Assembly: GCA_943358175.1 (NCBI GenBank)
Contig: CALRGV010000007.1
Span: 1-59,819 of the forward strand
Direction: 5' to 3'
Source: Candidatus Peribacteria bacterium
Lineage (GTDB): Bacteria > Patescibacteriota > Gracilibacteria > UBA1369 > LOWO2-01-FULL-3
Length of the DNA: 59,819 nt
Positions 1 to 59,819 of the stretch are shown here, one piece after another; the first letter of the stretch is position 1, and each line of letters begins with the position of its first letter. The translations under genes and the position numbers were made by a program. The notes beneath the pieces are model-generated. The model did no database searches, was not told the DNA's origin, and saw only the letters and a program-made list of their open reading frames with translations.

Positions 1-2
1 CC

Positions 3-1646
3 GCTAAGATAGACAATACTTACAAGGTGGGCATTGCCAAACTGGAGGACATCCAACTTTATGATACTAATTTTGACAAAGTAAATTACACTTCCTCTCC
101 TGAATATACAGCCGGAGGTAAGACAAAAATAGATCTACCAATTTATGGCAATGAATACAAGGTTACAGCCGCAACTCCCGCTCCCGCAAAACCAGCAAAG
201 CCCACAGTTGTCAGTACTGCCACCACTGCCGATATAACTTGGCTAAAAAATGAAGTGGCATACAGAATCACTTCTCAGTTTGGAAGTTGTCCAATTGTTG
301 CTGCTACAAGCTATGCGGAAACAGATTATAACGCGTCTACTGTTAATTGGACCACCTTAAAAGCCAACACTACCTATTCTTTTACCCTCGCCGTCAAAAA
401 CACAACCGACAACGACGAGAAAGGATGGTCACCAGAAAGTGACTGCGTGCAATTTACAACCAGCGCTGCAGGCCCAGTACCAACTGTCACGGACATAAAG
501 CCCTCAATCGTTGAACCTGGCGAAATACTGGATGGCTCCAAAAAAACCGGAATTTTTGCCAGCGGTTACAATCCAAAACTCTGGCTCTGTGTTGAAAATC
601 TGACCGACACAACACCATTTACAATTGAACTACCTGCTTCTCCTTCAACAGTTTTCACAGTAGGCAACGTAAAGATTGAAGAATACACATCATCAAGCAT
701 AATTCCGACAAGCTTTTGCGGAAAAGGAATGAGTTTAAACCCACTTGCGCCAGTCACCGCCGGCACCGCAATTTCCGCAGAACTCAAGGTGGACAGCGAC
801 GCCGCAGATGGCAACTACACCATCACCCTCAAACAAGGTACCTCAACAATCGGCACACAAACTCTAACAGTCAAAAAAGCCGTAGCACAACAAGTCACCA
901 CTCCAAAGGCCCCATCGGCACCAACCGAGATAAATGTTACTCCTGGCACTACAAGCGCCAAGATCACCTGGAAACAGGCTGCTGGTGATGTATCTATCGA
1001 CACAGGCTTATACGATTTGACTTATAGTGAAGGGAAATGTCCAACCTTGTTAGGTCTAGGGGCTAATAAAAAAATTGAGGCCAAAAATGTTTTTACTGCT
1101 CCAAATTTAACAGATGCTTCATACACGCTGACAGGCTTATTAGAAAATAAAAATTATCTATTTTACCTCATGCCAACTAATGATGGTAAATCAACGCCTC
1201 CATTATTTGCACTTGAATCTATTTCAGTGTGTAAAGACTTTACCACTACAGCTACAACACCTCTCCCTCAAGCTGAGGTGATTACCCTATACAGCATAAT
1301 TAATGAAAATGATTATGGTAAATGCGACACGAATAATGGCGAGTGTAAATTGGAGGAAACTTGCAATGAACTTGGTTTTAATTATCATGTTTGTAAACCA
1401 ATAAGTAATCCTTTACCAGTTTACCAATGTAATGCCAAGTTTACTTGTGCCGCTGCATATATGTGCATGAATAATTACAAATGTGTTGGTACGGCTAGCT
1501 GCTTGGACAAAGAAGGTAAGGAAATTGGTAAACCAATTGGAACAGGATATCTGTGTACAGGTACTTACACATGCAATCAGGGCCTGTCATGTGATAATAG
1601 TAGTCAGGGCAGTGGCTGCACGGTGGAATCCACGTGCAAATATTAA
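3..1646 (+). CDS. Secreted fibronectin type III-like, Cys-rich protein (5' end outside window)
   Basis: The reading frame is open to the left edge, so the gene is truncated; a GTG at 27 is only an internal candidate start. At least two FN3-like beta-sandwich modules are visible, counting from that GTG: about residues 55-145 (ITWLKN..., then TTYSFTLAV) and 300-395 (AKITWKQ..., then NYLFYLMPT). A beta-rich region lies between them. The last ~110 residues are Cys-rich, with roughly 17 cysteines, in a short-spaced pattern that suggests disulfide-bonded extracellular repeats. There is no membrane anchor at the C-terminus. It precedes another secreted Cys-containing protein at 1715 on the same strand, so both probably act at the cell surface. 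The ligand is unknown. Confidence 0.75.
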   Translation, partial: AKIDNTYKVGIAKLEDIQLYDTNFDKVNYTSSPEYTAGGKTKIDLPIYGNEYKVTAATPAPAKPAKPTVVSTATTADITWLKNEVAYRITSQFGSCPIVAATSYAETDYNASTVNWTTLKANTTYSFTLAVKNTTDNDEKGWSPESDCVQFTTSAAGPVPTVTDIKPSIVEPGEILDGSKKTGIFASGYNPKLWLCVENLTDTTPFTIELPASPSTVFTVGNVKIEEYTSSSIIPTSFCGKGMSLNPLAPVTAGTAISAELKVDSDAADGNYTITLKQGTSTIGTQTLTVKKAVAQQVTTPKAPSAPTEINVTPGTTSAKITWKQAAGDVSIDTGLYDLTYSEGKCPTLLGLGANKKIEAKNVFTAPNLTDASYTLTGLLENKNYLFYLMPTNDGKSTPPLFALESISVCKDFTTTATTPLPQAEVITLYSIINENDYGKCDTNNGECKLEETCNELGFNYHVCKPISNPLPVYQCNAKFTCAAAYMCMNNYKCVGTASCLDKEGKEIGKPIGTGYLCTGTYTCNQGLSCDNSSQGSGCTVESTCKY

Positions 1647-1660
1647 CCAAACCTGCGGGA

Positions 1661-1689
1661 TTGCCTTATTAGGCAAAAAATGCTATTAT
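1661..1689 (+). promoter_or_regulatory. Promoter upstream of the Pro-rich surface protein
   Basis: TTGCCT (1661-1666), a 17-nt spacer and TATTAT (1684-1689), with an extended -10 TGC directly before it. The expected start lies about 20 nt upstream of the ATG at 1715. The same TGCTAnnnT pattern recurs at other genes in the window. Confidence 0.55.
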
Positions 1690-1714
1690 TAATAGATACA
1701 AAAGACACAAAACC

Positions 1715-2734
1715 ATGACAAAAACTAAAACAAAAATAAGTCTGCTAATTCTCACCTTTTTGGTGCTTACTATTGGGCTTGCCCAGACTGTCCATGCCGC
1801 GCCACCGAGTATTAGCTTTTGTACGGAAAATTCCAGATCAAGCGATGACAAACAAGTTTGTAAAGATGGTACCATGGTCACCTGTGATTCGGCACGTAAT
1901 GGCGAAAAAAGCACCGACGGCAAGCTAACCTGTGATGGCACTTCTGGAACCTGGAAAACGTCCTCATCTACTCCTCCCTCAATTAATCTGCCACCTCCAC
2001 CTCCACCTCCACCTCCACCTCCACCACCAACAACATGTACCAATGGAGATACTCAAAGCGGTGATCTCAAAATCTGTCAAAATAACGCTTTTGTGACTTG
2101 TGATGCCTCAAAGGAAGGCACCACCATCAGTGGCAAAAAATGTACATCCGGCAAATGGGTGACACCAGGCGGATCAGGTGGCACAAATGGCGGTGGAACT
2201 CAAAATCCTCAAACCCCTACGGCAAAAATCACCAAAGTAACTGTTGACCCTGCGAGTTTCAAGCCTGCTACCGACAGCACGAAAATCAGTTATACAACCA
2301 GCCTTAAAGCCATCATCGATATCAAAATTACCAATAGCAAAGGCCAAGCCGTGGCCACTCTGACAGATAATCAGACTCTCAACGCCAGTACTTATTTCGT
2401 GACCTGGTACGGCACAAAAGATAACAAAAAAGGTGGAACAGTGCTCAATTCCGGCACTTACGATTACAAAATCGTTGCCAAAAATGTGCAGACCAACAAG
2501 GTGGAAGACTCCAAGGAAGGCAAAATCAATCTTGTTTTTGGAGGTCAGGAACAGGTAGTAGAAGATAAAGGCAAAACCAACACGCCTACAGCAGAAGAGC
2601 TCGCCGCCCAATCCAAAGCGACCCTCGCCCTCCAAAACTCCAAAAAAGGCAAGACCGCCAAAGTCGGTCCAGATGTGCTGATTTACGCAGCCCTCCCACT
2701 TGCCGGCTACTTTCTCTCCCGTCGCAGGAAATAG
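1715..2734 (+). CDS. Surface protein with polyproline linker, FlgD-Ig-like domain and C-terminal anchor
   Basis: 339 aa. A signal peptide covers residues 1 to ~29 (hydrophobic core, then VHAAPP). Two similar Cys-containing motifs (about residues 35-80 and 107-145) flank a run of about twelve prolines near residue 95, encoded by CCACCT-type codons. Residues ~165-275 resemble the FlgD Ig-like fold (VDPASF..., ...ATLTDNQTL, ...GTYDYKI). The tail has a hydrophobic segment followed by SRRRK, like sortase- or PEP-CTERM-type tails but without a recognisable LPXTG motif. The last 57 codons recur almost identically at 3636-3806. There is no Shine-Dalgarno sequence before the ATG. It is probably membrane-anchored on the outside; its partner is unknown. 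Confidence 0.75.
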   Translation: MTKTKTKISLLILTFLVLTIGLAQTVHAAPPSISFCTENSRSSDDKQVCKDGTMVTCDSARNGEKSTDGKLTCDGTSGTWKTSSSTPPSINLPPPPPPPPPPPPPTTCTNGDTQSGDLKICQNNAFVTCDASKEGTTISGKKCTSGKWVTPGGSGGTNGGGTQNPQTPTAKITKVTVDPASFKPATDSTKISYTTSLKAIIDIKITNSKGQAVATLTDNQTLNASTYFVTWYGTKDNKKGGTVLNSGTYDYKIVAKNVQTNKVEDSKEGKINLVFGGQEQVVEDKGKTNTPTAEELAAQSKATLALQNSKKGKTAKVGPDVLIYAALPLAGYFLSRRRK

Positions 2735-2764
2735 GGCGGGTGCAGGAATAGATTGACACTGAAC

Positions 2765-2793
2765 TTGCAATCTTGCATAAAACATGTTACACT
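2765..2793 (+). promoter_or_regulatory. Promoter for the candidate small RNA
   Basis: TTGCAA (2765-2770), a 17-nt spacer and TACACT (2788-2793). A second possible -35, TTGACA, lies at 2753-2758. The predicted start near 2800 is followed by a structured segment without an ORF. Confidence 0.5.
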
Positions 2794-2796
2794 ACA

Positions 2797-2880
2797 AACA
2801 AAGATAAGTCCTGTTAAGTGCCCATTGCGTTCCCTTCCATCGGTAGGCTACAGCTTCGGGAGAAAACCTTAGCAGGCTCT
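2797..2880 (+). ncRNA. Candidate structured RNA next to the DUF3800 gene
   Basis: About 80 nt. A 9-bp helix CCTGTTAAG (2810-2818) / CTTAGCAGG (2868-2876), with one G-U pair, closes the segment, and an inner TCCC/GGGA pairing is possible. A T-rich end (CTCTTTATTTT) follows. It lies tail to tail against the DUF3800 gene. Families of conserved RNAs near DUF3800 genes (DUF3800 RNA motifs) are known, so membership is a reasonable inference, but I cannot match a specific consensus from memory. The strand is chosen from the promoter; the structure alone does not decide it. Confidence 0.4.
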
Positions 2881-3531
2881 TTATTTTAAATAAATTTCTT
2901 CAAATTTAACTCTTTCTTTCGCAAATATTTGATACCACTCAATATCTTTTCTACAGTATTTACGAAAAATACCCCAAGAAAATAAATCGGTTGCTTGCAG
3001 TTCTAAAACATCTTTAGAATCATGATGATTAAAATAAATTGGCAACTTTGGATCAACTCTTGCCTGTAAATGCTTCAAAACATAATCATTAAATTCCTTT
3101 ATCTCAGGTTTGGCCTTACACTTATCACACACAAGCTCCAACGCTTGTTTGGCAGTTGTGACAGGAAGTTTATCAAATAAAATTCTTGATACATAATTAT
3201 AGAGTCTTTCTTTATTAAAAGTTAGGTCCTTAAATACACGTTTTTTATTCAAAATAATCGAATAGATACCAAATTCAACGTCCTTCAGTTGACCATAAAA
3301 ATACTTTTTCACCTCAATTGTCGTATCCGTACCTTTTAATTCTTCTACAATCCTTTTCTTGCCTTTACGAGAATTTAACTTTTTCAATGTTCGTCTAACT
3401 GCAAACTTAATTTTCTTACGATTTTCATTGCCATAAACATACATAATAGTAACCACAAAATAAGCAGAAGGTTTTTTCTGCACAAAATCAAAACCAAGAT
3501 CACCACTTTCATCCAAATATAAGTAAAGCAT
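2881..3531 (-). CDS. DUF3800 family protein
   Basis: 216 aa, typical length for DUF3800. It has the family's N-terminal YLDESGDLG motif (acidic residues near 7-8), a central ELKG, and the C-terminal HHDSK...LQATDL block. These acidic positions suggest an RNase H-like metal-dependent fold, so a nuclease role is plausible but unproven. The gene is AT-rich and sits between two copies of the same C-terminal tail (2564-2734 and 3636-3806), with a candidate RNA just beyond its 3' end. It therefore looks like an inserted cassette. Members of this family often occur in mobile and defence contexts. Confidence 0.8.
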   Translation of the reverse strand: MLYLYLDESGDLGFDFVQKKPSAYFVVTIMYVYGNENRKKIKFAVRRTLKKLNSRKGKKRIVEELKGTDTTIEVKKYFYGQLKDVEFGIYSIILNKKRVFKDLTFNKERLYNYVSRILFDKLPVTTAKQALELVCDKCKAKPEIKEFNDYVLKHLQARVDPKLPIYFNHHDSKDVLELQATDLFSWGIFRKYCRKDIEWYQIFAKERVKFEEIYLK

Positions 3532-3635
3532 TTTCTACAGTTATAAATCTAAACTTCCTAAGCATAGCAAAGCTTCTGGACATTTCCAACACCGAGCCAT
3601 AGTATTTAGTTCAAAACACATCCACTAGTGGGATA

Positions 3636-3806
3636 GACAAAGGCAAAACCAACACGCCTACAGCAGAAGAGCTCGCCGCCCAGTCCAAAGCCACCCTCGC
3701 CCTCCAAAACTCCAAAAAAGGCAAGACCGCCAAAGTCGGTCCGGATGTGCTGATTTACGCAGCCCTCCCACTTGCCGGCTACTTTCTCTCCCGTCGCAGG
3801 AAATAG
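3636..3806 (+). pseudogene. C-terminal tail fragment of a paralogue of the 1715-2734 surface protein
   Basis: The 171 nt align without gaps to 2564-2734, with only four differences, all synonymous third-position changes (GAT/GAC, CAA/CAG, GCG/GCC, CCA/CCG). It keeps the linker, the hydrophobic segment, the RRRK end and the TAG stop. The frame has an upstream TAG at 3600-3602 and no start codon, so the 5' part of the gene is missing. Synonymous-only divergence implies that both copies were translated until recently. The DUF3800 cassette lies directly between the copies. Confidence 0.8.
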
Positions 3807-4243
3807 GGTGGATAGCCAAAAGTCTCCCCGGGGAGAGTTACGCCTTTTTCGGTTGCCTCTGCTCGGTTCGCACTTCTCACTCCTTGATTCCCACCTGGCT
3901 GCCCAGTCCGCCATTCCCCAAAAAGTATCCCCGGGCCTGCCTGTCCGGTAGGCAGGGACACATTTTTATTTCGCCGGCACTCTTCGCTTTTTGACTTTTT
4001 ACCCAATTTTTCCGATCGCCGCGGCTCAACCCAACACTCCTCAATCTTTGACTTGACGGTTTCCGGTGGGTGAGATTTTAGTTGAGAATTTTGCTGAATT
4101 TTGGTATTCTGAAAAATCTTAGAACAATTTTCATTTTCGCAATTTTAGCGAGTCCTGTGGACAGATTTTTAGCTAAATTTCAGTGAAAATTTCGACCATG
4201 CTGCCTCGACCGTTTTTTGTATTGCGCAACAGCACTTCAACCC
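3807..4243. other. Non-coding, repeat-containing interval
   Basis: No convincing gene. It contains a TCTCCCCGGGGAGA palindrome near 3824-3837 and the CPR-type palindrome at 3936-3956. ORFs that cross it are low-complexity shadows. Confidence 0.5.
3936..3956. repeat. Short palindromic (REP-like) repeat, copy 1
   Basis: CCTGCCT (3936-3942), a 7-nt GTCCGGT loop and AGGCAGG (3950-3956). Related palindromes occur at 4928-4943 and 26306-26325. Similar intergenic units are common in CPR genomes and often create LPTGQAG or PAYRQAG peptides in over-extended ORFs. Confidence 0.65.
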
Positions 4244-4271
4244 TTGTGGAAGCCGAAAATAAGAATATAAT
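4244..4271 (+). promoter_or_regulatory. Promoter of the HNH gene
   Basis: TTGTGG (4244-4249), 16 nt, then TATAAT (4266-4271). It lies downstream of the first in-frame ATG at 4183, and therefore supports translation from the ATG at 4309. Confidence 0.5.
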
Positions 4272-4308
4272 TTTTATTACAAATCATAAATCCATAACGA
4301 AAAATAAT

Positions 4309-5472
4309 ATGCAAAATCATGATGTCACTGACAAAGATCTTCACCGAACTTTCGTAAAACTCGGCAATAACCGTCGGCTTTTAACTAACGAACTTTTGGC
4401 CATTCTGCCGGAAATTTTCAAAAGAAAAATCTGGTGCAAATACGCGCGAACCATCGAGGAATATGCCGGAAAATTCGGCGGATTAAGTGGTGAGGTGGTC
4501 AAGAAGAGATTGAGACTGGAAAAATACTTGAAAGATAAGCCGAATTTGAGAGAAGCCATTGCCACCGAAGGTATACACAAAGTGGCTCTGGTAGCCAGTT
4601 TAGCAACTGTTGAAACTGATGCCGCTTGGGCGGATAAAGTAAAAAACATGAGCAAACCGGCAATTCAGGAATTGAGCAAAGAGGTGCGGTGGAAAATGGA
4701 AAAAGATGAAATGAATTTTGGGGAAAGTGCCAATAAAAATTCAAATTGCAAAACTATCCCATGTGGCGCCGATGCTAAGGCTCCGTGTCGCGCGGGGTGC
4801 GCGAATATGGATTTGTTTGGAGCGAAAACTATGCCATGTGGATCAGCTCCGCAATCAATCAAAATCAACCTCGAAGGCGAGCTGTTCTTCATGTTTCTAA
4901 AATTGAAGAAAAAATACGCAAAAAATCTGCCTGCCGGCGGGCAAGGTCTATCCAATCGGGAGGTGATGAAGAAGATTTTTGAGGAGAATTTGGGCGAGCA
5001 GCATGGCCAAGCCAAATCTGCAAAAACTCAAGACGCAAAAATTGGGCAAAACGAAGAACAAAAGGCTGAGAAAATCGAAAAAACAAAAATAGCCAAACGA
5101 AACGAAATTATTCAACCTCAATCTGTAAAAGCTATCCCCGGGGACAACTTTGTGATAGTGAAAACAAAATCCCGATACACCTCCGTTCATCTCCGCCGAA
5201 ATTGTTTACAAAAAACAGCTGGTAGGTGCTCGTATCCGGGCTGCAACCGACCGTCTCAAGTCTTCCATCATAAGGATCGTTTTGCAAACAGCCGATGCCA
5301 CGAATCCCTAACGCCGCTCTGCAAAATCCATCATGAATTTACCCACAACGGGCTAATTCAAAATGAAAAATTGGAGATAAAAGAATGGCAACTGCAACTG
5401 CAAACAGGCGAGCCGGATAAGATTGATGCTCTTTACCGACAATACAGAAAAACCGCACACTCAAGGACATAA
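4309..5472 (+). CDS. HNH endonuclease domain protein
   Basis: 387 aa from the ATG at 4309; an in-frame ATG at 4183 would add 42 residues but lies upstream of the promoter. The N-terminal helical half (TFVKLGNNRRLL...) resembles DUF222-type HNH proteins. The C-terminal HNH module is clear: CSYPGC, FHHKDRF, then LTPLCKIHHEFTHNG, giving Zn-knuckle cysteines and the His-Asn/His metal site. The middle (about residues 145-185) looks inserted, with a repeated KTxPCG peptide, followed by LPAGGQG encoded by the palindrome at 4928-4943. It probably cuts or nicks DNA; no partner gene is seen. Gene and promoter stand alone between repeat-rich spacers. Confidence 0.75.
   Translation: MQNHDVTDKDLHRTFVKLGNNRRLLTNELLAILPEIFKRKIWCKYARTIEEYAGKFGGLSGEVVKKRLRLEKYLKDKPNLREAIATEGIHKVALVASLATVETDAAWADKVKNMSKPAIQELSKEVRWKMEKDEMNFGESANKNSNCKTIPCGADAKAPCRAGCANMDLFGAKTMPCGSAPQSIKINLEGELFFMFLKLKKKYAKNLPAGGQGLSNREVMKKIFEENLGEQHGQAKSAKTQDAKIGQNEEQKAEKIEKTKIAKRNEIIQPQSVKAIPGDNFVIVKTKSRYTSVHLRRNCLQKTAGRCSYPGCNRPSQVFHHKDRFANSRCHESLTPLCKIHHEFTHNGLIQNEKLEIKEWQLQLQTGEPDKIDALYRQYRKTAHSRT
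4928..4943. repeat. Short palindromic repeat inside the HNH gene, copy 2
   Basis: TGCCTGCCGGCGGGCA, self-complementary except for one pair. It lies within the coding frame of the HNH gene and encodes part of LPAGGQG. Confidence 0.55.
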
Positions 5473-5841
5473 CGGAGGTACCAAAAATATCTCAAAACCT
5501 GGCAGAAGAGCGAAGTGCAGCGGACCGAGTAACGGCAATTCTCAACGAGGGAAAACAGGCAGGCCCTGGGAGACTTTTGAGTATGACGTGCGCGATAAAC
5601 TCTCCCCTGGTATAACTTTTACAGATTCAATCATGGTAGCCATTGCGCAACCGCCGGGCAAAACTAAGGTCAAGCCAAGGCGGATGTCGAGCGGTGCGCG
5701 AGACCATTCAGGCTAAGCGCGGATAGCCACTCCCCACACATTCTCCTAGACATTTCCTGTACATTTCCTGGACATTTCCACACCACAGGGCTACACTTCT
5801 ACTAACTCTGGGCTTTCCTTCGCCATTTAACATTCAAGATC
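5473..5841. other. Non-coding interval with tandem repeat
   Basis: No supported gene. It contains a GGGAGA/TCTCCC inverted pair around 5567-5610 and the 11-bp tandem repeat at 5749-5779. The motif CTGGACATTTCC also occurs near 3576, before the tail fragment, which suggests shared repeat ancestry of the two spacers. Confidence 0.5.
5749..5779. repeat. Tandem repeat, 11-bp unit (about 2.8 copies)
   Basis: GACATTTCCTG / TACATTTCCTG / GACATTTCC in tandem, differing only in the first base of the second unit. Confidence 0.75.
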
Positions 5842-6066
5842 ATGACTATGTTTGTCACATTGATGATTTTGATCTTAGTTGGCTCTATATCTTTCTGTTT
5901 ACTCGTTATAGGGCGGGTTTTCGAATATAATCGTAAATTTCACTTTCCGGAGTCGAAATACACCAGGCTTTTCGGTATTTTCGCCAAGGAGCACATCCTT
6001 TTTGCCTATATTCTTTTTGTGATTTTAAATTTAATCATTGGCGTTTGGTACATCTTTAAAATTTAA
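5842..6066 (+). CDS. Small two-helix membrane protein
   Basis: 74 aa with two strongly hydrophobic segments (about residues 4-25 and 50-72) joined by a basic/aromatic loop (EYNRKFHFPES). I do not recognise a family. It ends 4 nt before the PH-domain gene, so the two are surely co-transcribed, and both lie upstream of the ATP synthase genes. Confidence 0.55.
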   Translation: MTMFVTLMILILVGSISFCLLVIGRVFEYNRKFHFPESKYTRLFGIFAKEHILFAYILFVILNLIIGVWYIFKI

Positions 6067-6070
6067 AAAA

Positions 6071-6694
6071 ATGGACGAAAATAAAGATCTACATTTTAAG
6101 GGACAGCAGGAAAATGAGGTTTTGATTTGCTTTTTCCGCCATCATTGGATTGCTCTTGTCCGCGAATTTGTTTATTTTTTCATCTTTGTATTCATCGTAT
6201 TCATTGTCATGATGAAAACGAATGATATTCAAAAAATAATTCATAACAGCCGGGAACTCAGGCTGCTTTTTGTCAGCGGGTTTTTAATCGGCACGGTCTA
6301 CATACACAGATTTTTCATGAAAATGATTAATCACCATCTCACTGTCTCTATCATCACTAATCGCCGCATAGTAGACCATCAGAAAACTCTATTTTTTACC
6401 GACACCATGGACGCTGTCGACATGGCTCAAATCCAAAATATAGAAAGAGTGGGGGAGGGACTTTTGCCAAATTTTCTAAAATATGGAGATATAAAAATCT
6501 ATCTCAGTTCCTCGGCCGCATTTCGCACCCTGGCCTGTGTGCCAAACTCTAAATTCCATTTTCGTTGTATCACCAGACAAAAAGAAGCTTTGCAACAGCA
6601 ATTACAGCAGCGCCCCCATGCCGGAGTGACCACTGCACCCAATCAAAATCAACCAGCCACTACAGTTTCTGAGCAAGAGCAAGAACAAGAGTAA
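6071..6694 (+). CDS. Membrane protein with bacterial PH-like domain
   Basis: 207 aa from the ATG at 6071, which is preferred over an earlier in-frame start at 6038 that would overlap the preceding gene. Two TM segments (about residues 33-53 and 72-90) precede a bPH2/YdbS-like domain: the NHHLTVSIITNRRIVDHQ strand, then VDMAQIQNIERVGEGLL, the usual position of such domains in YdbS-type proteins. The C-terminus is Gln/Glu-rich and disordered. Probably a peripheral envelope protein; function unknown. It ends about 200 nt before atpE, with hairpins between, so operon membership with atp genes is uncertain. Confidence 0.7.
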   Translation: MDENKDLHFKGQQENEVLICFFRHHWIALVREFVYFFIFVFIVFIVMMKTNDIQKIIHNSRELRLLFVSGFLIGTVYIHRFFMKMINHHLTVSIITNRRIVDHQKTLFFTDTMDAVDMAQIQNIERVGEGLLPNFLKYGDIKIYLSSSAAFRTLACVPNSKFHFRCITRQKEALQQQLQQRPHAGVTTAPNQNQPATTVSEQEQEQE

Positions 6695-6776
6695 ATCTGA
6701 GCGCACGGCGCGAAGGCGCAAACGAGATCTTAAACATTCGAAGCATCATGCGAGCACACGGTGCGAGCGCGAACAA

Positions 6777-6808
6777 GCGAAAGTGTATGGCTTCGCCATC
6801 ACTTTCGC
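6777..6808. promoter_or_regulatory. Strong hairpin upstream of atpE
   Basis: GCGAAAGTG (6777-6785) pairs with CACTTTCGC (6800-6808), and inside it ATGGC pairs with GCCAT around a TTC loop: 14 bp in all. No U-run follows, so it is more likely a processing or stability element than a terminator. The copied motif GCGCACGG/GCACACGG just upstream adds further dyads. Confidence 0.6.
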
Positions 6809-6846
6809 GCAGTGAGCTTACAAAAAAACAAAAAAACCTTTTACTA

Positions 6847-6874
6847 TTGCTTTTTGGATAATTCCAGTTATCCT
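6847..6874 (+). promoter_or_regulatory. Possible promoter of the ATP synthase operon
   Basis: TTGCTT (6847-6852), 16 nt, TATCCT (6869-6874). The match is weak, but it lies in the right place, 31 nt before the atpE start. Confidence 0.35.
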
Positions 6875-6904
6875 GTTTTGAGAAATTTTTAACCAATCCA
6901 CAAC

Positions 6905-7120
6905 ATGGACAAGAATCTATTCGTAGCATTAACAATCGCAATCGGAGGCGCTATGCCGGCTTTAGCAATCGGTATGTTAGCATCTAAAGCAATGGAAGCT
7001 ATGGGTCGTAATCCAGAAGCTGCAAAATCTATTCAAAGTGCGATGATCCTCGCCACAGCTTTTTGTGAGGCTATCGCTATTTACGCTTTGGTAGTTGCAT
7101 TGATCATTAAATTTGTCTAA
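6905..7120 (+). CDS. atpE: ATP synthase Fo subunit c
   Basis: 71 aa, two membrane helices joined by the polar GRNPEA loop (residues 34-39), as expected of a c-ring subunit. The ion-binding carboxylate is E55 (AFCEAIAIY). The position equivalent to the Na+-ligand Gln32 of Ilyobacter is Ile22, and the residue after the glutamate is Ala instead of Ser, so proton coupling is predicted. It is the first gene of the operon, separated from neighbours by hairpins on both sides. This fits the need for many more c copies than other subunits. There is no Shine-Dalgarno sequence before the ATG. Confidence 0.95.
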   Translation: MDKNLFVALTIAIGGAMPALAIGMLASKAMEAMGRNPEAAKSIQSAMILATAFCEAIAIYALVVALIIKFV

Positions 7121-7121
7121 C

Positions 7122-7146
7122 AGAACCGCAGTGCAGCGGAGGTTCT
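7122..7146 (+). promoter_or_regulatory. Intercistronic hairpin after atpE, first
   Basis: AGAACCGC ... GCGGAGGTTCT can pair as an imperfect stem immediately after the atpE stop. Confidence 0.5.
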
Positions 7147-7163
7147 ATCTCTATAAAAAAATT

Positions 7164-7181
7164 GTTTCGCGCTAGCGAAAC
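7164..7181 (+). promoter_or_regulatory. Intercistronic hairpin before atpF, second
   Basis: GTTTCGC-GCTA-GCGAAAC, a perfect 7-bp stem with a 4-nt loop. It lies 15 nt upstream of the atpF start and could affect atpF translation or mRNA processing. Confidence 0.55.
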
Positions 7182-7196
7182 ACATAATCCCATCTC

Positions 7197-7691
7197 ATGG
7201 AAATAATTAGCACACTAGGAATCGACGCTAAACTCATCCTTGCTCAAGTCATCAATTTTCTTATACTTTTCTTTATTCTAAAGAAACTTATCTACAAGCC
7301 AGTAATCGGCCTTTTGGAAAAGAGAAAATTAATGGTGGAGCAGAGCGTTCACAATTCTCAGAAAATTGAAGAACGTCTCGTCGCGCTTGAAGTTGAAAGA
7401 ACAAAAATTCTTTCCGAGGCTTCAAACAACGCCATGGCCGTAATGGAACAAGCCAAGAAAGAAGCAGCTGAAGAGCATCAGAAAGCTATGGCTACGGCGA
7501 AAAAAGAAATATCTACTTTGGCCGAGCGCTATCGTGCTCAGCTCAAGTCCGAAAAGGATCAGATGTTTGAAGATCTCAAGGCTGACGTCGCTGATCTCAT
7601 TGTGATTAGTTGCGAAAAAATTATTCGCAAGGAATTTACCAAGGATGATCAAAAGCGTCTTGAGGCAGCTATTAAGAATGAAATCTCATGA
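7197..7691 (+). CDS. atpF: ATP synthase Fo subunit b
   Basis: 164 aa. One N-terminal membrane helix (about residues 12-33) carries the family-typical NFLILFFILKKLIYKPV start, and a long charged coiled coil follows to the C-terminus, forming the peripheral stalk that holds F1 against the a subunit. It is of usual length. It overlaps atpH by 4 nt (ATGA at 7688-7691), indicating translational coupling. Confidence 0.93.
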   Translation: MEIISTLGIDAKLILAQVINFLILFFILKKLIYKPVIGLLEKRKLMVEQSVHNSQKIEERLVALEVERTKILSEASNNAMAVMEQAKKEAAEEHQKAMATAKKEISTLAERYRAQLKSEKDQMFEDLKADVADLIVISCEKIIRKEFTKDDQKRLEAAIKNEIS

Positions 7692-8089
7692 AAGTTTCCC
7701 TACAAAAATACGCCAAAGCTCTCTGCCAATCTCTTGAAAAGGAAAAGGATGGCAAAGTTGTTGATCAGAAAGTCCAAAATCTTCTCAAGCTTTTGACTAA
7801 GCGCAAACAAAGTAAATTGATTAGACAACTGCCTGACGCTTTCAAACGAATTTGGTTGAAAATGCACGACAAAATGGATGTTACCGTAGTGCTGGCCAAA
7901 GAGCCTACCAAGGAAGAAGTAAAAGATATAGAAAAATTGCTCAGTGCAGCCTTTGATAAAGATGTTCTGGTTTCCACCCGCGTCAATCCTGACGTAATTG
8001 GTGGCATGAAATTAGAATTCGACGACTCCATTATAGACAATACCGTAGCGGCCAGCCTGCTAAAACTCAAACAACATCTAACTACTTAA
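7688..8089 (+). CDS. atpH: ATP synthase F1 subunit delta, short form
   Basis: 133 aa against about 175-180 aa in well-studied bacteria. The N-terminal helical region that contacts alpha subunits is reduced to roughly 60 residues. The C-terminal signature is present ([19 protein letters not shown]...SLLKLKQHL), as is the preceding strand [14 protein letters not shown]. It links the b-subunit stalk to the top of F1. The start overlaps the end of atpF. Confidence 0.88.
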
Positions 8090-8099
8090 CTCCCCAAAA

Positions 8100-9605
8100 A
8101 TGGAAACCAAAGATCAGATTTTAGACGCATTAAAACAGCAAATTGAAAATTTCAAGACATCAGCCAAGGTCGAGAAAATTGGGCATGTTATTGAAGTGGG
8201 TGATGGCATTGCCCGTATTTCCGGTCTTTCCACTGTGGCTTCTCAGGAAATGGTGGAGTTTAAAAATGGCGAAATTGGTGTAGCTCTAAATCTTGAAGAA
8301 GATACTGTTGGTGCTATCATTCTTGGTAGCGACAAAGCTATTAGAGAAGGTGATGAAGTGCGCACTACGGGAAAAATTCTTTCTTTGCCTGTTGGTGAAG
8401 CTTTGATTGGACGTGTAGTGGATCCGCTTGGTCGTCCTCAGGATGGCAAAGGCGCGATCAAGGCTGACAAAATGTACCCTATTGAAAAAATTGCTCCTCG
8501 TGTAATTAAAAGAAAATCTGTAAATCAACCTGTACAAACCGGTATCAAAGCCATCGACTCCATGATCCCAGTAGGACGTGGTCAACGTGAGCTTATCATC
8601 GGTGATCGTCAGACTGGTAAGACTGCTATCGCTATCGATACAATCATTAATCAGAAAGGACAGGATATGATTTGTATCTATGTAGCTATCGGACAGAAAG
8701 AATCCAAAATCGCCAAGATTGCTTCCATTTTGGAAGAAAAAGGCGCAATGGATTATACTATCATCGTTCGTACCTCGGCTTGTGATCCAGCTTCACTTAC
8801 GTATTTGGCTCCTTTTGCCGGATGCGCCATGGGTGAATACTTCTTGGATCAAGGAAAAGATGTACTCGTAATTTACGACGATCTTTCTAAACATGCTTGG
8901 GCTTATCGTGAAATTTCACTACTTTTGAGACGTCCACCTGGACGTGAAGCATACCCTGGAGATGTGTTTTATCTCCACTCCCGTTTATTGGAACGCGCTT
9001 GTCGTTTGGATGAAAAATATGGTGGTGGTTCTTTGACCGCTTTGCCTATTATCGAAACACAATCCGGCGACGTATCCGCTTACATTCCGACGAATGTAAT
9101 TTCCATTACAGACGGACAAATTTACCTTGAAACAGACTTGTTCTACAAAGGTGTTCGTCCGGCTCTAAACGTGGGTCTTTCAGTTTCACGTGTAGGTTCT
9201 GCTGCTCAAATTAAAGCGATGAAGAAAGTGGCCGGTAAATTGAAACTTGAGCTTGCTCAATATCGTGAATTGGCCGTATTCGCTCAATTCGGTTCCGACC
9301 TTGATGAAGCTACAAAGAGACAATTGAACAAAGGTGACCGTCTTTCTGAAATGTTGAAGCAAAAACAATACACTCCGGTGCCGGTAGAAAAACAGGTAGT
9401 GATTCTTTATGCCGGTATTAACGAATACCTCGATAAAGTGCCTGTAAACAAGGTTCATGAATACGAAGAAAAACTTTACACTTATATCGAAGCAAAACAC
9501 GGAGAAATTTTCAAAGACATCAAAGAAAAAAAAGAAATGACTGCCGATACAGAGGCCAAACTCAAGCACGTTTTACAAACATTTAACGCTGAAATAAAGT
9601 TCTAA
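8100..9605 (+). CDS. atpA: ATP synthase F1 subunit alpha
   Basis: 501 aa, full length. Non-catalytic nucleotide-binding subunit of F1. Walker A GDRQTGKT is at residues 168-175, Walker [10 protein letters not shown] follows, and the alpha signature [21 protein letters not shown] is split around residue 290. The beta-barrel N-terminal and helical C-terminal domains are both intact. It lies 10 nt after atpH and 3 nt before atpG. Confidence 0.97.
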
Positions 9606-9608
9606 ACC

Positions 9609-10523
9609 ATGTCAAATTCTATAAAAGACATTAAGCGCAAGATTAAATCCATTCGGTCCACTCGTCAGATCACTAAGGCGATGGAATTGGTAGCTACTTC
9701 AAAAATGAAGAAGGCGGTGGAAAGCGCGGTGAATCTCCGCTCCTATGGTTATTTGGCAATGAATATTTTGCTCAAACTTTCTAAAAAGTATCAGCACCTT
9801 CACGCCTATTTCCAGCCTCGCGAATTAAAGAATGTGCTTGTCATCCTTTTCACAACCGACAAAGGACTTTGCGGTGGTCTCAATACCAACGTTTTCAAAA
9901 AATTTACTCAAACAATTAGCAAGATCCAGCAAGAAAATCCTCAAACTAAATTGCATTTTATTGCTTCCGGCAAAAAGGGCGCTGAATTTATTCATCGCAC
10001 CGGCAAGGAAGTAAAAATGGCTTTTCCGTCATACTCCAACCATCCAAAATTTTCCGATATTTTCCCGATTAGCAAGGTGGCCGTAAAAGGTTTTGAAAAA
10101 GGCGATTACGATAAAGTAATTGTGATTTATCCGGATTTTATTTCCACTTTATTACAGAAGCCGGTTACCAAGACTTTGCTTCCATTTTCTCCGGATGTTT
10201 TCTCTGAAATGATGCAGGAGTTGGGTTCAAAATTCACCAAGATCGCAGCACCATCGGAAAAAGACGTCGATTACAAGCTCGAACCATCCCCTGAATATAT
10301 CGTCACAAATATCGTTCCGCAATTAGTAGAAGTCCAATTATTCCAGGCTGTTTTAGAAAGTGCCGCTTCCGAGCATAGTGCTCGTATGATGGCCATGCAA
10401 AATGCCACAAAAGCTGCCAATGACCTTCTATCCGATCTTGTTCTCACATATAACCAAGCACGTCAGGCCAGCATCACCGCTGAAATCGCGGAAATTGCCG
10501 CAAGCATGGTTGTTGTTTCATAA
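9609..10523 (+). CDS. atpG: ATP synthase F1 subunit gamma
   Basis: 304 aa. The rotary central shaft. N-terminal and C-terminal coiled-coil helices are clear: IKRKIKSIRSTRQITKAME near the start and ASEHSARMMAMQNATKAAND in the conserved C-terminal signature. TDKGLCGGLN lies in the Rossmann-like middle domain. Length and order match ordinary gamma subunits. Confidence 0.96.
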   Translation: MSNSIKDIKRKIKSIRSTRQITKAMELVATSKMKKAVESAVNLRSYGYLAMNILLKLSKKYQHLHAYFQPRELKNVLVILFTTDKGLCGGLNTNVFKKFTQTISKIQQENPQTKLHFIASGKKGAEFIHRTGKEVKMAFPSYSNHPKFSDIFPISKVAVKGFEKGDYDKVIVIYPDFISTLLQKPVTKTLLPFSPDVFSEMMQELGSKFTKIAAPSEKDVDYKLEPSPEYIVTNIVPQLVEVQLFQAVLESAASEHSARMMAMQNATKAANDLLSDLVLTYNQARQASITAEIAEIAASMVVVS

Positions 10524-10539
10524 TTAAATAAGTACTTAA

Positions 10540-11916
<1,377 letters not shown>

Positions 11917-11977
11917 TTGACTCTCAAGAGTCAATTCCGACTAGAACAATTAATTAAAATAATGTCAAGCAAGCCAC

Positions 11978-12418
11978 ATGGCCAAACAAATCCAATTCAA
12001 AATAGTCACTCCGGAAAAAGTACTTTACGATGCTATGGTTGAAGGTGTGTCTTTTCCTACGGTTGAAGGCGAAATCACCGTTTTGGCTCATCACATCCCA
12101 ATTATTTCTGCAGTAAAGCCGGGAGAATTAAAAATTAAGATTGATGGTAAGGAAGAATTTTTCTCTGTCACTTCAGGAGTCGTAGAAGTCGATGGTAACT
12201 CCATCACCCTGCTCACCGACGCTGCCGAACGCGCTACCGAAGTTGACGAAAAGCGCGCTCAAGAGGCCATCACGCGCGCTCAGTCTATTATGTCTGAACA
12301 GCGTCATGATGACGAAGGTTACGCCGACGCTGTCGCTCAAATGGAACGCGCTATGTCTCGTATCAAGATTGCCAGGAAGCATCGCCACGGAGGATCAAGA
12401 CCTTCGTTTAATGATTGA
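11978..12418 (+). CDS. atpC: ATP synthase F1 subunit epsilon
   Basis: 146 aa. The N-terminal beta-sandwich has the typical IVTPEKVLYDAMVEGVSFPTVEGEI start and the AHHIPIISAVKPGEL motif. A two-helix C-terminal part (AERATEVDEKRAQEAITRAQ...) follows. It sits at the bottom of the central stalk and can inhibit ATP hydrolysis. In most bacteria it would be the last gene of the operon; here two more Fo genes follow. Confidence 0.93.
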   Translation: MAKQIQFKIVTPEKVLYDAMVEGVSFPTVEGEITVLAHHIPIISAVKPGELKIKIDGKEEFFSVTSGVVEVDGNSITLLTDAAERATEVDEKRAQEAITRAQSIMSEQRHDDEGYADAVAQMERAMSRIKIARKHRHGGSRPSFND

Positions 12419-12459
12419 ATTTATAATGATTAACCAAGAGAGTTTGTAGATGATGTAAT

Positions 12460-12714
12460 ATGACAACTCTTATGAAAAAACAATGGAACGCTTACAGTAT
12501 GGCTTTAAATATCGGCTTCATGATAATCACTCCCATTCTAATTTTTGGAATTGGAGGTGTGCTCTTGGACAAATATTTGGTTACCTTCCCGATTTTCACT
12601 ATGATAGGATTCTTTCTGGCAATGACCTCGGGACTAACGATCGTCTACAAGAAAAGCAAGGACATGATCGAAGATATTAATTCTCAAAATCCACCTAAAC
12701 CTAAAAATAAGTAA
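12460..12714 (+). CDS. atpZ: AtpZ/AtpI-type ATP synthase accessory protein
   Basis: 84 aa with two TM segments (about residues 15-36 and 42-63) and the small GxGGVLLDKY motif of the AtpZ / ATPase gene 1 family, then a Lys/Pro-rich tail. The family is associated with c-ring assembly or Mg2+ handling. It normally lies at the 5' end of atp operons, but here it lies between atpC and atpB. Only 2 nt separate it from atpB. The choice of AtpZ versus AtpI is not certain. Confidence 0.75.
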   Translation: MTTLMKKQWNAYSMALNIGFMIITPILIFGIGGVLLDKYLVTFPIFTMIGFFLAMTSGLTIVYKKSKDMIEDINSQNPPKPKNK

Positions 12715-12716
12715 TC

Positions 12717-13475
12717 ATGGCAACATTTATACCACCTACACTAGGCTCAGAAACAATATTCCACATTGGTAGTTTTGAAGTTAGGAATACTCTGATTACA
12801 GCGCTGCTCACCATGATTCTTCTTACAGTCGTTGGCTTGGTTTTGAAACGCAAAAAATATGCCCTCGTACCTGGTGGTTTCCAGAATTTTATTGAAACAA
12901 TTGTTGAAGGCCTTTTCGACTTTTTTGATAGTGTGGTGGGTGATCGCAAGAAAACCGAAAAATTTTTCCCAATAGTTGCGACTATTTTCTTTTTTGTAAT
13001 TATTTCCAACTGGATGGGTCTACTCCCAGGTTTTGGTAGTATCGGAGTATGGGCCGAACATAATGGCCATCACGTACTCGTTCCGTTTTTACGCTCCACT
13101 TTTGCAGATATAAATATGACTTTTGCTATCGCCCTCATCTCTGTCACATCCTGCCAGGTCATGGGTTTTGCCATGCTGGGAATGAAAGGTTATGGCGGTA
13201 AATTCTTTGTGAATCCATTCAGAGATCCTGTAGGTTGCTTCGTTGGTATCTTGGAATTATTCTCCGAATTTTCAAAAATGATTTCCTTCTCCTTCCGTCT
13301 TTTCGGCAATGTCTTCGCCGGAGAAGTGCTGCTCCTGGTGATCAGTTTCTTGGTACCGTTCATCGCGCCACTCCCATTCTACGGTCTGGAAATCTTCGTA
13401 GGCTTCATTCAGGCCCTGGTGTTTTCTTTCCTGACTTTGGTTTTCCTGAATCTTGCCACAACTAGCCATCACTAA
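12717..13475 (+). CDS. atpB: ATP synthase Fo subunit a
   Basis: 252 aa with five or six membrane helices. The essential arginine is in FSFRLFGNVFAGE (helix 4), and the preceding ELFSEFSKMISF and the terminal QALVFSFLTLVFL helix are typical. It forms the ion half-channels next to the c ring. In most operons atpB comes first; here it is the last gene, directly followed by a terminator. Confidence 0.95.
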   Translation: MATFIPPTLGSETIFHIGSFEVRNTLITALLTMILLTVVGLVLKRKKYALVPGGFQNFIETIVEGLFDFFDSVVGDRKKTEKFFPIVATIFFFVIISNWMGLLPGFGSIGVWAEHNGHHVLVPFLRSTFADINMTFAIALISVTSCQVMGFAMLGMKGYGGKFFVNPFRDPVGCFVGILELFSEFSKMISFSFRLFGNVFAGEVLLLVISFLVPFIAPLPFYGLEIFVGFIQALVFSFLTLVFLNLATTSHH

Positions 13476-13504
13476 GACGGTTTTCCTTTGCTGTCATTTT
13501 TTTT
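13476..13504 (+). terminator. Terminator of the ATP synthase operon
   Basis: GACGG (13476-13480) pairs with CTGTC (13491-13495), and the stem is followed by ATTTTTTTT. Stem is short, but position right after the atpB stop supports it. Confidence 0.6.
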
Positions 13505-13508
13505 AAAC

Positions 13509-13538
13509 TTGCTATTAAATTCCTCACTTTGCTAAACT
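13509..13538 (+). promoter_or_regulatory. Promoter of the MntA/HepT pair
   Basis: TTGCTA (13509-13514), 18 nt, TAAACT (13533-13538), with TGC directly before the -10 box. It lies 26 nt upstream of the mntA ATG. Confidence 0.5.
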
Positions 13539-13563
13539 AAAAGAGGAATATTTTTAATTAAAA

Positions 13564-13944
13564 ATGGAAAAGTTATTTGCCAAATACAACATAGGCGCGG
13601 CCTACCTTTTTGGATCACAAATCAATGGTAACACTCACGCTAAAAGTGACCTGGATATTGCCGTCAGATTTGATAAAAAGCCTACATTAAAACAAACCCT
13701 AGCCCTGATTGGAGATTTAACTTCGCACTTTAAATTTGAAATTGATTTACTGGATCTGGATTTGGCACCACTACCGTTACAGTTTAGAGTTTATCAATCA
13801 AGGAAACTAATTTTTGCCAAAAATATGAAGTATGAATTAGCTCTAAGAAATAAGGCTCTTACACTCTATTACGACTACAAATATTACCATGACCGTTTTA
13901 CTGATTTTGAAATTGATCGTATTTTAACTCACGGACTTACATGA
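13564..13944 (+). CDS. mntA: MNT-domain nucleotidyltransferase, antitoxin MntA
   Basis: 126 aa. The motif GSx10DxD is exact: G17-S18, then D29-L-D31, as in MntA antitoxins that AMPylate HepT toxins at the tyrosine of RX4HXY. A third acidic residue follows (ELDLLD-type FEIDLLDL). The gene overlaps hepT by 4 nt (ATGA at 13941-13944), the usual coupled arrangement of this type VII toxin-antitoxin system. It lies just after the atp operon and has its own promoter. Confidence 0.88.
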   Translation: MEKLFAKYNIGAAYLFGSQINGNTHAKSDLDIAVRFDKKPTLKQTLALIGDLTSHFKFEIDLLDLDLAPLPLQFRVYQSRKLIFAKNMKYELALRNKALTLYYDYKYYHDRFTDFEIDRILTHGLT

Positions 13945-14375
13945 ACCCCTTGGTAGACAAAGAACAGGTAATCCTTAGACTTCAAAGACTAAAAGAATAT
14001 TTAAAAATTCTTAAACTTTTGAAGAAGTTTTCCTTAAAGGAAATAGAAAAAGATCCATTTAAAACAGGAGCACTCCTGCATTACTTACAGCTTAGCGCTG
14101 AAATTTCTATAGATATAGGACAAATCATCATCAGTGCGGAAAATTTCTCTATTCCACAGGATTCCGCCCAGATTTTTGTTATCCTAAACAAAGAAAAAAT
14201 CCTCCCGGCCAATTTGGCTAAAACATTTTCCTCGGTTGCCCGCTTTCGTAATTTACTGGTGCACGAGTATGTAAAAGTTGATCTGAATAGGGTATATCAA
14301 TATCTCAAATCAGAGCTTGACCAATTTGAATATTTTTCCCAGGCCATAGCAAAATACTTGAAAAAACAAAAATAA
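13941..14375 (+). CDS. hepT: HepT-like (DUF86/HEPN) toxin
   Basis: 144 aa, all helical. The HEPN RNase signature RX4HXY is present as RNLLVHEY near residue 110. In known pairs the His and Arg are needed for RNA cleavage and the Tyr is AMPylated by MntA. The start codon overlaps the mntA stop. Together they form a probable stability or anti-phage module; which role applies here is not visible. Confidence 0.88.
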   Translation: MNPLVDKEQVILRLQRLKEYLKILKLLKKFSLKEIEKDPFKTGALLHYLQLSAEISIDIGQIIISAENFSIPQDSAQIFVILNKEKILPANLAKTFSSVARFRNLLVHEYVKVDLNRVYQYLKSELDQFEYFSQAIAKYLKKQK

Positions 14376-14382
14376 TTCACCC

Positions 14383-14787
14383 CTACGCCGCCTTCTTAAT
14401 CTCCTTTCCATTCAAGAAAATTCTCATTTCCGGCAGAGCCTGCACTTTAGCAAAAGTATTTTCATCCTTCAGGTCCATTTCAAACGCTTTCAATGGTAGC
14501 TGATCCAGTAGAACAAAGATTTTTTCTTTTGCTAAAGCCATGTCTTCCGAGGTTTTGAGCTGTAATTCTCTTAGTTTTCCATAAAACTCTGTTTTCCTTA
14601 GTTCACCTAGCTGTTGCTCCTCAAAGTCCTTTACTTGTGCCTTTAATTCCTTCAAAGACTTTTTTAATTCTACATACTGTTCATCTTCAATTTTCTCCTC
14701 TTCTCTAATATCCTTTTTTACACTTTTCAGTTCCTCCTCGAATTTACGTAGCTCTTTAATAGCCAATTGGATTTTATCGTGAATCAT
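14383..14787 (-). CDS. Coiled-coil protein of unknown function
   Basis: 134 aa, highly charged, with a long coiled coil (about residues 5-75: ELRKFEEELKSVKKD..., ELKKSLKELKAQVKDFE). A short folded C-terminus ends ...IFLNGKEIKKAA. No family recognised. It is convergent with hepT, with 7 nt between stops, and divergent from the ABC-F gene. Confidence 0.55.
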   Translation of the reverse strand: MIHDKIQLAIKELRKFEEELKSVKKDIREEEKIEDEQYVELKKSLKELKAQVKDFEEQQLGELRKTEFYGKLRELQLKTSEDMALAKEKIFVLLDQLPLKAFEMDLKDENTFAKVQALPEMRIFLNGKEIKKAA

Positions 14788-14864
14788 ATGTTTGTTTTAA
14801 AAAATCCTGCAAATTCTAGCATAAAATTTTCTGGTAATATAGGCTTAATGAAATTTTATTTCTA

Positions 14865-14873
14865 TGCTATACT
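14865..14873 (+). promoter_or_regulatory. Extended -10 promoter, leaderless start of the ABC-F gene
   Basis: TGC-TATACT at 14865-14873, only 7 nt before the ATG at 14881. Transcription would start at or next to the A of the start codon. No good -35 box is seen. Confidence 0.5.
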
Positions 14874-14880
14874 GCTCATC

Positions 14881-16350
14881 ATGAATCACGGAAATGTAAT
14901 AATTAGCTTTGACGACGTATCGTTTTACTACGATCACAACAAACCGATCCTTACTGAGAGTAGCTTCACTGTTCGCGAAAACGCCAAGATTACAATCATG
15001 GGACAGAACGGCGCCGGGAAGAGTACGATTTTCAAATTAATTTTAAAAGAACTAAAACCAACTGAAGGCCAGGTAAATATCCTAAATAACGCTTCTATTG
15101 CCATCGGACTTCAAGTAATGCCAAAGAAATTCTTCGATCTCACGGTTTTTGAATATTTTGAAACTGCTTTCGACGAGAAGAAATATGATCTCGAGAAATT
15201 GATCAAAGACGTACTCGAAGTAGTAAATCTCACTACTACCAATGATAAAAAAATCAAAGATTTCTCTGGCGGACAGCTAGCCAGATTGCTTCTAGCTTAT
15301 GCCCTAATTCAAGAGCCCGATGTTCTTTTGCTTGATGAACCGACAAACAATCTCGACGTCGACGGTATCAATCATCTCACGGGCTTTCTCATGGGTTACG
15401 AAAAAACCGTAATCGTAATTTCTCATGACGCCGGCTTTTTGAATTCTTTCACCGATGGAGTTTTAAATCTGGATGTCTACACAAAAAAAGTCGAACAATA
15501 TGTCGGCGATTACTTCGATGTAATAGAACAAATAGCGCAACAAATCGAACGCGAACAAAGAAAAAATTCTCAGCTTGAAAGGAATATTCAGGATCGCAAA
15601 GATAAAGTTAATTTCTTTTCAAATAAAGGAGGAAAAATGCGCAGATTGGCCAGTAAACTCCGTGACGAAGTCGCTGAAGATGAAGAAAACATGGTGGATG
15701 TCAGACGCGATGATAAAACGATTAGACCGTTTGTCATTCCCGCTCAACCATGGTCGGAAGTCGTAGCCAGAATTTCTTCTGTTGGGATAATCCACGATCA
15801 CAAGAGAACCGCTAAAAAAGTTCAAATTAAATTTTTCAATAGTACCAGGTTGAAAATTACCGGACCAAATGGCATGGGCAAAAGTACACTTTTGAGAGAA
15901 CTCGCTCTTGGCGAAAATCCTAATACTTCTATCTCTCCAGGTGTGAGAGTGGGGTATTATCAACAAGATTTTGCCGGTCTGGATTTCGACGAAACCGTTT
16001 ACGATTCCCTAAATAAAATTAGTGATGATCCTTCTCACGAAAGAATTTATGCTACTGCCGCGCACTTTCTTCTCACCGGTGAAATGATTAGAAATAAAAT
16101 CGGCTCTCTCTCTGAAGGCCAAAAAGGTCTGCTTTGCTACGCCCGTTTCGTTCTGCAAAAGCCCGGCCTACTCATTCTCGATGAGCCCACTAACCACATC
16201 AATTTTCGTCATATACCTATCATCGCCCAAGCTATACAAGACTACGATGGCGCTATAATTCTAGTTTCTCATATGCCGGAATTCGTGGAGCAAATTACTT
16301 TTAACGAGACTCTGGATCTGGAACAACTTCTTTCCACTCCGAAACACTAA
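14881..16350 (+). CDS. ABC-F family ATPase
   Basis: 489 aa from the ATG at 14881; in-frame ATGs at 14767 and 14848 lie upstream of the promoter. Two ABC domains and no TM segments. Domain 1 has Walker A GQNGAGKST (about residues 41-49), signature FSGGQLARLL and LLLDEPTNNLD. Domain 2 has GPNGMGKST, signature LSEGQKGLLC and LILDEPTNHINF. A charged linker with QIEREQRKNSQLERN lies between them. ABC-F proteins act at the ribosomal E site in translation or antibiotic protection. The last 50 nt overlap the convergent MGMT-like gene. Confidence 0.88.
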   Translation: MNHGNVIISFDDVSFYYDHNKPILTESSFTVRENAKITIMGQNGAGKSTIFKLILKELKPTEGQVNILNNASIAIGLQVMPKKFFDLTVFEYFETAFDEKKYDLEKLIKDVLEVVNLTTTNDKKIKDFSGGQLARLLLAYALIQEPDVLLLDEPTNNLDVDGINHLTGFLMGYEKTVIVISHDAGFLNSFTDGVLNLDVYTKKVEQYVGDYFDVIEQIAQQIEREQRKNSQLERNIQDRKDKVNFFSNKGGKMRRLASKLRDEVAEDEENMVDVRRDDKTIRPFVIPAQPWSEVVARISSVGIIHDHKRTAKKVQIKFFNSTRLKITGPNGMGKSTLLRELALGENPNTSISPGVRVGYYQQDFAGLDFDETVYDSLNKISDDPSHERIYATAAHFLLTGEMIRNKIGSLSEGQKGLLCYARFVLQKPGLLILDEPTNHINFRHIPIIAQAIQDYDGAIILVSHMPEFVEQITFNETLDLEQLLSTPKH

Positions 16351-16633
16351 GACTCACTTTGTCTCCATTAAATAGCACGCCTTCTTTCATTAAGATCTTT
16401 TTCTTCGTCTCGACTCCACCAAAAGCATATCCCGTCAGCTTCCCATCCGCCGCCACCACACGATGACAGGGGACAGTGATGCTGTCACGATTATTCCGCA
16501 TACACATTCCCACCGCCCGTGCCGCCCCCGGGCTTCCTGCCAGCTTCGCCAGCTGCCCATAGGTCAACACTTTTCCGGCAGGAATTTTAGCGGCGATCTC
16601 ATATACTTTTTGACGAAAAGATTTTGTATTCAA
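16301..16633 (-). CDS. MGMT-family DNA alkyl-transfer protein
   Basis: 110 aa, covering only the C-terminal catalytic domain of O6-alkylguanine-DNA alkyltransferases. The active-site motif PCHRVV is intact (Cys56), unlike alkyltransferase-like ATL proteins, which have Trp there. The recognition helix region reads AARAVGMCMRNN, with Arg and Asn conserved. The likely start is TTG at 16633, because the domain start FRQKVYEIAAKIPAGKVLTYGQ lies right behind it. The C-terminal 16 codons overlap the ABC-F gene tail to tail. Its role is probably repair of O6-alkylguanine or recruitment of nucleotide excision repair. Confidence 0.82.
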   Translation of the reverse strand: MNTKSFRQKVYEIAAKIPAGKVLTYGQLAKLAGSPGAARAVGMCMRNNRDSITVPCHRVVAADGKLTGYAFGGVETKKKILMKEGVLFNGDKVSLSVSEWKEVVPDPESR

Positions 16634-16701
16634 AAAAATAAATGTAATTTTTCATTTGCCACTCTACTTGAATTTACCGTAAAGTTTAAACAGATTATCT
16701 G

Positions 16702-16710
16702 TGATAAAAT
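16702..16710 (+). promoter_or_regulatory. Extended -10 promoter, leaderless start of the peptidase gene
   Basis: TGA-TAAAAT at 16702-16710, 7 nt upstream of the ATG at 16718. A predicted start at or next to the ATG means a leaderless mRNA. Confidence 0.5.
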
Positions 16711-16717
16711 TTTCTAG

Positions 16718-17548
16718 ATGAAAAAGTCGAAAATATTAGTTGCAGTTCTACTTGTTGGCCTCACTATTGCGGCGTTTGGAATTTATCGCTATGTCAGAAG
16801 CCCCGCCTATTTAAAGGAAACAGTTCCCGAAGCGATAAGCATCGCTACCGTTGCGAACAAGCAGCCAGTGGCCATTTACCCTGAAGTCACAAAAATTCCC
16901 AGAGCTACACCCAAAACTCCTGCCAAAATTCCCGCTAAAGATCCCGAAGTCATCCCTCCCATAAAGCCATCACCACTTCCAAAAGAGCTCAATCTAGCGA
17001 TGACTTTCTACAGCCAGGCACCTTTTGGCGACTGGAATGAGCCATGGCAAAACGCTTGCGAAGAAGCCAGCCTGCTACTGGTAGCCAACGCCTATTACGA
17101 CCACAAATGGACGCGCGAACAATTCCGCGATCAGGTTTTAGCAATTGTTGATTGGCAAAACAAAACCTTTGGTTACTACAAATCGACCACTACCAAGCAA
17201 ATGGCCCAAATACTGGAAGATTCCCTCAAACTAAAAAATGTTATTCATACCAATCCGACTTTTAAAGACGTGCAAGAAATATTGGCTCGGGGGCACCTGA
17301 TTGTTATCCCACTTGCCGGAAAAAAACTCGGCAATCCCTTCTTTAAAAATGGGGGACCGGAGTACCATGCGTTAGTAATCAAGGGATATAAAGAAGGTGA
17401 AAAAGTCATTACGTCAGACGTAGGAACTAAGCACGGCGAAGATTATGTCTACTCCTGGAAGACACTCAGCGACGCCAATCATGATTACGCAAAACCTATC
17501 GATAGCGGCGCTAAAATGCTCATCGAAGTTCTTCCTCCCTCACCATGA
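16718..17548 (+). CDS. Membrane-anchored C39-like cysteine peptidase family protein
   Basis: 276 aa. One N-terminal TM anchor (residues ~6-23), then a Pro/Lys-rich linker to ~90, then a Peptidase_C39_2-type papain fold: the oxyanion and catalytic Cys region QAPFGDWNEPWQNACEEAS, then HALVIKGY with the catalytic His and ITSDVG with the Asp. It probably cuts peptides or peptidoglycan cross-links outside the membrane. Its stop overlaps the start of the flippase gene by 4 nt (ATGA), so the two are translated together. Confidence 0.78.
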   Translation: MKKSKILVAVLLVGLTIAAFGIYRYVRSPAYLKETVPEAISIATVANKQPVAIYPEVTKIPRATPKTPAKIPAKDPEVIPPIKPSPLPKELNLAMTFYSQAPFGDWNEPWQNACEEASLLLVANAYYDHKWTREQFRDQVLAIVDWQNKTFGYYKSTTTKQMAQILEDSLKLKNVIHTNPTFKDVQEILARGHLIVIPLAGKKLGNPFFKNGGPEYHALVIKGYKEGEKVITSDVGTKHGEDYVYSWKTLSDANHDYAKPIDSGAKMLIEVLPPSP

Positions 17549-18840
17549 CCATCCCAAATTACAGCCTCAATATCCTTGGCAAAAAGATTGCCTTCTCGGC
17601 CGCCATCCAGCTCGCCGGAAAGATTCTGCAAATAGTGCTTTCGGCCATCAGCCTGAAACTTATTTCTAATTTTCTGACTCAAGAAGGCTACGGAGTTTAC
17701 GCCTCTATTACGGAATATGTTTTGTTTTTTTCCACTGTCGCTAATCTGGGTATTTACGGAAACGTCATCAAATTAATGTCCGATAAACCTGACGATTCAA
17801 AGATTTTCGTCCATGCCTTATTCGTCCGCGCCGTCACGGGAATATTTTTCTTCCTCTTGGCCATAGGAGTCGCAATTTTATCAGGCGGCAGCGAAATTTT
17901 CATCATCGGCACCGCTCTTTTTTGCAGCGCTCTGCTTTTTGATTTTCTCACGTCAGTCTGCGACGGAATGCTTCAGGCTAATTATCTCATGGGTCGAGCC
18001 ACCGCCGCTCTCTTGCTCGGAAGAATTCTCCAGCTCGCTATTCTATTTTGGATAGTGAAACACGTCGGCTCGCTACAACACTTCTGGATTCTCGGTGCCA
18101 CACTTCTCGGCAGCCTCTCAACCTTTTTAATCAGCATAGCGCTGGTCGCGCGGAAAATTAAAATTTTCTGTAAACTGGAATTGGCGACCATGCTCCTCTT
18201 TTTCAAAAAAAGCCTTCCTTTTGGTATAATTTCTTTAATAAACACTCTCTATTTTAGATTCATTCCGGACTATCTCGCGAACAATTTTTTGAGCGACTCT
18301 GACTTCGGGAGTTTCAATATTTCTTTTAGAATAAGCCAAGTCCTTAGCCTCGCCTCCACCTTCATTATGTTCTCGGCCTTACCGGGTCTCACCGAATACA
18401 TCGACGGCAAACATTACGACAAAGCAAAAAAACTTTTTCTCTCTCTGCAAAAACTTTTCCTCATCTCCGGCCTCGCCCTCGTACTCGTTGGCTCACTCAT
18501 CGGCCCCTACGCCATTTCCATTCTCACCCACGCCAAATACAACATTCCGGAATTGAGTTTCATCCTTCCAATGATGCTGATTCTTGCCGCTGTTTCCTAT
18601 GGATATGATTTGGTAATGCTCAGCCTCTTCGCTGCCGGCAAAGACCTCTGGTTTATGTGGCGCGAATTCATCGGCCTGGCCCTCAGCTGCGTCTTTTTCG
18701 TTGCCTCCTATTTCGTCACCGACATGACGGAAAAAATGGTCCTCATCCTTCTAGGCGCCATCGCCGGCGAAACAATCATGGTCGTCCTGGGTACTATAAA
18801 AATGCGAAAATTTTTCAATCCAACGCGACCTAATATGTAA
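17545..18840 (+). CDS. Polysaccharide flippase (MOP/Wzx-like)
   Basis: 431 aa with about 12 hydrophobic segments across the whole length and the typical N-terminal KIAFSAAIQLAGKILQIVLSAISLKLI, in which a Wzx/RfbX-type protein begins. TM helices carry small residues and a few charged positions. It probably flips lipid-linked oligosaccharides across the membrane. It is coupled to the peptidase gene upstream. The stop lies 11 nt inside the convergent SLH gene. Confidence 0.8.
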   Translation: MTIPNYSLNILGKKIAFSAAIQLAGKILQIVLSAISLKLISNFLTQEGYGVYASITEYVLFFSTVANLGIYGNVIKLMSDKPDDSKIFVHALFVRAVTGIFFFLLAIGVAILSGGSEIFIIGTALFCSALLFDFLTSVCDGMLQANYLMGRATAALLLGRILQLAILFWIVKHVGSLQHFWILGATLLGSLSTFLISIALVARKIKIFCKLELATMLLFFKKSLPFGIISLINTLYFRFIPDYLANNFLSDSDFGSFNISFRISQVLSLASTFIMFSALPGLTEYIDGKHYDKAKKLFLSLQKLFLISGLALVLVGSLIGPYAISILTHAKYNIPELSFILPMMLILAAVSYGYDLVMLSLFAAGKDLWFMWREFIGLALSCVFFVASYFVTDMTEKMVLILLGAIAGETIMVVLGTIKMRKFFNPTRPNM

Positions 18841-20179
18841 CACTAACATCATCCACGTTTATTTCCGAGTCCTCTGTGTAGAAGGCAATATTTCCCATAC
18901 CATAAGGTCTTTCAGTATCAGTGAAGGTACTCACATTCGATCCATTTACTGAAACCGTAATAGTATTAGCCGCATCTTGCTCTATTTTGACAGTATACCA
19001 TTGCCCAATAGGGAATAGTGGACTTTCGCCAGTCGCAAGAAAGCGTTGTCCACCAGGATATAAAGGATCTCGTTTGCCTAGCTCCCAACCATTTGGCTTT
19101 GGAATGAAATAATAAAAATGATCGTTATCAGTATAATTCCAAACTACCCATGCAACTTCCCAACTATTTGGATCCGAGCCGGTACGAAGCTGCTTTACGG
19201 TTAACAATTTAGATTGAAAACTTATTGGACCCTGATAGGCAGGACCAGTGACTAGGCTCGCCTTAGTAAGCCCTGGTGAATCTACGGCCTGTGGCGATAA
19301 TCGCAGCCATTTATTACTAGTATCCGATTCTATGCCTACGAGTCCAAAACCTGCAAATTTCACAAACCAAGGCGCAAAAGATTCTTCATCTACATAATAT
19401 TTAGGAGCAAAGGAAGAAAAATTTTCTGTGAATGAATTCTGTATGGTCCCGCTAGTACCACCACCCGTCGTGTCAGGTATTCCGGAGGTTGGAGAAACGC
19501 CAGACGAATTATTTTTTTTGATTTTTTCTTTCACTATAACTTTTTCGGTCTCTTTTCCCGCTTCCACTGGTTTATAAACATTCATCGCGCGTACAATCAT
19601 CTTGGACATTTCTGCCCTATTTATCGGCTGGTGAGGCTGAAAAAAGCCACCACTATAGCCATCAACAATTGACCAGTGAGTTACAGTCTCCACGACATCA
19701 TAAAACCAATCACTCGTTCCTACATCACTAAAATGAGGAGCCTCATCAAGATTCTTCTCGAGTTTAAAAGCTCTATTAATCATCGCGGCAAATTCGGCCC
19801 TACTCACTTTATTAGCTGGTCCATAAATTCTATTTCCATATCCTGAAATAAATCCTAGAGACTTAGCAGTTTCCACATATTGATAAGCCCAAGCAGATTT
19901 TGGAACATCATTAAATGACGGAACAACCGGAGTAATCAAATCCCCAGCTTTATAACCTGCAGCTATCACCACAACCTTCGCCGCCATATCACGAGTAACA
20001 TGAAGAGAAGCATCAAAAGTTTCTCTCGAACCATCAATGACCCCAGCAGCAACTAATTTATCAGCATATTCCTTATACCAAATTCCCGGATTCACATCTG
20101 TAAAGGCACTAACCGAAGAGATAGAATTTATTGAAACAATGACTACTACCACAAGATTTATAATAAACTTACAACTCAT
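18830..20179 (-). CDS. SLH-domain protein with C-terminal lectin-like beta-sandwich
   Basis: 449 aa from the ATG at 20179, chosen because a signal peptide follows directly (MSCKFIINLVVVV...SVSA); another ATG 7 codons earlier is possible. Three SLH repeats span ~25-200 (FTDVNPGIWY, FNDVPKSAWAY, FSDVGTSDWF, each followed by a ...RAE or TRD motif). They would bind secondary cell wall polymer. After a Lys/Ser/Gly-rich linker, ~250-449 form a concanavalin-like jelly roll (WYTVKIEQ, VNGSNVSTF, YGMGNIAFYTED) as in glycan-binding or DUF1080-like domains. Probably S-layer associated carbohydrate binding. Confidence 0.78.
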   Translation of the reverse strand: MSCKFIINLVVVVIVSINSISSVSAFTDVNPGIWYKEYADKLVAAGVIDGSRETFDASLHVTRDMAAKVVVIAAGYKAGDLITPVVPSFNDVPKSAWAYQYVETAKSLGFISGYGNRIYGPANKVSRAEFAAMINRAFKLEKNLDEAPHFSDVGTSDWFYDVVETVTHWSIVDGYSGGFFQPHQPINRAEMSKMIVRAMNVYKPVEAGKETEKVIVKEKIKKNNSSGVSPTSGIPDTTGGGTSGTIQNSFTENFSSFAPKYYVDEESFAPWFVKFAGFGLVGIESDTSNKWLRLSPQAVDSPGLTKASLVTGPAYQGPISFQSKLLTVKQLRTGSDPNSWEVAWVVWNYTDNDHFYYFIPKPNGWELGKRDPLYPGGQRFLATGESPLFPIGQWYTVKIEQDAANTITVSVNGSNVSTFTDTERPYGMGNIAFYTEDSEINVDDVSVTY

Positions 20180-20229
20180 ATGAACAAGATTAATAAACAA
20201 AATACGATTACGAGTCTATGCTTAATACA

Positions 20230-20257
20230 TTACACGAAAATAAAATTTTGCTAAAAT
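20230..20257 (+). promoter_or_regulatory. Promoter of the VOC gene
   Basis: TTACAC (20230-20235), 16 nt, TAAAAT (20252-20257), with TGC directly before the -10 box. It is divergent from the SLH gene. Confidence 0.45.
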
Positions 20258-20286
20258 CAAACAGCAACCATTAACCACCAATCACA

Positions 20287-20724
20287 ATGGCAAAAGTAAG
20301 CACCTATCTCAATTTTCCAACTCAAACGGAAGAAGCTTTCAATTTTTATAAATCAATTTTCGGTGGAGAATTTGTTGGCGGTATTCATAGATTTTCGGAA
20401 GTGCCATCGCAGCCGGGTCAGCCAGCTATGTCCGAAGATGATAAAAATTTGGTCATGCATATAGCTCTTCCTATTCTTGGTGGTCACATGCTGATGGGCA
20501 CTGACGCTCCCGAATCGATGGGCTTCAAAGTACAACCGGGGAACAATGTTTACATTAATTTGGAACCTGACACTCGTCCTGAAACAAAAAAACTATTTGA
20601 CGGCCTTTCCGCCGGAGGAAAAATAGAAATGGAACTCCAGGAAATGTTCTGGGGCGCCTACTACGGCTCCTGCACCGACAAATTCGGCATTCAGTGGATG
20701 TTCAATTGCGAAAGCAAGGTTTAA
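20287..20724 (+). CDS. VOC-family (PhnB-like) protein
   Basis: 145 aa. The PhnB/3-demethylubiquinone methyltransferase-like type of glyoxalase fold: VSTYLNFPTQTEEAFNFYKSIFGGEF at the start, LGGHMLMGTDAP in the middle, and FWGAYYGSCTDKFGIQWMFNC at the end. Both beta-alpha-beta-beta-beta modules are present. The substrate is unknown; related proteins of this type are mostly uncharacterised. Convergent with a lipoprotein gene. Confidence 0.82.
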   Translation: MAKVSTYLNFPTQTEEAFNFYKSIFGGEFVGGIHRFSEVPSQPGQPAMSEDDKNLVMHIALPILGGHMLMGTDAPESMGFKVQPGNNVYINLEPDTRPETKKLFDGLSAGGKIEMELQEMFWGAYYGSCTDKFGIQWMFNCESKV

Positions 20725-20747
20725 TGCCGAATCTTACTTTATATTCC

Positions 20748-21221
20748 TTATTTAGTTTTCTCTGTAGGAATTGCTTGTATAGGTATAACAGCCATAACCT
20801 TTCCGTCGCCATCTACAAGAACAGCCTCTTGAGCCTCAAAATTAATAGGTTCACTCATAAGTGCATCCGAAGCTGCTTTTCGTACCTCAAACGGTATACA
20901 TAAACATAACAATTCATCAAAAAGTTTTTGCCCATATTCATCCGCAATGCGACATTCCGAATCAGCTGTTTCAGGATTAGCTCCCCCGTTCATTTTTCCA
21001 GCCACACATCTCGCAGCATCTGTCGCAACCATCCTTTTCAGTAAAGGCACTAAAGTATCTACGCTACCCAAAACAGTCCTATCCACACCTTTAAAATGAG
21101 CTGGTTCACATCTTCTATCACCACTTACAGCAGATCTATCAATAACGTCTCCTTCCTGACCATCCTTTCCACAAGCAACAGCTAAACCTAATGCAAAAGC
21201 TGCTAAACCACCCTTACTCAT
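20748..21221 (-). CDS. Putative lipoprotein of unknown function
   Basis: 157 aa. The N-terminus AAFALGLAVAC|GKDG looks like a short lipoprotein signal peptide with the lipid-modified Cys at residue 17. Five further cysteines could form disulfides. The C-terminus contains VLVDGDGKVMAVIPIQ. I recognise no family. Codons are less AT-biased than in neighbours. Confidence 0.5.
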   Translation of the reverse strand: MSKGGLAAFALGLAVACGKDGQEGDVIDRSAVSGDRRCEPAHFKGVDRTVLGSVDTLVPLLKRMVATDAARCVAGKMNGGANPETADSECRIADEYGQKLFDELLCLCIPFEVRKAASDALMSEPINFEAQEAVLVDGDGKVMAVIPIQAIPTEKTK

Positions 21222-21303
21222 AAAATAAATTTAAAAATTTGCAAAAATTCTACTTCAATACCAAAAAAAGTCAAAGGAGAAATCAGCCATCCACCAGGAG
21301 GAA

Positions 21304-22959
21304 TTATTTCACCACCTTTAGGTATTCCTCCTCACACAAAATTCTTTCATCAAATTTTTCCGGCCAATTAGTTTTGATTTTTTCGCCGGATTTTGCGCAA
21401 ACAGTGTCACGAAGTTCACCATTAAACGGCATCCATACCAGATTATCTTGCAGGCGATGAACATAGTAATAATGAGGCAGAGGCCCCTTTATTTTCTTCG
21501 CAAAATCAATGTCTTTTTGCGTAACCTGGAAAGATCTTTTGTGTTTTTCATCCCAAAAAATCTGTTCTGTAAGACATTTTTCTTTTTCGGGACTCAATCC
21601 TTTATACGAATCTTGAATCATTTCAACTTCAGCAGTTTTAATGTTTCTCCTTTCCAATGATCTTCCCTCTCTGAATCCAAGATCTTTTGGCTTACCAACT
21701 GGGAAATGAAATCCGGAGAAACTTTCCTCGTAAGGATTTGGCGCAAAGTAGCCGGGGAAAAATTCTCCCCACTCATTGCTCTCCTTCATTCGTGAAATTA
21801 TTTTTTCACGCAAAATCCCATATTCATTCTCAGAATATTGCTTATTAAAAATACAGTATTTCTTGTTAACCAAACCGCAGCATCCAAAGCAATACTGACA
21901 ATTTTGAAGATAAGCGGAGTATTCGACAAATTTACAGTGAGCAACACTAAAAGAAAAAATCACATAGTAGGAAAAAACCGGTAGGGAAGTCATAAAAGTA
22001 AGCTCGCCGCCAACCGTTCCCAGTGAATCAAGAGTTGCCTTAGCGTCAGGTCCGGAAAAACAATCGTTAGCACAATTTTCGTGTTTTGAAAGCAGATAGC
22101 AGTTTTCACAGTCCTTACATTGTTTAATGAAATTACCTGAAGAATCTTCACACTGATCAATCTGCAAAGCTCTATGCCATGCAGTGTTTAACATCATTTC
22201 ACTAAAGAATTCTTTTGCCTTTTCGTAAGTTTTATTAGATGTGAAATCCCACTTAGCCTTTTGTTTCTCAAATTCTTCTTTTGAAAGTTGTTTGTTGCCG
22301 AAACAATAGCTTTTATTGCGAAGATTAAAGCAAAAAAGACAATTGCTACAATCACGACAATCGTACATAAAAGCGGAATCACTCACCATTTTGCAATTCA
22401 ATAAAAATAAACCATTAAAACAATTAGTGGAATTTATCAGATCAAAACATAGTTCCGAATGAAAAACAGAAACACCATAGTTCACATTTTTACAATGATC
22501 GCATTCATAACAATAGGAACAATCCTCACTATATTGACCTGAATGGCAAAGGTAACAATTTTTGCTGTAGTACCAGTCATCGGTATATTCACAATTATGA
22601 TTATGGCTTTCGAAAACATGGGGTATTGGACATTTCTGAAACAGCTCCCAAGCCTGATCAAAAAATTCTAGAGCAGAATTAAATTCTCGAGACGGCGGAT
22701 TATTATTATCAAACCATTCCTTTCTTTTCCAGATAGGATAAACACAATCCGGACGGAAAACGGATATTATCTGCTCACCGGTCTTGTCACATTTTCTCTT
22801 ATGTAAATTCCACTGCGGCCAGAAAGCCCCAAGATATTGAAACCTATACTTTGGTAAAACCTTTGGCAGGCTATCACCAAATCCAAATTTTTTTCTCAGC
22901 GCCATTTCGTGCTCAGAAACATCAAAATCTCGCCCGGAAATTTCACATTTAGCATCCAT
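21304..22959 (-). CDS. Large Cys-rich protein, CPR-type, multiple Zn-finger-like motifs
   Basis: 551 aa with more than 40 cysteines. It opens with a treble-clef-like motif (AKCEISGRDF, later CDKTGEQIISVF) and closes with a similar one (VCAKSGEKIKT). The middle consists of repeated CxxC / CxxCxxC patterns (CSYCYECDHCKN, DCRDCSNCLFC, CKDCENCYLL, QNCQYCFGCCGL) resembling stacked beta-helix-like metal-binding or disulfide units. No signal peptide or TM segment, so it is cytosolic and more likely binds zinc. Similar proteins are common in CPR genomes and sometimes carry unreliable names such as CaiB/BaiF; no such domain is visible here. Function unknown. Confidence 0.7.
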   Translation of the reverse strand: MDAKCEISGRDFDVSEHEMALRKKFGFGDSLPKVLPKYRFQYLGAFWPQWNLHKRKCDKTGEQIISVFRPDCVYPIWKRKEWFDNNNPPSREFNSALEFFDQAWELFQKCPIPHVFESHNHNCEYTDDWYYSKNCYLCHSGQYSEDCSYCYECDHCKNVNYGVSVFHSELCFDLINSTNCFNGLFLLNCKMVSDSAFMYDCRDCSNCLFCFNLRNKSYCFGNKQLSKEEFEKQKAKWDFTSNKTYEKAKEFFSEMMLNTAWHRALQIDQCEDSSGNFIKQCKDCENCYLLSKHENCANDCFSGPDAKATLDSLGTVGGELTFMTSLPVFSYYVIFSFSVAHCKFVEYSAYLQNCQYCFGCCGLVNKKYCIFNKQYSENEYGILREKIISRMKESNEWGEFFPGYFAPNPYEESFSGFHFPVGKPKDLGFREGRSLERRNIKTAEVEMIQDSYKGLSPEKEKCLTEQIFWDEKHKRSFQVTQKDIDFAKKIKGPLPHYYYVHRLQDNLVWMPFNGELRDTVCAKSGEKIKTNWPEKFDERILCEEEYLKVVK

Positions 22960-22983
22960 GATAAGTCTGAAGAACTGAAAAGT

Positions 22984-23058
22984 TGGCTGGGGTGGAGGGG
23001 TTCGAACCCCCGAGTGGAAGCTTCAAAGGCTCCTGCCTTACCGCTTGGCTACACCCCA
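22984..23058 (-). tRNA. tRNA-Gln (UUG), CCA encoded
   Basis: Complete cloverleaf on the minus strand: acceptor TGGGGTG / CACCCCA, T-arm with GTTCGAACC, and anticodon stem GGAGC/GCTTC with loop CTTTGAA giving anticodon TTG. Discriminator G73 and the 3' CCA are encoded in the DNA. The weak U1-A72 pair is typical of tRNA-Gln. Confidence 0.92.
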
Positions 23059-23102
23059 ACGTGGACTGAATAAATTTAGCAATCTGGAAGTTGTAAGTCA
23101 AT

Positions 23103-23132
23103 TTGTAATTTAGACTAAAAATGAGCTAGAAT
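23103..23132 (+). promoter_or_regulatory. Promoter of the 23159 gene
   Basis: TTGTAA (23103-23108), 18 nt, TAGAAT (23127-23132), giving a start about 20 nt before the ATG. Confidence 0.5.
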
Positions 23133-23158
23133 AGGTCGAAGATAAATAACTTATTCCA

Positions 23159-23857
23159 ATGGATCCAATTAATCCTCAACCTCAGCCTACACCTACTGCT
23201 CCGGTGGCGCCTGTTCCTACCCCTGTCGTCGCACCGACTCCAACACAAACCCCAGCGCAGACTCCCGCACCTGCTATCACTCCGCCGGTAACGCCACCTC
23301 CGGTTGCTCAAGTTGCCACCAACATGGCAACATCGGCCGCTTCAAGCGCAGCCTCCGCAGCCACTTCAGCAATGAAATCCGTAACTTCCGCCATTCCAAT
23401 TCCAAAACTCTGCAAATGTCCGACAATCAACGCTGCCGACTGGGACAAAAAGAAAAGCACCATCAGCAAAACTTTCTATAAAGCTTTTTCCCCTCGTATT
23501 TTTTATTATCCATTTTCTTTCGTCATCGACGTCTTCCGCGCTCAAAAATCTGCAATTGCAAAAGGATACAAGCCTGTTGAAAATGGCATGGTGATAGATG
23601 ACGGGGCCATGTTCCTCGGCAATGTCATGATCGAAGTCACCGGCGCCAACACGAATGACCCTAGCGTCTATTCTCTGGAAGGAAAAGAAGTGTATACCAA
23701 AGTATCTCGCAGCTCCATGTTGCAAATAAAAAATGACATCGCCGACCTCGAAAAAGAACTAGGAAAAAAACCGGCCCAACTCTTCTTTTGGTGGACTTCC
23801 TGTCCACTCTGCACGCTGACAAAGGATATCAAGGCGGTCCTCATTGCTTTACCGTAA
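23159..23857 (+). CDS. Protein with Pro/Thr/Ala-rich N-terminus and unrecognised C-terminal domain
   Basis: 232 aa. Residues 1-75 are a low-complexity Pro/Ala/Thr/Gln region and carry an Ala/Ser stretch. From ~80 (CKCPTINAADWDKKK) a folded domain follows, with an amphipathic region (SPRIFYYPFSFVIDVF), a beta-rich part, and a CPLC motif near the end (WTSCPLCTLTKD). No signal peptide. Two cysteine pairs could bind metal or be redox active. I do not recognise the family. Confidence 0.55.
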   Translation: MDPINPQPQPTPTAPVAPVPTPVVAPTPTQTPAQTPAPAITPPVTPPPVAQVATNMATSAASSAASAATSAMKSVTSAIPIPKLCKCPTINAADWDKKKSTISKTFYKAFSPRIFYYPFSFVIDVFRAQKSAIAKGYKPVENGMVIDDGAMFLGNVMIEVTGANTNDPSVYSLEGKEVYTKVSRSSMLQIKNDIADLEKELGKKPAQLFFWWTSCPLCTLTKDIKAVLIALP

Positions 23858-23867
23858 TTACCAAGTC

Positions 23868-23944
23868 TGGTGGAGCTGACCGGACTTGAACCGGCAACTC
23901 GTGAGTGTCGACCACACGCGCTTTACCGATTAAGCTACAGCCCC
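23868..23944 (-). tRNA. tRNA-like gene with abnormal anticodon arm, isotype uncertain
   Basis: Acceptor GGGGCTG/CAGCTCC, D-arm (GCTT...AAGC, with A14 and GG), T-arm with GTTCAAGTCC, A73 and an encoded CCA are all canonical. The anticodon region is not. There are 24 nt where 23 are expected, and no register gives five Watson-Crick pairs with a normal loop. The best options are TGTGG/TCACG with loop TCGACAC (anticodon GAC, Val, but C33) or GTGTG/CTCAC with loop GTCGACA (anticodon CGA, one U-U mismatch, C37). It may be an unusual tRNA-Val or a degenerate copy. Positions 23898-23910 are complementary to a predicted small RNA just upstream. Confidence 0.6.
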
Positions 23945-23977
23945 ATGCTCTCACCAGACGTATTCATCGTGACACAG

Positions 23978-24001
23978 AAAAACCCTTTCACAAATAAAGG
24001 G
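23978..24001 (-). terminator. Intrinsic terminator
   Basis: Minus-strand stem CCCTTT ... AAAGGG (7-nt loop region) followed by TTTTT. It separates nth and the predicted short RNA from the tRNA-like gene. Confidence 0.7.
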
Positions 24002-24046
24002 CTTCTGCGACACTCACGAGAACTATAGCTTATAGTGCTGTGGCTT
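23978..24046 (-). ncRNA. Predicted short transcript complementary to the adjacent tRNA-like gene
   Basis: On the minus strand, a TTGAAA (24077-24082) and TGC-TAGTAT (-10 at 24053-24058) pair with an 18-nt spacer gives a start near 24046. An intrinsic terminator ends the RNA at ~23978. It contains CTCGTGAGTGTCG, 13 nt perfectly complementary to the anticodon-arm/variable-loop region of the tRNA-like gene. It could instead be only the 3' trailer of nth. Confidence 0.4.
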
Positions 24047-24052
24047 GCTTAT

Positions 24053-24082
24053 ATACTAGCAAAATTGCACATTGCATTTCAA
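24053..24082 (-). promoter_or_regulatory. Promoter of the predicted short RNA
   Basis: Minus strand TTGAAA, 18 nt, TAGTAT, with the extended TGC before the -10 box. It lies downstream of the nth stop. Confidence 0.45.
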
Positions 24083-24125
24083 GTTAAAAGCACAAAAAAA
24101 GTGTTGTCGGACCACGTTCAACACC

Positions 24126-24791
24126 CTACTCTTTCACGACTCTCGCACTCGGACAAATCCCATTCAGCGGACAAATTCCACATTTAGGCCTTCTTGCAAC
24201 GCAGATTGCTCGGCCGTGATCTATCATGAGGAAAGAAAAAATTCCCCAGTCTTTTCGCGGCACAAGTTTTACCAAAATTTTCTCTATCTTTACCGCATTC
24301 TTCGCTTCACTCATTTTTTTTGGAACTAATCCCAGAAGCCCACAAATCCTAGCCACGTGGGTATCCACAACAATCCCTTCACTCAGCCCAAAACCGGAAC
24401 TCAACACAACATTTGCCGTCTTCCTCGCTACGCCGGGCAGGCTCAATAATTCCTGCATCGTCCCGGGCACTTTTCCACCAAACTCCACTACAACCTTCGC
24501 CGCCGCGCCTTTAATATTCTTCGCTTTGTTTTTATAAAATCCGGTCGAATAAATCAGCTTTTCCAATTCGTGCACATCGCATTCTGCAAAATCTTGCACG
24601 CGCGGAAATCTCTTGAACAAAGCCGGCGTCACCCTATTCACTCTCACGTCCGTACATTGCGCCGACAAAATTACCGCCACCACCAATTGAAAAATATCGC
24701 CATAATTCAGGGCGATCTTTGAATCCGGATACTGCTTTTTCAGAATCCTTATAATTTCAGCCGCATGAAACCTCAAGTTCTTCATGGCCAC
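24126..24791 (-). CDS. nth: Endonuclease III
   Basis: 221 aa. DNA glycosylase/AP lyase for oxidised pyrimidines. The helix-hairpin-helix LPGVARKTANVVL carries the catalytic Lys, and VDTHVAR the catalytic Asp. The 4Fe-4S cluster loop is exact: C-x6-C-x2-C-x5-C (CVARRPKCGICPLNGIC). Full length. The start at 24791 is followed directly by the normal N-terminal helix. It lies 10 nt after the stop of the M23 gene on the same strand, so they may share a transcript. Confidence 0.93.
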   Translation of the reverse strand: MAMKNLRFHAAEIIRILKKQYPDSKIALNYGDIFQLVVAVILSAQCTDVRVNRVTPALFKRFPRVQDFAECDVHELEKLIYSTGFYKNKAKNIKGAAAKVVVEFGGKVPGTMQELLSLPGVARKTANVVLSSGFGLSEGIVVDTHVARICGLLGLVPKKMSEAKNAVKIEKILVKLVPRKDWGIFSFLMIDHGRAICVARRPKCGICPLNGICPSARVVKE

Positions 24792-24801
24792 ATTTTAGCC
24801 A

Positions 24802-26289
24802 TTATCTGGCCACAGCACCAGCAGTCTGATCCCGCGCTACACCAACACCTGTGTTTTCATCCGTTTTCATTTCCTTCATCAATTCCTTACTCCATAAATC
24901 CTGATACTCTTGTGGCAACAAGGCAATCTGCTCACCGGTCAGAACAGTCAAAGGCAGATACATTAAAGGATCGACGTATTTACCATTAAATTGCACCTCG
25001 AAATGTAAATGAGGTCCCGTAGTCATATAACCGGCACCAGGTGTTCCCGGCATACCGCCACTTAGAGCAATAATTGAACCCTGACTTATTTTTTGTCCCG
25101 AAGTTACAAGCACACTACTCACATGCCCATAAACAGTCATGAATCCACCGGCATGTGAAAGAATAATATAGCTGTAACCATAGCCATTATCCCGCGCTAC
25201 ATACACCACGCCATCCGCCGCCGCTCTCACAGGAGTACTCTGGTATTCCGGAATATCCACCGCATTATGCTGCACCCCAAAGACACCCACGTACCTTGAA
25301 TCATGAAAGTAAGCACTAATTCCTCTATCGGGATCAACCGGCCAAGCAAACTGGCCACCCTTATTGTTTATATTATTCATCTGGAATTCGTATAGCGCCT
25401 GAGTCCTAAAGTCTAGAATTGATTTGTATTTTGTAATATCAAATTTATCTCCTTCCAAGGCGATTCTGTCCTGTAGAAATACCAAAGCGTTGCTCAGGCC
25501 TTTGATATCCTGAACCATCTCATCTTGCTGCTTTATGGTTTGTTCGAGCAATTGTTTGAACACATCTTCCTGACCCATAGTAATTTTCAATAAATCCTCT
25601 TTTGATTGTTTTTGGAGATCTAATTCCTTTTTTTGACTCGCCAAATCAGTTTGTAGACTCGCAAGATTTAGCCTCTTTTTCTCCAAATCCACCTTCCATA
25701 CCTTTAGGGTTTTGCCTAGTTCATCCAGTTTCTCCACCATCTGTTGTCCGGCTACATCCAAAATGTTGAAATAATCCAATTGACGCATATTCTCGCCCAC
25801 CGTTCCATCTGAGAGCAGTAGCTTGAAAGCATCCACCGATCCATCCTCATCACGCGAAAACATGGTATTTTCCTCCCGATAGATAGTTTTTACATAATCT
25901 TTTAACTGTTCAGCTTGATAATTCATCGCCACCTGATTAATTTCTATCTGTTCGTAGAGTAGGGAAATCTCGTTTTCCTTTTCAATAACACGTTTAGTCA
26001 CGGTCAAAAGCTGATGACCCATAGATTTCACCCTCTCATCAACATTTTTTAATTGACTCTGCAGAGTCATCTTCTCCTCAGTCACGAGATCCAGACGCAT
26101 TTTTGTATCAGAAACGTTATTCAAAAGCTGTCGATAATCCGTTTTATTCAGCTCAATTTCCTGCTTCACCTTATCGAGAAATCGAGTATTTTTGTCCGTC
26201 ACCTCCTCGGCATACCCAATAGCCATATTAGCCACCAGAAGGCTAATAGTTACTAAAACCGTGATATATTTATTGATTTTTGGACTCAT
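24802..26289 (-). CDS. EnvC-like murein hydrolase activator, peptidase M23 (LytM) domain
   Basis: 495 aa from the ATG at 26289. A longer frame from 26340 would include PAYRQAG, which is encoded by the intergenic palindrome and is not real protein. Signal peptide or anchor at residues ~8-27 (VLVTISLLVANMAIGYAEE). Long coiled coils (~30-270) precede the LytM domain at ~330-470: HNAVDIP, a central VYGHVS and GPHLHFEV supply the Zn-ligand pattern HxxxD...HxH. Because the ligands are intact, it may itself cut peptidoglycan. It is likely involved in septum splitting or wall turnover. Confidence 0.85.
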   Translation of the reverse strand: MSPKINKYITVLVTISLLVANMAIGYAEEVTDKNTRFLDKVKQEIELNKTDYRQLLNNVSDTKMRLDLVTEEKMTLQSQLKNVDERVKSMGHQLLTVTKRVIEKENEISLLYEQIEINQVAMNYQAEQLKDYVKTIYREENTMFSRDEDGSVDAFKLLLSDGTVGENMRQLDYFNILDVAGQQMVEKLDELGKTLKVWKVDLEKKRLNLASLQTDLASQKKELDLQKQSKEDLLKITMGQEDVFKQLLEQTIKQQDEMVQDIKGLSNALVFLQDRIALEGDKFDITKYKSILDFRTQALYEFQMNNINNKGGQFAWPVDPDRGISAYFHDSRYVGVFGVQHNAVDIPEYQSTPVRAAADGVVYVARDNGYGYSYIILSHAGGFMTVYGHVSSVLVTSGQKISQGSIIALSGGMPGTPGAGYMTTGPHLHFEVQFNGKYVDPLMYLPLTVLTGEQIALLPQEYQDLWSKELMKEMKTDENTGVGVARDQTAGAVAR

Positions 26290-26305
26290 TATATTTGTTT
26301 TTGGG

Positions 26306-26325
26306 CCTGCCTGCCGGTAGGCGGG
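26306..26325. repeat. Short palindromic repeat, copy 3
   Basis: CCTGCCT-GCCGGT-AGGCGGG; 7-bp stem with one G-T pair. It sits 17 nt upstream of the M23 start, inside its 5' leader or promoter. Confidence 0.65.
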
Positions 26326-26401
26326 TTCGACGATATCCAATTATTATATCATGAAACTGATCTGAAAACAACCCGCGCAGGGGGTCAACGTGCAAAAAAC
26401 C

Positions 26402-26430
26402 TTGCATTTATCAACATATTCTCCTAAAAT
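26402..26430 (+). promoter_or_regulatory. Promoter of rpmA
   Basis: TTGCAT (26402-26407), 17 nt, TAAAAT (26425-26430); start predicted near 26437, giving a 17-nt leader. Confidence 0.6.
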
Positions 26431-26453
26431 CACCAAGCAATAACTCAAAAATT

Positions 26454-26735
26454 ATGTCACATAAAAAAGCAGCCGGTTCCACCCAAAACGGCCGAGACTC
26501 GCAGGCGAAACGCCTCGGTGTTAAGGTCTACGGAGAACAAGCTGTCAGAGCAGGAGGTATCATTATTCGTCAGAGAGGTACTAAGTATTTCCCTGGCCAG
26601 AATGCCGGTATGGGTAAAGACCACACTATCTACTCTTTGATCGATGGCAAGGTTCACTTTACACAGAAGGCTATGAAAAAGTTCGATGGTCGTGTATTCA
26701 AGGATAAAGTAGTGAATATTCTCCCTGTAGCCTAA
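26454..26735 (+). CDS. rpmA: Ribosomal protein bL27
   Basis: 93 aa. Opens [23 protein letters not shown], the conserved N-terminus that reaches the peptidyl transferase centre. It has no Firmicutes-type cleaved N-terminal extension. [29 protein letters not shown], split here only by my description, is the core of the family. Monocistronic, with its own promoter and terminator; no rplU next to it. Confidence 0.95.
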
Positions 26736-26751
26736 ATTCAAACTACATTTC

Positions 26752-26777
26752 AAAAGTCCTCGAATAGGGGACTTTTT
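26752..26777 (+). terminator. Intrinsic terminator of rpmA
   Basis: AAAAGTCC (26752-26759) pairs with GGACTTTT (26769-26776), with a T-run at the end. Confidence 0.8.
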
Positions 26778-26785
26778 GCTTCATA

Positions 26786-26794
26786 TGATATAAT
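26786..26794 (+). promoter_or_regulatory. Extended -10 promoter, leaderless start of the 26801 gene
   Basis: TGA-TATAAT at 26786-26794, only 6 nt before the ATG at 26801, right after the rpmA terminator. This is the clearest leaderless start in the window. Confidence 0.65.
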
Positions 26795-26800
26795 TTCCCC

Positions 26801-27535
26801 ATGTCCTTAGAGCAATTTATAAATTCAGATCAGGGCGGGGAAGGAATGTCCGAAGCGGCGTTTGAGGCCTTGAGAGAAAGAATGGCTGCCGCTGCCGCTC
26901 AGATTGCCCAAATCAAAAAAGAGGAAGGAAAGCAGAAAAAGAAGGAAGACGAATTACTGAAAATTCTCTTGAAATTCGTAAAAACCAGCAGCAAAACCGA
27001 TTTAGTGTTACTCATCAGCCGTGTTTTGGAACAAAATATTCCGGCCAATTTTATTCTCTCGATTATAGTTCTCAGTAATCCGGAAATCCATCAGGAAGTA
27101 GGGCATTTCAAAATGCTCGATCATCAAGGAAATATCCAGAATCCTCAGTCCGACTCTTCCAATGCTCAGGCCCTTATTTTTTTCAATTCGAACGACGAAA
27201 CACTACCCTTGAAAGTAAAAATAGCCCTCGATAATTGGATGAAAAATCTCCTCCTCCAAGCTGAGGAAAATCCCCAGAAATTGCTAAAGACAGCTTATGA
27301 AATCGAGATGAAGGAATTGCCAAGAGAGTGGGATTTCGAAGATCCAAAATATGAAAGAATTGAGCGAATCAAAGCGATACTCATCCAAATCATCACCTCC
27401 GTTATGCGTGAATTCCTCGAGCAAAATAATGTTACCGAACCATTCGACAAACTCCACGATTTCGCCAAATTTATTATCACCGGCATTCTGAACAAAACTA
27501 AAGAAAATCTCGAAGGTCGCAAACTCCTCGAATAA
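26801..27535 (+). CDS. Helical protein of unknown function
   Basis: 244 aa, mostly helical and charged. Residues ~20-55 form a coiled coil with an Ala-rich stretch (ERMAAAAAQIAQIKKEEGKQKKKEDELL). The rest is an amphipathic helical domain without a recognisable motif. No signal peptide or TM segment. The gene has its own leaderless-type promoter and ends 4 nt before a convergent small ORF. Confidence 0.55.
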   Translation: MSLEQFINSDQGGEGMSEAAFEALRERMAAAAAQIAQIKKEEGKQKKKEDELLKILLKFVKTSSKTDLVLLISRVLEQNIPANFILSIIVLSNPEIHQEVGHFKMLDHQGNIQNPQSDSSNAQALIFFNSNDETLPLKVKIALDNWMKNLLLQAEENPQKLLKTAYEIEMKELPREWDFEDPKYERIERIKAILIQIITSVMREFLEQNNVTEPFDKLHDFAKFIITGILNKTKENLEGRKLLE

Positions 27536-27539
27536 AAAA

Positions 27540-27755
27540 CTACTTGATCAGTCCTTTTCTTTTCAACTCTTCTATTAATTCTTCAGCCGGCAATTCCACA
27601 AGCTTCGCTTCGCAAATATAATTTGCCACGCGTTTAAATTCTTCTGAATCCATATCGTCCAGATCCACCTGATACATCATGCTCACCAGCTTAGATATAT
27701 CCTCAGAATTTAGGCCGTACTTTACGCTGAGGTCTATGAGGTATTTATTTTCCAT
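27540..27755 (-). CDS. Small acidic helical protein
   Basis: 71 aa: MENKYLIDLSVKYGL..., with three predicted short helices and an ELIEELKRKGLIK end. No family recognised. It is convergent with the 26801 gene. Its size and clean, amphipathic composition suggest a real gene, but evidence is limited. Confidence 0.45.
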   Translation of the reverse strand: MENKYLIDLSVKYGLNSEDISKLVSMMYQVDLDDMDSEEFKRVANYICEAKLVELPAEELIEELKRKGLIK

Positions 27756-27814
27756 GCCAAAAATTTAACATAAATAATTTCTATAAACAAATTTAATCCA
27801 ACTCATCACAAGTT

Positions 27815-30790
27815 TTATTTGTACTTCATAACATTCGTAATAAGCTGCGCCATTTCTCCTCTTGTTATTTCATGTTCGGGACTGAGTGTGTCGAGTCCCA
27901 CATTCATCGAGGAGGCCTTATCCAAATAAGCTTGATACCATATTTTAGTTGGCTTGGCCGGAGAATATCCCATGGTTTCCAATGCTATTTTAAGTGCCTC
28001 AACATAGTTGATTTTCTGGCCTGGTTGGAAATTACCATTTGAATAGCCCTGCACTATGCTGTTTTCTTTTGCAAAACACACGTATACGGCATACCAAGCG
28101 CCCCGCACTATATCCTTGAAGCAGCTTATGTCAAAATCCGCCGTAGGCTCCGGATACTTTGCCAGAACCACTATTTTTAGTAATTCCGCCCTGTTGAGAG
28201 TTTTCTCCGGTCTGAAAGTACCGTCGGGATATCCATTCACAACGCCCTTACTTTTTAGATAGTTGATTGCAATCTCGTTTTCATCTCCCTTAATATCCGG
28301 AAAATAGCTTTGAACCAATTTCTCATTTTTAACTATACCCTCCTTAATAAGAACTTCCTTTTTTGGAGGTTCAATTTTGGGAGGTTCACTTTTGATTATA
28401 GTAGGCCCTTCTATCGGCTTCAATTCCGGCTCTTCTATTTTTATTGTCAATCCGGTCTCCTTCAAAATTAATTTAGAATTTGGATTGTAGTCATAGGACA
28501 CATCAGGTCTTGAGGCATTGAGAGCCAGATAAGCACTCGGTAAACCTCTACCCATTTTATTTGCATAGAAGGGATTGGAAGAATCAACGCTAGCTGCCGT
28601 ATCCAGCAGGACTTTTTTAATTTCTTCAATATTCCAGTCGGGATTTTTTGATTTTATTAAAGCTGCTATACCGGAAACCAATGGAGCGGAAAATGATGTT
28701 CCACTTGCAATTGAATAATTATCTGAACTTGATGAGAAAGCCACTGCTATATGTTCGCCGGGTGCGGAAAGGTCCACGCAAGATTGACCATAGTTGGAAA
28801 AATCTGATTTTAAATTTTCCTTGTTAGTCGAGGCAACTCCGATAACAGCATTGTGTTTGAGGTCTACACAGACAGGAGAAGAAGGACTTTCATCCAAATT
28901 TTTACTGGCATTACCGGCGGCCGCAACTACCAAAACATTATTTTCATAAGCATATTTAAGTGACGCTTCATACAAAATTGAATTACCATCTCCTACAAAA
29001 CTTAGATTGATTATATCGGCACCATTATCAACAGCATATTTAATTGCCTCATTTGCCGCATCGACCTTTACCATTGTCCCATCTTCGACCGCGGAAACAT
29101 TAAGGGCCATTATTTTTACTCCCGGAGCCACGCCGGCGATCCCGACACCGTTATTTTTTTTTGCCGCAATTAAGCTGGCAACCGCAGTTCCATGGTTACC
29201 CCTTGCTCCTGTTGAGCTGGACTCTAAAACAAAATCCCACCCATAGCTATCGTCAACGTAACCATTGAAATCGTCATCAATGCCATTATTTACAATTTCA
29301 TTTTGATTCTTCCAAATCGCGTCTTTTAAGTCCTCATGATTTATATCAACACCGCTATCAATGACAGCAACAACAACATCACTCGAACCTTCCGTGATCT
29401 CCCAGGCTTTATCAATATTCAAACTTTCCAGGTACCATTGATAAAATGAATATTCATCATTTGAATATTTTTTCAGTATGCTAATGCTAATTGGCGTAGA
29501 TTTTACACCATCGGAACTTTCAAAATAAATTTGCCCACTGTAAGCCTTCGGAGGAACTTTAAAGGTCACCTCATTATCATTCCAGCTTATGATTTCGGTC
29601 TCAATCCCATTTAATACAGCTTTACCCTGAGTCTGACCAAAGTTCTTACCGGAAAATTTATAAGAATCTCCCTGGAACATATTGGGATAGTACAGAATTA
29701 TAACCGGTACCTTTTTTACCGTATAACTCGGACCCACAACAAAATCATATTTTTTAGTAGCGGCAAAATAAGCCCTAATGGAAATACTACCACCACTTTC
29801 ACCAATGAATGAGGGTGCTCTTACTTGAATCTCCGTATCAGTCCATTTGCTCACGTAGTCGCTCAAATAAAGGCTACTTATGCAATATTCGCTGAAGCAT
29901 ATTTGATTGTCGAAAATAGAATATGAATTACCAAAGTTTTGACCATAAATTGTGACAATAGTTTCGCCGGGAGTCAGGATATTCGGTGAGATTGAATTGA
30001 TAATCGGAGCCGTAGGAGGCTCTACGACACAAGCTTGAGTCAAAATTGGACTACCGCCGATACATCCATCCGGTGATGAAGTCAAAATTGCCCTTGTTTG
30101 TTGACCATCTAGGCCGCAGGCTAACCAATCCAAATATGTCCATGAACTGCACATGGGCGGTGTATACACACAGCTCTGTGAAGTTATAGGCATCGTGACA
30201 CCACCATCGCAACCTGAGATTTTGTTGCAGACTCGTGTTTGACCTCCGCTTATAGAACAAGCGGCCCATTCACTGCAGAAATAATCATCTGTCGTGCAAA
30301 GTGCCGGGGCAGGTGGTGGCGGTGGAGTAGGTGATAGAGTCGCGCTTACACAGCTTCCGTCATTATCTGTTTGACTGGCATATGTACGCAAAACAATTGT
30401 TGAACCCAATGAGCCTCCCTGCCCGAGGGTTACCTCCAATGTAATACTGTTATCTACCCATGATTGGAGCCCAAAGTATATAGTTTGGCTATTGGCATCG
30501 ATTCTCTGCCCTCTATAAATATTATAGACTGTCGCGCCTACGGGAATATAAGTTGATTCGGGTATTAAGTCGTTGACGTCACGAACTCCAAACCCTGTCC
30601 CGGTGATGGTCGCAATATCTCCGGTTTCAACCAAATTCATCGGTGTATAAGAATCTCCGGATGGACATGCAATAGATTGGAAACCTGCAGCTGTATAAGA
30701 AAAACTTGCCGCCTCAACCGGCTGAGCAGCAATAAAAATGGCAAACAGGGCTGACAAAACCGCTAGTTGTGAAAAAAACTTTGTATTCAT
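27815..30790 (-). CDS. SLH-anchored subtilisin-like serine protease with TSP1-like and IPT/TIG domains
   Basis: 991 aa. Signal peptide ~1-28. Domain order: N-terminal beta domain, Pro linker, two thrombospondin-1-like Cys repeats (~165-255, CSEWAACSISGGQTRVC and CSSWTYLDWLACGLDGQQT), two IPT/TIG domains (~262-435, INSISPNILTPGE and the GKNFGQTQG strand), then peptidase S8 (~455-745) with Asp478 (VIDSGVD), His533 (GNHGTAVAS) and Ser699 (GTSFSAP). Two to three SLH repeats (~850-991) close the protein. All catalytic residues are present, so it should be an active cell-surface protease. It is divergent from the 860-aa gene. Confidence 0.88.
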   Translation of the reverse strand: MNTKFFSQLAVLSALFAIFIAAQPVEAASFSYTAAGFQSIACPSGDSYTPMNLVETGDIATITGTGFGVRDVNDLIPESTYIPVGATVYNIYRGQRIDANSQTIYFGLQSWVDNSITLEVTLGQGGSLGSTIVLRTYASQTDNDGSCVSATLSPTPPPPPAPALCTTDDYFCSEWAACSISGGQTRVCNKISGCDGGVTMPITSQSCVYTPPMCSSWTYLDWLACGLDGQQTRAILTSSPDGCIGGSPILTQACVVEPPTAPIINSISPNILTPGETIVTIYGQNFGNSYSIFDNQICFSEYCISSLYLSDYVSKWTDTEIQVRAPSFIGESGGSISIRAYFAATKKYDFVVGPSYTVKKVPVIILYYPNMFQGDSYKFSGKNFGQTQGKAVLNGIETEIISWNDNEVTFKVPPKAYSGQIYFESSDGVKSTPISISILKKYSNDEYSFYQWYLESLNIDKAWEITEGSSDVVVAVIDSGVDINHEDLKDAIWKNQNEIVNNGIDDDFNGYVDDSYGWDFVLESSSTGARGNHGTAVASLIAAKKNNGVGIAGVAPGVKIMALNVSAVEDGTMVKVDAANEAIKYAVDNGADIINLSFVGDGNSILYEASLKYAYENNVLVVAAAGNASKNLDESPSSPVCVDLKHNAVIGVASTNKENLKSDFSNYGQSCVDLSAPGEHIAVAFSSSSDNYSIASGTSFSAPLVSGIAALIKSKNPDWNIEEIKKVLLDTAASVDSSNPFYANKMGRGLPSAYLALNASRPDVSYDYNPNSKLILKETGLTIKIEEPELKPIEGPTIIKSEPPKIEPPKKEVLIKEGIVKNEKLVQSYFPDIKGDENEIAINYLKSKGVVNGYPDGTFRPEKTLNRAELLKIVVLAKYPEPTADFDISCFKDIVRGAWYAVYVCFAKENSIVQGYSNGNFQPGQKINYVEALKIALETMGYSPAKPTKIWYQAYLDKASSMNVGLDTLSPEHEITRGEMAQLITNVMKYK

Positions 30791-30861
30791 GTGCTTATAT
30801 TAACACTTTCCCGGCAAAATCTTAAAAATAAATATGCATCAATAATTTGAGGTCACACGTG

Positions 30862-30891
30862 TTGACATATTAACGAAACAGGGTCTATTAT
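30862..30891 (+). promoter_or_regulatory. Strong promoter of the repeat-protein pair
   Basis: TTGACA (30862-30867), 18 nt, TATTAT (30886-30891), start near 30898, giving an ~18-nt leader. Confidence 0.65.
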
Positions 30892-30915
30892 TGCGCCCAA
30901 ATAATAAAATCGAAA

Positions 30916-33498
30916 ATGTCTAGCGAAAGAGTGAAAATTACTGGTCTTTCAAACGCATTTTTCAGTAATCCTCCATATTCTCCTAGTACTGCTACCGATC
31001 TAGCCAGGAGATCACTGCAGGAATTGCAGGATTTAGAAACTAATCAACGTCAGACATCAGTACGGCTCATAGATGAAGCTCAGAGATCAAGGGAAGTATC
31101 CGAGAGAATGATTGCCCCTCTACTTCGAGATCTGGCTCATGGTAATCTAGGCATTCAAGAACGTATTCAAGAATTAGGGGCCGCTTTAAGCAAAGGCAAT
31201 CAGCAGCTATCCTCTACACTAGCAGATGTTGGTGGTCAAATTTCCGGCATACCAAAGGAGGCAAAAAGTTTTGAAGATATCATGTCATCAGGTGATGTGA
31301 ACGAGATGGAGTCTATCATACTAGCTGCAAAAGGAGCTCTTAATAAAGATCAGACAAAAAGATTTTTTGATTCTCTTGATCCATGGAAAATTTGGATCAT
31401 AAGTAATCTTTCAAGAATAGATGGATATATAGAGAATGGGCAATTAAGCAATGAGGAAAAAGAATTTTTCTATCAATTAATGCGCAAGGCAGATGAGGAT
31501 CCAATTAATTTTAAATCCCTATCTGAATTTGCTCGTCACGGACTTTTAGATGCAGCTATTCATCACGCATTAGCTGAAAGAATTCCTGAGGTTAGATTTG
31601 GTATAGAGGGAGTGAAATACGAAGTGAGAGATTTAAGCAGAAAGGCTTCAGCTTTGGTTTCGCAAGGCAATGTTCAAATTGGATTACAAAGAAGGATTGC
31701 TGATAACTCCTCTATTGGTGTGACCCAGAGAGAGGAGGGTTTAGAATTAATGGAGCGGGGTATTTTACAAACTGAAGAATTGACTGATGTAACTAGAGAA
31801 TCACTTGTAGTTCAAAAGGACATTCGCTTAATTGGCGAAGCAACACTAGATAAGGTCGAAAATTTGGGAGATCTTGCTGTAGCAGCAGCAAGTGATAGAC
31901 AGATTACGATTGACAGCATTCAGCATTACGGCGAAGTGCAAGTCTTTCAAATGGATGAGGCCCAGATGGCAAGATTAGCTCAGCTGGATACCACTCACCA
32001 TTTCGGCGAATTACAAGTCGCTCAAATGAATGAAGCGCAGAGAACTAGATTAGCCCAGCTGAATATCGCTCGCCATTTCGGCGAGGTGCAAGTCTTTCAA
32101 ATGAATGAAGCGCAGATTACAAGATCGACCCAGCTGGATACCACTCGCCATTACGGCGAAGTACAGGCTAATCAGATGGACACGTCCAACAGAATTGCAG
32201 AAATGCATTTGAGAGAACTTCTGAATGCCAATGAAGGCCTTTCCGTTTTGAGGGCGATCGCACTGGCTCATCTCAATACTACTCGTTATGGAGGAGCATT
32301 ACAGGCTACGCAAATGCATGAAGCTCAGGGTACGAGATTGGCTCAGCTAGATGCACTTGGTCAACTAAAAGAAACACTTAGTTCTGGGGTGAGCCATATT
32401 ACCGAGGTCATAGGTGCAGTCAGGCAAACATTGATGGACATGGAGGCAAGAGCTATTGATAGGGAGAGAAATTCTGAAAGAAATTTGGGAGCACAGAGTT
32501 TTCAGAAAGCGATGACCATGCTACGGACAGGGAACATTGATAAAGCCATTGAATTTTTTAATGAGTCTGAGAATCGTTGGCCTGATGATTTCGCGCTTTA
32601 TTTCCAGAGGGGCCTTTGTCATATACTCAAAGATGACCCGAGGGCTGCAGAAAGTGATTTTTCTGATGCTATTAGCCTAGCTTCAGGCAAAGATGAAGTG
32701 CGAACACGTTCTCTAATTCGTCTCAACCTGGCACGTCTATATTACAGCGAGGCCAAAGTTTCCAGAAGCAACTCCAGCCATAAGGAATATGAAGAAAAAT
32801 TGCAGGCAGCGATTAAAGAAGCCAAAAAAGCTGTAGAAGAAGATCCAAATTTTCTGGAAGCCCAGTTTGGGTTGGCGACTTATTTAGCAGCTAATAAATC
32901 GCTTAATGAGGCCCTGAGAATTCTTATAAGCATCATACCTGAGAACCCTGACTTCATAAGAAAACTTGATTATTTTGATGTTTTCACACCATTAAGGGCC
33001 TCATTGAAAAACACTTTGGGTAAAAAAGGTGAAGCTCTTAAAGGAAATGATATTTCACAGGCGAATTTAAGTATCGCAAAGGATTGCATAGGGCTGGGGG
33101 ATTTTGAAACCGCTAAGAAATGCCTCAATTCCTTATTCAAAAAAGATCCTGAATACTTGAGGCAATCAAAGGTATGGGAAATACCGGAGTTTGCTGTTTT
33201 AAATGATGATATTGTGGAAATGGCAAAGACACATTTGAGTAATGCAGGAACGCACAATTCAGAGTGGGGCTATGCTGCTATTGCAATAGCACTCCATTAT
33301 CCAAAAATTGCTAGAGCTTCAATTTATAAAGCTTTCAAAATTGCCATTGAAAAAGATCCTGATTTCAGAAGAAATAATTCAGTAAAAATAGCTGAAAAAC
33401 TCAGATTTTTCACGGATGATAAAATAGCTCTACTATTTGAAATAGCAAAAACCAAATTTCCAAGGGATTTGCCTGAATGGTTATTAAAATTACATTAA
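30916..33498 (+). CDS. Large helical protein with 25-residue repeats and C-terminal TPRs
   Basis: 860 aa, no signal peptide or TM segment. Residues ~1-330 are helical (SLQELQDLETNQRQ..., GALSKGNQQL-type). Residues 336-415 hold three to four tandem 25-residue repeats (pattern HFGEVQVFQMNEAQxTRLAQL), with a diverged copy at ~457-481. From ~530 a TPR-like array follows (KAMTMLRTGNIDKAIEFFNESE, FALYFQRGLCHILKDDPRAAESDF). It has its own strong promoter and is followed after 3 nt by a 762-aa partner, so the two are co-expressed. No enzymatic motif is visible. It could be a scaffold or sensor; I do not recognise a characterised family. Confidence 0.65.
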   Translation: MSSERVKITGLSNAFFSNPPYSPSTATDLARRSLQELQDLETNQRQTSVRLIDEAQRSREVSERMIAPLLRDLAHGNLGIQERIQELGAALSKGNQQLSSTLADVGGQISGIPKEAKSFEDIMSSGDVNEMESIILAAKGALNKDQTKRFFDSLDPWKIWIISNLSRIDGYIENGQLSNEEKEFFYQLMRKADEDPINFKSLSEFARHGLLDAAIHHALAERIPEVRFGIEGVKYEVRDLSRKASALVSQGNVQIGLQRRIADNSSIGVTQREEGLELMERGILQTEELTDVTRESLVVQKDIRLIGEATLDKVENLGDLAVAAASDRQITIDSIQHYGEVQVFQMDEAQMARLAQLDTTHHFGELQVAQMNEAQRTRLAQLNIARHFGEVQVFQMNEAQITRSTQLDTTRHYGEVQANQMDTSNRIAEMHLRELLNANEGLSVLRAIALAHLNTTRYGGALQATQMHEAQGTRLAQLDALGQLKETLSSGVSHITEVIGAVRQTLMDMEARAIDRERNSERNLGAQSFQKAMTMLRTGNIDKAIEFFNESENRWPDDFALYFQRGLCHILKDDPRAAESDFSDAISLASGKDEVRTRSLIRLNLARLYYSEAKVSRSNSSHKEYEEKLQAAIKEAKKAVEEDPNFLEAQFGLATYLAANKSLNEALRILISIIPENPDFIRKLDYFDVFTPLRASLKNTLGKKGEALKGNDISQANLSIAKDCIGLGDFETAKKCLNSLFKKDPEYLRQSKVWEIPEFAVLNDDIVEMAKTHLSNAGTHNSEWGYAAIAIALHYPKIARASIYKAFKIAIEKDPDFRRNNSVKIAEKLRFFTDDKIALLFEIAKTKFPRDLPEWLLKLH
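31921..32190 (+). repeat. 75-bp coding tandem repeats
   Basis: Units at 31921-31995, 31996-32070, 32071-32145 and a partial at 32146 onward. Each unit is exactly 25 codons. A diverged unit lies at 32284-32358. The DNA is conserved, so expansion is recent. Confidence 0.85.
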
Positions 33499-33501
33499 TA
33501 T

Positions 33502-35790
33502 ATGCTTAGAGAGATAGAGATTCACAAATTAGTTCCGGTAATAATTGAACCTGATCAGATAGGTCTGGATATAGAAGCTGCCTTAAATGAAAACGATGAA
33601 GATGAGAATGAAGGCCATGGTGTCGTTTTTGCTGTACGTAATGCAGTTTTCGAAGTACGTATCGGTTTAAAAAAAGTATATGAAGGAAAATCCGATGAAG
33701 CAACAGGAGCGTTTATAGCAAAAAATATTCCAGTTGGTGAATTTGGTCAGAATATTGAAGTTGAACTTCAAGCAAGTAATTACGATGGTTCTGCAAGCAA
33801 GAAAGTGCAAGTGAATGCTGAAAGTTTGACGACAGAGATTGATAATAGACGTAGGGAAGCAGAATTTAGAGAAAAAAGACCAAGGGAGTTTCAACTTATT
33901 AATGCTGATAAAGAAAGACAGTTAAAAGCACTAGTGCAAAAAGCGTTCAGAGACCTAGACTCGGATAATGGATCTATTGCTGAGGGTGCTCTTAAAATAC
34001 TTGTTGGAAACCATCTTCATCCATTTGTACAACGTGAGATTCACAATGCCGCTAGACAACATCCTCACCAATTCATTCAGAATTCAAAGATTTTTTATGA
34101 AGCCAGCTGGGCTGAAGCTGTTTTAAAGGAATTGGCACACCTGGAACCGCATGCAATTATAGGAAAAGTCACAGAATATTTCATACACAAGTGGGCAGAA
34201 AATATTGTTGCCCAAATCGCAGAAGTCCATCCAAGTTTAGCATTTAGTGAAATTGAAGACTACGAACACATGCCATGGGCAGAGGGGATTGCCATGAACG
34301 CGGCAAAGCTTGATCCCAAATCTGGTATAAATAATTTTCATAAATATAGAGATCGATCTTGGGCGCAAGGAGTTTTTGATTTTGCACGACAAATATACGA
34401 GGATTTAGGAAGACGAATCGATGCCACATGCCTACTTTTCTCACAACCACATTCTAATGAGGACGAGATCAATGCTTTTAAATTTTTCGTAGAGAATCAG
34501 CACGACGACAGATTGGAAAACGCCTTGAGTGTACTGGTTGAATATTTTCCGTACATATTTCAATGGCATTACAACTACTGGGAGAATGCTGTCTGGGGAG
34601 GGAAAATAAATAAAATTTTACAGGATAAACTTTTAGCAATTAATAGTGAAAGAGATCTTGAAATGCGACGTAGAGCAGATCAACTCGCAGAAGCACAGCG
34701 AGTAGAAGCTCTGCGCGTACAAGCTCAATATGAAGAAACAGGACGGAGAATAGATGAAGCCTGCCAAATATTATCACAGCCACGGAAGGAAGAAAAAGTA
34801 GCAAGACCTTCCTTCAGAAGAGCCATTGGTAGAGAGATGGAGGCGGATAAAATAAATGCTTTTAAGCTTTTAGTGGACAATCAACACGACAGCAGAATAG
34901 CGGATGCTTTGAGCGCACTGGCTGTCAATATTCCAGAAGTTTTTCATAACTATTTTCCGGTATATAAAGAAGCGGCTTGGGGACAAAGAGTTATAGCTAT
35001 TGCTGGAAGCTTAATAGTTTTGAAAACAGTAGGCAGGTATCGCCAAATGTTATCAGAGCCACACAAGGAAGAAGATGAGGTAAGAGCTTTTGAATTTTTC
35101 AAGGCCTTTAGTCACAACGACAGGATGGAGAGTACATTGATTGAAATGGCTCTGGAAAGTCCCGAAATTTTTGTAAAACACCACGGACTGTATAAGCAAG
35201 CGCTTTGGGGACGGACAGTTTTTAATGTTGCCCAGGGCAAAATAGATGAAAAACGAGCAGAAATTGGACAAAAAATAGACGCTGCCTATGAGCATTTATC
35301 ATCCCCTGATCGTAACAAAGCAGACGACGTGACTCACCTTAGCTTTTTAAAAGAGCAGCAACATGACGAGAGAGTGGACAGCGCATTAATTAAATTGGTT
35401 AAGCAAAATAAGCAGTTCTTTTGGGATCATTTTCACAGTGGCGGGGAGATATTTTGGAGTGACAAAGTGATTGGAGCTTTAGAGAAGAGTAATTCACACT
35501 CACAGCTAAGGGAAATAGCACGACATATGAAAACTCTCAGTTTGTGGAGGAAACATGCCAAGGCTTATCCTTTCAATACATTTTCGCAAATATTAATGAA
35601 CCATCAGCATGAAGTATGGGCTAAATATATGATAGAGTGGATGTCGAAAGATCATCCTGAAGGTCTCGTTACAAAAAAGTTCGTCAAAGAACTTGGAGTA
35701 GAAGTTAGCATAGATACCGGAAGCCTGATAAAGTTAAATTGGGCGCAGAACCTTTTAAAAGAGGTGTTAGTATATATTTTCAAACAGTAA
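33502..35790 (+). CDS. Large protein with W-containing helical repeats, partner of the 860-aa protein
   Basis: 762 aa. The N-terminus (~1-110) looks beta-rich (VVFAVRNAVFEVRIG, FGQNIEVELQASNYDG). The rest consists of helical HEAT-like units in two styles: ~35-residue units with an SWAE/KWAE/PWAE core (~180-310), and longer units with RIDxxxxxLSQPxxEEDEINAFKFFxxxQHDxR...ALSxLA, then a GxxxYKEAxWG end (~315-640). Three to four copies of the second type are seen. No catalytic motif or TM segment is visible. It follows the 860-aa gene by 3 nt. Together they look like an intracellular repeat-protein system of unknown purpose. Confidence 0.62.
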   Translation: MLREIEIHKLVPVIIEPDQIGLDIEAALNENDEDENEGHGVVFAVRNAVFEVRIGLKKVYEGKSDEATGAFIAKNIPVGEFGQNIEVELQASNYDGSASKKVQVNAESLTTEIDNRRREAEFREKRPREFQLINADKERQLKALVQKAFRDLDSDNGSIAEGALKILVGNHLHPFVQREIHNAARQHPHQFIQNSKIFYEASWAEAVLKELAHLEPHAIIGKVTEYFIHKWAENIVAQIAEVHPSLAFSEIEDYEHMPWAEGIAMNAAKLDPKSGINNFHKYRDRSWAQGVFDFARQIYEDLGRRIDATCLLFSQPHSNEDEINAFKFFVENQHDDRLENALSVLVEYFPYIFQWHYNYWENAVWGGKINKILQDKLLAINSERDLEMRRRADQLAEAQRVEALRVQAQYEETGRRIDEACQILSQPRKEEKVARPSFRRAIGREMEADKINAFKLLVDNQHDSRIADALSALAVNIPEVFHNYFPVYKEAAWGQRVIAIAGSLIVLKTVGRYRQMLSEPHKEEDEVRAFEFFKAFSHNDRMESTLIEMALESPEIFVKHHGLYKQALWGRTVFNVAQGKIDEKRAEIGQKIDAAYEHLSSPDRNKADDVTHLSFLKEQQHDERVDSALIKLVKQNKQFFWDHFHSGGEIFWSDKVIGALEKSNSHSQLREIARHMKTLSLWRKHAKAYPFNTFSQILMNHQHEVWAKYMIEWMSKDHPEGLVTKKFVKELGVEVSIDTGSLIKLNWAQNLLKEVLVYIFKQ

Positions 35791-35798
35791 TTAAACCC

Positions 35799-36062
35799 CT
35801 AGCCGTAAACCTGATTATGAGTTCCAACGTCTAACATCATAACCAGAATATAATTGTCGTATTCCTCAAAAATAATGCGAACGTCACCGGTGACGGAAAT
35901 TGCCCTTTTGCCAATCATTCTACCTCTTAGAGCATGATTCATTAAAGTTGGATCACGTGGATTTTTATAAAACTTCTCGATTGAAGAATTTACCTTTTCC
36001 TTTAAGAATTTGTTCAATCTCTCATACCTCTTTTTAAAGTTATTATGCCTTAATATTTTCAT
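35799..36062 (-). CDS. RelE/YafQ-type toxin
   Basis: 87 aa. The fold pattern fits RelE/ParE toxins: FKKRYERLNKFL at the start, NHALRGRMIGKRAISVTGDVRIIFEEY in the core and LDVGTHNQVYG at the end, where YafQ-type proteins have DIGTHDE-like residues. Predicted mRNA interferase. It follows the antitoxin gene by 4 nt on the same strand. Confidence 0.85.
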   Translation of the reverse strand: MKILRHNNFKKRYERLNKFLKEKVNSSIEKFYKNPRDPTLMNHALRGRMIGKRAISVTGDVRIIFEEYDNYILVMMLDVGTHNQVYG

Positions 36063-36066
36063 CTCA

Positions 36067-36342
36067 TCATTTATTCAATTCCTTGATAAAATCTTTAGCA
36101 TTATCAAAAGGTCCACTCACGTTAACTCCTCTTCTCGCCTCATCTGAAGCCAGTAGTATTTCCTTTTCCTGTTTCATAGTTAAACCATTCTCAGTTAATA
36201 ACGGAAATGGGATTCCTTGAGTAGTAACTATCTGCTGCAAGTATACTTTTACTGCACTACTCATATCCATACCAATACTATCCAGCACTTTTTTGGCGGA
36301 TTTTTTAATCTTCTCGTCTATACGAATTTGGATGGTAGCCAT
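36067..36342 (-). CDS. RelB/DinJ-family antitoxin
   Basis: 91 aa from the ATG at 36342; the longer frame to 36438 would run over the promoter. The ribbon-helix-helix N-terminus ATIQIRIDEKIKKSAKKVLDSIGMDMSSAVKVYLQQIV is typical of DinJ (the stretch includes the GMDMSSAVKVYLQQI helix), and the C-terminus (~50-91) would wrap the toxin. The TTGACA/TATAAT promoter upstream has an ACAGACCTGT dyad between -35 and -10 that could be its operator. Confidence 0.85.
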   Translation of the reverse strand: MATIQIRIDEKIKKSAKKVLDSIGMDMSSAVKVYLQQIVTTQGIPFPLLTENGLTMKQEKEILLASDEARRGVNVSGPFDNAKDFIKELNK

Positions 36343-36372
36343 GTGAATTTTGATAATGGTTAAAACACAGAA

Positions 36373-36402
36373 ATTATAACAGACCTGTAGTGACATTGTC
36401 AA
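36373..36402 (-). promoter_or_regulatory. Consensus promoter and possible operator of the RelB/RelE pair
   Basis: Minus strand TTGACA (36397-36402), 18 nt, TATAAT (36373-36378). The palindrome ACAGACCTGT at 36379-36388 lies in the spacer, a natural place for autorepression. Confidence 0.75.
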
Positions 36403-36452
36403 TACACATACCTCGCGATTCAAGAATATCGAGTACACAGTTTGACGATTAT

Positions 36453-36481
36453 TTGACGATTATTTAATTTCAGTCTAAATT
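36453..36481 (+). promoter_or_regulatory. Promoter of the ATP-grasp / CYTH unit
   Basis: TTGACG (36453-36458), 17 nt, TAAATT (36476-36481). The -35 lies in a tandem repeat (TTTGACGATTA twice from 36441). Confidence 0.5.
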
Positions 36482-36502
36482 ACACAACCACTACTAAAAC
36501 TT

Positions 36503-37576
36503 ATGGCCGAAAAACACGATAACAGTGAGCCAGTAGAAACTACGACCACTCCCGCCGTAAAAAATCCCGTACATTTCGTCGCTGACTTACTCGAGAGACT
36601 TGGTAGGGAAGAAAATATTCCGGTTGAAATTGAACCGACGTGGAGACACGTCGGACGCATTACGCGTAGAGACGGAAGCTTAAGCCATTTTAGAGGTACT
36701 CATTTTGATTTGAACGGCATGGGTTCTATGGAAATAGCTGTTGATAAAGGTTTTGCAGCATTTTTTTTACAAAGATCCGGTTATAATATAATTCCAGGAA
36801 AAACATTTTATTCTCCCAAATTCGCTAAAGCTATAAAAAGTCAGGATAGCCATGATGCAGCATATTCATTTGCAAAAGAAGTAATAGGATTCCCTGTAGT
36901 AATAAAGCCAAATAGCGCATCCCAGGGAAAGTTAGTTTGCGTTGCACACGATAAGCGTACGTTTATGCAGGCAGCTTGCCGCATCAGTGAGATTGATAAA
37001 GTTTTTCTAGTACAGCAATTAGTCAAAGGACATGACTACAGAGTCGTTGTTTTGGATGGAGAAGTGGTTTCCGCTTATGAACGCCTACCACTTTCTGTAA
37101 CAGGAGATGGAAAATCCACTATTGATGAATTACTAGATAAAAAGCAACATGAATATCAGGCACGTGGCAGGGACACTACCATCAAAAAAGATGATTTTCG
37201 TATAGATAATAGATTAAAAAGACACAGAATGACACGTAATACAGTACTAAATGAAGACCAATCATTTGCACTGCTAGATAATCGCAATCTTTCGACTGGC
37301 GGAGATTCAATCGACGTACTCGAAGATATTGACCCATCATACAAGGATCTTGCTGTAAGAATTGTTAAAGATATGGGCTTAAGATTATGTGGTGTAGACT
37401 TGATGGTTCAGGATGATATTAGGAAACCACTGGATGCTGCAAAAAATAATTACTACGTGATTGAAATTAACTCCGCTCCTGGAGTTGATCACTATGCTGA
37501 GTCAGGTGATAAGCAGAAAATGATTGTAGAAGAAATTTATAGAAGAATAATTCGTTTAATAGCAGACGTTAAATAA
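36503..37576 (+). CDS. ATP-grasp ligase, cyanophycin-synthetase-like
   Basis: 357 aa. ATP-grasp enzyme of the CphA/GshF type: FPVVIKPNSASQGKLV (ATP-binding Lys and Gly-rich loop, ~130), DYRVVVLDGEVVSAYERLP (~180), VTGDGKSTIDEL, LSTGGDSIDV, then the Mg-binding end CGVDLMVQD...YVIEINSAPGVDHY. It would couple a carboxylate to an amine (peptide bond) using ATP. The Mur-ligase half of true cyanophycin synthetase is missing. An N-terminal ~60-residue region contains HFVADLLERLG. It is followed by a CYTH/NDT-like protein after 16 nt, on one transcript. Substrate unknown. Confidence 0.85.
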   Translation: MAEKHDNSEPVETTTTPAVKNPVHFVADLLERLGREENIPVEIEPTWRHVGRITRRDGSLSHFRGTHFDLNGMGSMEIAVDKGFAAFFLQRSGYNIIPGKTFYSPKFAKAIKSQDSHDAAYSFAKEVIGFPVVIKPNSASQGKLVCVAHDKRTFMQAACRISEIDKVFLVQQLVKGHDYRVVVLDGEVVSAYERLPLSVTGDGKSTIDELLDKKQHEYQARGRDTTIKKDDFRIDNRLKRHRMTRNTVLNEDQSFALLDNRNLSTGGDSIDVLEDIDPSYKDLAVRIVKDMGLRLCGVDLMVQDDIRKPLDAAKNNYYVIEINSAPGVDHYAESGDKQKMIVEEIYRRIIRLIADVK

Positions 37577-37592
37577 AACTTAACATTTTTTT

Positions 37593-39125
37593 ATGGAAAC
37601 ACAAGACATCATAGCTTCACCAGTATCACCTGAAAGATTAGCCAGCGAAATAGAAGTAAAATTCCTTGTTGATCCTCAGCAATTTCCTGTGGATCTAATG
37701 AGAGCTCTTGTTGATGGGAAAAATCATCCATCTATTGCGGAAAAAGGCAGAATTACTCAGCTTTATCTCCCTGTGACAGCTGCAATGTGCCAATATGCTC
37801 TTAGCACAATCATAGACTTGCCTCTCGAACCTTTGTCTGAAGCGGATATTGCACATTTTTCCAATCCGGATAACGTCACTGAAATAAGGATTCTTCAACG
37901 TGAACAGAGTTTCGTTAGCGATAAGAAACGCTCATCAAAGGACGAGCCTCCAAGCAAAGGAGGATCACCGACAGTCGATCCTGATGCTTTTCAAATTACG
38001 ATGAAAGGAAAGGCAAATGAGGAGGGGTCTTCCAGGCCAAATATTGAGACGCCAATAACAACAAATAGAATCGTATGTGAGGCAGTTGTAAGAATGTTAG
38101 AATCCCTGCAAACCAATAGCATGGAATGGCATGACCACGTGAAAAAGATAGAAAAAATGTGGTATGACATAAAGATTCCAAATCCAGAAGATCCGAATAA
38201 CCCATTAAACGTCGAACTAGATATTTTCCCGGATATTAGTTATCTCGCAGTTGCAGAAGTGGAATTTCCAGATGAAGAATCCTTAAATAGGCTTAAAGAC
38301 AAATTGCCAGCTTGGTTCTACAAAGACATTACAAAAGATCCTGCTTTTAAGGTTAGGAATTTGGCAGGTAAAAAGGAGCTAAGTGAGATTGAAAGCAAGG
38401 AAATTGCATCCGAAATTCAGGATATAAGGAGTAGATTAGCTGTTGTCTACCAGCCGACTGCACTTGGCGATGCATTAGGAACTATCGATCCAGCAACAAT
38501 AAAGGACAAAAGTTTTGTAATGCTTGGCTCATTCAAGAGATGGTTACCACAATTCAGACGAATTTCACAAGACCTGGCCCGTAGAAGCAAAGGTGTATAC
38601 CCTCAAATCAGTACTCTGGATATTGCCAGACGCCAAATAGCCACAAATCAAAGCGATGCGGCTTTTAGAATTGAAGCAGAAGAAACGATGGATTTAGTCA
38701 AAGCGGAAAAAGGATATTTGAAGAAAATAAGAGAAGCTGATGCTGTTTACCTGGTGGCGCCCGAGGGCAGAATAGGAAAAAGCAGTGGGCAGGAAGCGGC
38801 CTATGCAGTAAGTAAAAATAAAGCACTTTATATATCCAATGTTGTAGATATAGTTGCGAGTGATATGCACGATTCTCTGAAATTATTACTATTACCTATG
38901 ATAAAGGATCTGATGTCTGGCGAAGAAAAAGATCACGTTCAGAGACGCGACATATCGCAATTAGTGATGAATTATCTTGTGCGAACTATAAAGGGGGATG
39001 ATAGAAGGTACGATGAAAGCTATTTAAAAAGATTAATGTATGAGAATGTTGTGGAATTACTAGAAGCATCAGCTAGAGAAGATGCTAATCAACGTAGAAT
39101 AAAGGAAGAAAAGGAAAAAGGCTAA
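37593..39125 (+). CDS. CYTH domain fused to a nucleoside 2-deoxyribosyltransferase-like domain
   Basis: 510 aa. The N-terminus has the CYTH hallmark ExExK (ASEIEVKFLV), followed by tunnel strands with basic and acidic residues (EIRILQREQSF, FQITMKGKANEE, VELDIF...AVAEVEFPDEE). CYTH proteins bind triphosphate groups. The C-terminal ~200 residues resemble the nucleoside 2-deoxyribosyltransferase/DUF4406 Rossmann fold: SFVMLGSFKRWLPQ (~310) and AVYLVAPEGRIGKSSGQEAAYAVSKNKALYIS (divided in two around GRIG). The combination implies action on a nucleotide or triphosphate. Co-transcribed with the ATP-grasp gene. I know of no characterised system with this architecture. Confidence 0.72.
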   Translation: METQDIIASPVSPERLASEIEVKFLVDPQQFPVDLMRALVDGKNHPSIAEKGRITQLYLPVTAAMCQYALSTIIDLPLEPLSEADIAHFSNPDNVTEIRILQREQSFVSDKKRSSKDEPPSKGGSPTVDPDAFQITMKGKANEEGSSRPNIETPITTNRIVCEAVVRMLESLQTNSMEWHDHVKKIEKMWYDIKIPNPEDPNNPLNVELDIFPDISYLAVAEVEFPDEESLNRLKDKLPAWFYKDITKDPAFKVRNLAGKKELSEIESKEIASEIQDIRSRLAVVYQPTALGDALGTIDPATIKDKSFVMLGSFKRWLPQFRRISQDLARRSKGVYPQISTLDIARRQIATNQSDAAFRIEAEETMDLVKAEKGYLKKIREADAVYLVAPEGRIGKSSGQEAAYAVSKNKALYISNVVDIVASDMHDSLKLLLLPMIKDLMSGEEKDHVQRRDISQLVMNYLVRTIKGDDRRYDESYLKRLMYENVVELLEASAREDANQRRIKEEKEKG

Positions 39126-39215
39126 ATTTTCTGGGGTCCCTTGTTGGTTAGTATGCGAACTGAATGGTACAACGAAATCCTAGAGTTGGGAAGAAGTTTT
39201 GATATGCTAAAGAAA

Positions 39216-39380
39216 TCAGGAGCCTTCACTCTCTAATTTAGGTATAGGTTTGTAGATAACTGAAAACAGACTGATGAGTCGTTGCCCCATTGCCTCAGCT
39301 TCTTCGGCACTTATTTCTTTGCCAAAGTCTTTCTTGTAAGCTTCTTGGAAAGCTTTGATGGCTTCATTGTCTAACTGCAT
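39216..39380 (-). CDS. Small helical protein, mobile-element type
   Basis: 54 aa, ATG at 39380. The pattern IKAFQEAYKKDFGKEISAEEAEAMGQRLISLFSVIYKPI resembles (in layout, IxxxYxxxxxxxIsxEEAxxxxxxLxxLFxxI) the 57-aa protein at 49330, so the two may be related. It is the last gene of the minus-strand operon, 9 nt after the HD gene. Function unknown. Confidence 0.6.
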   Translation of the reverse strand: MQLDNEAIKAFQEAYKKDFGKEISAEEAEAMGQRLISLFSVIYKPIPKLESEGS

Positions 39381-39389
39381 TGGGTTGAA

Positions 39390-40241
39390 TTAAATGTTTC
39401 CAGATATCTTCTTACTTAGGTACGCCTGAAAAGCCCAATGTATTCTTATCGCTCTATCTTCTGAAGTTTCTCCTTTTTTAAGATCTTTTTCAGTATACTG
39501 AGCCTCGAATTCCTTCATGGTCTCCTGAAAGAAAGAATGAGAGTATTTAGCTTTCTCAAATGCTATTTTATTCTTCAATTTAAAATTCGCCCATTTACTT
39601 TTATTCTCCTCTAATTCTTCATCCTCTAAGTCATCTCTTTCAGTTTTTAAGTCCACTACATTTTCAAATATAGTTTTTTCAGCATATATGTAAACATATC
39701 CAAGGTATTTAACTATATTGTTATTTAGATATGTTCCTAAAACGTTAAAGCATTCTTTGTAAAACCATAAACTTCTTTCAGGAGAAGCATTGAATTGTTG
39801 CCACATATTATCTCCCTGCTGCTTGTATGATTCTATCATTGACAGCAGGTTGTGTATCTTGTCAGCTGCACACACCAGCATCGCCTCTTTGCTCGCCTTT
39901 TGCAGATGCTTCAAGTATCCCTTTTTTCTTTTCTCCCAAGTGGCCTTCGCGTTACTTTCCATATCTGGATCTTTATCTTCTGATACCTCCTTAACAATAC
40001 TGGCAATTCTCCATCCAAAGTCTTTCTCCAGATCGGCATATTTATAGCCTTTAACATCTTCCAGAATATCATGAAGCATACCCGCACAAATCACATCCTC
40101 ATCGCTAGTGTATTCACTTAAAATTGTGGCTACCGAAAATAAGTGAGTAATGAATGGCAATCCATCAGTCTTTCTAACCTGATCACGGTGCTTATCAGCT
40201 GCAACATTTATAGCTTTTTGGATTTTTTGAGTTAGTCTCAT
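39390..40241 (-). CDS. HD-domain phosphohydrolase (SpoT-like HD)
   Basis: 283 aa. HD-superfamily metal ligands: ITHLFSVATIL, GMLHDILEDV (the HD pair) and CAADKIHNL with the last Asp. The spacing fits the HD domain of RelA/SpoT and MESH1-like (p)ppGpp hydrolases. No synthetase, TGS or ACT domain follows; instead a ~120-residue charged helical C-terminus. It may hydrolyse (p)ppGpp or another nucleotide. The gene lies 9 nt after a 49-aa ORF and 9 nt before a 54-aa ORF. Confidence 0.82.
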   Translation of the reverse strand: MRLTQKIQKAINVAADKHRDQVRKTDGLPFITHLFSVATILSEYTSDEDVICAGMLHDILEDVKGYKYADLEKDFGWRIASIVKEVSEDKDPDMESNAKATWEKRKKGYLKHLQKASKEAMLVCAADKIHNLLSMIESYKQQGDNMWQQFNASPERSLWFYKECFNVLGTYLNNNIVKYLGYVYIYAEKTIFENVVDLKTERDDLEDEELEENKSKWANFKLKNKIAFEKAKYSHSFFQETMKEFEAQYTEKDLKKGETSEDRAIRIHWAFQAYLSKKISGNI

Positions 40242-40250
40242 GGGAAAAGA

Positions 40251-40400
40251 TTAGGAATTAAGTTCTCTCGCTTCATCTAAAGTGATCTCACCACTGGCGA
40301 CCATATCTTGGAATTCATCAGCAAGATCTTTGAAATCGTCCACTTCCGATGCATCCAATTCCCCATCGACTACCATTTGTAAGATTTCTTCATCATCCAT
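40251..40400 (-). CDS. Small acidic protein
   Basis: 49 aa, ATG at 40400: MDDEEILQMVVDGEL..., very acidic and helical. It is tightly spaced (9 nt on each side) between the formylglutamate-amidohydrolase-like and HD genes, which supports it as a real gene. Function unknown. Confidence 0.5.
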   Translation of the reverse strand: MDDEEILQMVVDGELDASEVDDFKDLADEFQDMVASGEITLDEARELNS

Positions 40401-40409
40401 GGAAAAGGA

Positions 40410-41159
40410 TTAAATTAAGTAGTAACTCCATATTTCCTCTAAAAACCCATTCAGCATTCGTTTTGTCGAATCATAATCTTTGCTCTTTGTATTCGTTCCA
40501 TTTTCTAAATATAAATCCCTGTTTACTTCGATCATAATCGATTCTACGCGTTTATCTGTCGAATAATACTTCAATGGTACCAGTGAGCCACTATAAGGCC
40601 TATCTATCTCGCAAGAATGGTCCATATTTCGAAAGTATTGGCGGCTACGTTCTAGTAATTTCTTAGAGGTGTGATACCTGTCAGTTCCAATGTTAATTTG
40701 AGGGCGTGGCATTTTCTGATCAATATCACGTTTAAACGGAGTATTTGAGAAAGAATGGCAATCAACAATCACGCATTTTCCATGATCCTTTATCTGCCTT
40801 TCCGTAGCTTGTGACAAGTTACCGTGGTGAACTTTATAAAATTTATCATAAATATTTTTTCTTAATGTGTCATCGATTGTCCTTAGTGGTTTACCACTAT
40901 CCAACTTTTCGTAAAGCATTCCCATTCCAAATTGGGACATTATCTCGTCCTTATCCTCGGAGAATCTTTCTACATCGCAGAATATTCTTGAAAATGGCGT
41001 GATAATTGAAATTGCCTCTGGGTGCTGAAAGAGGTCATCGGTATACCAGTCTGTTAGCTTCAGAATTTCCGTATTTATATCATCCTCGGAAGCAGTGTAT
41101 CCAACTCTGATGGGAATATCGGTGGATGAGTGCGGGATGTGAAGTATTAGTTTCTGCAT
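40410..41159 (-). CDS. N-formylglutamate amidohydrolase-like enzyme
   Basis: 249 aa from the ATG at 41159 (a TTG at 41177 would add six residues). Motifs of the FGase/HutG-type Zn amidohydrolase family: HIPHSSTDIP, TDWYTDDLF, FCDVERFSED, IVDCHSF, and MIEVNRDLYL near the end. These give the expected His/Asp/Glu metal site. Histidine catabolism is not otherwise seen, so the substrate is probably a modified peptide or acylated amino acid. FGase-like proteins are known to occur beside peptide ligases in some modification systems; here an ATP-grasp gene lies about 3 kb away. Confidence 0.83.
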   Translation of the reverse strand: MQKLILHIPHSSTDIPIRVGYTASEDDINTEILKLTDWYTDDLFQHPEAISIITPFSRIFCDVERFSEDKDEIMSQFGMGMLYEKLDSGKPLRTIDDTLRKNIYDKFYKVHHGNLSQATERQIKDHGKCVIVDCHSFSNTPFKRDIDQKMPRPQINIGTDRYHTSKKLLERSRQYFRNMDHSCEIDRPYSGSLVPLKYYSTDKRVESIMIEVNRDLYLENGTNTKSKDYDSTKRMLNGFLEEIWSYYLI

Positions 41160-41193
41160 AGCTGTTTTTTTGTGCAAATTTTAGTCAATGATA

Positions 41194-41517
41194 TCATCCA
41201 AAACATTCTGTAATATCAAAATAATAATTCTCAATTTTATCTTGACCGGCTGGCATCCCTAGAAACTGCATTCTTATTTTGTCGATTTTTCTGCCATTAT
41301 GAGTCATAAGCACATTTCCGATCGGTTTCCATGAAATCCGACGTCCACGTCCGATATATTTAAGAAAAGCATATTCGGTCCCAACATAGTCATTAAGCGC
41401 TATCTTTTCGATGATTACAGGATTATCAATTGAATTGCCACTACCTCCTCTAATGGGTAGATCAACGCCAAAATCAGTCTTTAATAGTGCTCGAATATCT
41501 ATTTGTTCGTCGTCCAT
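41194..41517 (-). CDS. Unknown protein, part of the accessory operon
   Basis: 107 aa, beta-rich: PVIIEKIALNDYVGTEYAFLKYIGRGRR, HNGRKIDKIRMQFLGMPAGQDKIENYYFDI (each shown in part of a longer strand pattern). No family recognised. It lies between the 228-aa gene (12 nt) and the FGase-like gene. Confidence 0.6.
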   Translation of the reverse strand: MDDEQIDIRALLKTDFGVDLPIRGGSGNSIDNPVIIEKIALNDYVGTEYAFLKYIGRGRRISWKPIGNVLMTHNGRKIDKIRMQFLGMPAGQDKIENYYFDITECFG

Positions 41518-41529
41518 AGGGTTTTGATT

Positions 41530-42216
41530 TTATTGTGGTAAGTTTAAGTAGTCTCCAAATGATCCTGTTAACCAAATGGCTTGAGATTCTCCGTCTGGAG
41601 CTTTGTTTCTAAAAACACAAACATATTTTGATTGAAATTCCTCGGCAAGTGCCAGTACATTATTGAGATAATTTATACTAGTGTCCTTTTCAATATAAAA
41701 GATATGTTTTTTTTGAGACTTACTTTCATCAATCTTCTTCTCAACTGATTTATAATCAAGAATTGGAAGTAGTGTGTACTTGTCGCTGAATTGAAGATTA
41801 TCAACGGAATATGGATAAATGATTGAAAATCCAGCACTACCAACAAGCTCTACTACCATTTTGAAACGATCATCCCTCAAATTATTATCAACTACGAAAA
41901 ACGCGAGGATATTTCTTTGCTGAAGTTCCCAAAAAAGTCTATTTACGACAATACCAAAGTAGCCGTTTGTGTGTATGTCTTTTTCGTTTAGATTGACTGC
42001 CATTAAATATGTTAAATCAGCTAACTCAATTAGTACTTTCTTGAGTTCTAATTCGTCTAGCACGCTGTTTTGAAAATAATCGCGGGTATAATTGTCGAGA
42101 AAGTCTATAAATCGAACAGCATCTTCGTTTTCCATTGATCTCATGGCTGATAAATATTCACCCATCCTGAGAACGATATCAGAGATTTTTGATGGCCTTA
42201 GGTTTTCTTGGATCAT
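41530..42216 (-). CDS. Unknown protein, coupled to the PD-(D/E)XK nuclease gene
   Basis: 228 aa. The N-terminal ~90 residues are helical; the C-terminal half alternates beta strands and helices (NILAFFVVDNNLRDDRFKMVVEL..., KHIFYIEKDTSINYL, KYVCVFRNKAPDGE), suggesting a Rossmann-like or TIR-like alpha/beta fold, but I see no decisive catalytic motif. Its start overlaps the nuclease stop by 4 nt, so the two are coupled. Confidence 0.6.
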   Translation of the reverse strand: MIQENLRPSKISDIVLRMGEYLSAMRSMENEDAVRFIDFLDNYTRDYFQNSVLDELELKKVLIELADLTYLMAVNLNEKDIHTNGYFGIVVNRLFWELQQRNILAFFVVDNNLRDDRFKMVVELVGSAGFSIIYPYSVDNLQFSDKYTLLPILDYKSVEKKIDESKSQKKHIFYIEKDTSINYLNNVLALAEEFQSKYVCVFRNKAPDGESQAIWLTGSFGDYLNLPQ

Positions 42217-42968
42217 ATACTTAAGTTATTTACACCTTCTATATACTTACAATAGTCGCAATCATCTCCTGAGGAGGGTATCTTATCACTATTAAGACAT
42301 TTTTGAATGTTCTTTATCGTTTCTTCTATCCATGAGTCATCCCCAACATAAGGAATTACTTTGATATTGAATTCCAGTTTGCCGTTAAAAGCTTCCTTAC
42401 TACTGTCCCCATTGCAGTACACAAAATAACCAGTAGTCGAAACCTTAAAGCCGTTATTTCTGAAGAGCCATTGGTACACCTCCATTTGCCTCTTGTAGCC
42501 ATCTTGCCATTCAGCGTCTAAAGATACTTCGCCAGCCTTTGAAGTCGCCTTATAGTCAACAATAATTAGCTCACCTTGAGGGTTTGCCCAAACATCATCA
42601 ACTCCACCAGTAATAAGCAGGTTTGTTTCAGGGAAACGGTAGGTAACTCCTCTTCTTAAAGAATCACGCCATTCATCCATGCAATCATGTGCTAATGGAA
42701 TAGCGTCAATTCCGTACTGTTTCATGAGAGGGTGTGCCGTACCTTTTGCTCTATGAATATCAAACTCCTTTTTGAGCAAGGCATCTACGGCCGAATTCAG
42801 TGAAAAAGGATAACCTGGTGGTCTTCCAACACCCATGCGACGATCTAGATAGAAACAACGAGGACATTCGAGGAACAGATCGATCTTAGAGCGACTTAGG
42901 CGAAAAGGCTCGGTTGAGGATGGGTGGTAGATATTGCGAGTTCGCTGTGGGTTGTAGTATTTTGACAT
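42213..42968 (-). CDS. Cas4/RecB-like PD-(D/E)XK nuclease
   Basis: 251 aa. RecB/Cas4-type signature: LSRSKIDLFLECPRCFYLDRR at the start, GGVDDVWANPQGELIIVDYKATSK for the D...DYK catalytic core, then QMEVYQWLFRNNGF (the QxxxY motif). Cysteines ECPRC near the N-terminus and DDCDYCKY at the C-terminus could hold a 4Fe-4S cluster as in Cas4. No cas1/cas2 or CRISPR array is present, so it is a stand-alone nuclease. It lies downstream of the type III restriction genes and is translationally coupled to the 228-aa gene. Confidence 0.85.
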   Translation of the reverse strand: MSKYYNPQRTRNIYHPSSTEPFRLSRSKIDLFLECPRCFYLDRRMGVGRPPGYPFSLNSAVDALLKKEFDIHRAKGTAHPLMKQYGIDAIPLAHDCMDEWRDSLRRGVTYRFPETNLLITGGVDDVWANPQGELIIVDYKATSKAGEVSLDAEWQDGYKRQMEVYQWLFRNNGFKVSTTGYFVYCNGDSSKEAFNGKLEFNIKVIPYVGDDSWIEETIKNIQKCLNSDKIPSSGDDCDYCKYIEGVNNLSI

Positions 42969-43030
42969 AAAAACACGATGTATATCTGTGGATAGGTATC
43001 TTATAAATGCTTGCTACTTTTCAGACTATT

Positions 43031-45862
43031 TTATGTTAAAAGTTTTGCCTGGAAATCTAATGCAAAGTCTTCCTCGCCACGGGTGTCTGAGTTATAGAAC
43101 TTCAAGCCTAGTGGTTTTATTTCTTTGTAGCCGAGCTTGCTGATTTCTTCCAGATACTCTTTGTAGTTACGAGTGTCGCCTTCTTCGGCGTTGAAGACTA
43201 CTTGGCTATCATCAGCCAAACTAATCAGAGCTTCTTCTTTCCAGGCGTCGTGTTCAAGCAAGTGTCCACCTTTTGGTTCAATTAAACACTGATAGTATAT
43301 TTCACCAGTCTTAACATCGTTTACTATAAGCATATAGTCAGGGCTGAACCTGCGTCCGTCTTTTGGGCTGAATAGCCAGTAGTCCAGTTCGTTGCGTATC
43401 AAGTAAATCTCTGCCCCTGCGTACTTAGCACGTAAATCATCAACCTGACTTGCTACATATTTCACAAACCTCTTTTCTTCGCTTGTACCGTAGTTTTCAT
43501 CGTATGCATACCATTCAGCAGCTTGAATATCGTACTGAAGTTCAGGATTACCGTGGTTGCTTTGGGCTTTTGCGCGTTCGTCATTGCTAATAAATATCTT
43601 CTTGCCAGTGGCAGGGTCTTCAAATGGAAAAGACATTAGGTAAATGTTCTTTTCCTTGCCGAACACAGCAGAGAGTGAAACTGGGCGAAACTTCTTACTG
43701 CCAGTAACACGTGGCATATTTATATCAATTGCCTTGCGGACTTCTGGCAATATCACGCCAACCAGTAGCTGTAACTTTTCAGTTGGGCTAAGTTGGCTGA
43801 TACTTTTGCCTTCTTCGTAGGTGTATTTTATTTTGTATAGTGGCAGGTACTTATCAATCAACTCATCAACGGTATTGATACCGACCAAATGCTCAGTGAG
43901 GTTGTTGAAACGGAAGAAGTTACCCTCGGCAGACACTAACGCCTTACGAATAATAGGTAAAGGAAAATACTCATCAGTAATACGAATAACATCAACTTTT
44001 TGACCAGCAACTATTTGGTTCTGTTCAAAGTCAGACAAGCCTCTGGCACGTAGGCTGTATAAGCCCGCTTTTATGACACGGTTGAAGGTAGTATCAATCT
44101 CGTCGCCTTTAGTTTTGGTTCTTTTTTCAGTATGGTTTACTAGTACGAAGCCTTTTTTGTAAGTATCGCTATCAAGGAACTTTTGTTTCATACTGATGGT
44201 TTTTTTCTCTACGCCTTCGCTGATAATACCTTCACCCAACAAATCACGCTGAAGGTTTTCTAGGAATGTGCCAGTTTTTACAAAGTGGTACACAAAGGTT
44301 TCAAGTACACGTCCCTTATCAAATGGATCATTATCGAACTTGCGTTTGTACTTATCAAACTCAAGCCCACGACTGCCAAACATAGGAAGTAATGTGCTAT
44401 CTTCATCTCTCTTGTATGTCTTTGGTAACTCGTATGGGCAATACCTTGCACCACGACCAATCAACTGAATATCCTGTAGCGACACTTTTTTGGCCTCTGA
44501 TATGTCAAAGTGAATTATGTCGTACAGTCCTAACACATCCCAGCCTTCGTTCAGGGCATTGACCGAAAAGATGGCACGTATCGTGTTGCGTGGACTATCA
44601 AGCAGTGGTAACAACTCGGCTTTTTCTTTCTTCTGGCTGTTATATATGAGGGTGTTGTCGTGAGTAAAATTAGCACGTATCTCGGCAGTAAACGCCTTCA
44701 AACCGTCCCAGTCTCCCTGTGATACCAAGCCACTCTTAGTGTTTGCAAGCCAATCAAACATATCAGCCAGTATTTCGTGTTCGCGGTTCTTATTTTCACG
44801 ACTCAATTCTTTTAATCGACTCAAGTCTTCTGGTCGCAGTGATCCAATAACGGTGTCAAAGAACTTTCGGTCTTCTTCACTTTGGGCTATTTTGACCGAT
44901 TTTATTAGCACGATTGGACTGATGGAAACGCCCATCTCACGTTCCGCAAGTAACCTGCGATACTCGCTGAGTGCAACGGCGTTTATTATCAACAGACGCT
45001 TCTGGTCTTCGGTATGAACCTCTTGGTTATACAGAAACTTTACATCTTTGCTGTAGCCGTCCTTATTGAATTCAAGAAAATCATAACGGCTCACTAACTT
45101 GTCTTCATACTTGCTGTGTATAGCTTCGTTTGCCAAATCTACGGTTGCTGTAAACTCCAACAGCATATTTTCTTCACGAGCTTTGATAGCCGACATCACG
45201 GCAGTTTCCCAGTTGAGTATTTCTTCTTGGTCTTTTTTACTCTTACTGCGTGTGTCTACATTCAGCCTGTGTGCTTCATCGGCGATAATTACTACGTCAC
45301 TATACACAAAGTCATCAGCGGTCAGTCCGTTTTCACGATCTTCTTTTAGGCGGTTGTACAACAACGAGGTGCTAAAGAACATAAAGTTGATGTCGTTACG
45401 CCCAGCGTCAGCCACGCTATTAACAACCTTCACGTCTACGTTCTGACCGTTGATTTTGATGCCTTTTGGATTGAATAGGTACTTCTCAAACTTGTAGTCG
45501 ATAAAGTTCTTTATGGCCTGGTCTTTGATTTGTATCTGGTGTACTAGGAACAGGAAGTTGCGATAGCCCTTTTCGTACAGATACAGTATCACTGTCGCCA
45601 TTACGAGCGTTTTACCAGTACCAGTCGCCATATTGAATAATAAGTGCTTGGCATTAGCCCTGTCGTGGTCGTAGAGCCAAATAAAGTGTTTTAACGCACG
45701 TTGCTGATATTCACGTAGTTGCTTAGTAGGGTGTAGGTTGTCGGTGATGTATTTAGGTATTTCGTAAGACTTTGCCCACTCGGTATAGTCAGGGTCGTTT
45801 TCTATTCTATTGAATAGGAAATTGCCAAGCGTTTCATTGACCTTAGTTTTGGTTCGAGCCAT
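43031..45862 (-). CDS. res: Type III restriction enzyme, Res subunit
   Basis: 943 aa. Superfamily 2 helicase/translocase: Walker A MATGTGKTLVMAT, DEAH-type VVIIADEAHRLN, and RAIFSVNALNEGWDV...DIQLIGRGARY for motifs V and VI. The C-terminal endonuclease domain has the PD-(D/E)XK pattern FSPDYMLIV...CLIEPKGG. Complete. The first 20 nt overlap the 3' end of mod. With Mod it cuts DNA some 25-27 bp from two inversely oriented asymmetric sites in characterised members. Confidence 0.93.
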   Translation of the reverse strand: MARTKTKVNETLGNFLFNRIENDPDYTEWAKSYEIPKYITDNLHPTKQLREYQQRALKHFIWLYDHDRANAKHLLFNMATGTGKTLVMATVILYLYEKGYRNFLFLVHQIQIKDQAIKNFIDYKFEKYLFNPKGIKINGQNVDVKVVNSVADAGRNDINFMFFSTSLLYNRLKEDRENGLTADDFVYSDVVIIADEAHRLNVDTRSKSKKDQEEILNWETAVMSAIKAREENMLLEFTATVDLANEAIHSKYEDKLVSRYDFLEFNKDGYSKDVKFLYNQEVHTEDQKRLLIINAVALSEYRRLLAEREMGVSISPIVLIKSVKIAQSEEDRKFFDTVIGSLRPEDLSRLKELSRENKNREHEILADMFDWLANTKSGLVSQGDWDGLKAFTAEIRANFTHDNTLIYNSQKKEKAELLPLLDSPRNTIRAIFSVNALNEGWDVLGLYDIIHFDISEAKKVSLQDIQLIGRGARYCPYELPKTYKRDEDSTLLPMFGSRGLEFDKYKRKFDNDPFDKGRVLETFVYHFVKTGTFLENLQRDLLGEGIISEGVEKKTISMKQKFLDSDTYKKGFVLVNHTEKRTKTKGDEIDTTFNRVIKAGLYSLRARGLSDFEQNQIVAGQKVDVIRITDEYFPLPIIRKALVSAEGNFFRFNNLTEHLVGINTVDELIDKYLPLYKIKYTYEEGKSISQLSPTEKLQLLVGVILPEVRKAIDINMPRVTGSKKFRPVSLSAVFGKEKNIYLMSFPFEDPATGKKIFISNDERAKAQSNHGNPELQYDIQAAEWYAYDENYGTSEEKRFVKYVASQVDDLRAKYAGAEIYLIRNELDYWLFSPKDGRRFSPDYMLIVNDVKTGEIYYQCLIEPKGGHLLEHDAWKEEALISLADDSQVVFNAEEGDTRNYKEYLEEISKLGYKEIKPLGLKFYNSDTRGEEDFALDFQAKLLT

Positions 45863-47495
45863 AGAACTTATCCGTTAGTTTTTTTTCGTCGGCAGTAACA
45901 TTATGGCGTGTATCACCAATGTCGGCATAGTTTAGATACAATTGATTTTCATCCAGCACATCAGCTAATGCTTTTTTGCGTCCATCAAGGTCCAGCTTGC
46001 GGAAGTCTTCGTCTTTTTCAAAGGCGTGTCGGTCAAACCAAAACTTTAAGAAAGCGTTGTTTCTCATATCTACATACAGGTCTTCCAGTTCGGATAAGCT
46101 CGTGGCTTCAATAATGCGTTCTAGGTACTCTTGGTTGTACTTCTTTAGCTCAAAGTACACGAACGAACCGCCACCGCTCCAATCAACAGACTTAGATATA
46201 CCCGTTTGGTCGCCAGCCACAACCTTCTCGAGCCGTTCTTTGGCAATGCCCTCAATGTAGTCCATTTGTTCAATACCAACCCAACGGCGGTTCATCTTTA
46301 GAGCCACTGACGAGGTCGTACCTGTACCAAGATGGTAGTCGAGTACAATATCGCCCTCACTGGTTGAAATCTCAATCACTCGCTGGATTAAACCTTCTGG
46401 CTTTTGCCCGTCAAAGTTTGAAACTCGCTGAGCGTCCATAGCAGAGATAATCTTTGTTGCGTCATCATCCCACAAGTCCGACAATGGGATGCCCGCCTTT
46501 TCATCAAGGTAACGTTTTACGCTTGGAATGCCATTCTTTGAAAATATGAGTAAGCCTCTTCCCATTGCTTCGTTTATTTTCTCTTGCGACCAAATCCAGT
46601 GCTTACCTTGTGGCGGTGCTAGTAATTTGTCGCCAAACATTTTTGGTTCGCCTTGGCCTTTTTGTGTAAAATCCGAAAGACGGTAAACTCTTCCAGTTGT
46701 TTCTTCAACGTGTCGATAATTTACTCCATCCTTTTCGCTATTTGTTTCAAGATAATACTCGTTGAACGCAAAATCTTCTGTTTTGGAAAACACCAATATA
46801 TATTCGCTGACACTTGAAAGATTTATACTCTGCGCTTTAGCACTAAGCACCTTTCGCCACTTGATGACGTTGCGAAAATTATCACTACCAAATACCTCGT
46901 CCATCAACACCTTCAAGTAGGCTTGTTCGTTGTCATCACACTGAACAAAAATCGCACCGTCATCACAAAGCAGGTCTTTTGCTACCTCTAGGCGGTTCTT
47001 CATAAACGCCAACCACGCCGAGTGATTGAACTTATCGTTATATTTGAAACCGTCGCCACCAGTGTTATAGGGCGGGTCAATGTAGATGAGTTTCACTTGT
47101 CCGGCCAAACGGCTTTTTAAGGTATGAAGTGCCAACAGGTTATTGCCCTTAATGAGCAGATTTTGTTTCAGTTTGCCGTCTTCATCAAAAAACTCAACAT
47201 CGCTGTCATCCGTTAGAGCCTTTTCACCGTCCTTATCAACATATAAAAAGTTGGTCAGTACCTTTGGCTCTTCCAGCGTGTCAATGTCCTTGCTGTCCAG
47301 CTCCAAGTGTAGGAAGCGTTCTTCACGTCCCACATCTTCCTTGCTCATACCTGCTTCTAGCACGGCGTCCTTGAAAGGAAAGTTTAGTACAACACTGGTA
47401 TCGTTTTTCACGAAACTACCTCTGCTATTACTGTATAGCCCTATCTTATTGCTATACTTGGTGTATCTGCCTTTTTTTAGTGCGTTGTCTGCCAT
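45843..47495 (-). CDS. mod: Type III N6-adenine methyltransferase, Mod subunit
   Basis: 550 aa. Beta-class DNA adenine methyltransferase: motif IV DPPYNTGGDGFKY precedes the SAM-binding motif I, here DYHLGTGTTSSVAL. The target-recognition domain lies between (~200-370). The shape VFVQCDDNEQAYL around residue 170 is typical of Mod subunits. Its start at 47495 has a TATTAT-like -10 nearby. It heads the long minus-strand operon that continues to 39216. It protects host DNA and gives specificity to Res. Confidence 0.93.
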   Translation of the reverse strand: MADNALKKGRYTKYSNKIGLYSNSRGSFVKNDTSVVLNFPFKDAVLEAGMSKEDVGREERFLHLELDSKDIDTLEEPKVLTNFLYVDKDGEKALTDDSDVEFFDEDGKLKQNLLIKGNNLLALHTLKSRLAGQVKLIYIDPPYNTGGDGFKYNDKFNHSAWLAFMKNRLEVAKDLLCDDGAIFVQCDDNEQAYLKVLMDEVFGSDNFRNVIKWRKVLSAKAQSINLSSVSEYILVFSKTEDFAFNEYYLETNSEKDGVNYRHVEETTGRVYRLSDFTQKGQGEPKMFGDKLLAPPQGKHWIWSQEKINEAMGRGLLIFSKNGIPSVKRYLDEKAGIPLSDLWDDDATKIISAMDAQRVSNFDGQKPEGLIQRVIEISTSEGDIVLDYHLGTGTTSSVALKMNRRWVGIEQMDYIEGIAKERLEKVVAGDQTGISKSVDWSGGGSFVYFELKKYNQEYLERIIEATSLSELEDLYVDMRNNAFLKFWFDRHAFEKDEDFRKLDLDGRKKALADVLDENQLYLNYADIGDTRHNVTADEKKLTDKFYGSNQN

Positions 47496-47554
47496 AATTC
47501 ATTTATGAATAATACTTGTACTTTCCTATGTAAGCATTGAGATTGAGTTTATAT

Positions 47555-47794
47555 TTAAGCAATCACGGAGAAACCATCTAACGCAAAAGAAGGACGGCGT
47601 GGTTCATGCCCGAGCACAGCGAACTCAGCCGCATCTATATTTTTGCGTAGTTTATCAGCTGCTTTGAATAGCTGCTTCTCGAAGCCTTCAGTAGGTTTAT
47701 TAGAGGTCATTACATTTTTAGCATTACCACTTTCTTCACCGCTGATCGTACACCAATGATCATTGGTTCTCAATAGAAGGTGTACAGTAGACAA
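47555..47794 (-). pseudogene. Remnant of a type I restriction methyltransferase (hsdM N-terminus)
   Basis: 79 codons. Residues ~37-57, GFEKQLFKAADKLRKNIDAA, closely match the conserved HsdM N-terminus ([29 protein letters not shown]-type), after which similarity stops and the frame ends. The rest of hsdM, and hsdR/hsdS, are absent. It lies immediately upstream of mod and suggests a replaced restriction locus. Confidence 0.6.
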
Positions 47795-48020
47795 TCTGGT
47801 CGTGAAAGAACTATTGAATTATCAACTAGGCAAACGTGTACGAGCTCTTCGTGCTGAATATAAATTGACTCAAGAGGCTTTGGCTGGAAAGGCTCATATT
47901 AGTCTTAAGTATATCCAGAGGATTGAAGGTAAAAATCCTCAAGATATTGGCCTGGAATACCTAGAGAAATTGGCTAACGGATTTGACATGCCTGTGTGGA
48001 AGCTGCTTAAATTTGAGTGA
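47763..48020 (+). CDS. XRE-family HTH regulator
   Basis: 85 aa. A single Cro/C1-type helix-turn-helix: LGKRVRALRAEYKLTQEALAGKAHISLKYIQRIE, here in part, followed by LEYLEKLANGFDMPVWKLL. A GTG at 47802 is also a possible start and would avoid overlap with the hsdM remnant. It is divergent from the restriction operon, typical of a controller-type regulator of restriction genes or an element repressor. Confidence 0.85.
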   Translation: MVLNRRCTVDNLVVKELLNYQLGKRVRALRAEYKLTQEALAGKAHISLKYIQRIEGKNPQDIGLEYLEKLANGFDMPVWKLLKFE

Positions 48021-48049
48021 ACACTTTGGTTTAAAAAACGTAATGAAAT

Positions 48050-49258
48050 ATGGCCATACTTAAACTATACGAACTCGCCACTAGGAAAGTAGAGGATCCT
48101 ATTCAGGAGCAATTAGATATTATTAACTCTACGGACGTAAGTTTGTTGATAACATTAATTTTGTTCCAACTTATCAAAGAAAATAGATCCACGGTTTACT
48201 TCGATACATTTTGCCAATATCCATTCGAGAAAATAGAAATCGATGATTATCACGATTACCATAATCTATCTGTATATATCTACGAAAGATGCATCAGTGA
48301 TTTTTTGCCAACTTCATTGAGTGAAAGTCCAATTACTTTTTTGGATAACACTAAGTTCACTGTCGATACCGAGTTCATCGTAAGCAAAATAATAGAAAAA
48401 GCCCATAAAACTCTTCTTGAGGAGCGAATGTTCACAGAAAATATATCAAGTCATTATGCAGATATGATTGAAAAATACTTTGAATTGCAAAAGGAGTGCA
48501 ACTTCAAGAGAGCTAGTGAAATAATAAACCATAGATTTAACTACAAATTTGAGGTTGGAAATGAGCATTATCGAAGCTACATAGTTGATCTGCTAGATGT
48601 TGTGCCCGAGTGTATAGAAATAAATTTTATTTTTAAGAAGGACCTGGCTTTAGATGCTGAAAGTAAGGTTAATAATTACCTAATTGCCAACCCTCCAAGT
48701 GAAGACTTAATCGAATTTCAGGATTATATTTTGAATCTAAAATTTGCGAATGGCAGAATCAAGATACCCTTTGAATCCATGGGAAATGATAGGTTTAGAG
48801 TGGTTGAAATGCTAAGATACTTAGAACTTACACATCAAATAGAAATTCAAGACTGGATCGGGAAGAATAGTCATTGGGAAATTCGCCTTCTTTCCAACGA
48901 AATGCTGAGTTTATTCATACCAAACATTGATCTGTTAATTCAAAAAAAAGAGAGTACTCCAAAGACTTCTATGGTTTGTTTTACTGAAGATGGAAATCTG
49001 GAATATGAAATGAAAGAACCCATATTTGACTTAACTCCACTTCAAAAGGTTTTGTGTAAGAAACTTTATTCAGAAAAAGAGAATTACAATTTTGAAACTA
49101 TAGATATTGAACTGGCTGTTTATGGCGGCGATAACACTAAACAAAGCCAAGAAAAGCTCAAGAAATTGATTGAAAGGCTGAATGGAAAAGTTAGGGACGC
49201 ATTCGGGATTAAGGAATGGATACATTATGGAGCAAATAACTTAAGAAGGTTAGTTTAA
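48050..49258 (+). CDS. Unknown protein with possible C-terminal winged HTH
   Basis: 402 aa. The N-terminal two thirds are helical with no known motif. The last ~65 residues (DIELAVYGGDNTKQSQEKLKKLIERLNGKVRDAFGI, in part) resemble the effector HTH of response-regulator-like proteins. No signal peptide. It follows the XRE gene by 29 nt. It may be a regulatory or accessory protein of the element. Confidence 0.6.
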   Translation: MAILKLYELATRKVEDPIQEQLDIINSTDVSLLITLILFQLIKENRSTVYFDTFCQYPFEKIEIDDYHDYHNLSVYIYERCISDFLPTSLSESPITFLDNTKFTVDTEFIVSKIIEKAHKTLLEERMFTENISSHYADMIEKYFELQKECNFKRASEIINHRFNYKFEVGNEHYRSYIVDLLDVVPECIEINFIFKKDLALDAESKVNNYLIANPPSEDLIEFQDYILNLKFANGRIKIPFESMGNDRFRVVEMLRYLELTHQIEIQDWIGKNSHWEIRLLSNEMLSLFIPNIDLLIQKKESTPKTSMVCFTEDGNLEYEMKEPIFDLTPLQKVLCKKLYSEKENYNFETIDIELAVYGGDNTKQSQEKLKKLIERLNGKVRDAFGIKEWIHYGANNLRRLV

Positions 49259-49329
49259 GGGCAGTTATTGGTCTAGAGGGTCCCTAAAAAGTCCCGATTA
49301 TTTCGTTGTGGTTGTTTTATCGTGTCAGC

Positions 49330-49503
49330 ATGGATGCAGACGATAAAGTAAAAAAGGCCTACGAAGAAATGCTCAATAGAGAGCTAAGTAATGAAGAGTT
49401 TCAGGAAGCTCGGCTTAACCTTGTCGGCTTTTTTGAAACGTTAATTCAAATAAATCGAAACCTAAAACTTAACCAAAAAACTAATGAAACACCAGATAAC
49501 TGA
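49330..49503 (+). CDS. Small helical protein of mobile-element type
   Basis: 57 aa from the ATG at 49330; an earlier in-frame ATG at 49306 would add 8 residues. Pattern VKKAYEEMLNRELSNEEFQEARLNLVGFFETLIQI, similar in layout to the 54-aa protein at 39216. Its 3' end overlaps the spoVG-like gene by 20 nt. Part of the replication cluster. Confidence 0.65.
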   Translation: MDADDKVKKAYEEMLNRELSNEEFQEARLNLVGFFETLIQINRNLKLNQKTNETPDN

Positions 49504-49756
49504 AGTTCAAATCATTCCCATAAAACCAAACAATGGACTTGTAGCCTTTGCAAGTTGCGTTTTAGACGAAGCCCTTTATATAGGTTCAATTGCCATCCAT
49601 CAAAAATTAGACTTGTTAGGCTGCAGACTCACTTATCCAACAAAAAAGGTTTTGGACAGAGATCTTCATATCTTTCACCCAATCAACAAGGAACTTTCAA
49701 AGCAGATAGAGATTGAGATCCTCAATAAATATAGCGAACTGCAAGCTAGAAAATAA
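49484..49756 (+). CDS. spoVG: SpoVG-family nucleic-acid-binding protein
   Basis: 90 aa. Matches the SpoVG pattern: ITEVQIIPIKPNNGLVAFASCVLDEALYI (in part; compare VTDVRxRxV...RAIASITLD), YPTKK in the position of MPSKR, and HPINKELSKQIEIEILNKY, corresponding to HPINxxxRxxIxxxVLxxY. SpoVG proteins bind DNA or RNA and regulate gene expression. In this position, between a small helical protein and Rep, it probably serves the element. It overlaps the upstream gene by 20 nt and is 30 nt from rep. Confidence 0.85.
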   Translation: MKHQITEVQIIPIKPNNGLVAFASCVLDEALYIGSIAIHQKLDLLGCRLTYPTKKVLDRDLHIFHPINKELSKQIEIEILNKYSELQARK

Positions 49757-49786
49757 GCTTCACTCTAAAGACGTAATGCAAAAATA

Positions 49787-50950
49787 ATGATAGATACCAT
49801 TGTTCTAATAATGCCAATCAGCCAATCAAATCTCACCATAGCATCTAAATTTGACCCAGACGCCAAGGGACTTTTCCAACCACCCTACATTCCATTTGCT
49901 GGCCAACATTATGTCCAATGCATTCAAAACCCTAGCCCCGAGGACAAAGGAAATCACGTATACATGCCACGACTAGCTCTTACCAAGAGAAAAAGCCGAG
50001 ATGGATCCAGCTATATTATTACATTGAAAATTGAGTTCTCAGTGCCAAAGCTTTTATATTCCAATAATTTTGACGAAGTTCAGGATTCAGATTTTGAAAA
50101 AGTAGTAACCACATTGAAGCATAAGTTATTCAGAATGGGCGTTACAATTCCACTGGATGATCTTAAGAATGCAGATGTGCAATCTATACATTACGGCAAA
50201 AACATTGCTTTTATTGATTACACTACTGCTACTAGTATTATGGATGTTTTGAGAAAGATCAAAGTCACGCGAAGGCTAGATGTTAACCATACCGATTATA
50301 TTAACGATGGAGAAGCTGTACGCTATCATAGCAAGTCATTCCAGGTTGTTTTTTACGATAAAATAGAGGATCTCAAAAAGGCAGCGGCTCGTGCTGAAGA
50401 AAAGGAAGACAGGGGATTCAACTACCAAACCGATCTATTTACAGCCATTCAAAAGAAGAAACATCCTCTTGAAGTTTTACGCATGGAAGTTCGGTACATT
50501 GGTAAAAAAAGTATCAAAGCCCACTTTAAGAAACTTAGAATCGTAAATGAATTCACCTTTAAATCACTTTTCCAGATGTCCATTGCAAGGAAAGTCCTTT
50601 GCGACTATTGGGATACTATCTACATTGAATTAAAACCTGTATTACTGCAGAACCTAAGCATTTCTGAGCAGTTTGTGCTTATTGCAAAGCAAAAGAGGCA
50701 ATCTAAACCTCAAAGCATTTTAAGCATGATCGCAATTACTTCAATGATCAAGGAGGTTGGATATAGGAAGACCAAGCAGCACTTTGATAAATACTTTTCA
50801 GGTCGCACCATGGAGCGCATTTTTAAAGAAATCAAAGAGTTGAATTTTACTATCGCCAATAAACTTTCTCCAATCATTAAGGTTACCAACGACTTAAAAG
50901 AATTTAAGGCTTTGAAAATGAAGGACTACGATATAGAATCACTTATGTAA
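49787..50950 (+). CDS. Phage/plasmid replication initiation protein, gene II/X-like
   Basis: 387 aa. The opening MIDTIVLIMP is typical for replication proteins of the filamentous phage gene II/X family, and the basic middle with YHSKSFQVVFYDKIEDLKK and LEVLRMEVRYIGKKSIK fits those nickases. I cannot pin down the catalytic tyrosine with certainty. It would nick an origin for rolling-circle replication of the excised element. It lies between spoVG and an excisionase-like gene, all in one direction. Confidence 0.7.
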   Translation: MIDTIVLIMPISQSNLTIASKFDPDAKGLFQPPYIPFAGQHYVQCIQNPSPEDKGNHVYMPRLALTKRKSRDGSSYIITLKIEFSVPKLLYSNNFDEVQDSDFEKVVTTLKHKLFRMGVTIPLDDLKNADVQSIHYGKNIAFIDYTTATSIMDVLRKIKVTRRLDVNHTDYINDGEAVRYHSKSFQVVFYDKIEDLKKAAARAEEKEDRGFNYQTDLFTAIQKKKHPLEVLRMEVRYIGKKSIKAHFKKLRIVNEFTFKSLFQMSIARKVLCDYWDTIYIELKPVLLQNLSISEQFVLIAKQKRQSKPQSILSMIAITSMIKEVGYRKTKQHFDKYFSGRTMERIFKEIKELNFTIANKLSPIIKVTNDLKEFKALKMKDYDIESLM

Positions 50951-50974
50951 AGAATTGTTAACAACTGTCATTTA

Positions 50975-51145
50975 ATGGAACAATACTATCTCTTGGAAGA
51001 AGTAGCACAAAAACTTCGTGTCAGTAATATGACTATTTACAGATACATCAAAGCTAAAAAACTGAAGGCAATTAAGCTCGAAAAAGAGTGGCGTATCGCA
51101 TCGGTAGATCTAGAAGAATTTCTGAAAAATAGAAGCAGCATTTAA
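50975..51145 (+). CDS. Excisionase/MerR-like small HTH protein
   Basis: 56 aa: MEQYYLLEEVAQKLRVSNMT (start), then IYRYIKAKKLKAIKLEKEWRI, the classic helix-turn-helix plus wing of HTH_17/excisionase proteins. The stop lies 10 nt before the recombinase start. It is probably the directionality factor of the recombinase. Confidence 0.82.
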   Translation: MEQYYLLEEVAQKLRVSNMTIYRYIKAKKLKAIKLEKEWRIASVDLEEFLKNRSSI

Positions 51146-51155
51146 CCAATGACAC

Positions 51156-52673
51156 ATGAAGGCAATCATACTGGCCAGAGTTTCTACTAAGAAACAGGAA
51201 GACGAAGGTCTTTCCCTGGATTACCAATTAGAAACGCTGAGAAATTATGCCAAAGAAAACAATTTTCAAGTGGCTAAGGAGTTTGTCTTCCACGAAAGTG
51301 CTGGCCACAAGATACGTCGAAACTTTGACGAAATGATGGATTACTTCAAGGACAATACAGATGTTCAATGTATTTTAGCTTTCAGAGTTGATCGTATGAC
51401 TCGTAACTTCCGCGACGCTGTAGCCTTGGACACCTTACGGACAGAATACAATAAAGAAATTCATTTTGTTCATGACCGCCTTGTTCTGAATGCGGAATCG
51501 GTAGGACGTGATATACAAGACTGGGACCTGAAAGTCTTTTTAGCGAAGCAGTTTCTAAATCGTTTAAAGGAAGATGGAGTTAACACATGGCGTCACAAGT
51601 TAAGAAACGGAGAATGGCCAGGCAAGGCTACCTGTGGCTATAAAAACGTAGAAATTGAAGGAAAGAAAAAGTGGATAGTAGTTGATGAAGAAAGGAAGGA
51701 ATTAACGATCAAAGCATTTGAGCTATATTCTACAGGTGGCTACTCATATGAAACATTAGCTAAAGAGTTGGCTAATTTAGGACTTACGACGAATACCGAA
51801 AATCCAAAACCAATATATAAGAACTGCATAGACAAGCAGATATTAAATAATCCATTTTACTACGGAGAAATGGCTTTTAAGGGAAAGCTTTACCAGCACC
51901 ACTATGAACCACTGATTCCTAAGTGGCTTTATGACAAGTGTCAGCAAGTTAGAATGTCTTGGCATAAGAAGCAGTATAAGTACGGAGCCAAGGAATTTGC
52001 CTTTAAGAGTTTACTTGAATGTTCGGAATGCAATAAAGTTTTATCTACATACACAAAGAAGGGACATAATTATCTACGTTGCCATACTTGCAAAAAAGTT
52101 CATGTAAATGAGGATGTGCTTTTGGCGCAGATAGCGCCTTTATTCAAGAAACTTGAAATGCCTCAAATAGTGCTAGACGATCTCAAGGTGCAGCTTCAAA
52201 AGAATCATGAGAATGAAAATGCTTTTTATGATAACAATGTTAAACATATCAATTCAGAGATCGAAAAGAACAAGACGCGCATGAAGGTAATGTATCAAGA
52301 CAGACTCGACGGACGTATTACCTACGCTGAGTACGACAGTATGATTGTTGAATTTAAGAATAAAGAGCAGGACCAAATAGAGCAGCTAAGCAAGTATTCA
52401 ATGGCTGATCAAGCGTTCTTAGTCACCAGTTCCAATCTATTAGAGCTAGCAAGTAGAGCTCACGACCTTTTTATAAGTTCGCAGGCAGGTGAAAAGAACA
52501 AACTTCTCAAGTTCATACTTGCGAACTTACAAGTAAAAGACGAAAAGCTAGTCTGGAAGCTGAAAAATCTATTTGATGGTGTAATGAAGTGTAACGAGCG
52601 ACACTTCTGGGGTGAGCTATGGGATTCGAACCCACGACCCTCTGGACCACAACCAGATGCTCTAACCAACTGA
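51156..52673 (+). CDS. Large serine recombinase
   Basis: 505 aa. N-terminal resolvase domain with catalytic Ser10 in ILARVSTKKQ and Arg residues in FRVDRMTRNFRD. The recombinase domain (~160-270: GKATCGYKNV..., NNPFYYGEM) follows, then a Zn-ribbon (CSECNKVLSTY...LRCHTCKKV) and a coiled coil. The last ~21 residues (WGELWDSNPRPSGPQPDALT) are the antisense translation of tRNA-His, which also supplies the stop codon. So the gene's 3' end is formed by the chromosomal attachment site, and its true C-terminus in the circular form may differ. It is the likely integrase of the element. Confidence 0.9.
   Translation: MKAIILARVSTKKQEDEGLSLDYQLETLRNYAKENNFQVAKEFVFHESAGHKIRRNFDEMMDYFKDNTDVQCILAFRVDRMTRNFRDAVALDTLRTEYNKEIHFVHDRLVLNAESVGRDIQDWDLKVFLAKQFLNRLKEDGVNTWRHKLRNGEWPGKATCGYKNVEIEGKKKWIVVDEERKELTIKAFELYSTGGYSYETLAKELANLGLTTNTENPKPIYKNCIDKQILNNPFYYGEMAFKGKLYQHHYEPLIPKWLYDKCQQVRMSWHKKQYKYGAKEFAFKSLLECSECNKVLSTYTKKGHNYLRCHTCKKVHVNEDVLLAQIAPLFKKLEMPQIVLDDLKVQLQKNHENENAFYDNNVKHINSEIEKNKTRMKVMYQDRLDGRITYAEYDSMIVEFKNKEQDQIEQLSKYSMADQAFLVTSSNLLELASRAHDLFISSQAGEKNKLLKFILANLQVKDEKLVWKLKNLFDGVMKCNERHFWGELWDSNPRPSGPQPDALTN
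52586..52607. other. Inverted repeat abutting the 3' end of tRNA-His (att-site candidate)
   Basis: GAAGTGT-AACGAGCG-ACACTTC, a perfect 7-bp dyad that touches the tRNA CCA end and lies inside the recombinase 3' end. It could be a recombinase half-site pair or a tRNA trailer hairpin. Confidence 0.45.
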
Positions 52674-52685
52674 GCTAAGCCCACC
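52608..52685 (-). tRNA. tRNA-His (GUG), CCA encoded
   Basis: Minus strand. Acceptor GTGGGCT/AGCTCAC, an extra G-1 opposite C73 as required for tRNA-His, anticodon stem TCTGG/CCAGA with loop TTGTGGT giving GTG, T-arm with GGTTCGAAT, and CCA. It overlaps the end of the recombinase gene by 66 nt in antisense and is the probable integration target. Confidence 0.95.
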
Positions 52686-52784
52686 ATGTGCAAATTCGCC
52701 CTAGCATCTTACCAGTTAGTTTCAAAAACTCAACATGAAGTAGGATAAAGAAGCTCAAGGGCGACGCAAGTCCCTATGTATCAA

Positions 52785-52910
52785 GGAAAGTGTTTGAATT
52801 ACCCCAGATACGAGGCGTCTGGAAAATTTTGACCGCAGTGTACTAGTCGTGTACACGAGGATCAAAATTTTCCAGACAACGAAGTAGATGGGGTAATTCA
52901 AGCACTTTCC
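52785..52910. repeat. 126-nt compound hairpin (nested inverted repeat)
   Basis: Outer arms 52785-52806 and 52889-52910: 22 bp with one G-U. After an internal loop (11/12 nt), inner arms 52818-52832 and 52862-52876: 15 bp, perfect. The terminal part has GTGTAC (52838-52843) / GTACAC (52851-52856). No ORF explains it. It lies between tRNA-His and the terminator of an RNA gene. Confidence 0.9.
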
Positions 52911-52914
52911 AAAT

Positions 52915-52943
52915 AAAAAAGCCCTCCCCACTTGGAGGAGAGC
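52915..52943 (-). terminator. Intrinsic terminator of the unidentified RNA
   Basis: On the minus strand GCTCTCCTC pairs with GGGGAGGGC (with G-U pairs) around a short loop, followed by TTTTTT. Confidence 0.75.
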
Positions 52944-53189
52944 CCTCGTATAGACTTAGGAATACGAACGCCCTAGAAAAGCCTTTGTAACCTAATCCTT
53001 CAAGATTATTCGAAACGGCAGAACCGCTATCGATATGCTCATCGCCCAGTATTGTCAGCCCGTGGCCCGGCTTTTTTGCTCAGCAACGCTTAATATACCT
53101 AATATCGATTATTCGCACAAGTGATTTTGATTAACCACCCCAAATTTCTGTTGCTAAGATTAAGAAAAAGTTACAACAGAAGCTAAGTC
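52915..53189 (-). ncRNA. Unidentified structured RNA gene, about 270 nt
   Basis: Full-consensus promoter on the minus strand (53193-53220) and an intrinsic terminator (52915-52943) enclose ~270 nt without an ORF. The ends pair: GACTTAG (near 53183-53189) with CTAAGTC (near 52960), closing the molecule. Inner helices include TTCTGTTG/CAACAGAA (8 bp), AAAAGCC/GGCTTTT and TAATC/GATTA. Conserved cores of RNase P RNA, tmRNA and SRP RNA are not visible. 6S RNA is possible by architecture (closed long stem), but longer than usual. Confidence 0.65.
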
Positions 53190-53192
53190 TTA

Positions 53193-53220
53193 ATTATAAC
53201 ACGCATCACAACAATGTCAA
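53193..53220 (-). promoter_or_regulatory. Consensus promoter of the unidentified RNA
   Basis: Minus strand TTGACA (53215-53220), 16 nt, TATAAT (53193-53198): both hexamers are perfect, the strongest promoter in the window. Confidence 0.8.
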
Positions 53221-53277
53221 ATAATTAAGAGGCCACGCCCCCGAAAGGATTATTAATACGCATTTGTACAATTTCTA

Positions 53278-53307
53278 TTGCAGAAACGTAGATATTTGTG
53301 CTAAAAT
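53278..53307 (+). promoter_or_regulatory. Promoter of the DUF4143 ATPase gene
   Basis: TTGCAG (53278-53283), 18 nt, TAAAAT (53302-53307) with extended TGC. Start predicted only about 4 nt upstream of the ATG at 53318. Confidence 0.55.
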
Positions 53308-53317
53308 TTACACAGAT

Positions 53318-54511
53318 ATGAAAAAACGCCTACTGTTCTACAAACTCAAGGAGCACATTCAACACAAAAACGCATTGGTAATTACCGGTATGCGCCAGGT
53401 TGGCAAAACCACATTGTTGAAACAGATTTATGAAGAACTCGGACAAAAACCCAAACTTAGTTTTGATTTTGACAATCCTCTGGATCAAAAAATATTTGAA
53501 GACATCGAGTACAATAATATTTATCAGCGCCTGAGTAATATGGCCGGTACGACTGATAAGTCTGAAAGACTTTATATCTTCATCGATGAGATCCAAAATT
53601 TTCCCGAAATCACAAAAGTGATCAAGTTTATGATTGACCACTATGGGGTAAAATTTTTTGTCACGGGATCATCGGGATTTTATTTAAAAAACCTCTTTCC
53701 TGAATCTTTAAGCGGCCGAAAATTTCTCTATGTTTTACCACCACTTGGCTTTCAGGAACTTTTATATTTCCGTGACAAAATATCTCTTGAACAAGCACTG
53801 AAATCAAGCTCACTCCCGGATATAACTACTCGATCATATACTGATCTTGTCCGCTTTTCGGAAGACTATAGGGAGTATTTGGAATTTGGTGGTCTGCCAG
53901 AGGTCGTAATGACGGCAGACCTGACAACAAAAATAGAAATTTTACGCAACGCGTTTAGCTCATTCTTCGAAAAGGATCTAAAATTATTATCAGATTATAA
54001 GGATATCAGGGAATTGAGAGATTTAATTCTTCTTTTGGTTCCACGGGTTGGATCAATGCTGGATATTTCCAAGCTGGGCATTGAGCTGGGGGTGGAGCGA
54101 AAAAAAATATATTCTTATCTCGAATTTCTTGAAGGAACATTTTTTCTACGCTTAATCCCTAAATTTTCACACAGTGTGGATAGATCCGTAGCCGGAGGAA
54201 AAAAGGTTTATTTTTGTGATACGGGCCTCCTGAAAATGATTGGCAATGTAAACGACGGACAGCTACTGGAAAACGGAGTAGCCAATCAGCTCGCTCCGCT
54301 GGGAGACATCAGTTTTTACAATAAGAGAAACACTATGGAAATTGATTTCATTTACAACAAGGAAATAGCTTTTGAAATAAAAACCAAAGCCTCGGAAAAC
54401 GACATTGAAAAAACTCAAGAAATATCGAAAAAACTGGGTCTCTCAAAGTCTTTTGTAGTTAGTTTGAATTACATTGACCATAAGAACGTCATCTCTCCGT
54501 ATCAACTCTAG
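53318..54511 (+). CDS. AAA ATPase with DUF4143 domain
   Basis: 397 aa from the ATG at 53318; an upstream in-frame ATG at 53264 lies before the promoter. AAA_14 domain: Walker A GMRQVGKTTLL (~25), Walker B RLYIFIDEIQNF, and VTGSSGFYLKN as sensor 1. The DUF4143 part (~180-390) contains FGGLPEVV, the winged helix KKIYSYLEFLEGTFFLRLI, and KVYFCDTGLL. The C-terminal MEIDFIY...IAFEIKTK has the D...ExK layout of a degraded or active PD-(D/E)XK fold. Such ATPases are widespread in CPR and often near toxin-antitoxin or mobile genes; the role is unknown. Confidence 0.85.
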   Translation: MKKRLLFYKLKEHIQHKNALVITGMRQVGKTTLLKQIYEELGQKPKLSFDFDNPLDQKIFEDIEYNNIYQRLSNMAGTTDKSERLYIFIDEIQNFPEITKVIKFMIDHYGVKFFVTGSSGFYLKNLFPESLSGRKFLYVLPPLGFQELLYFRDKISLEQALKSSSLPDITTRSYTDLVRFSEDYREYLEFGGLPEVVMTADLTTKIEILRNAFSSFFEKDLKLLSDYKDIRELRDLILLLVPRVGSMLDISKLGIELGVERKKIYSYLEFLEGTFFLRLIPKFSHSVDRSVAGGKKVYFCDTGLLKMIGNVNDGQLLENGVANQLAPLGDISFYNKRNTMEIDFIYNKEIAFEIKTKASENDIEKTQEISKKLGLSKSFVVSLNYIDHKNVISPYQL

Positions 54512-54747
54512 TGTTTAGACTTGCTCAGCCCCTCAATCATTATCTTGTATTTTAGTTCGACTCGCTTTTTCTTTTCGTTAAGGCTAGCCATTTTTTTGTG
54601 CTCGGTGCTTAAAGTGCCATAAACATCACCCAATTCATCCTCAGTCATGCCAGGCAAAAGAATAACTATCATGCTTTTCTGATGAGCGGATAGGGTAGAG
54701 GATGGTAGAAATTTCAGAATAGCTTCTTGTAATTCCGCCTTGGTCAT
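54508..54747 (-). CDS. Small helical protein of unknown function
   Basis: 79 aa: MTKAELQEAILKFLPSSTLS..., with helices and a Lys-rich end (KKKRVELKYKIMIEGLSKSKH, in part). The stop overlaps the ATPase gene's 3' end by 4 nt (convergent). It lies 14 nt downstream of the 336-aa gene on the same strand and shares its transcript. No family recognised. Confidence 0.5.
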   Translation of the reverse strand: MTKAELQEAILKFLPSSTLSAHQKSMIVILLPGMTEDELGDVYGTLSTEHKKMASLNEKKKRVELKYKIMIEGLSKSKH

Positions 54748-54761
54748 CGTAGGAGTTGTAA

Positions 54762-55772
54762 TTATGCAGCCTTAGCCATTTCCGTAGCTTTTTTACCGGT
54801 GAGGATTTCAATCAATCTCTTCATGTCTCTATCATCGATATTAAAGACTAGATCGGTCAAAGTTTGAGTATCCACGTGGTCCGGTTTTTCCACTATCAGC
54901 TTACTGGCGATTTTCATCACGGTCTTGATTTTAGATTCCTCGGTATTTGGAAAAATTGATTTTTTAATTATCGCTGCTATTGCTTCTTCGTCCTTGATTG
55001 GATTTTCTTTGAGACCTTTTAGCTTCATTGCATCACCCATGGAAAGACTAAAGCTATCCAGGAGCTTCAGACCATCACCCTTTTCAGAAAGGCCCAGAGC
55101 CGCTCCGACTCCCTGTAAGCCCTCTCCGGCCATATCAATTTTCACTTTAAAAATTTTCAAAACCGGCACGCTCAAAAGTTTCTTCAAAGGGAATGCCGAC
55201 GAATCGGAAATTTTATCCAGTTTATCCAAAGCCTCTTTGAATTTAGCAGGGTCATTATATTTCGCTTTGAGTTTTGTAATAGTCAGTAGGCTGGTCGCGC
55301 CCATCGCTTTTACTTCATCCAGAGTAGAATCCGCGGGAGTTTGGCCATTTACGGCCTTCTCAATTTTCCCTCTGCCTGAGATAAATGCGTCTTTCAATTC
55401 AATGGGCAATTCATTACCGGCAGTAACTCCCATCGCTAAAACTTCATCAAAAAATTCTTTATCGGGAGTAGAGGTCTTGTCATCCAGTTTTGCTGCCGCC
55501 TTAGCACCAGCCATTTTATCATCAATACTCCTATTCGCCTCAGCCTTAGCCGCAGCAGAAACTTCCTTTTTTTCTTCATCAATACCATTAATTTCATCCC
55601 AAAAGGTCATGGCAAAAATGCCTATCCTCTCATACCAGGCCTTATCTCCAGACTTTTTCACCTTCTCCAAAGCCTTCGAAAGAGCACCTGGAATATTAGT
55701 TAGCTTAAGCTTACCCTTTTCCTTCGGTTTTTCCTGCGGCGCGGTATCTGGTTTTTTATCCGTCTGAGACAT
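54762..55772 (-). CDS. Unknown Lys/Glu/Ala-rich protein
   Basis: 336 aa. The N-terminal ~100 residues are low-complexity and charged. The rest is helical (LLTITKLKAKYNDPAKFKEALDKLDKI, KKLLSVPVLKIFKVK in parts). No TM segment or catalytic motif. It follows the giant gene after 30 nt and probably acts with it. I do not recognise it. Confidence 0.55.
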   Translation of the reverse strand: MSQTDKKPDTAPQEKPKEKGKLKLTNIPGALSKALEKVKKSGDKAWYERIGIFAMTFWDEINGIDEEKKEVSAAAKAEANRSIDDKMAGAKAAAKLDDKTSTPDKEFFDEVLAMGVTAGNELPIELKDAFISGRGKIEKAVNGQTPADSTLDEVKAMGATSLLTITKLKAKYNDPAKFKEALDKLDKISDSSAFPLKKLLSVPVLKIFKVKIDMAGEGLQGVGAALGLSEKGDGLKLLDSFSLSMGDAMKLKGLKENPIKDEEAIAAIIKKSIFPNTEESKIKTVMKIASKLIVEKPDHVDTQTLTDLVFNIDDRDMKRLIEILTGKKATEMAKAA

Positions 55773-55802
55773 AAATTTTTATTTTAGTTTTTGATTAGTA
55801 AT

Positions 55803-58800
55803 CTACTCGAGCCCCATACGCCTCGCATCCTCAGCACTCATTGGAACTGATCCGGACTCCCCGGGAGCAGCTTTAGGAGCGGGTGGTTGCACAGGATCTC
55901 GCTTCGGCGCAGGACCACCTTTCTTCCCACCTCCTTCTGACGGCGGAGTTGGTACCTCATCAACCTGATCCAAAATATCAAAATTTCCATTGCCGGAACC
56001 TTCTCCGGTATTATCAGTCTCCGGGTTACCCTCCTGACCAGGAATCGGAGCATCATCATCCTTAAGAGCACGATTAGCAAGACGGTATCCCCAAATTCCA
56101 AGGATAGTTATCAAAATAGCCGCTTTTATTTTATTTCTCATTGCTAATTGCCAAATTGGATTACGTCCTAGTTTTGCCATTTTTGTATTGGCAGCTGCTC
56201 TCAGCGCATCCCTCTGGCCAATAAGTTTTTCAAAGAAAGCCACGTACTCTATCGCTGCAATTGTTTTAGGATTTGTCACATCATTGGCAGTCGCAGTTGG
56301 CTTTAGGTCATCATAGCGCTTTTGTCCAAGCAAAGTGGCTACCTCCAATTCTTTAAGTCTTTTGAAATTCTCCTGATTTGCCTTGAGCACTTCGGCAATC
56401 TCCTTTATGGCAGTTTCTGCCTGAGCGGGAGTCAGATTGGTTTTTGGATCAGCAATATCAGTTTTGATTTTGCCGTCCACAATTCCTGTTTCAGCACCAA
56501 TTGGCATTTTCCATTTTTTCTTTAAGGCCATGCTCTTGGTAGATCCATCAGCCGTATTTATATCCACTGCGCCGGTCGTCATAATTCCAAAAAGTTGTTC
56601 ATAAAGCGCATTCAATTTTTTAGCTAACTCGGCCTGCTCATTACCGGCTTCTTTCGGCTTATTTAAAGCTTCTAGTTCCTTATCAAGAGCATCTCTTGTT
56701 GTTATGTGTTCCTCCAGAATTTGAATTTGCTCCAAACTTTCACCAAGCTTTTTAATTGCATCAATTTCTTTCTGCAATTCAGCTATTCTCTCTTTAGAAT
56801 GCTCTGGTTTACCTTTACCATTTTTCTTATCTCTTTCAGCTACTAGTTCAGCTACAAGATTAGTCAATTTTGTACCTCTTGGCTTGCCTTTTAGTAGAGC
56901 TTTTTGTCTAGCTTGCAACATTGCCTTACCGCCAAATGAAGCAAGTTGTTTTTGAAGTTCGACCACAGTATTGGCTTCACCAAAATCCCTAATATCTCTA
57001 CCTATTTCCGCAGCAGTTCTACCAGCAGTAGCAGGCGTAGTAACTACACCATGAATTTTTTCCAATCTCAAATTAATGTACTCGATTTCCACTAAAATTT
57101 TCAAAACCATCTCTGAATTTTTTCTTTCAACTTCCGGAGTGACAGTCTTATCCTTGGATTTCGCAGCAGTGTCATACAATAAATGATTTAGCAGAGTTTT
57201 AATTACATTATAGCGTTCAGTAAGGGCCGTAACCTCAGCCGGATCCAGTTTTTCAGATAATTTATCTACCTTGAGCCCGGCCATGATTTCATCCAGAGTT
57301 TGGAAATGGCCAGCCTCGGGTTTCGGAGATGGAAGTGGTTTACCGTCAGGACCCACCGGGCCTTTCAATTTAGCGTGTATATCTTTGCCGGCTCCAATAG
57401 CCTTACCTCCCAACCACCATGTACCCTTAAGAAGCCCAACAAGACCATGCCAAAGAGCCATACCCGTAAAACTAAAATTCACATTTCCACTCATCATATC
57501 TCTCTCGCTTACCCCTCCCAACCTCTCCCACATCTCCACAGGTACACCAGTCTCACGCGCTAATTCAGCCAAAGTCCTTGGCATCACAATACCATCAGCC
57601 CGCAAAACCTGCTCAATTTTAGCTAAATCTAATCCAAATTTTGATTTTATTCCTTGCTGATCGACAAGAACAAATGGTTCAAGTCCTCCACCCTTACCAT
57701 TACCTTCAGCTACAATTATTCTTACAAACGGTTGTAAGTCAGGAGCTATTTCGGCATGGCTAGCTTTAGCCTTATTAACTAATTCAGCTGGTATTCCTTG
57801 AGTATTCATCAGAGAACAAAGCTCAGACTGACTTCTTGATTGCCAACCATCAACTAAAATAGCATCGGCACTTTTAGCACTACCTGGAACATCTAAACTA
57901 AACAATAAACTTTTGCTTTCAGGTCGGGCTATGTCCAGCGTCGCAAAATTCGGCTTTTCAACAAGTATTGGATTTCTACCTTCCATTGCCGCCACACCAT
58001 GGGCATAGGCAGCACGCATAGTATTTATCAACCAATTACTGCCTTTGCCTCCAATATCTTTGAGTACATCAGGAACTGTAGCACCATTTTTTGGCGCTTC
58101 TAAAGCTTTTTCAAATTCTACTCTTTGTGCTTCTGTCATTATTTCTCCGCATGCCCTTAGAAATCTTCCTTTACTTGCAGCGTCAGGCAATTTCGAAGTA
58201 ACTAATAATACCTCTTGCGCTGATAATGTCAAACGATCCATGCCTTCAATAGTTTTAATTGCCCTCTCTAATCCTTCAGGACCCTTGAGCGCAGTTTCCG
58301 CCAAAGCCTCGGCACCCTCAACCACAGGTTTAACGCTTTCTGCTCCACCCTTCGGGAAAAATTTCTTTTTAGCCACCTCGATACCACCGCCGGCAATTTT
58401 CAAAGCACCGACAGTAATCAAAGCATGAAAAAGCTCATTGGAAAGATTCCAATCATTCATTTCTCCGGTTTCCGCATAATGCTGCACTGCACCAATACCA
58501 AGCATGGCAGCCGTTTCTGCCGATCCGGTCACAATCAATTTTTGAATAGCTGCGCGAATAGACTTATCCGGAAATTTCGAAACATGTTTCAAAATAATAT
58601 TATTTACTTTCATTGCTTGCGCACCAGCCACATGAAAAACTCCAAGAGTAGCCGATGACCAAAGAATTCTTTTTCCCCACTCAGGGAATTTTTCCCAACC
58701 ACCTTCGAAAAGATTTTCACCATGAAGTCCGGAATAAACAGTTTCAAATGCCGCACCTTCAGCCAAAAGACCAACTCCTCTTCCTGACCAATATAAAGTT

Positions 58801-59819
58801 TTTCCAATCTTTCCAACCGCAGTGACTTTTTTTGCTCCATCAGCAACGGTAAGCCCAATTCTAGCAAATCTTCCAGAAGTAATAACTGCCCTAGCTCCAG
58901 CACTTAATGCCCCCCTTGCTGCAGTTGCAATTCCACCAGAGATAATAATCAAAGGAGCATTAATTATGATTTCTTCAATGACAGTATCCCAAGTAGAATC
59001 CGCCAAATTATGCCATTCGCCAGTACCCATCATGTCTTTATAACTTTCCATAATTTTTCTATCCACACCCCTAAGCTCGCCAAAAGGCAGACCATTATTC
59101 ATTTCAGCAACCACTTTATTCAAATTTCGCTTTGTATCTTCCTCAACCAAAGCATCGATAATACCATTCTGCTGCTCCACAGTTAAGCCTTGTTTATCCC
59201 ATTCTTCCTGCGCGGAAGAAGCCATTTTCAAAATCTTTTTTCTTGCCGCAGTATGGGCCTTCTTTTTTTCCGCCTCCGTCAAAACATTTCTCTTGGCGGC
59301 AAATTGCGGACCAAGTAAATTTTCTTCAATCAACTTTTGAGCTGTAGCATAATCCTTTCTGTCTCGCAAAAACTCCACCAATTCCAAATATTGATTCTGC
59401 AAATCCGTAAAAGAAGCAGCCTCCTTAATTCTTCCTTTAGAATCCATCAGAGAAGGAACTGTTTCATCCAAGCCATAATCCAAAAGTATTTGTCGAGTTT
59501 TTTGACTCACCAAATTGCCAATTTTTTTACTTGGGTCAGCGGTAATTTGTTCAACCACCTGATCTAATTCGGCAATCATATTATCAACACGTAACACATT
59601 TAAATTTGTAGTTCCCTCAAATTCCGTAAAAGCCTGACTGGTCCATTCACCCCAGGTTCGCGCAGTTTTAATATCGCTTCTGATCGCCAAAAGTGAGGTC
59701 TTCAATATACCAATCTGCTGAATTCTTTGCTTTTGTTGTTCGCTTAATTGCTCACCCTCCATCACCAATTTCAGCATTTCCAATTTTTGCTGCTGAGTAA
59801 ATTGATTTAGCAATACTTC
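55803..59819 (-). CDS. Giant membrane-associated protein of unknown function (5' end outside window)
   Basis: At least 1338 aa; the frame is open to the right edge, and the TTG at 59813 need not be the start. Helical, charged N-terminal region (QQQKLEMLKLVMEGEQLSEQQ). Hydrophobic Ala/Gly-rich segments at ~285-440 (APLIIISGGIATAARGAL..., ILWSSATLGVFHVAG) suggest membrane insertion. Then mixed alpha/beta and coiled-coil parts (~880-1200), a single TM segment near ~1235 (AAILITILGIWGY), and a Pro/Gly-rich disordered tail. Proteins of this size and layout are common in Peregrinibacteria. Function unknown. Confidence 0.6.
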   Translation of the reverse strand, partial: EVLLNQFTQQQKLEMLKLVMEGEQLSEQQKQRIQQIGILKTSLLAIRSDIKTARTWGEWTSQAFTEFEGTTNLNVLRVDNMIAELDQVVEQITADPSKKIGNLVSQKTRQILLDYGLDETVPSLMDSKGRIKEAASFTDLQNQYLELVEFLRDRKDYATAQKLIEENLLGPQFAAKRNVLTEAEKKKAHTAARKKILKMASSAQEEWDKQGLTVEQQNGIIDALVEEDTKRNLNKVVAEMNNGLPFGELRGVDRKIMESYKDMMGTGEWHNLADSTWDTVIEEIIINAPLIIISGGIATAARGALSAGARAVITSGRFARIGLTVADGAKKVTAVGKIGKTLYWSGRGVGLLAEGAAFETVYSGLHGENLFEGGWEKFPEWGKRILWSSATLGVFHVAGAQAMKVNNIILKHVSKFPDKSIRAAIQKLIVTGSAETAAMLGIGAVQHYAETGEMNDWNLSNELFHALITVGALKIAGGGIEVAKKKFFPKGGAESVKPVVEGAEALAETALKGPEGLERAIKTIEGMDRLTLSAQEVLLVTSKLPDAASKGRFLRACGEIMTEAQRVEFEKALEAPKNGATVPDVLKDIGGKGSNWLINTMRAAYAHGVAAMEGRNPILVEKPNFATLDIARPESKSLLFSLDVPGSAKSADAILVDGWQSRSQSELCSLMNTQGIPAELVNKAKASHAEIAPDLQPFVRIIVAEGNGKGGGLEPFVLVDQQGIKSKFGLDLAKIEQVLRADGIVMPRTLAELARETGVPVEMWERLGGVSERDMMSGNVNFSFTGMALWHGLVGLLKGTWWLGGKAIGAGKDIHAKLKGPVGPDGKPLPSPKPEAGHFQTLDEIMAGLKVDKLSEKLDPAEVTALTERYNVIKTLLNHLLYDTAAKSKDKTVTPEVERKNSEMVLKILVEIEYINLRLEKIHGVVTTPATAGRTAAEIGRDIRDFGEANTVVELQKQLASFGGKAMLQARQKALLKGKPRGTKLTNLVAELVAERDKKNGKGKPEHSKERIAELQKEIDAIKKLGESLEQIQILEEHITTRDALDKELEALNKPKEAGNEQAELAKKLNALYEQLFGIMTTGAVDINTADGSTKSMALKKKWKMPIGAETGIVDGKIKTDIADPKTNLTPAQAETAIKEIAEVLKANQENFKRLKELEVATLLGQKRYDDLKPTATANDVTNPKTIAAIEYVAFFEKLIGQRDALRAAANTKMAKLGRNPIWQLAMRNKIKAAILITILGIWGYRLANRALKDDDAPIPGQEGNPETDNTGEGSGNGNFDILDQVDEVPTPPSEGGGKKGGPAPKRDPVQPPAPKAAPGESGSVPMSAEDARRMGLE

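Follow-up and report, generated by a model that had tools for sequence, protein, structure and literature searches.

The minus strand of the 59,819-nt stretch of Candidatus Peribacteria DNA analyzed here (the window) carries an RNA gene which we read, with a probability of roughly 78%, as a single-copy, trans-acting, Hfq-independent antisense RNA gene of Patescibacteria. As judged from the comparison of genomes, its RNA very probably acts by base-pairing with other RNAs. The last 90 nt or so would form a hairpin with a seed of 12-16 nt in its apical loop, followed by a terminator. Two partners would be bound through this seed by about 9-25 base pairs, perfect or nearly so: (A) an RNA of about 400 nt, in a single-stranded region close to its 5' end, and (B) an HTH_17/Zn-ribbon operon, in the 3' UTR just ahead of its terminator.

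Anatomy and distribution of the RNA gene

The first-pass annotation had proposed a perfect sigma-70-type promoter, an intrinsic terminator and an ORF-free transcript of about 270 nt at this locus. All three were borne out, the last as a predicted gene on the minus strand. The promoter TTGACA-16-TATAAT (53220-53193, minus strand) matches the consensus at 12/12 positions, with its -35 element at 53215-53220 and its -10 element at 53193-53198, directly preceded by the TG of an extended -10. The 12/12 match is unique, and about seven sites of at least 9/12 are expected by chance per 3 kb. Two congeners, G002 and G003, keep the perfect promoter with its 16-nt spacing, which is also found in a more distant member of the family (G025). 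The start of the RNA is predicted near 53186, and no ORF of at least 40 aa lies wholly inside the interval of about 270 nt. With its own promoter, an intrinsic terminator and no ORF, the locus in the window has the layout of an sRNA gene.

The 5' domain (53010-53186, minus strand) consists of a local hairpin and a variable middle part, and is alignable within the genus and poorly conserved outside it. The conserved family core follows at 52915-53003 (minus strand; 95 bits with the covariance model R1). It contains a covarying closing stem, with the left arm GGAUUAGG at 52991-52998 and the right arm CCUAAGUCU at 52952-52960, and between these the seed, GGCUUUUCUAGGGCGU, which occupies the apical region of the hairpin (52968-52983), includes a CUAG of the YUNR type and is complementary to sites in the partner RNAs. 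The 13-pair terminator (52947-52917, minus strand) has a widely kept CCAAG(U/C)GG loop and is followed by TTTTTTATTT. The hairpin, whose loop measures 12-16 nt, and the terminator make up the conserved 3' part of about 90 nt. The whole RNA folds moderately better than shuffled sequences (z = -2.2). The pairing of the two ends that had been suggested was not found in the predicted fold, where the 5' end folds back locally into a hairpin and the terminator makes up the 3' end. The seed core has an unpaired probability of 0.72 in the RNA's own fold, compared with 0.28 for the whole RNA; a conserved and accessible seed is a further sRNA feature.

A blastn comparison with 60 relatives confined wide conservation to the 3' part of the RNA. 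An alignment of 20 copies revealed the closing stem GAUUAGG/CCUAAGUC, the almost invariant apical stretch AAGGCUUUUCUAGGGCGUU and the recurrent CCAAGYGG terminator loop. The stem and terminator together contain 47 doubly changed cells, as against 15.3 +/- 3.3 in shuffles (0/500) and at most 22 in slid controls. The model R1, built from this alignment of closing stem and terminator, detected exactly one copy in each of 50 of the 89 genomes of the order (one within Candidatus Peregrinibacteria). In a sample of 380 genomes of the phylum, the RNA occurred in 11 of the 16 genomes that belong to the order and in 0/364 outside it. CUAG is present in the seed of nearly all copies; the weak model matches in G034 and G039 are hairpins without the seed. 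In G080 a site is present and the RNA was not detected, possibly because of an assembly gap. Neither the gathering score nor a permissive scan of Rfam 15 gave a match, and a search of the literature found no description of this RNA. The covariation among homologous loci without an Rfam match supports a new conserved family, known only from one order of Peregrinibacteria; it is in this sense that the earlier suggestion of a new class stands.

The strength of the promoter had also been taken to suggest an abundant housekeeping RNA, perhaps a divergent 6S RNA. Most copies of the RNA in family f1 have a promoter of their own. Those in f2, f5, f8 and f14 instead follow a zinc metallopeptidase-like gene, with 12-78 nt between its stop codon and the RNA core, and promoter strength is therefore not a defining property of the RNA. 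The strong promoter is a lineage-specific trait, and what the evidence favors is a regulator that acts by base-pairing. It is very improbable that the RNA is a divergent 6S, RNase P, tmRNA or SRP RNA: a strong promoter, a terminator and the lack of an ORF would suit such an RNA, but the conserved core measures only about 90 nt, the RNA was undetected in 39 of the 89 genomes of the order and in the 364 outside it, unlike a universal RNA, and Rfam gave no match even permissively. As had been anticipated, covariance models (and ARAGORN for tmRNA) gave no match to RNase P, tmRNA or SRP RNA. The 6S RNA model (RF00013) likewise did not match the window RNA, whose fold lacks the long rod with paired ends and a central bulge. 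Because this rod is absent and the window's genome (G000) has a separate, better 6S candidate (G000:C3:60880-61038; 41.8 bits, Rfam cut-off 46.4 bits), the window RNA is not regarded as 6S RNA.

A tRNA-His gene (52608-52684, minus strand; ARAGORN) lies downstream of the RNA gene, and a pattern search found a tRNA-His-like sequence 49-270 nt downstream of the RNA in most homologous loci. A phage- or plasmid-like gene cluster (47763-52673) ends in a large serine recombinase gene, the 3' end of which overlaps the tRNA-His gene on the opposite strand; the cluster is probably an element integrated at tRNA-His. A comparable recombinase-like frame has its end near tRNA-His at one homologous locus as well (L007, G019). 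Beside the RNA terminator is a long palindromic element (52786-52910) with the fixed centre GATCCTCRTGTAC..GTACACTGCGGTC and arms that differ in sequence. Similar elements occur beside the RNA in L005, L010 and L011, and beside or inside class A loci in L104 and L120. On the other side, an AAA_14/DUF4143 ATPase gene (53318-54511) separates the RNA from a small gene (54508-54747, minus strand) that directly precedes the RNA in relatives such as G002; the ATPase gene is probably an insertion. The window also contains a DUF3800-V RNA motif at 2793-2888 (RF02964, 44.6 bits).

Partner loci and changes shared by seed and site

The reverse complement of the loop, ACGCCCUAGAAAAGC, occurs with at most one mismatch at 59 sites in 30 genomes. 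The RNA gene itself accounts for 26 of the 59, and a reversed-pattern control gives 3. The non-self sites fall mainly into two classes, A and B, which are conserved in position (many, not all, of the class A and B loci were found via the site itself). As is typical of an sRNA, conserved complementary sites occur at unlinked loci above chance. Their accessibility is only slightly above average.

A second non-coding transcript carries the class A site close to its 5' end, in most cases immediately behind a short 5' hairpin. The gene for this transcript is divergent from a DnaQ-type exonuclease gene and adjoins carA. It is predicted to specify a structured RNA, about 400 nt long and with A-rich linkers, from a TTGACA-type promoter of its own and with a terminator, and it has no significant Rfam match. 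A conserved element, GGCGGCCGGUGGUGCGGCUGAAAACAACACC, shows covarying stem bases in G033 and G023 and is likely an H-type pseudoknot. The genus has two copies of the class A RNA, in the window's genome at G000:C12:1-281 (minus strand; site at G000:C12:245) and G000:C25:5-268 (plus strand). Other loci with this RNA are L081:1905-2340, L080, L090 and L143, among others. G014 has a degenerate class A site, and G006, G008, G016 and G033 have none; in G022 the seed is changed and no clear site was found.

The class B site follows the stop codon of the gene for a small Zn-ribbon protein (MIIHCLSCGKSISS...) and precedes the terminator of its operon, which encodes an HTH_17 protein and the Zn-ribbon protein and often lies downstream of uvrA. 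The window's genome has two such sites (G000:C4:22784 and 22549). The pairing site in the Zn-ribbon 3' UTRs of f1 (L248-L257) comes after a hairpin that recurs there, AGUUCGU-UGCCC-ACGAACU, which suggests that the 3' UTR may itself be a functional RNA. An exact complement of 15 nt of the seed is also present within the recX reading frame (G000:C18:8119-8133) and is exact in three congeners (G000 and the orthologues in G002 and G003); it is possibly a further target or a chance match. Several other readings of the matches were considered. That the recurring 16-nt matches are 23S rRNA was rejected once the loci had been read, matches in the RNA-less G040, G050 and G054 look like chance, being in or near reading frames, and a phage origin was dismissed as no exact-pattern match occurred in viral contigs.

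Site and RNA occur together. Since a choice of loci based on the site was to be avoided, class B operons were fetched by homology to the HTH protein, and at least 9 contiguous pairs with the genome's own seed were counted as a site. A 3' UTR site pairing with the genome's own loop was present in 12 of 13 RNA-bearing genomes and 0/16 RNA-less genomes (p = 2.5e-7), a comparison free of site bias for 11 of the 13, as G045 and G013 were also found by the site. The 16 RNA-less genomes have the operon and lack the site even when five different loops are allowed, and reversed controls gave a site in 0/13.

Seed and site also change together. In G010 the seed has an extra C (loop UUUUCCUAGG) and the sites an extra G (class A CCUAGGAAAA, class B CCUAGGAAA). 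An A-to-G change in the seed of G013 (loop UCUGGGG) is matched by UCCCAGA in class A, and the class B site is retained via a G-U pair. Genomes of f2 with the seed GGCUAUUC (loop GGCUAUUCUAGGGCG) have the sites CCCUAGAAUA (CGCCCUAGAAUA), and their sister genomes with the seed GGCUUUUC have CCCUAGAAAA (CCCUAGAAAAGC). The loops of f14 are longer, and the sites are lengthened to match, species by species: the loop CUUUGUUGCUUUUCUAGGG of G042 is accompanied by the site CCCUAGAAAAGCAACAAAG, the sites GCCCUAGAAAAGCUACAAAGC in G070 and CUUUAGCCCUAGAAAAGCUAUAAA in G071 match their own loops, and extensions of 20-25 nt are matched in the sites.

By duplex energy and helix length, the true assignment of seeds to sites was the single best of 40,320 permutations, which involve only 8 seed groups, related by descent, and which by their design favor longer loops in duplex energy. 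With f14 or the short loops taken alone, it again ranked first (1/24 in each case). A few seed groups paired slightly better with the sites of another group (G013 B, G068 B and one f2A site). Seed and target covary between species, as would be expected of an sRNA system, and at the level of sequence comparison the pairing is well supported by this covariation.

An unlikely explanation is that a protein-binding motif, either a DNA operator or an RNA-binding site, occurs at several loci and tracks the specificity of its protein, with no RNA-RNA pairing. Sites within one genome would likewise change together in that case, and the fixed relative orientation, across only three locus classes, could be chance. 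However, the motif appears to lie within transcribed regions throughout (the loop of a covarying hairpin, the gap between stop codon and terminator, and an RNA 5' end). If an RNA-binding protein were involved, every one of the RNAs should share the identical sequence, whereas here one RNA carries the complement. RNA pairing is favored because the motif grows in step with the loop, from 12 to 25 nt in f14, and because G-U pairs, which are relevant to RNA only, are tolerated (class B of G013 and G071). It is scarcely credible that the sites are a chance or repeat artefact, that is, small inverted repeats spread by mobile elements. A long palindromic repeat and an apparently integrated recombinase element do adjoin the RNA in the window, but the reversed-pattern control is near zero, the positions of the sites are orthologous from one family to another, genomes that lack the RNA lack the sites too, and seeds covary with sites.

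Proposed mode of action

Under the antisense reading, the window RNA and its partners would be transcribed together and pair in the cell, with pairing starting at the exposed loop of the window RNA. No Hfq was found in any of 41 genomes (control genomes were positive), so the host does not offer what an Hfq-dependent sRNA would require. This lack fits long, perfect pairing without a chaperone, and the partners would be regulated independently of Hfq. The partners would most likely undergo RNase III-type processing and decay, or a change in stability. Such effects are likelier than a block of translation, because it is the ends of transcripts, rather than ribosome-binding sites, that hold the sites.

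Control may tentatively be placed the other way round, with the window RNA as the controlled molecule and the operon 3' UTR (perhaps released) or the 400-nt RNA as a sponge or decoy, or with mutual titration of all three. The f1 class B sites lie directly before the terminator beside the AGUUCGU-UGCCC-ACGAACU hairpin, at positions where 3'UTR-derived sponge RNAs arise, and the class A gene, of which the genus has two copies, is preceded by a TTGACA-type promoter of its own. On the other hand, the window RNA is the only single-copy hub common to both partners and is more widespread than class A, and nothing in the sequence fixes the direction of control. A more doubtful proposal is that the window RNA and the class A RNA each form an obligate half of a Peregrinibacteria-specific RNA machine or regulatory complex and are joined by loop-to-tail pairing. 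The HTH/Zn-ribbon 3' UTR would then be a mimic competing for the loop, and the whole a multi-RNA system without a known counterpart.

Hardly any work has been done on regulation by non-coding RNA in the Candidate Phyla Radiation, and a literature search for small RNAs or riboswitches in Peregrinibacteria found no papers. Genome comparison alone yielded a conserved RNA, named partners and covarying bases in seed and site, so that the pairing is directly testable in a heterologous host without culturing. It also brought to light a second structured RNA, class A, that had not been described. In lineages that have not been cultured, sRNA networks can be revealed through seed-target covariation between unlinked loci.

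Relation to known RNA regulators

The window RNA resembles trans-encoded sRNAs, such as the Hfq-independent ones of Gram-positive bacteria, in the stand-alone promoter and intrinsic terminator seen in f1 and in a conserved exposed seed with complementary sites in RNAs encoded elsewhere. It differs from them in that its partners are an mRNA 3' UTR by the terminator and the 5' end of a structured non-coding RNA, rather than ribosome-binding sites. In addition, the pairing is longer and more perfect, the host is a Patescibacterium in which no Hfq was found, and there is no sequence or Rfam relation. Like 6S RNA (RF00013), it is an unlinked non-coding gene with a strong promoter, but it carries a base-pairing seed and has neither a match to that family nor a long rod.

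SroC and the ChiX decoys are examples of 3'UTR-derived or sponge RNAs. The complementary site in an mRNA 3' UTR directly before the terminator is similar, whereas release of the class B 3' UTR, or titration by it, is putative here. CopA, RNAI and Sok are plasmid-type antisense RNAs with loop seeds and YUNR U-turn loops, and the YUNR-type motif is known from the loops of antisense RNAs. The window RNA shares with this type an apical-loop seed with CUAG (YUNR) and long complementarity, the U-turn itself being only putative here. The YUNR motif is mentioned in passages of PMC4485353 and PMC8464778. In contrast to CopA, RNAI and Sok, the window RNA would act in trans on several separate partners, with complementarity limited to the loop region.
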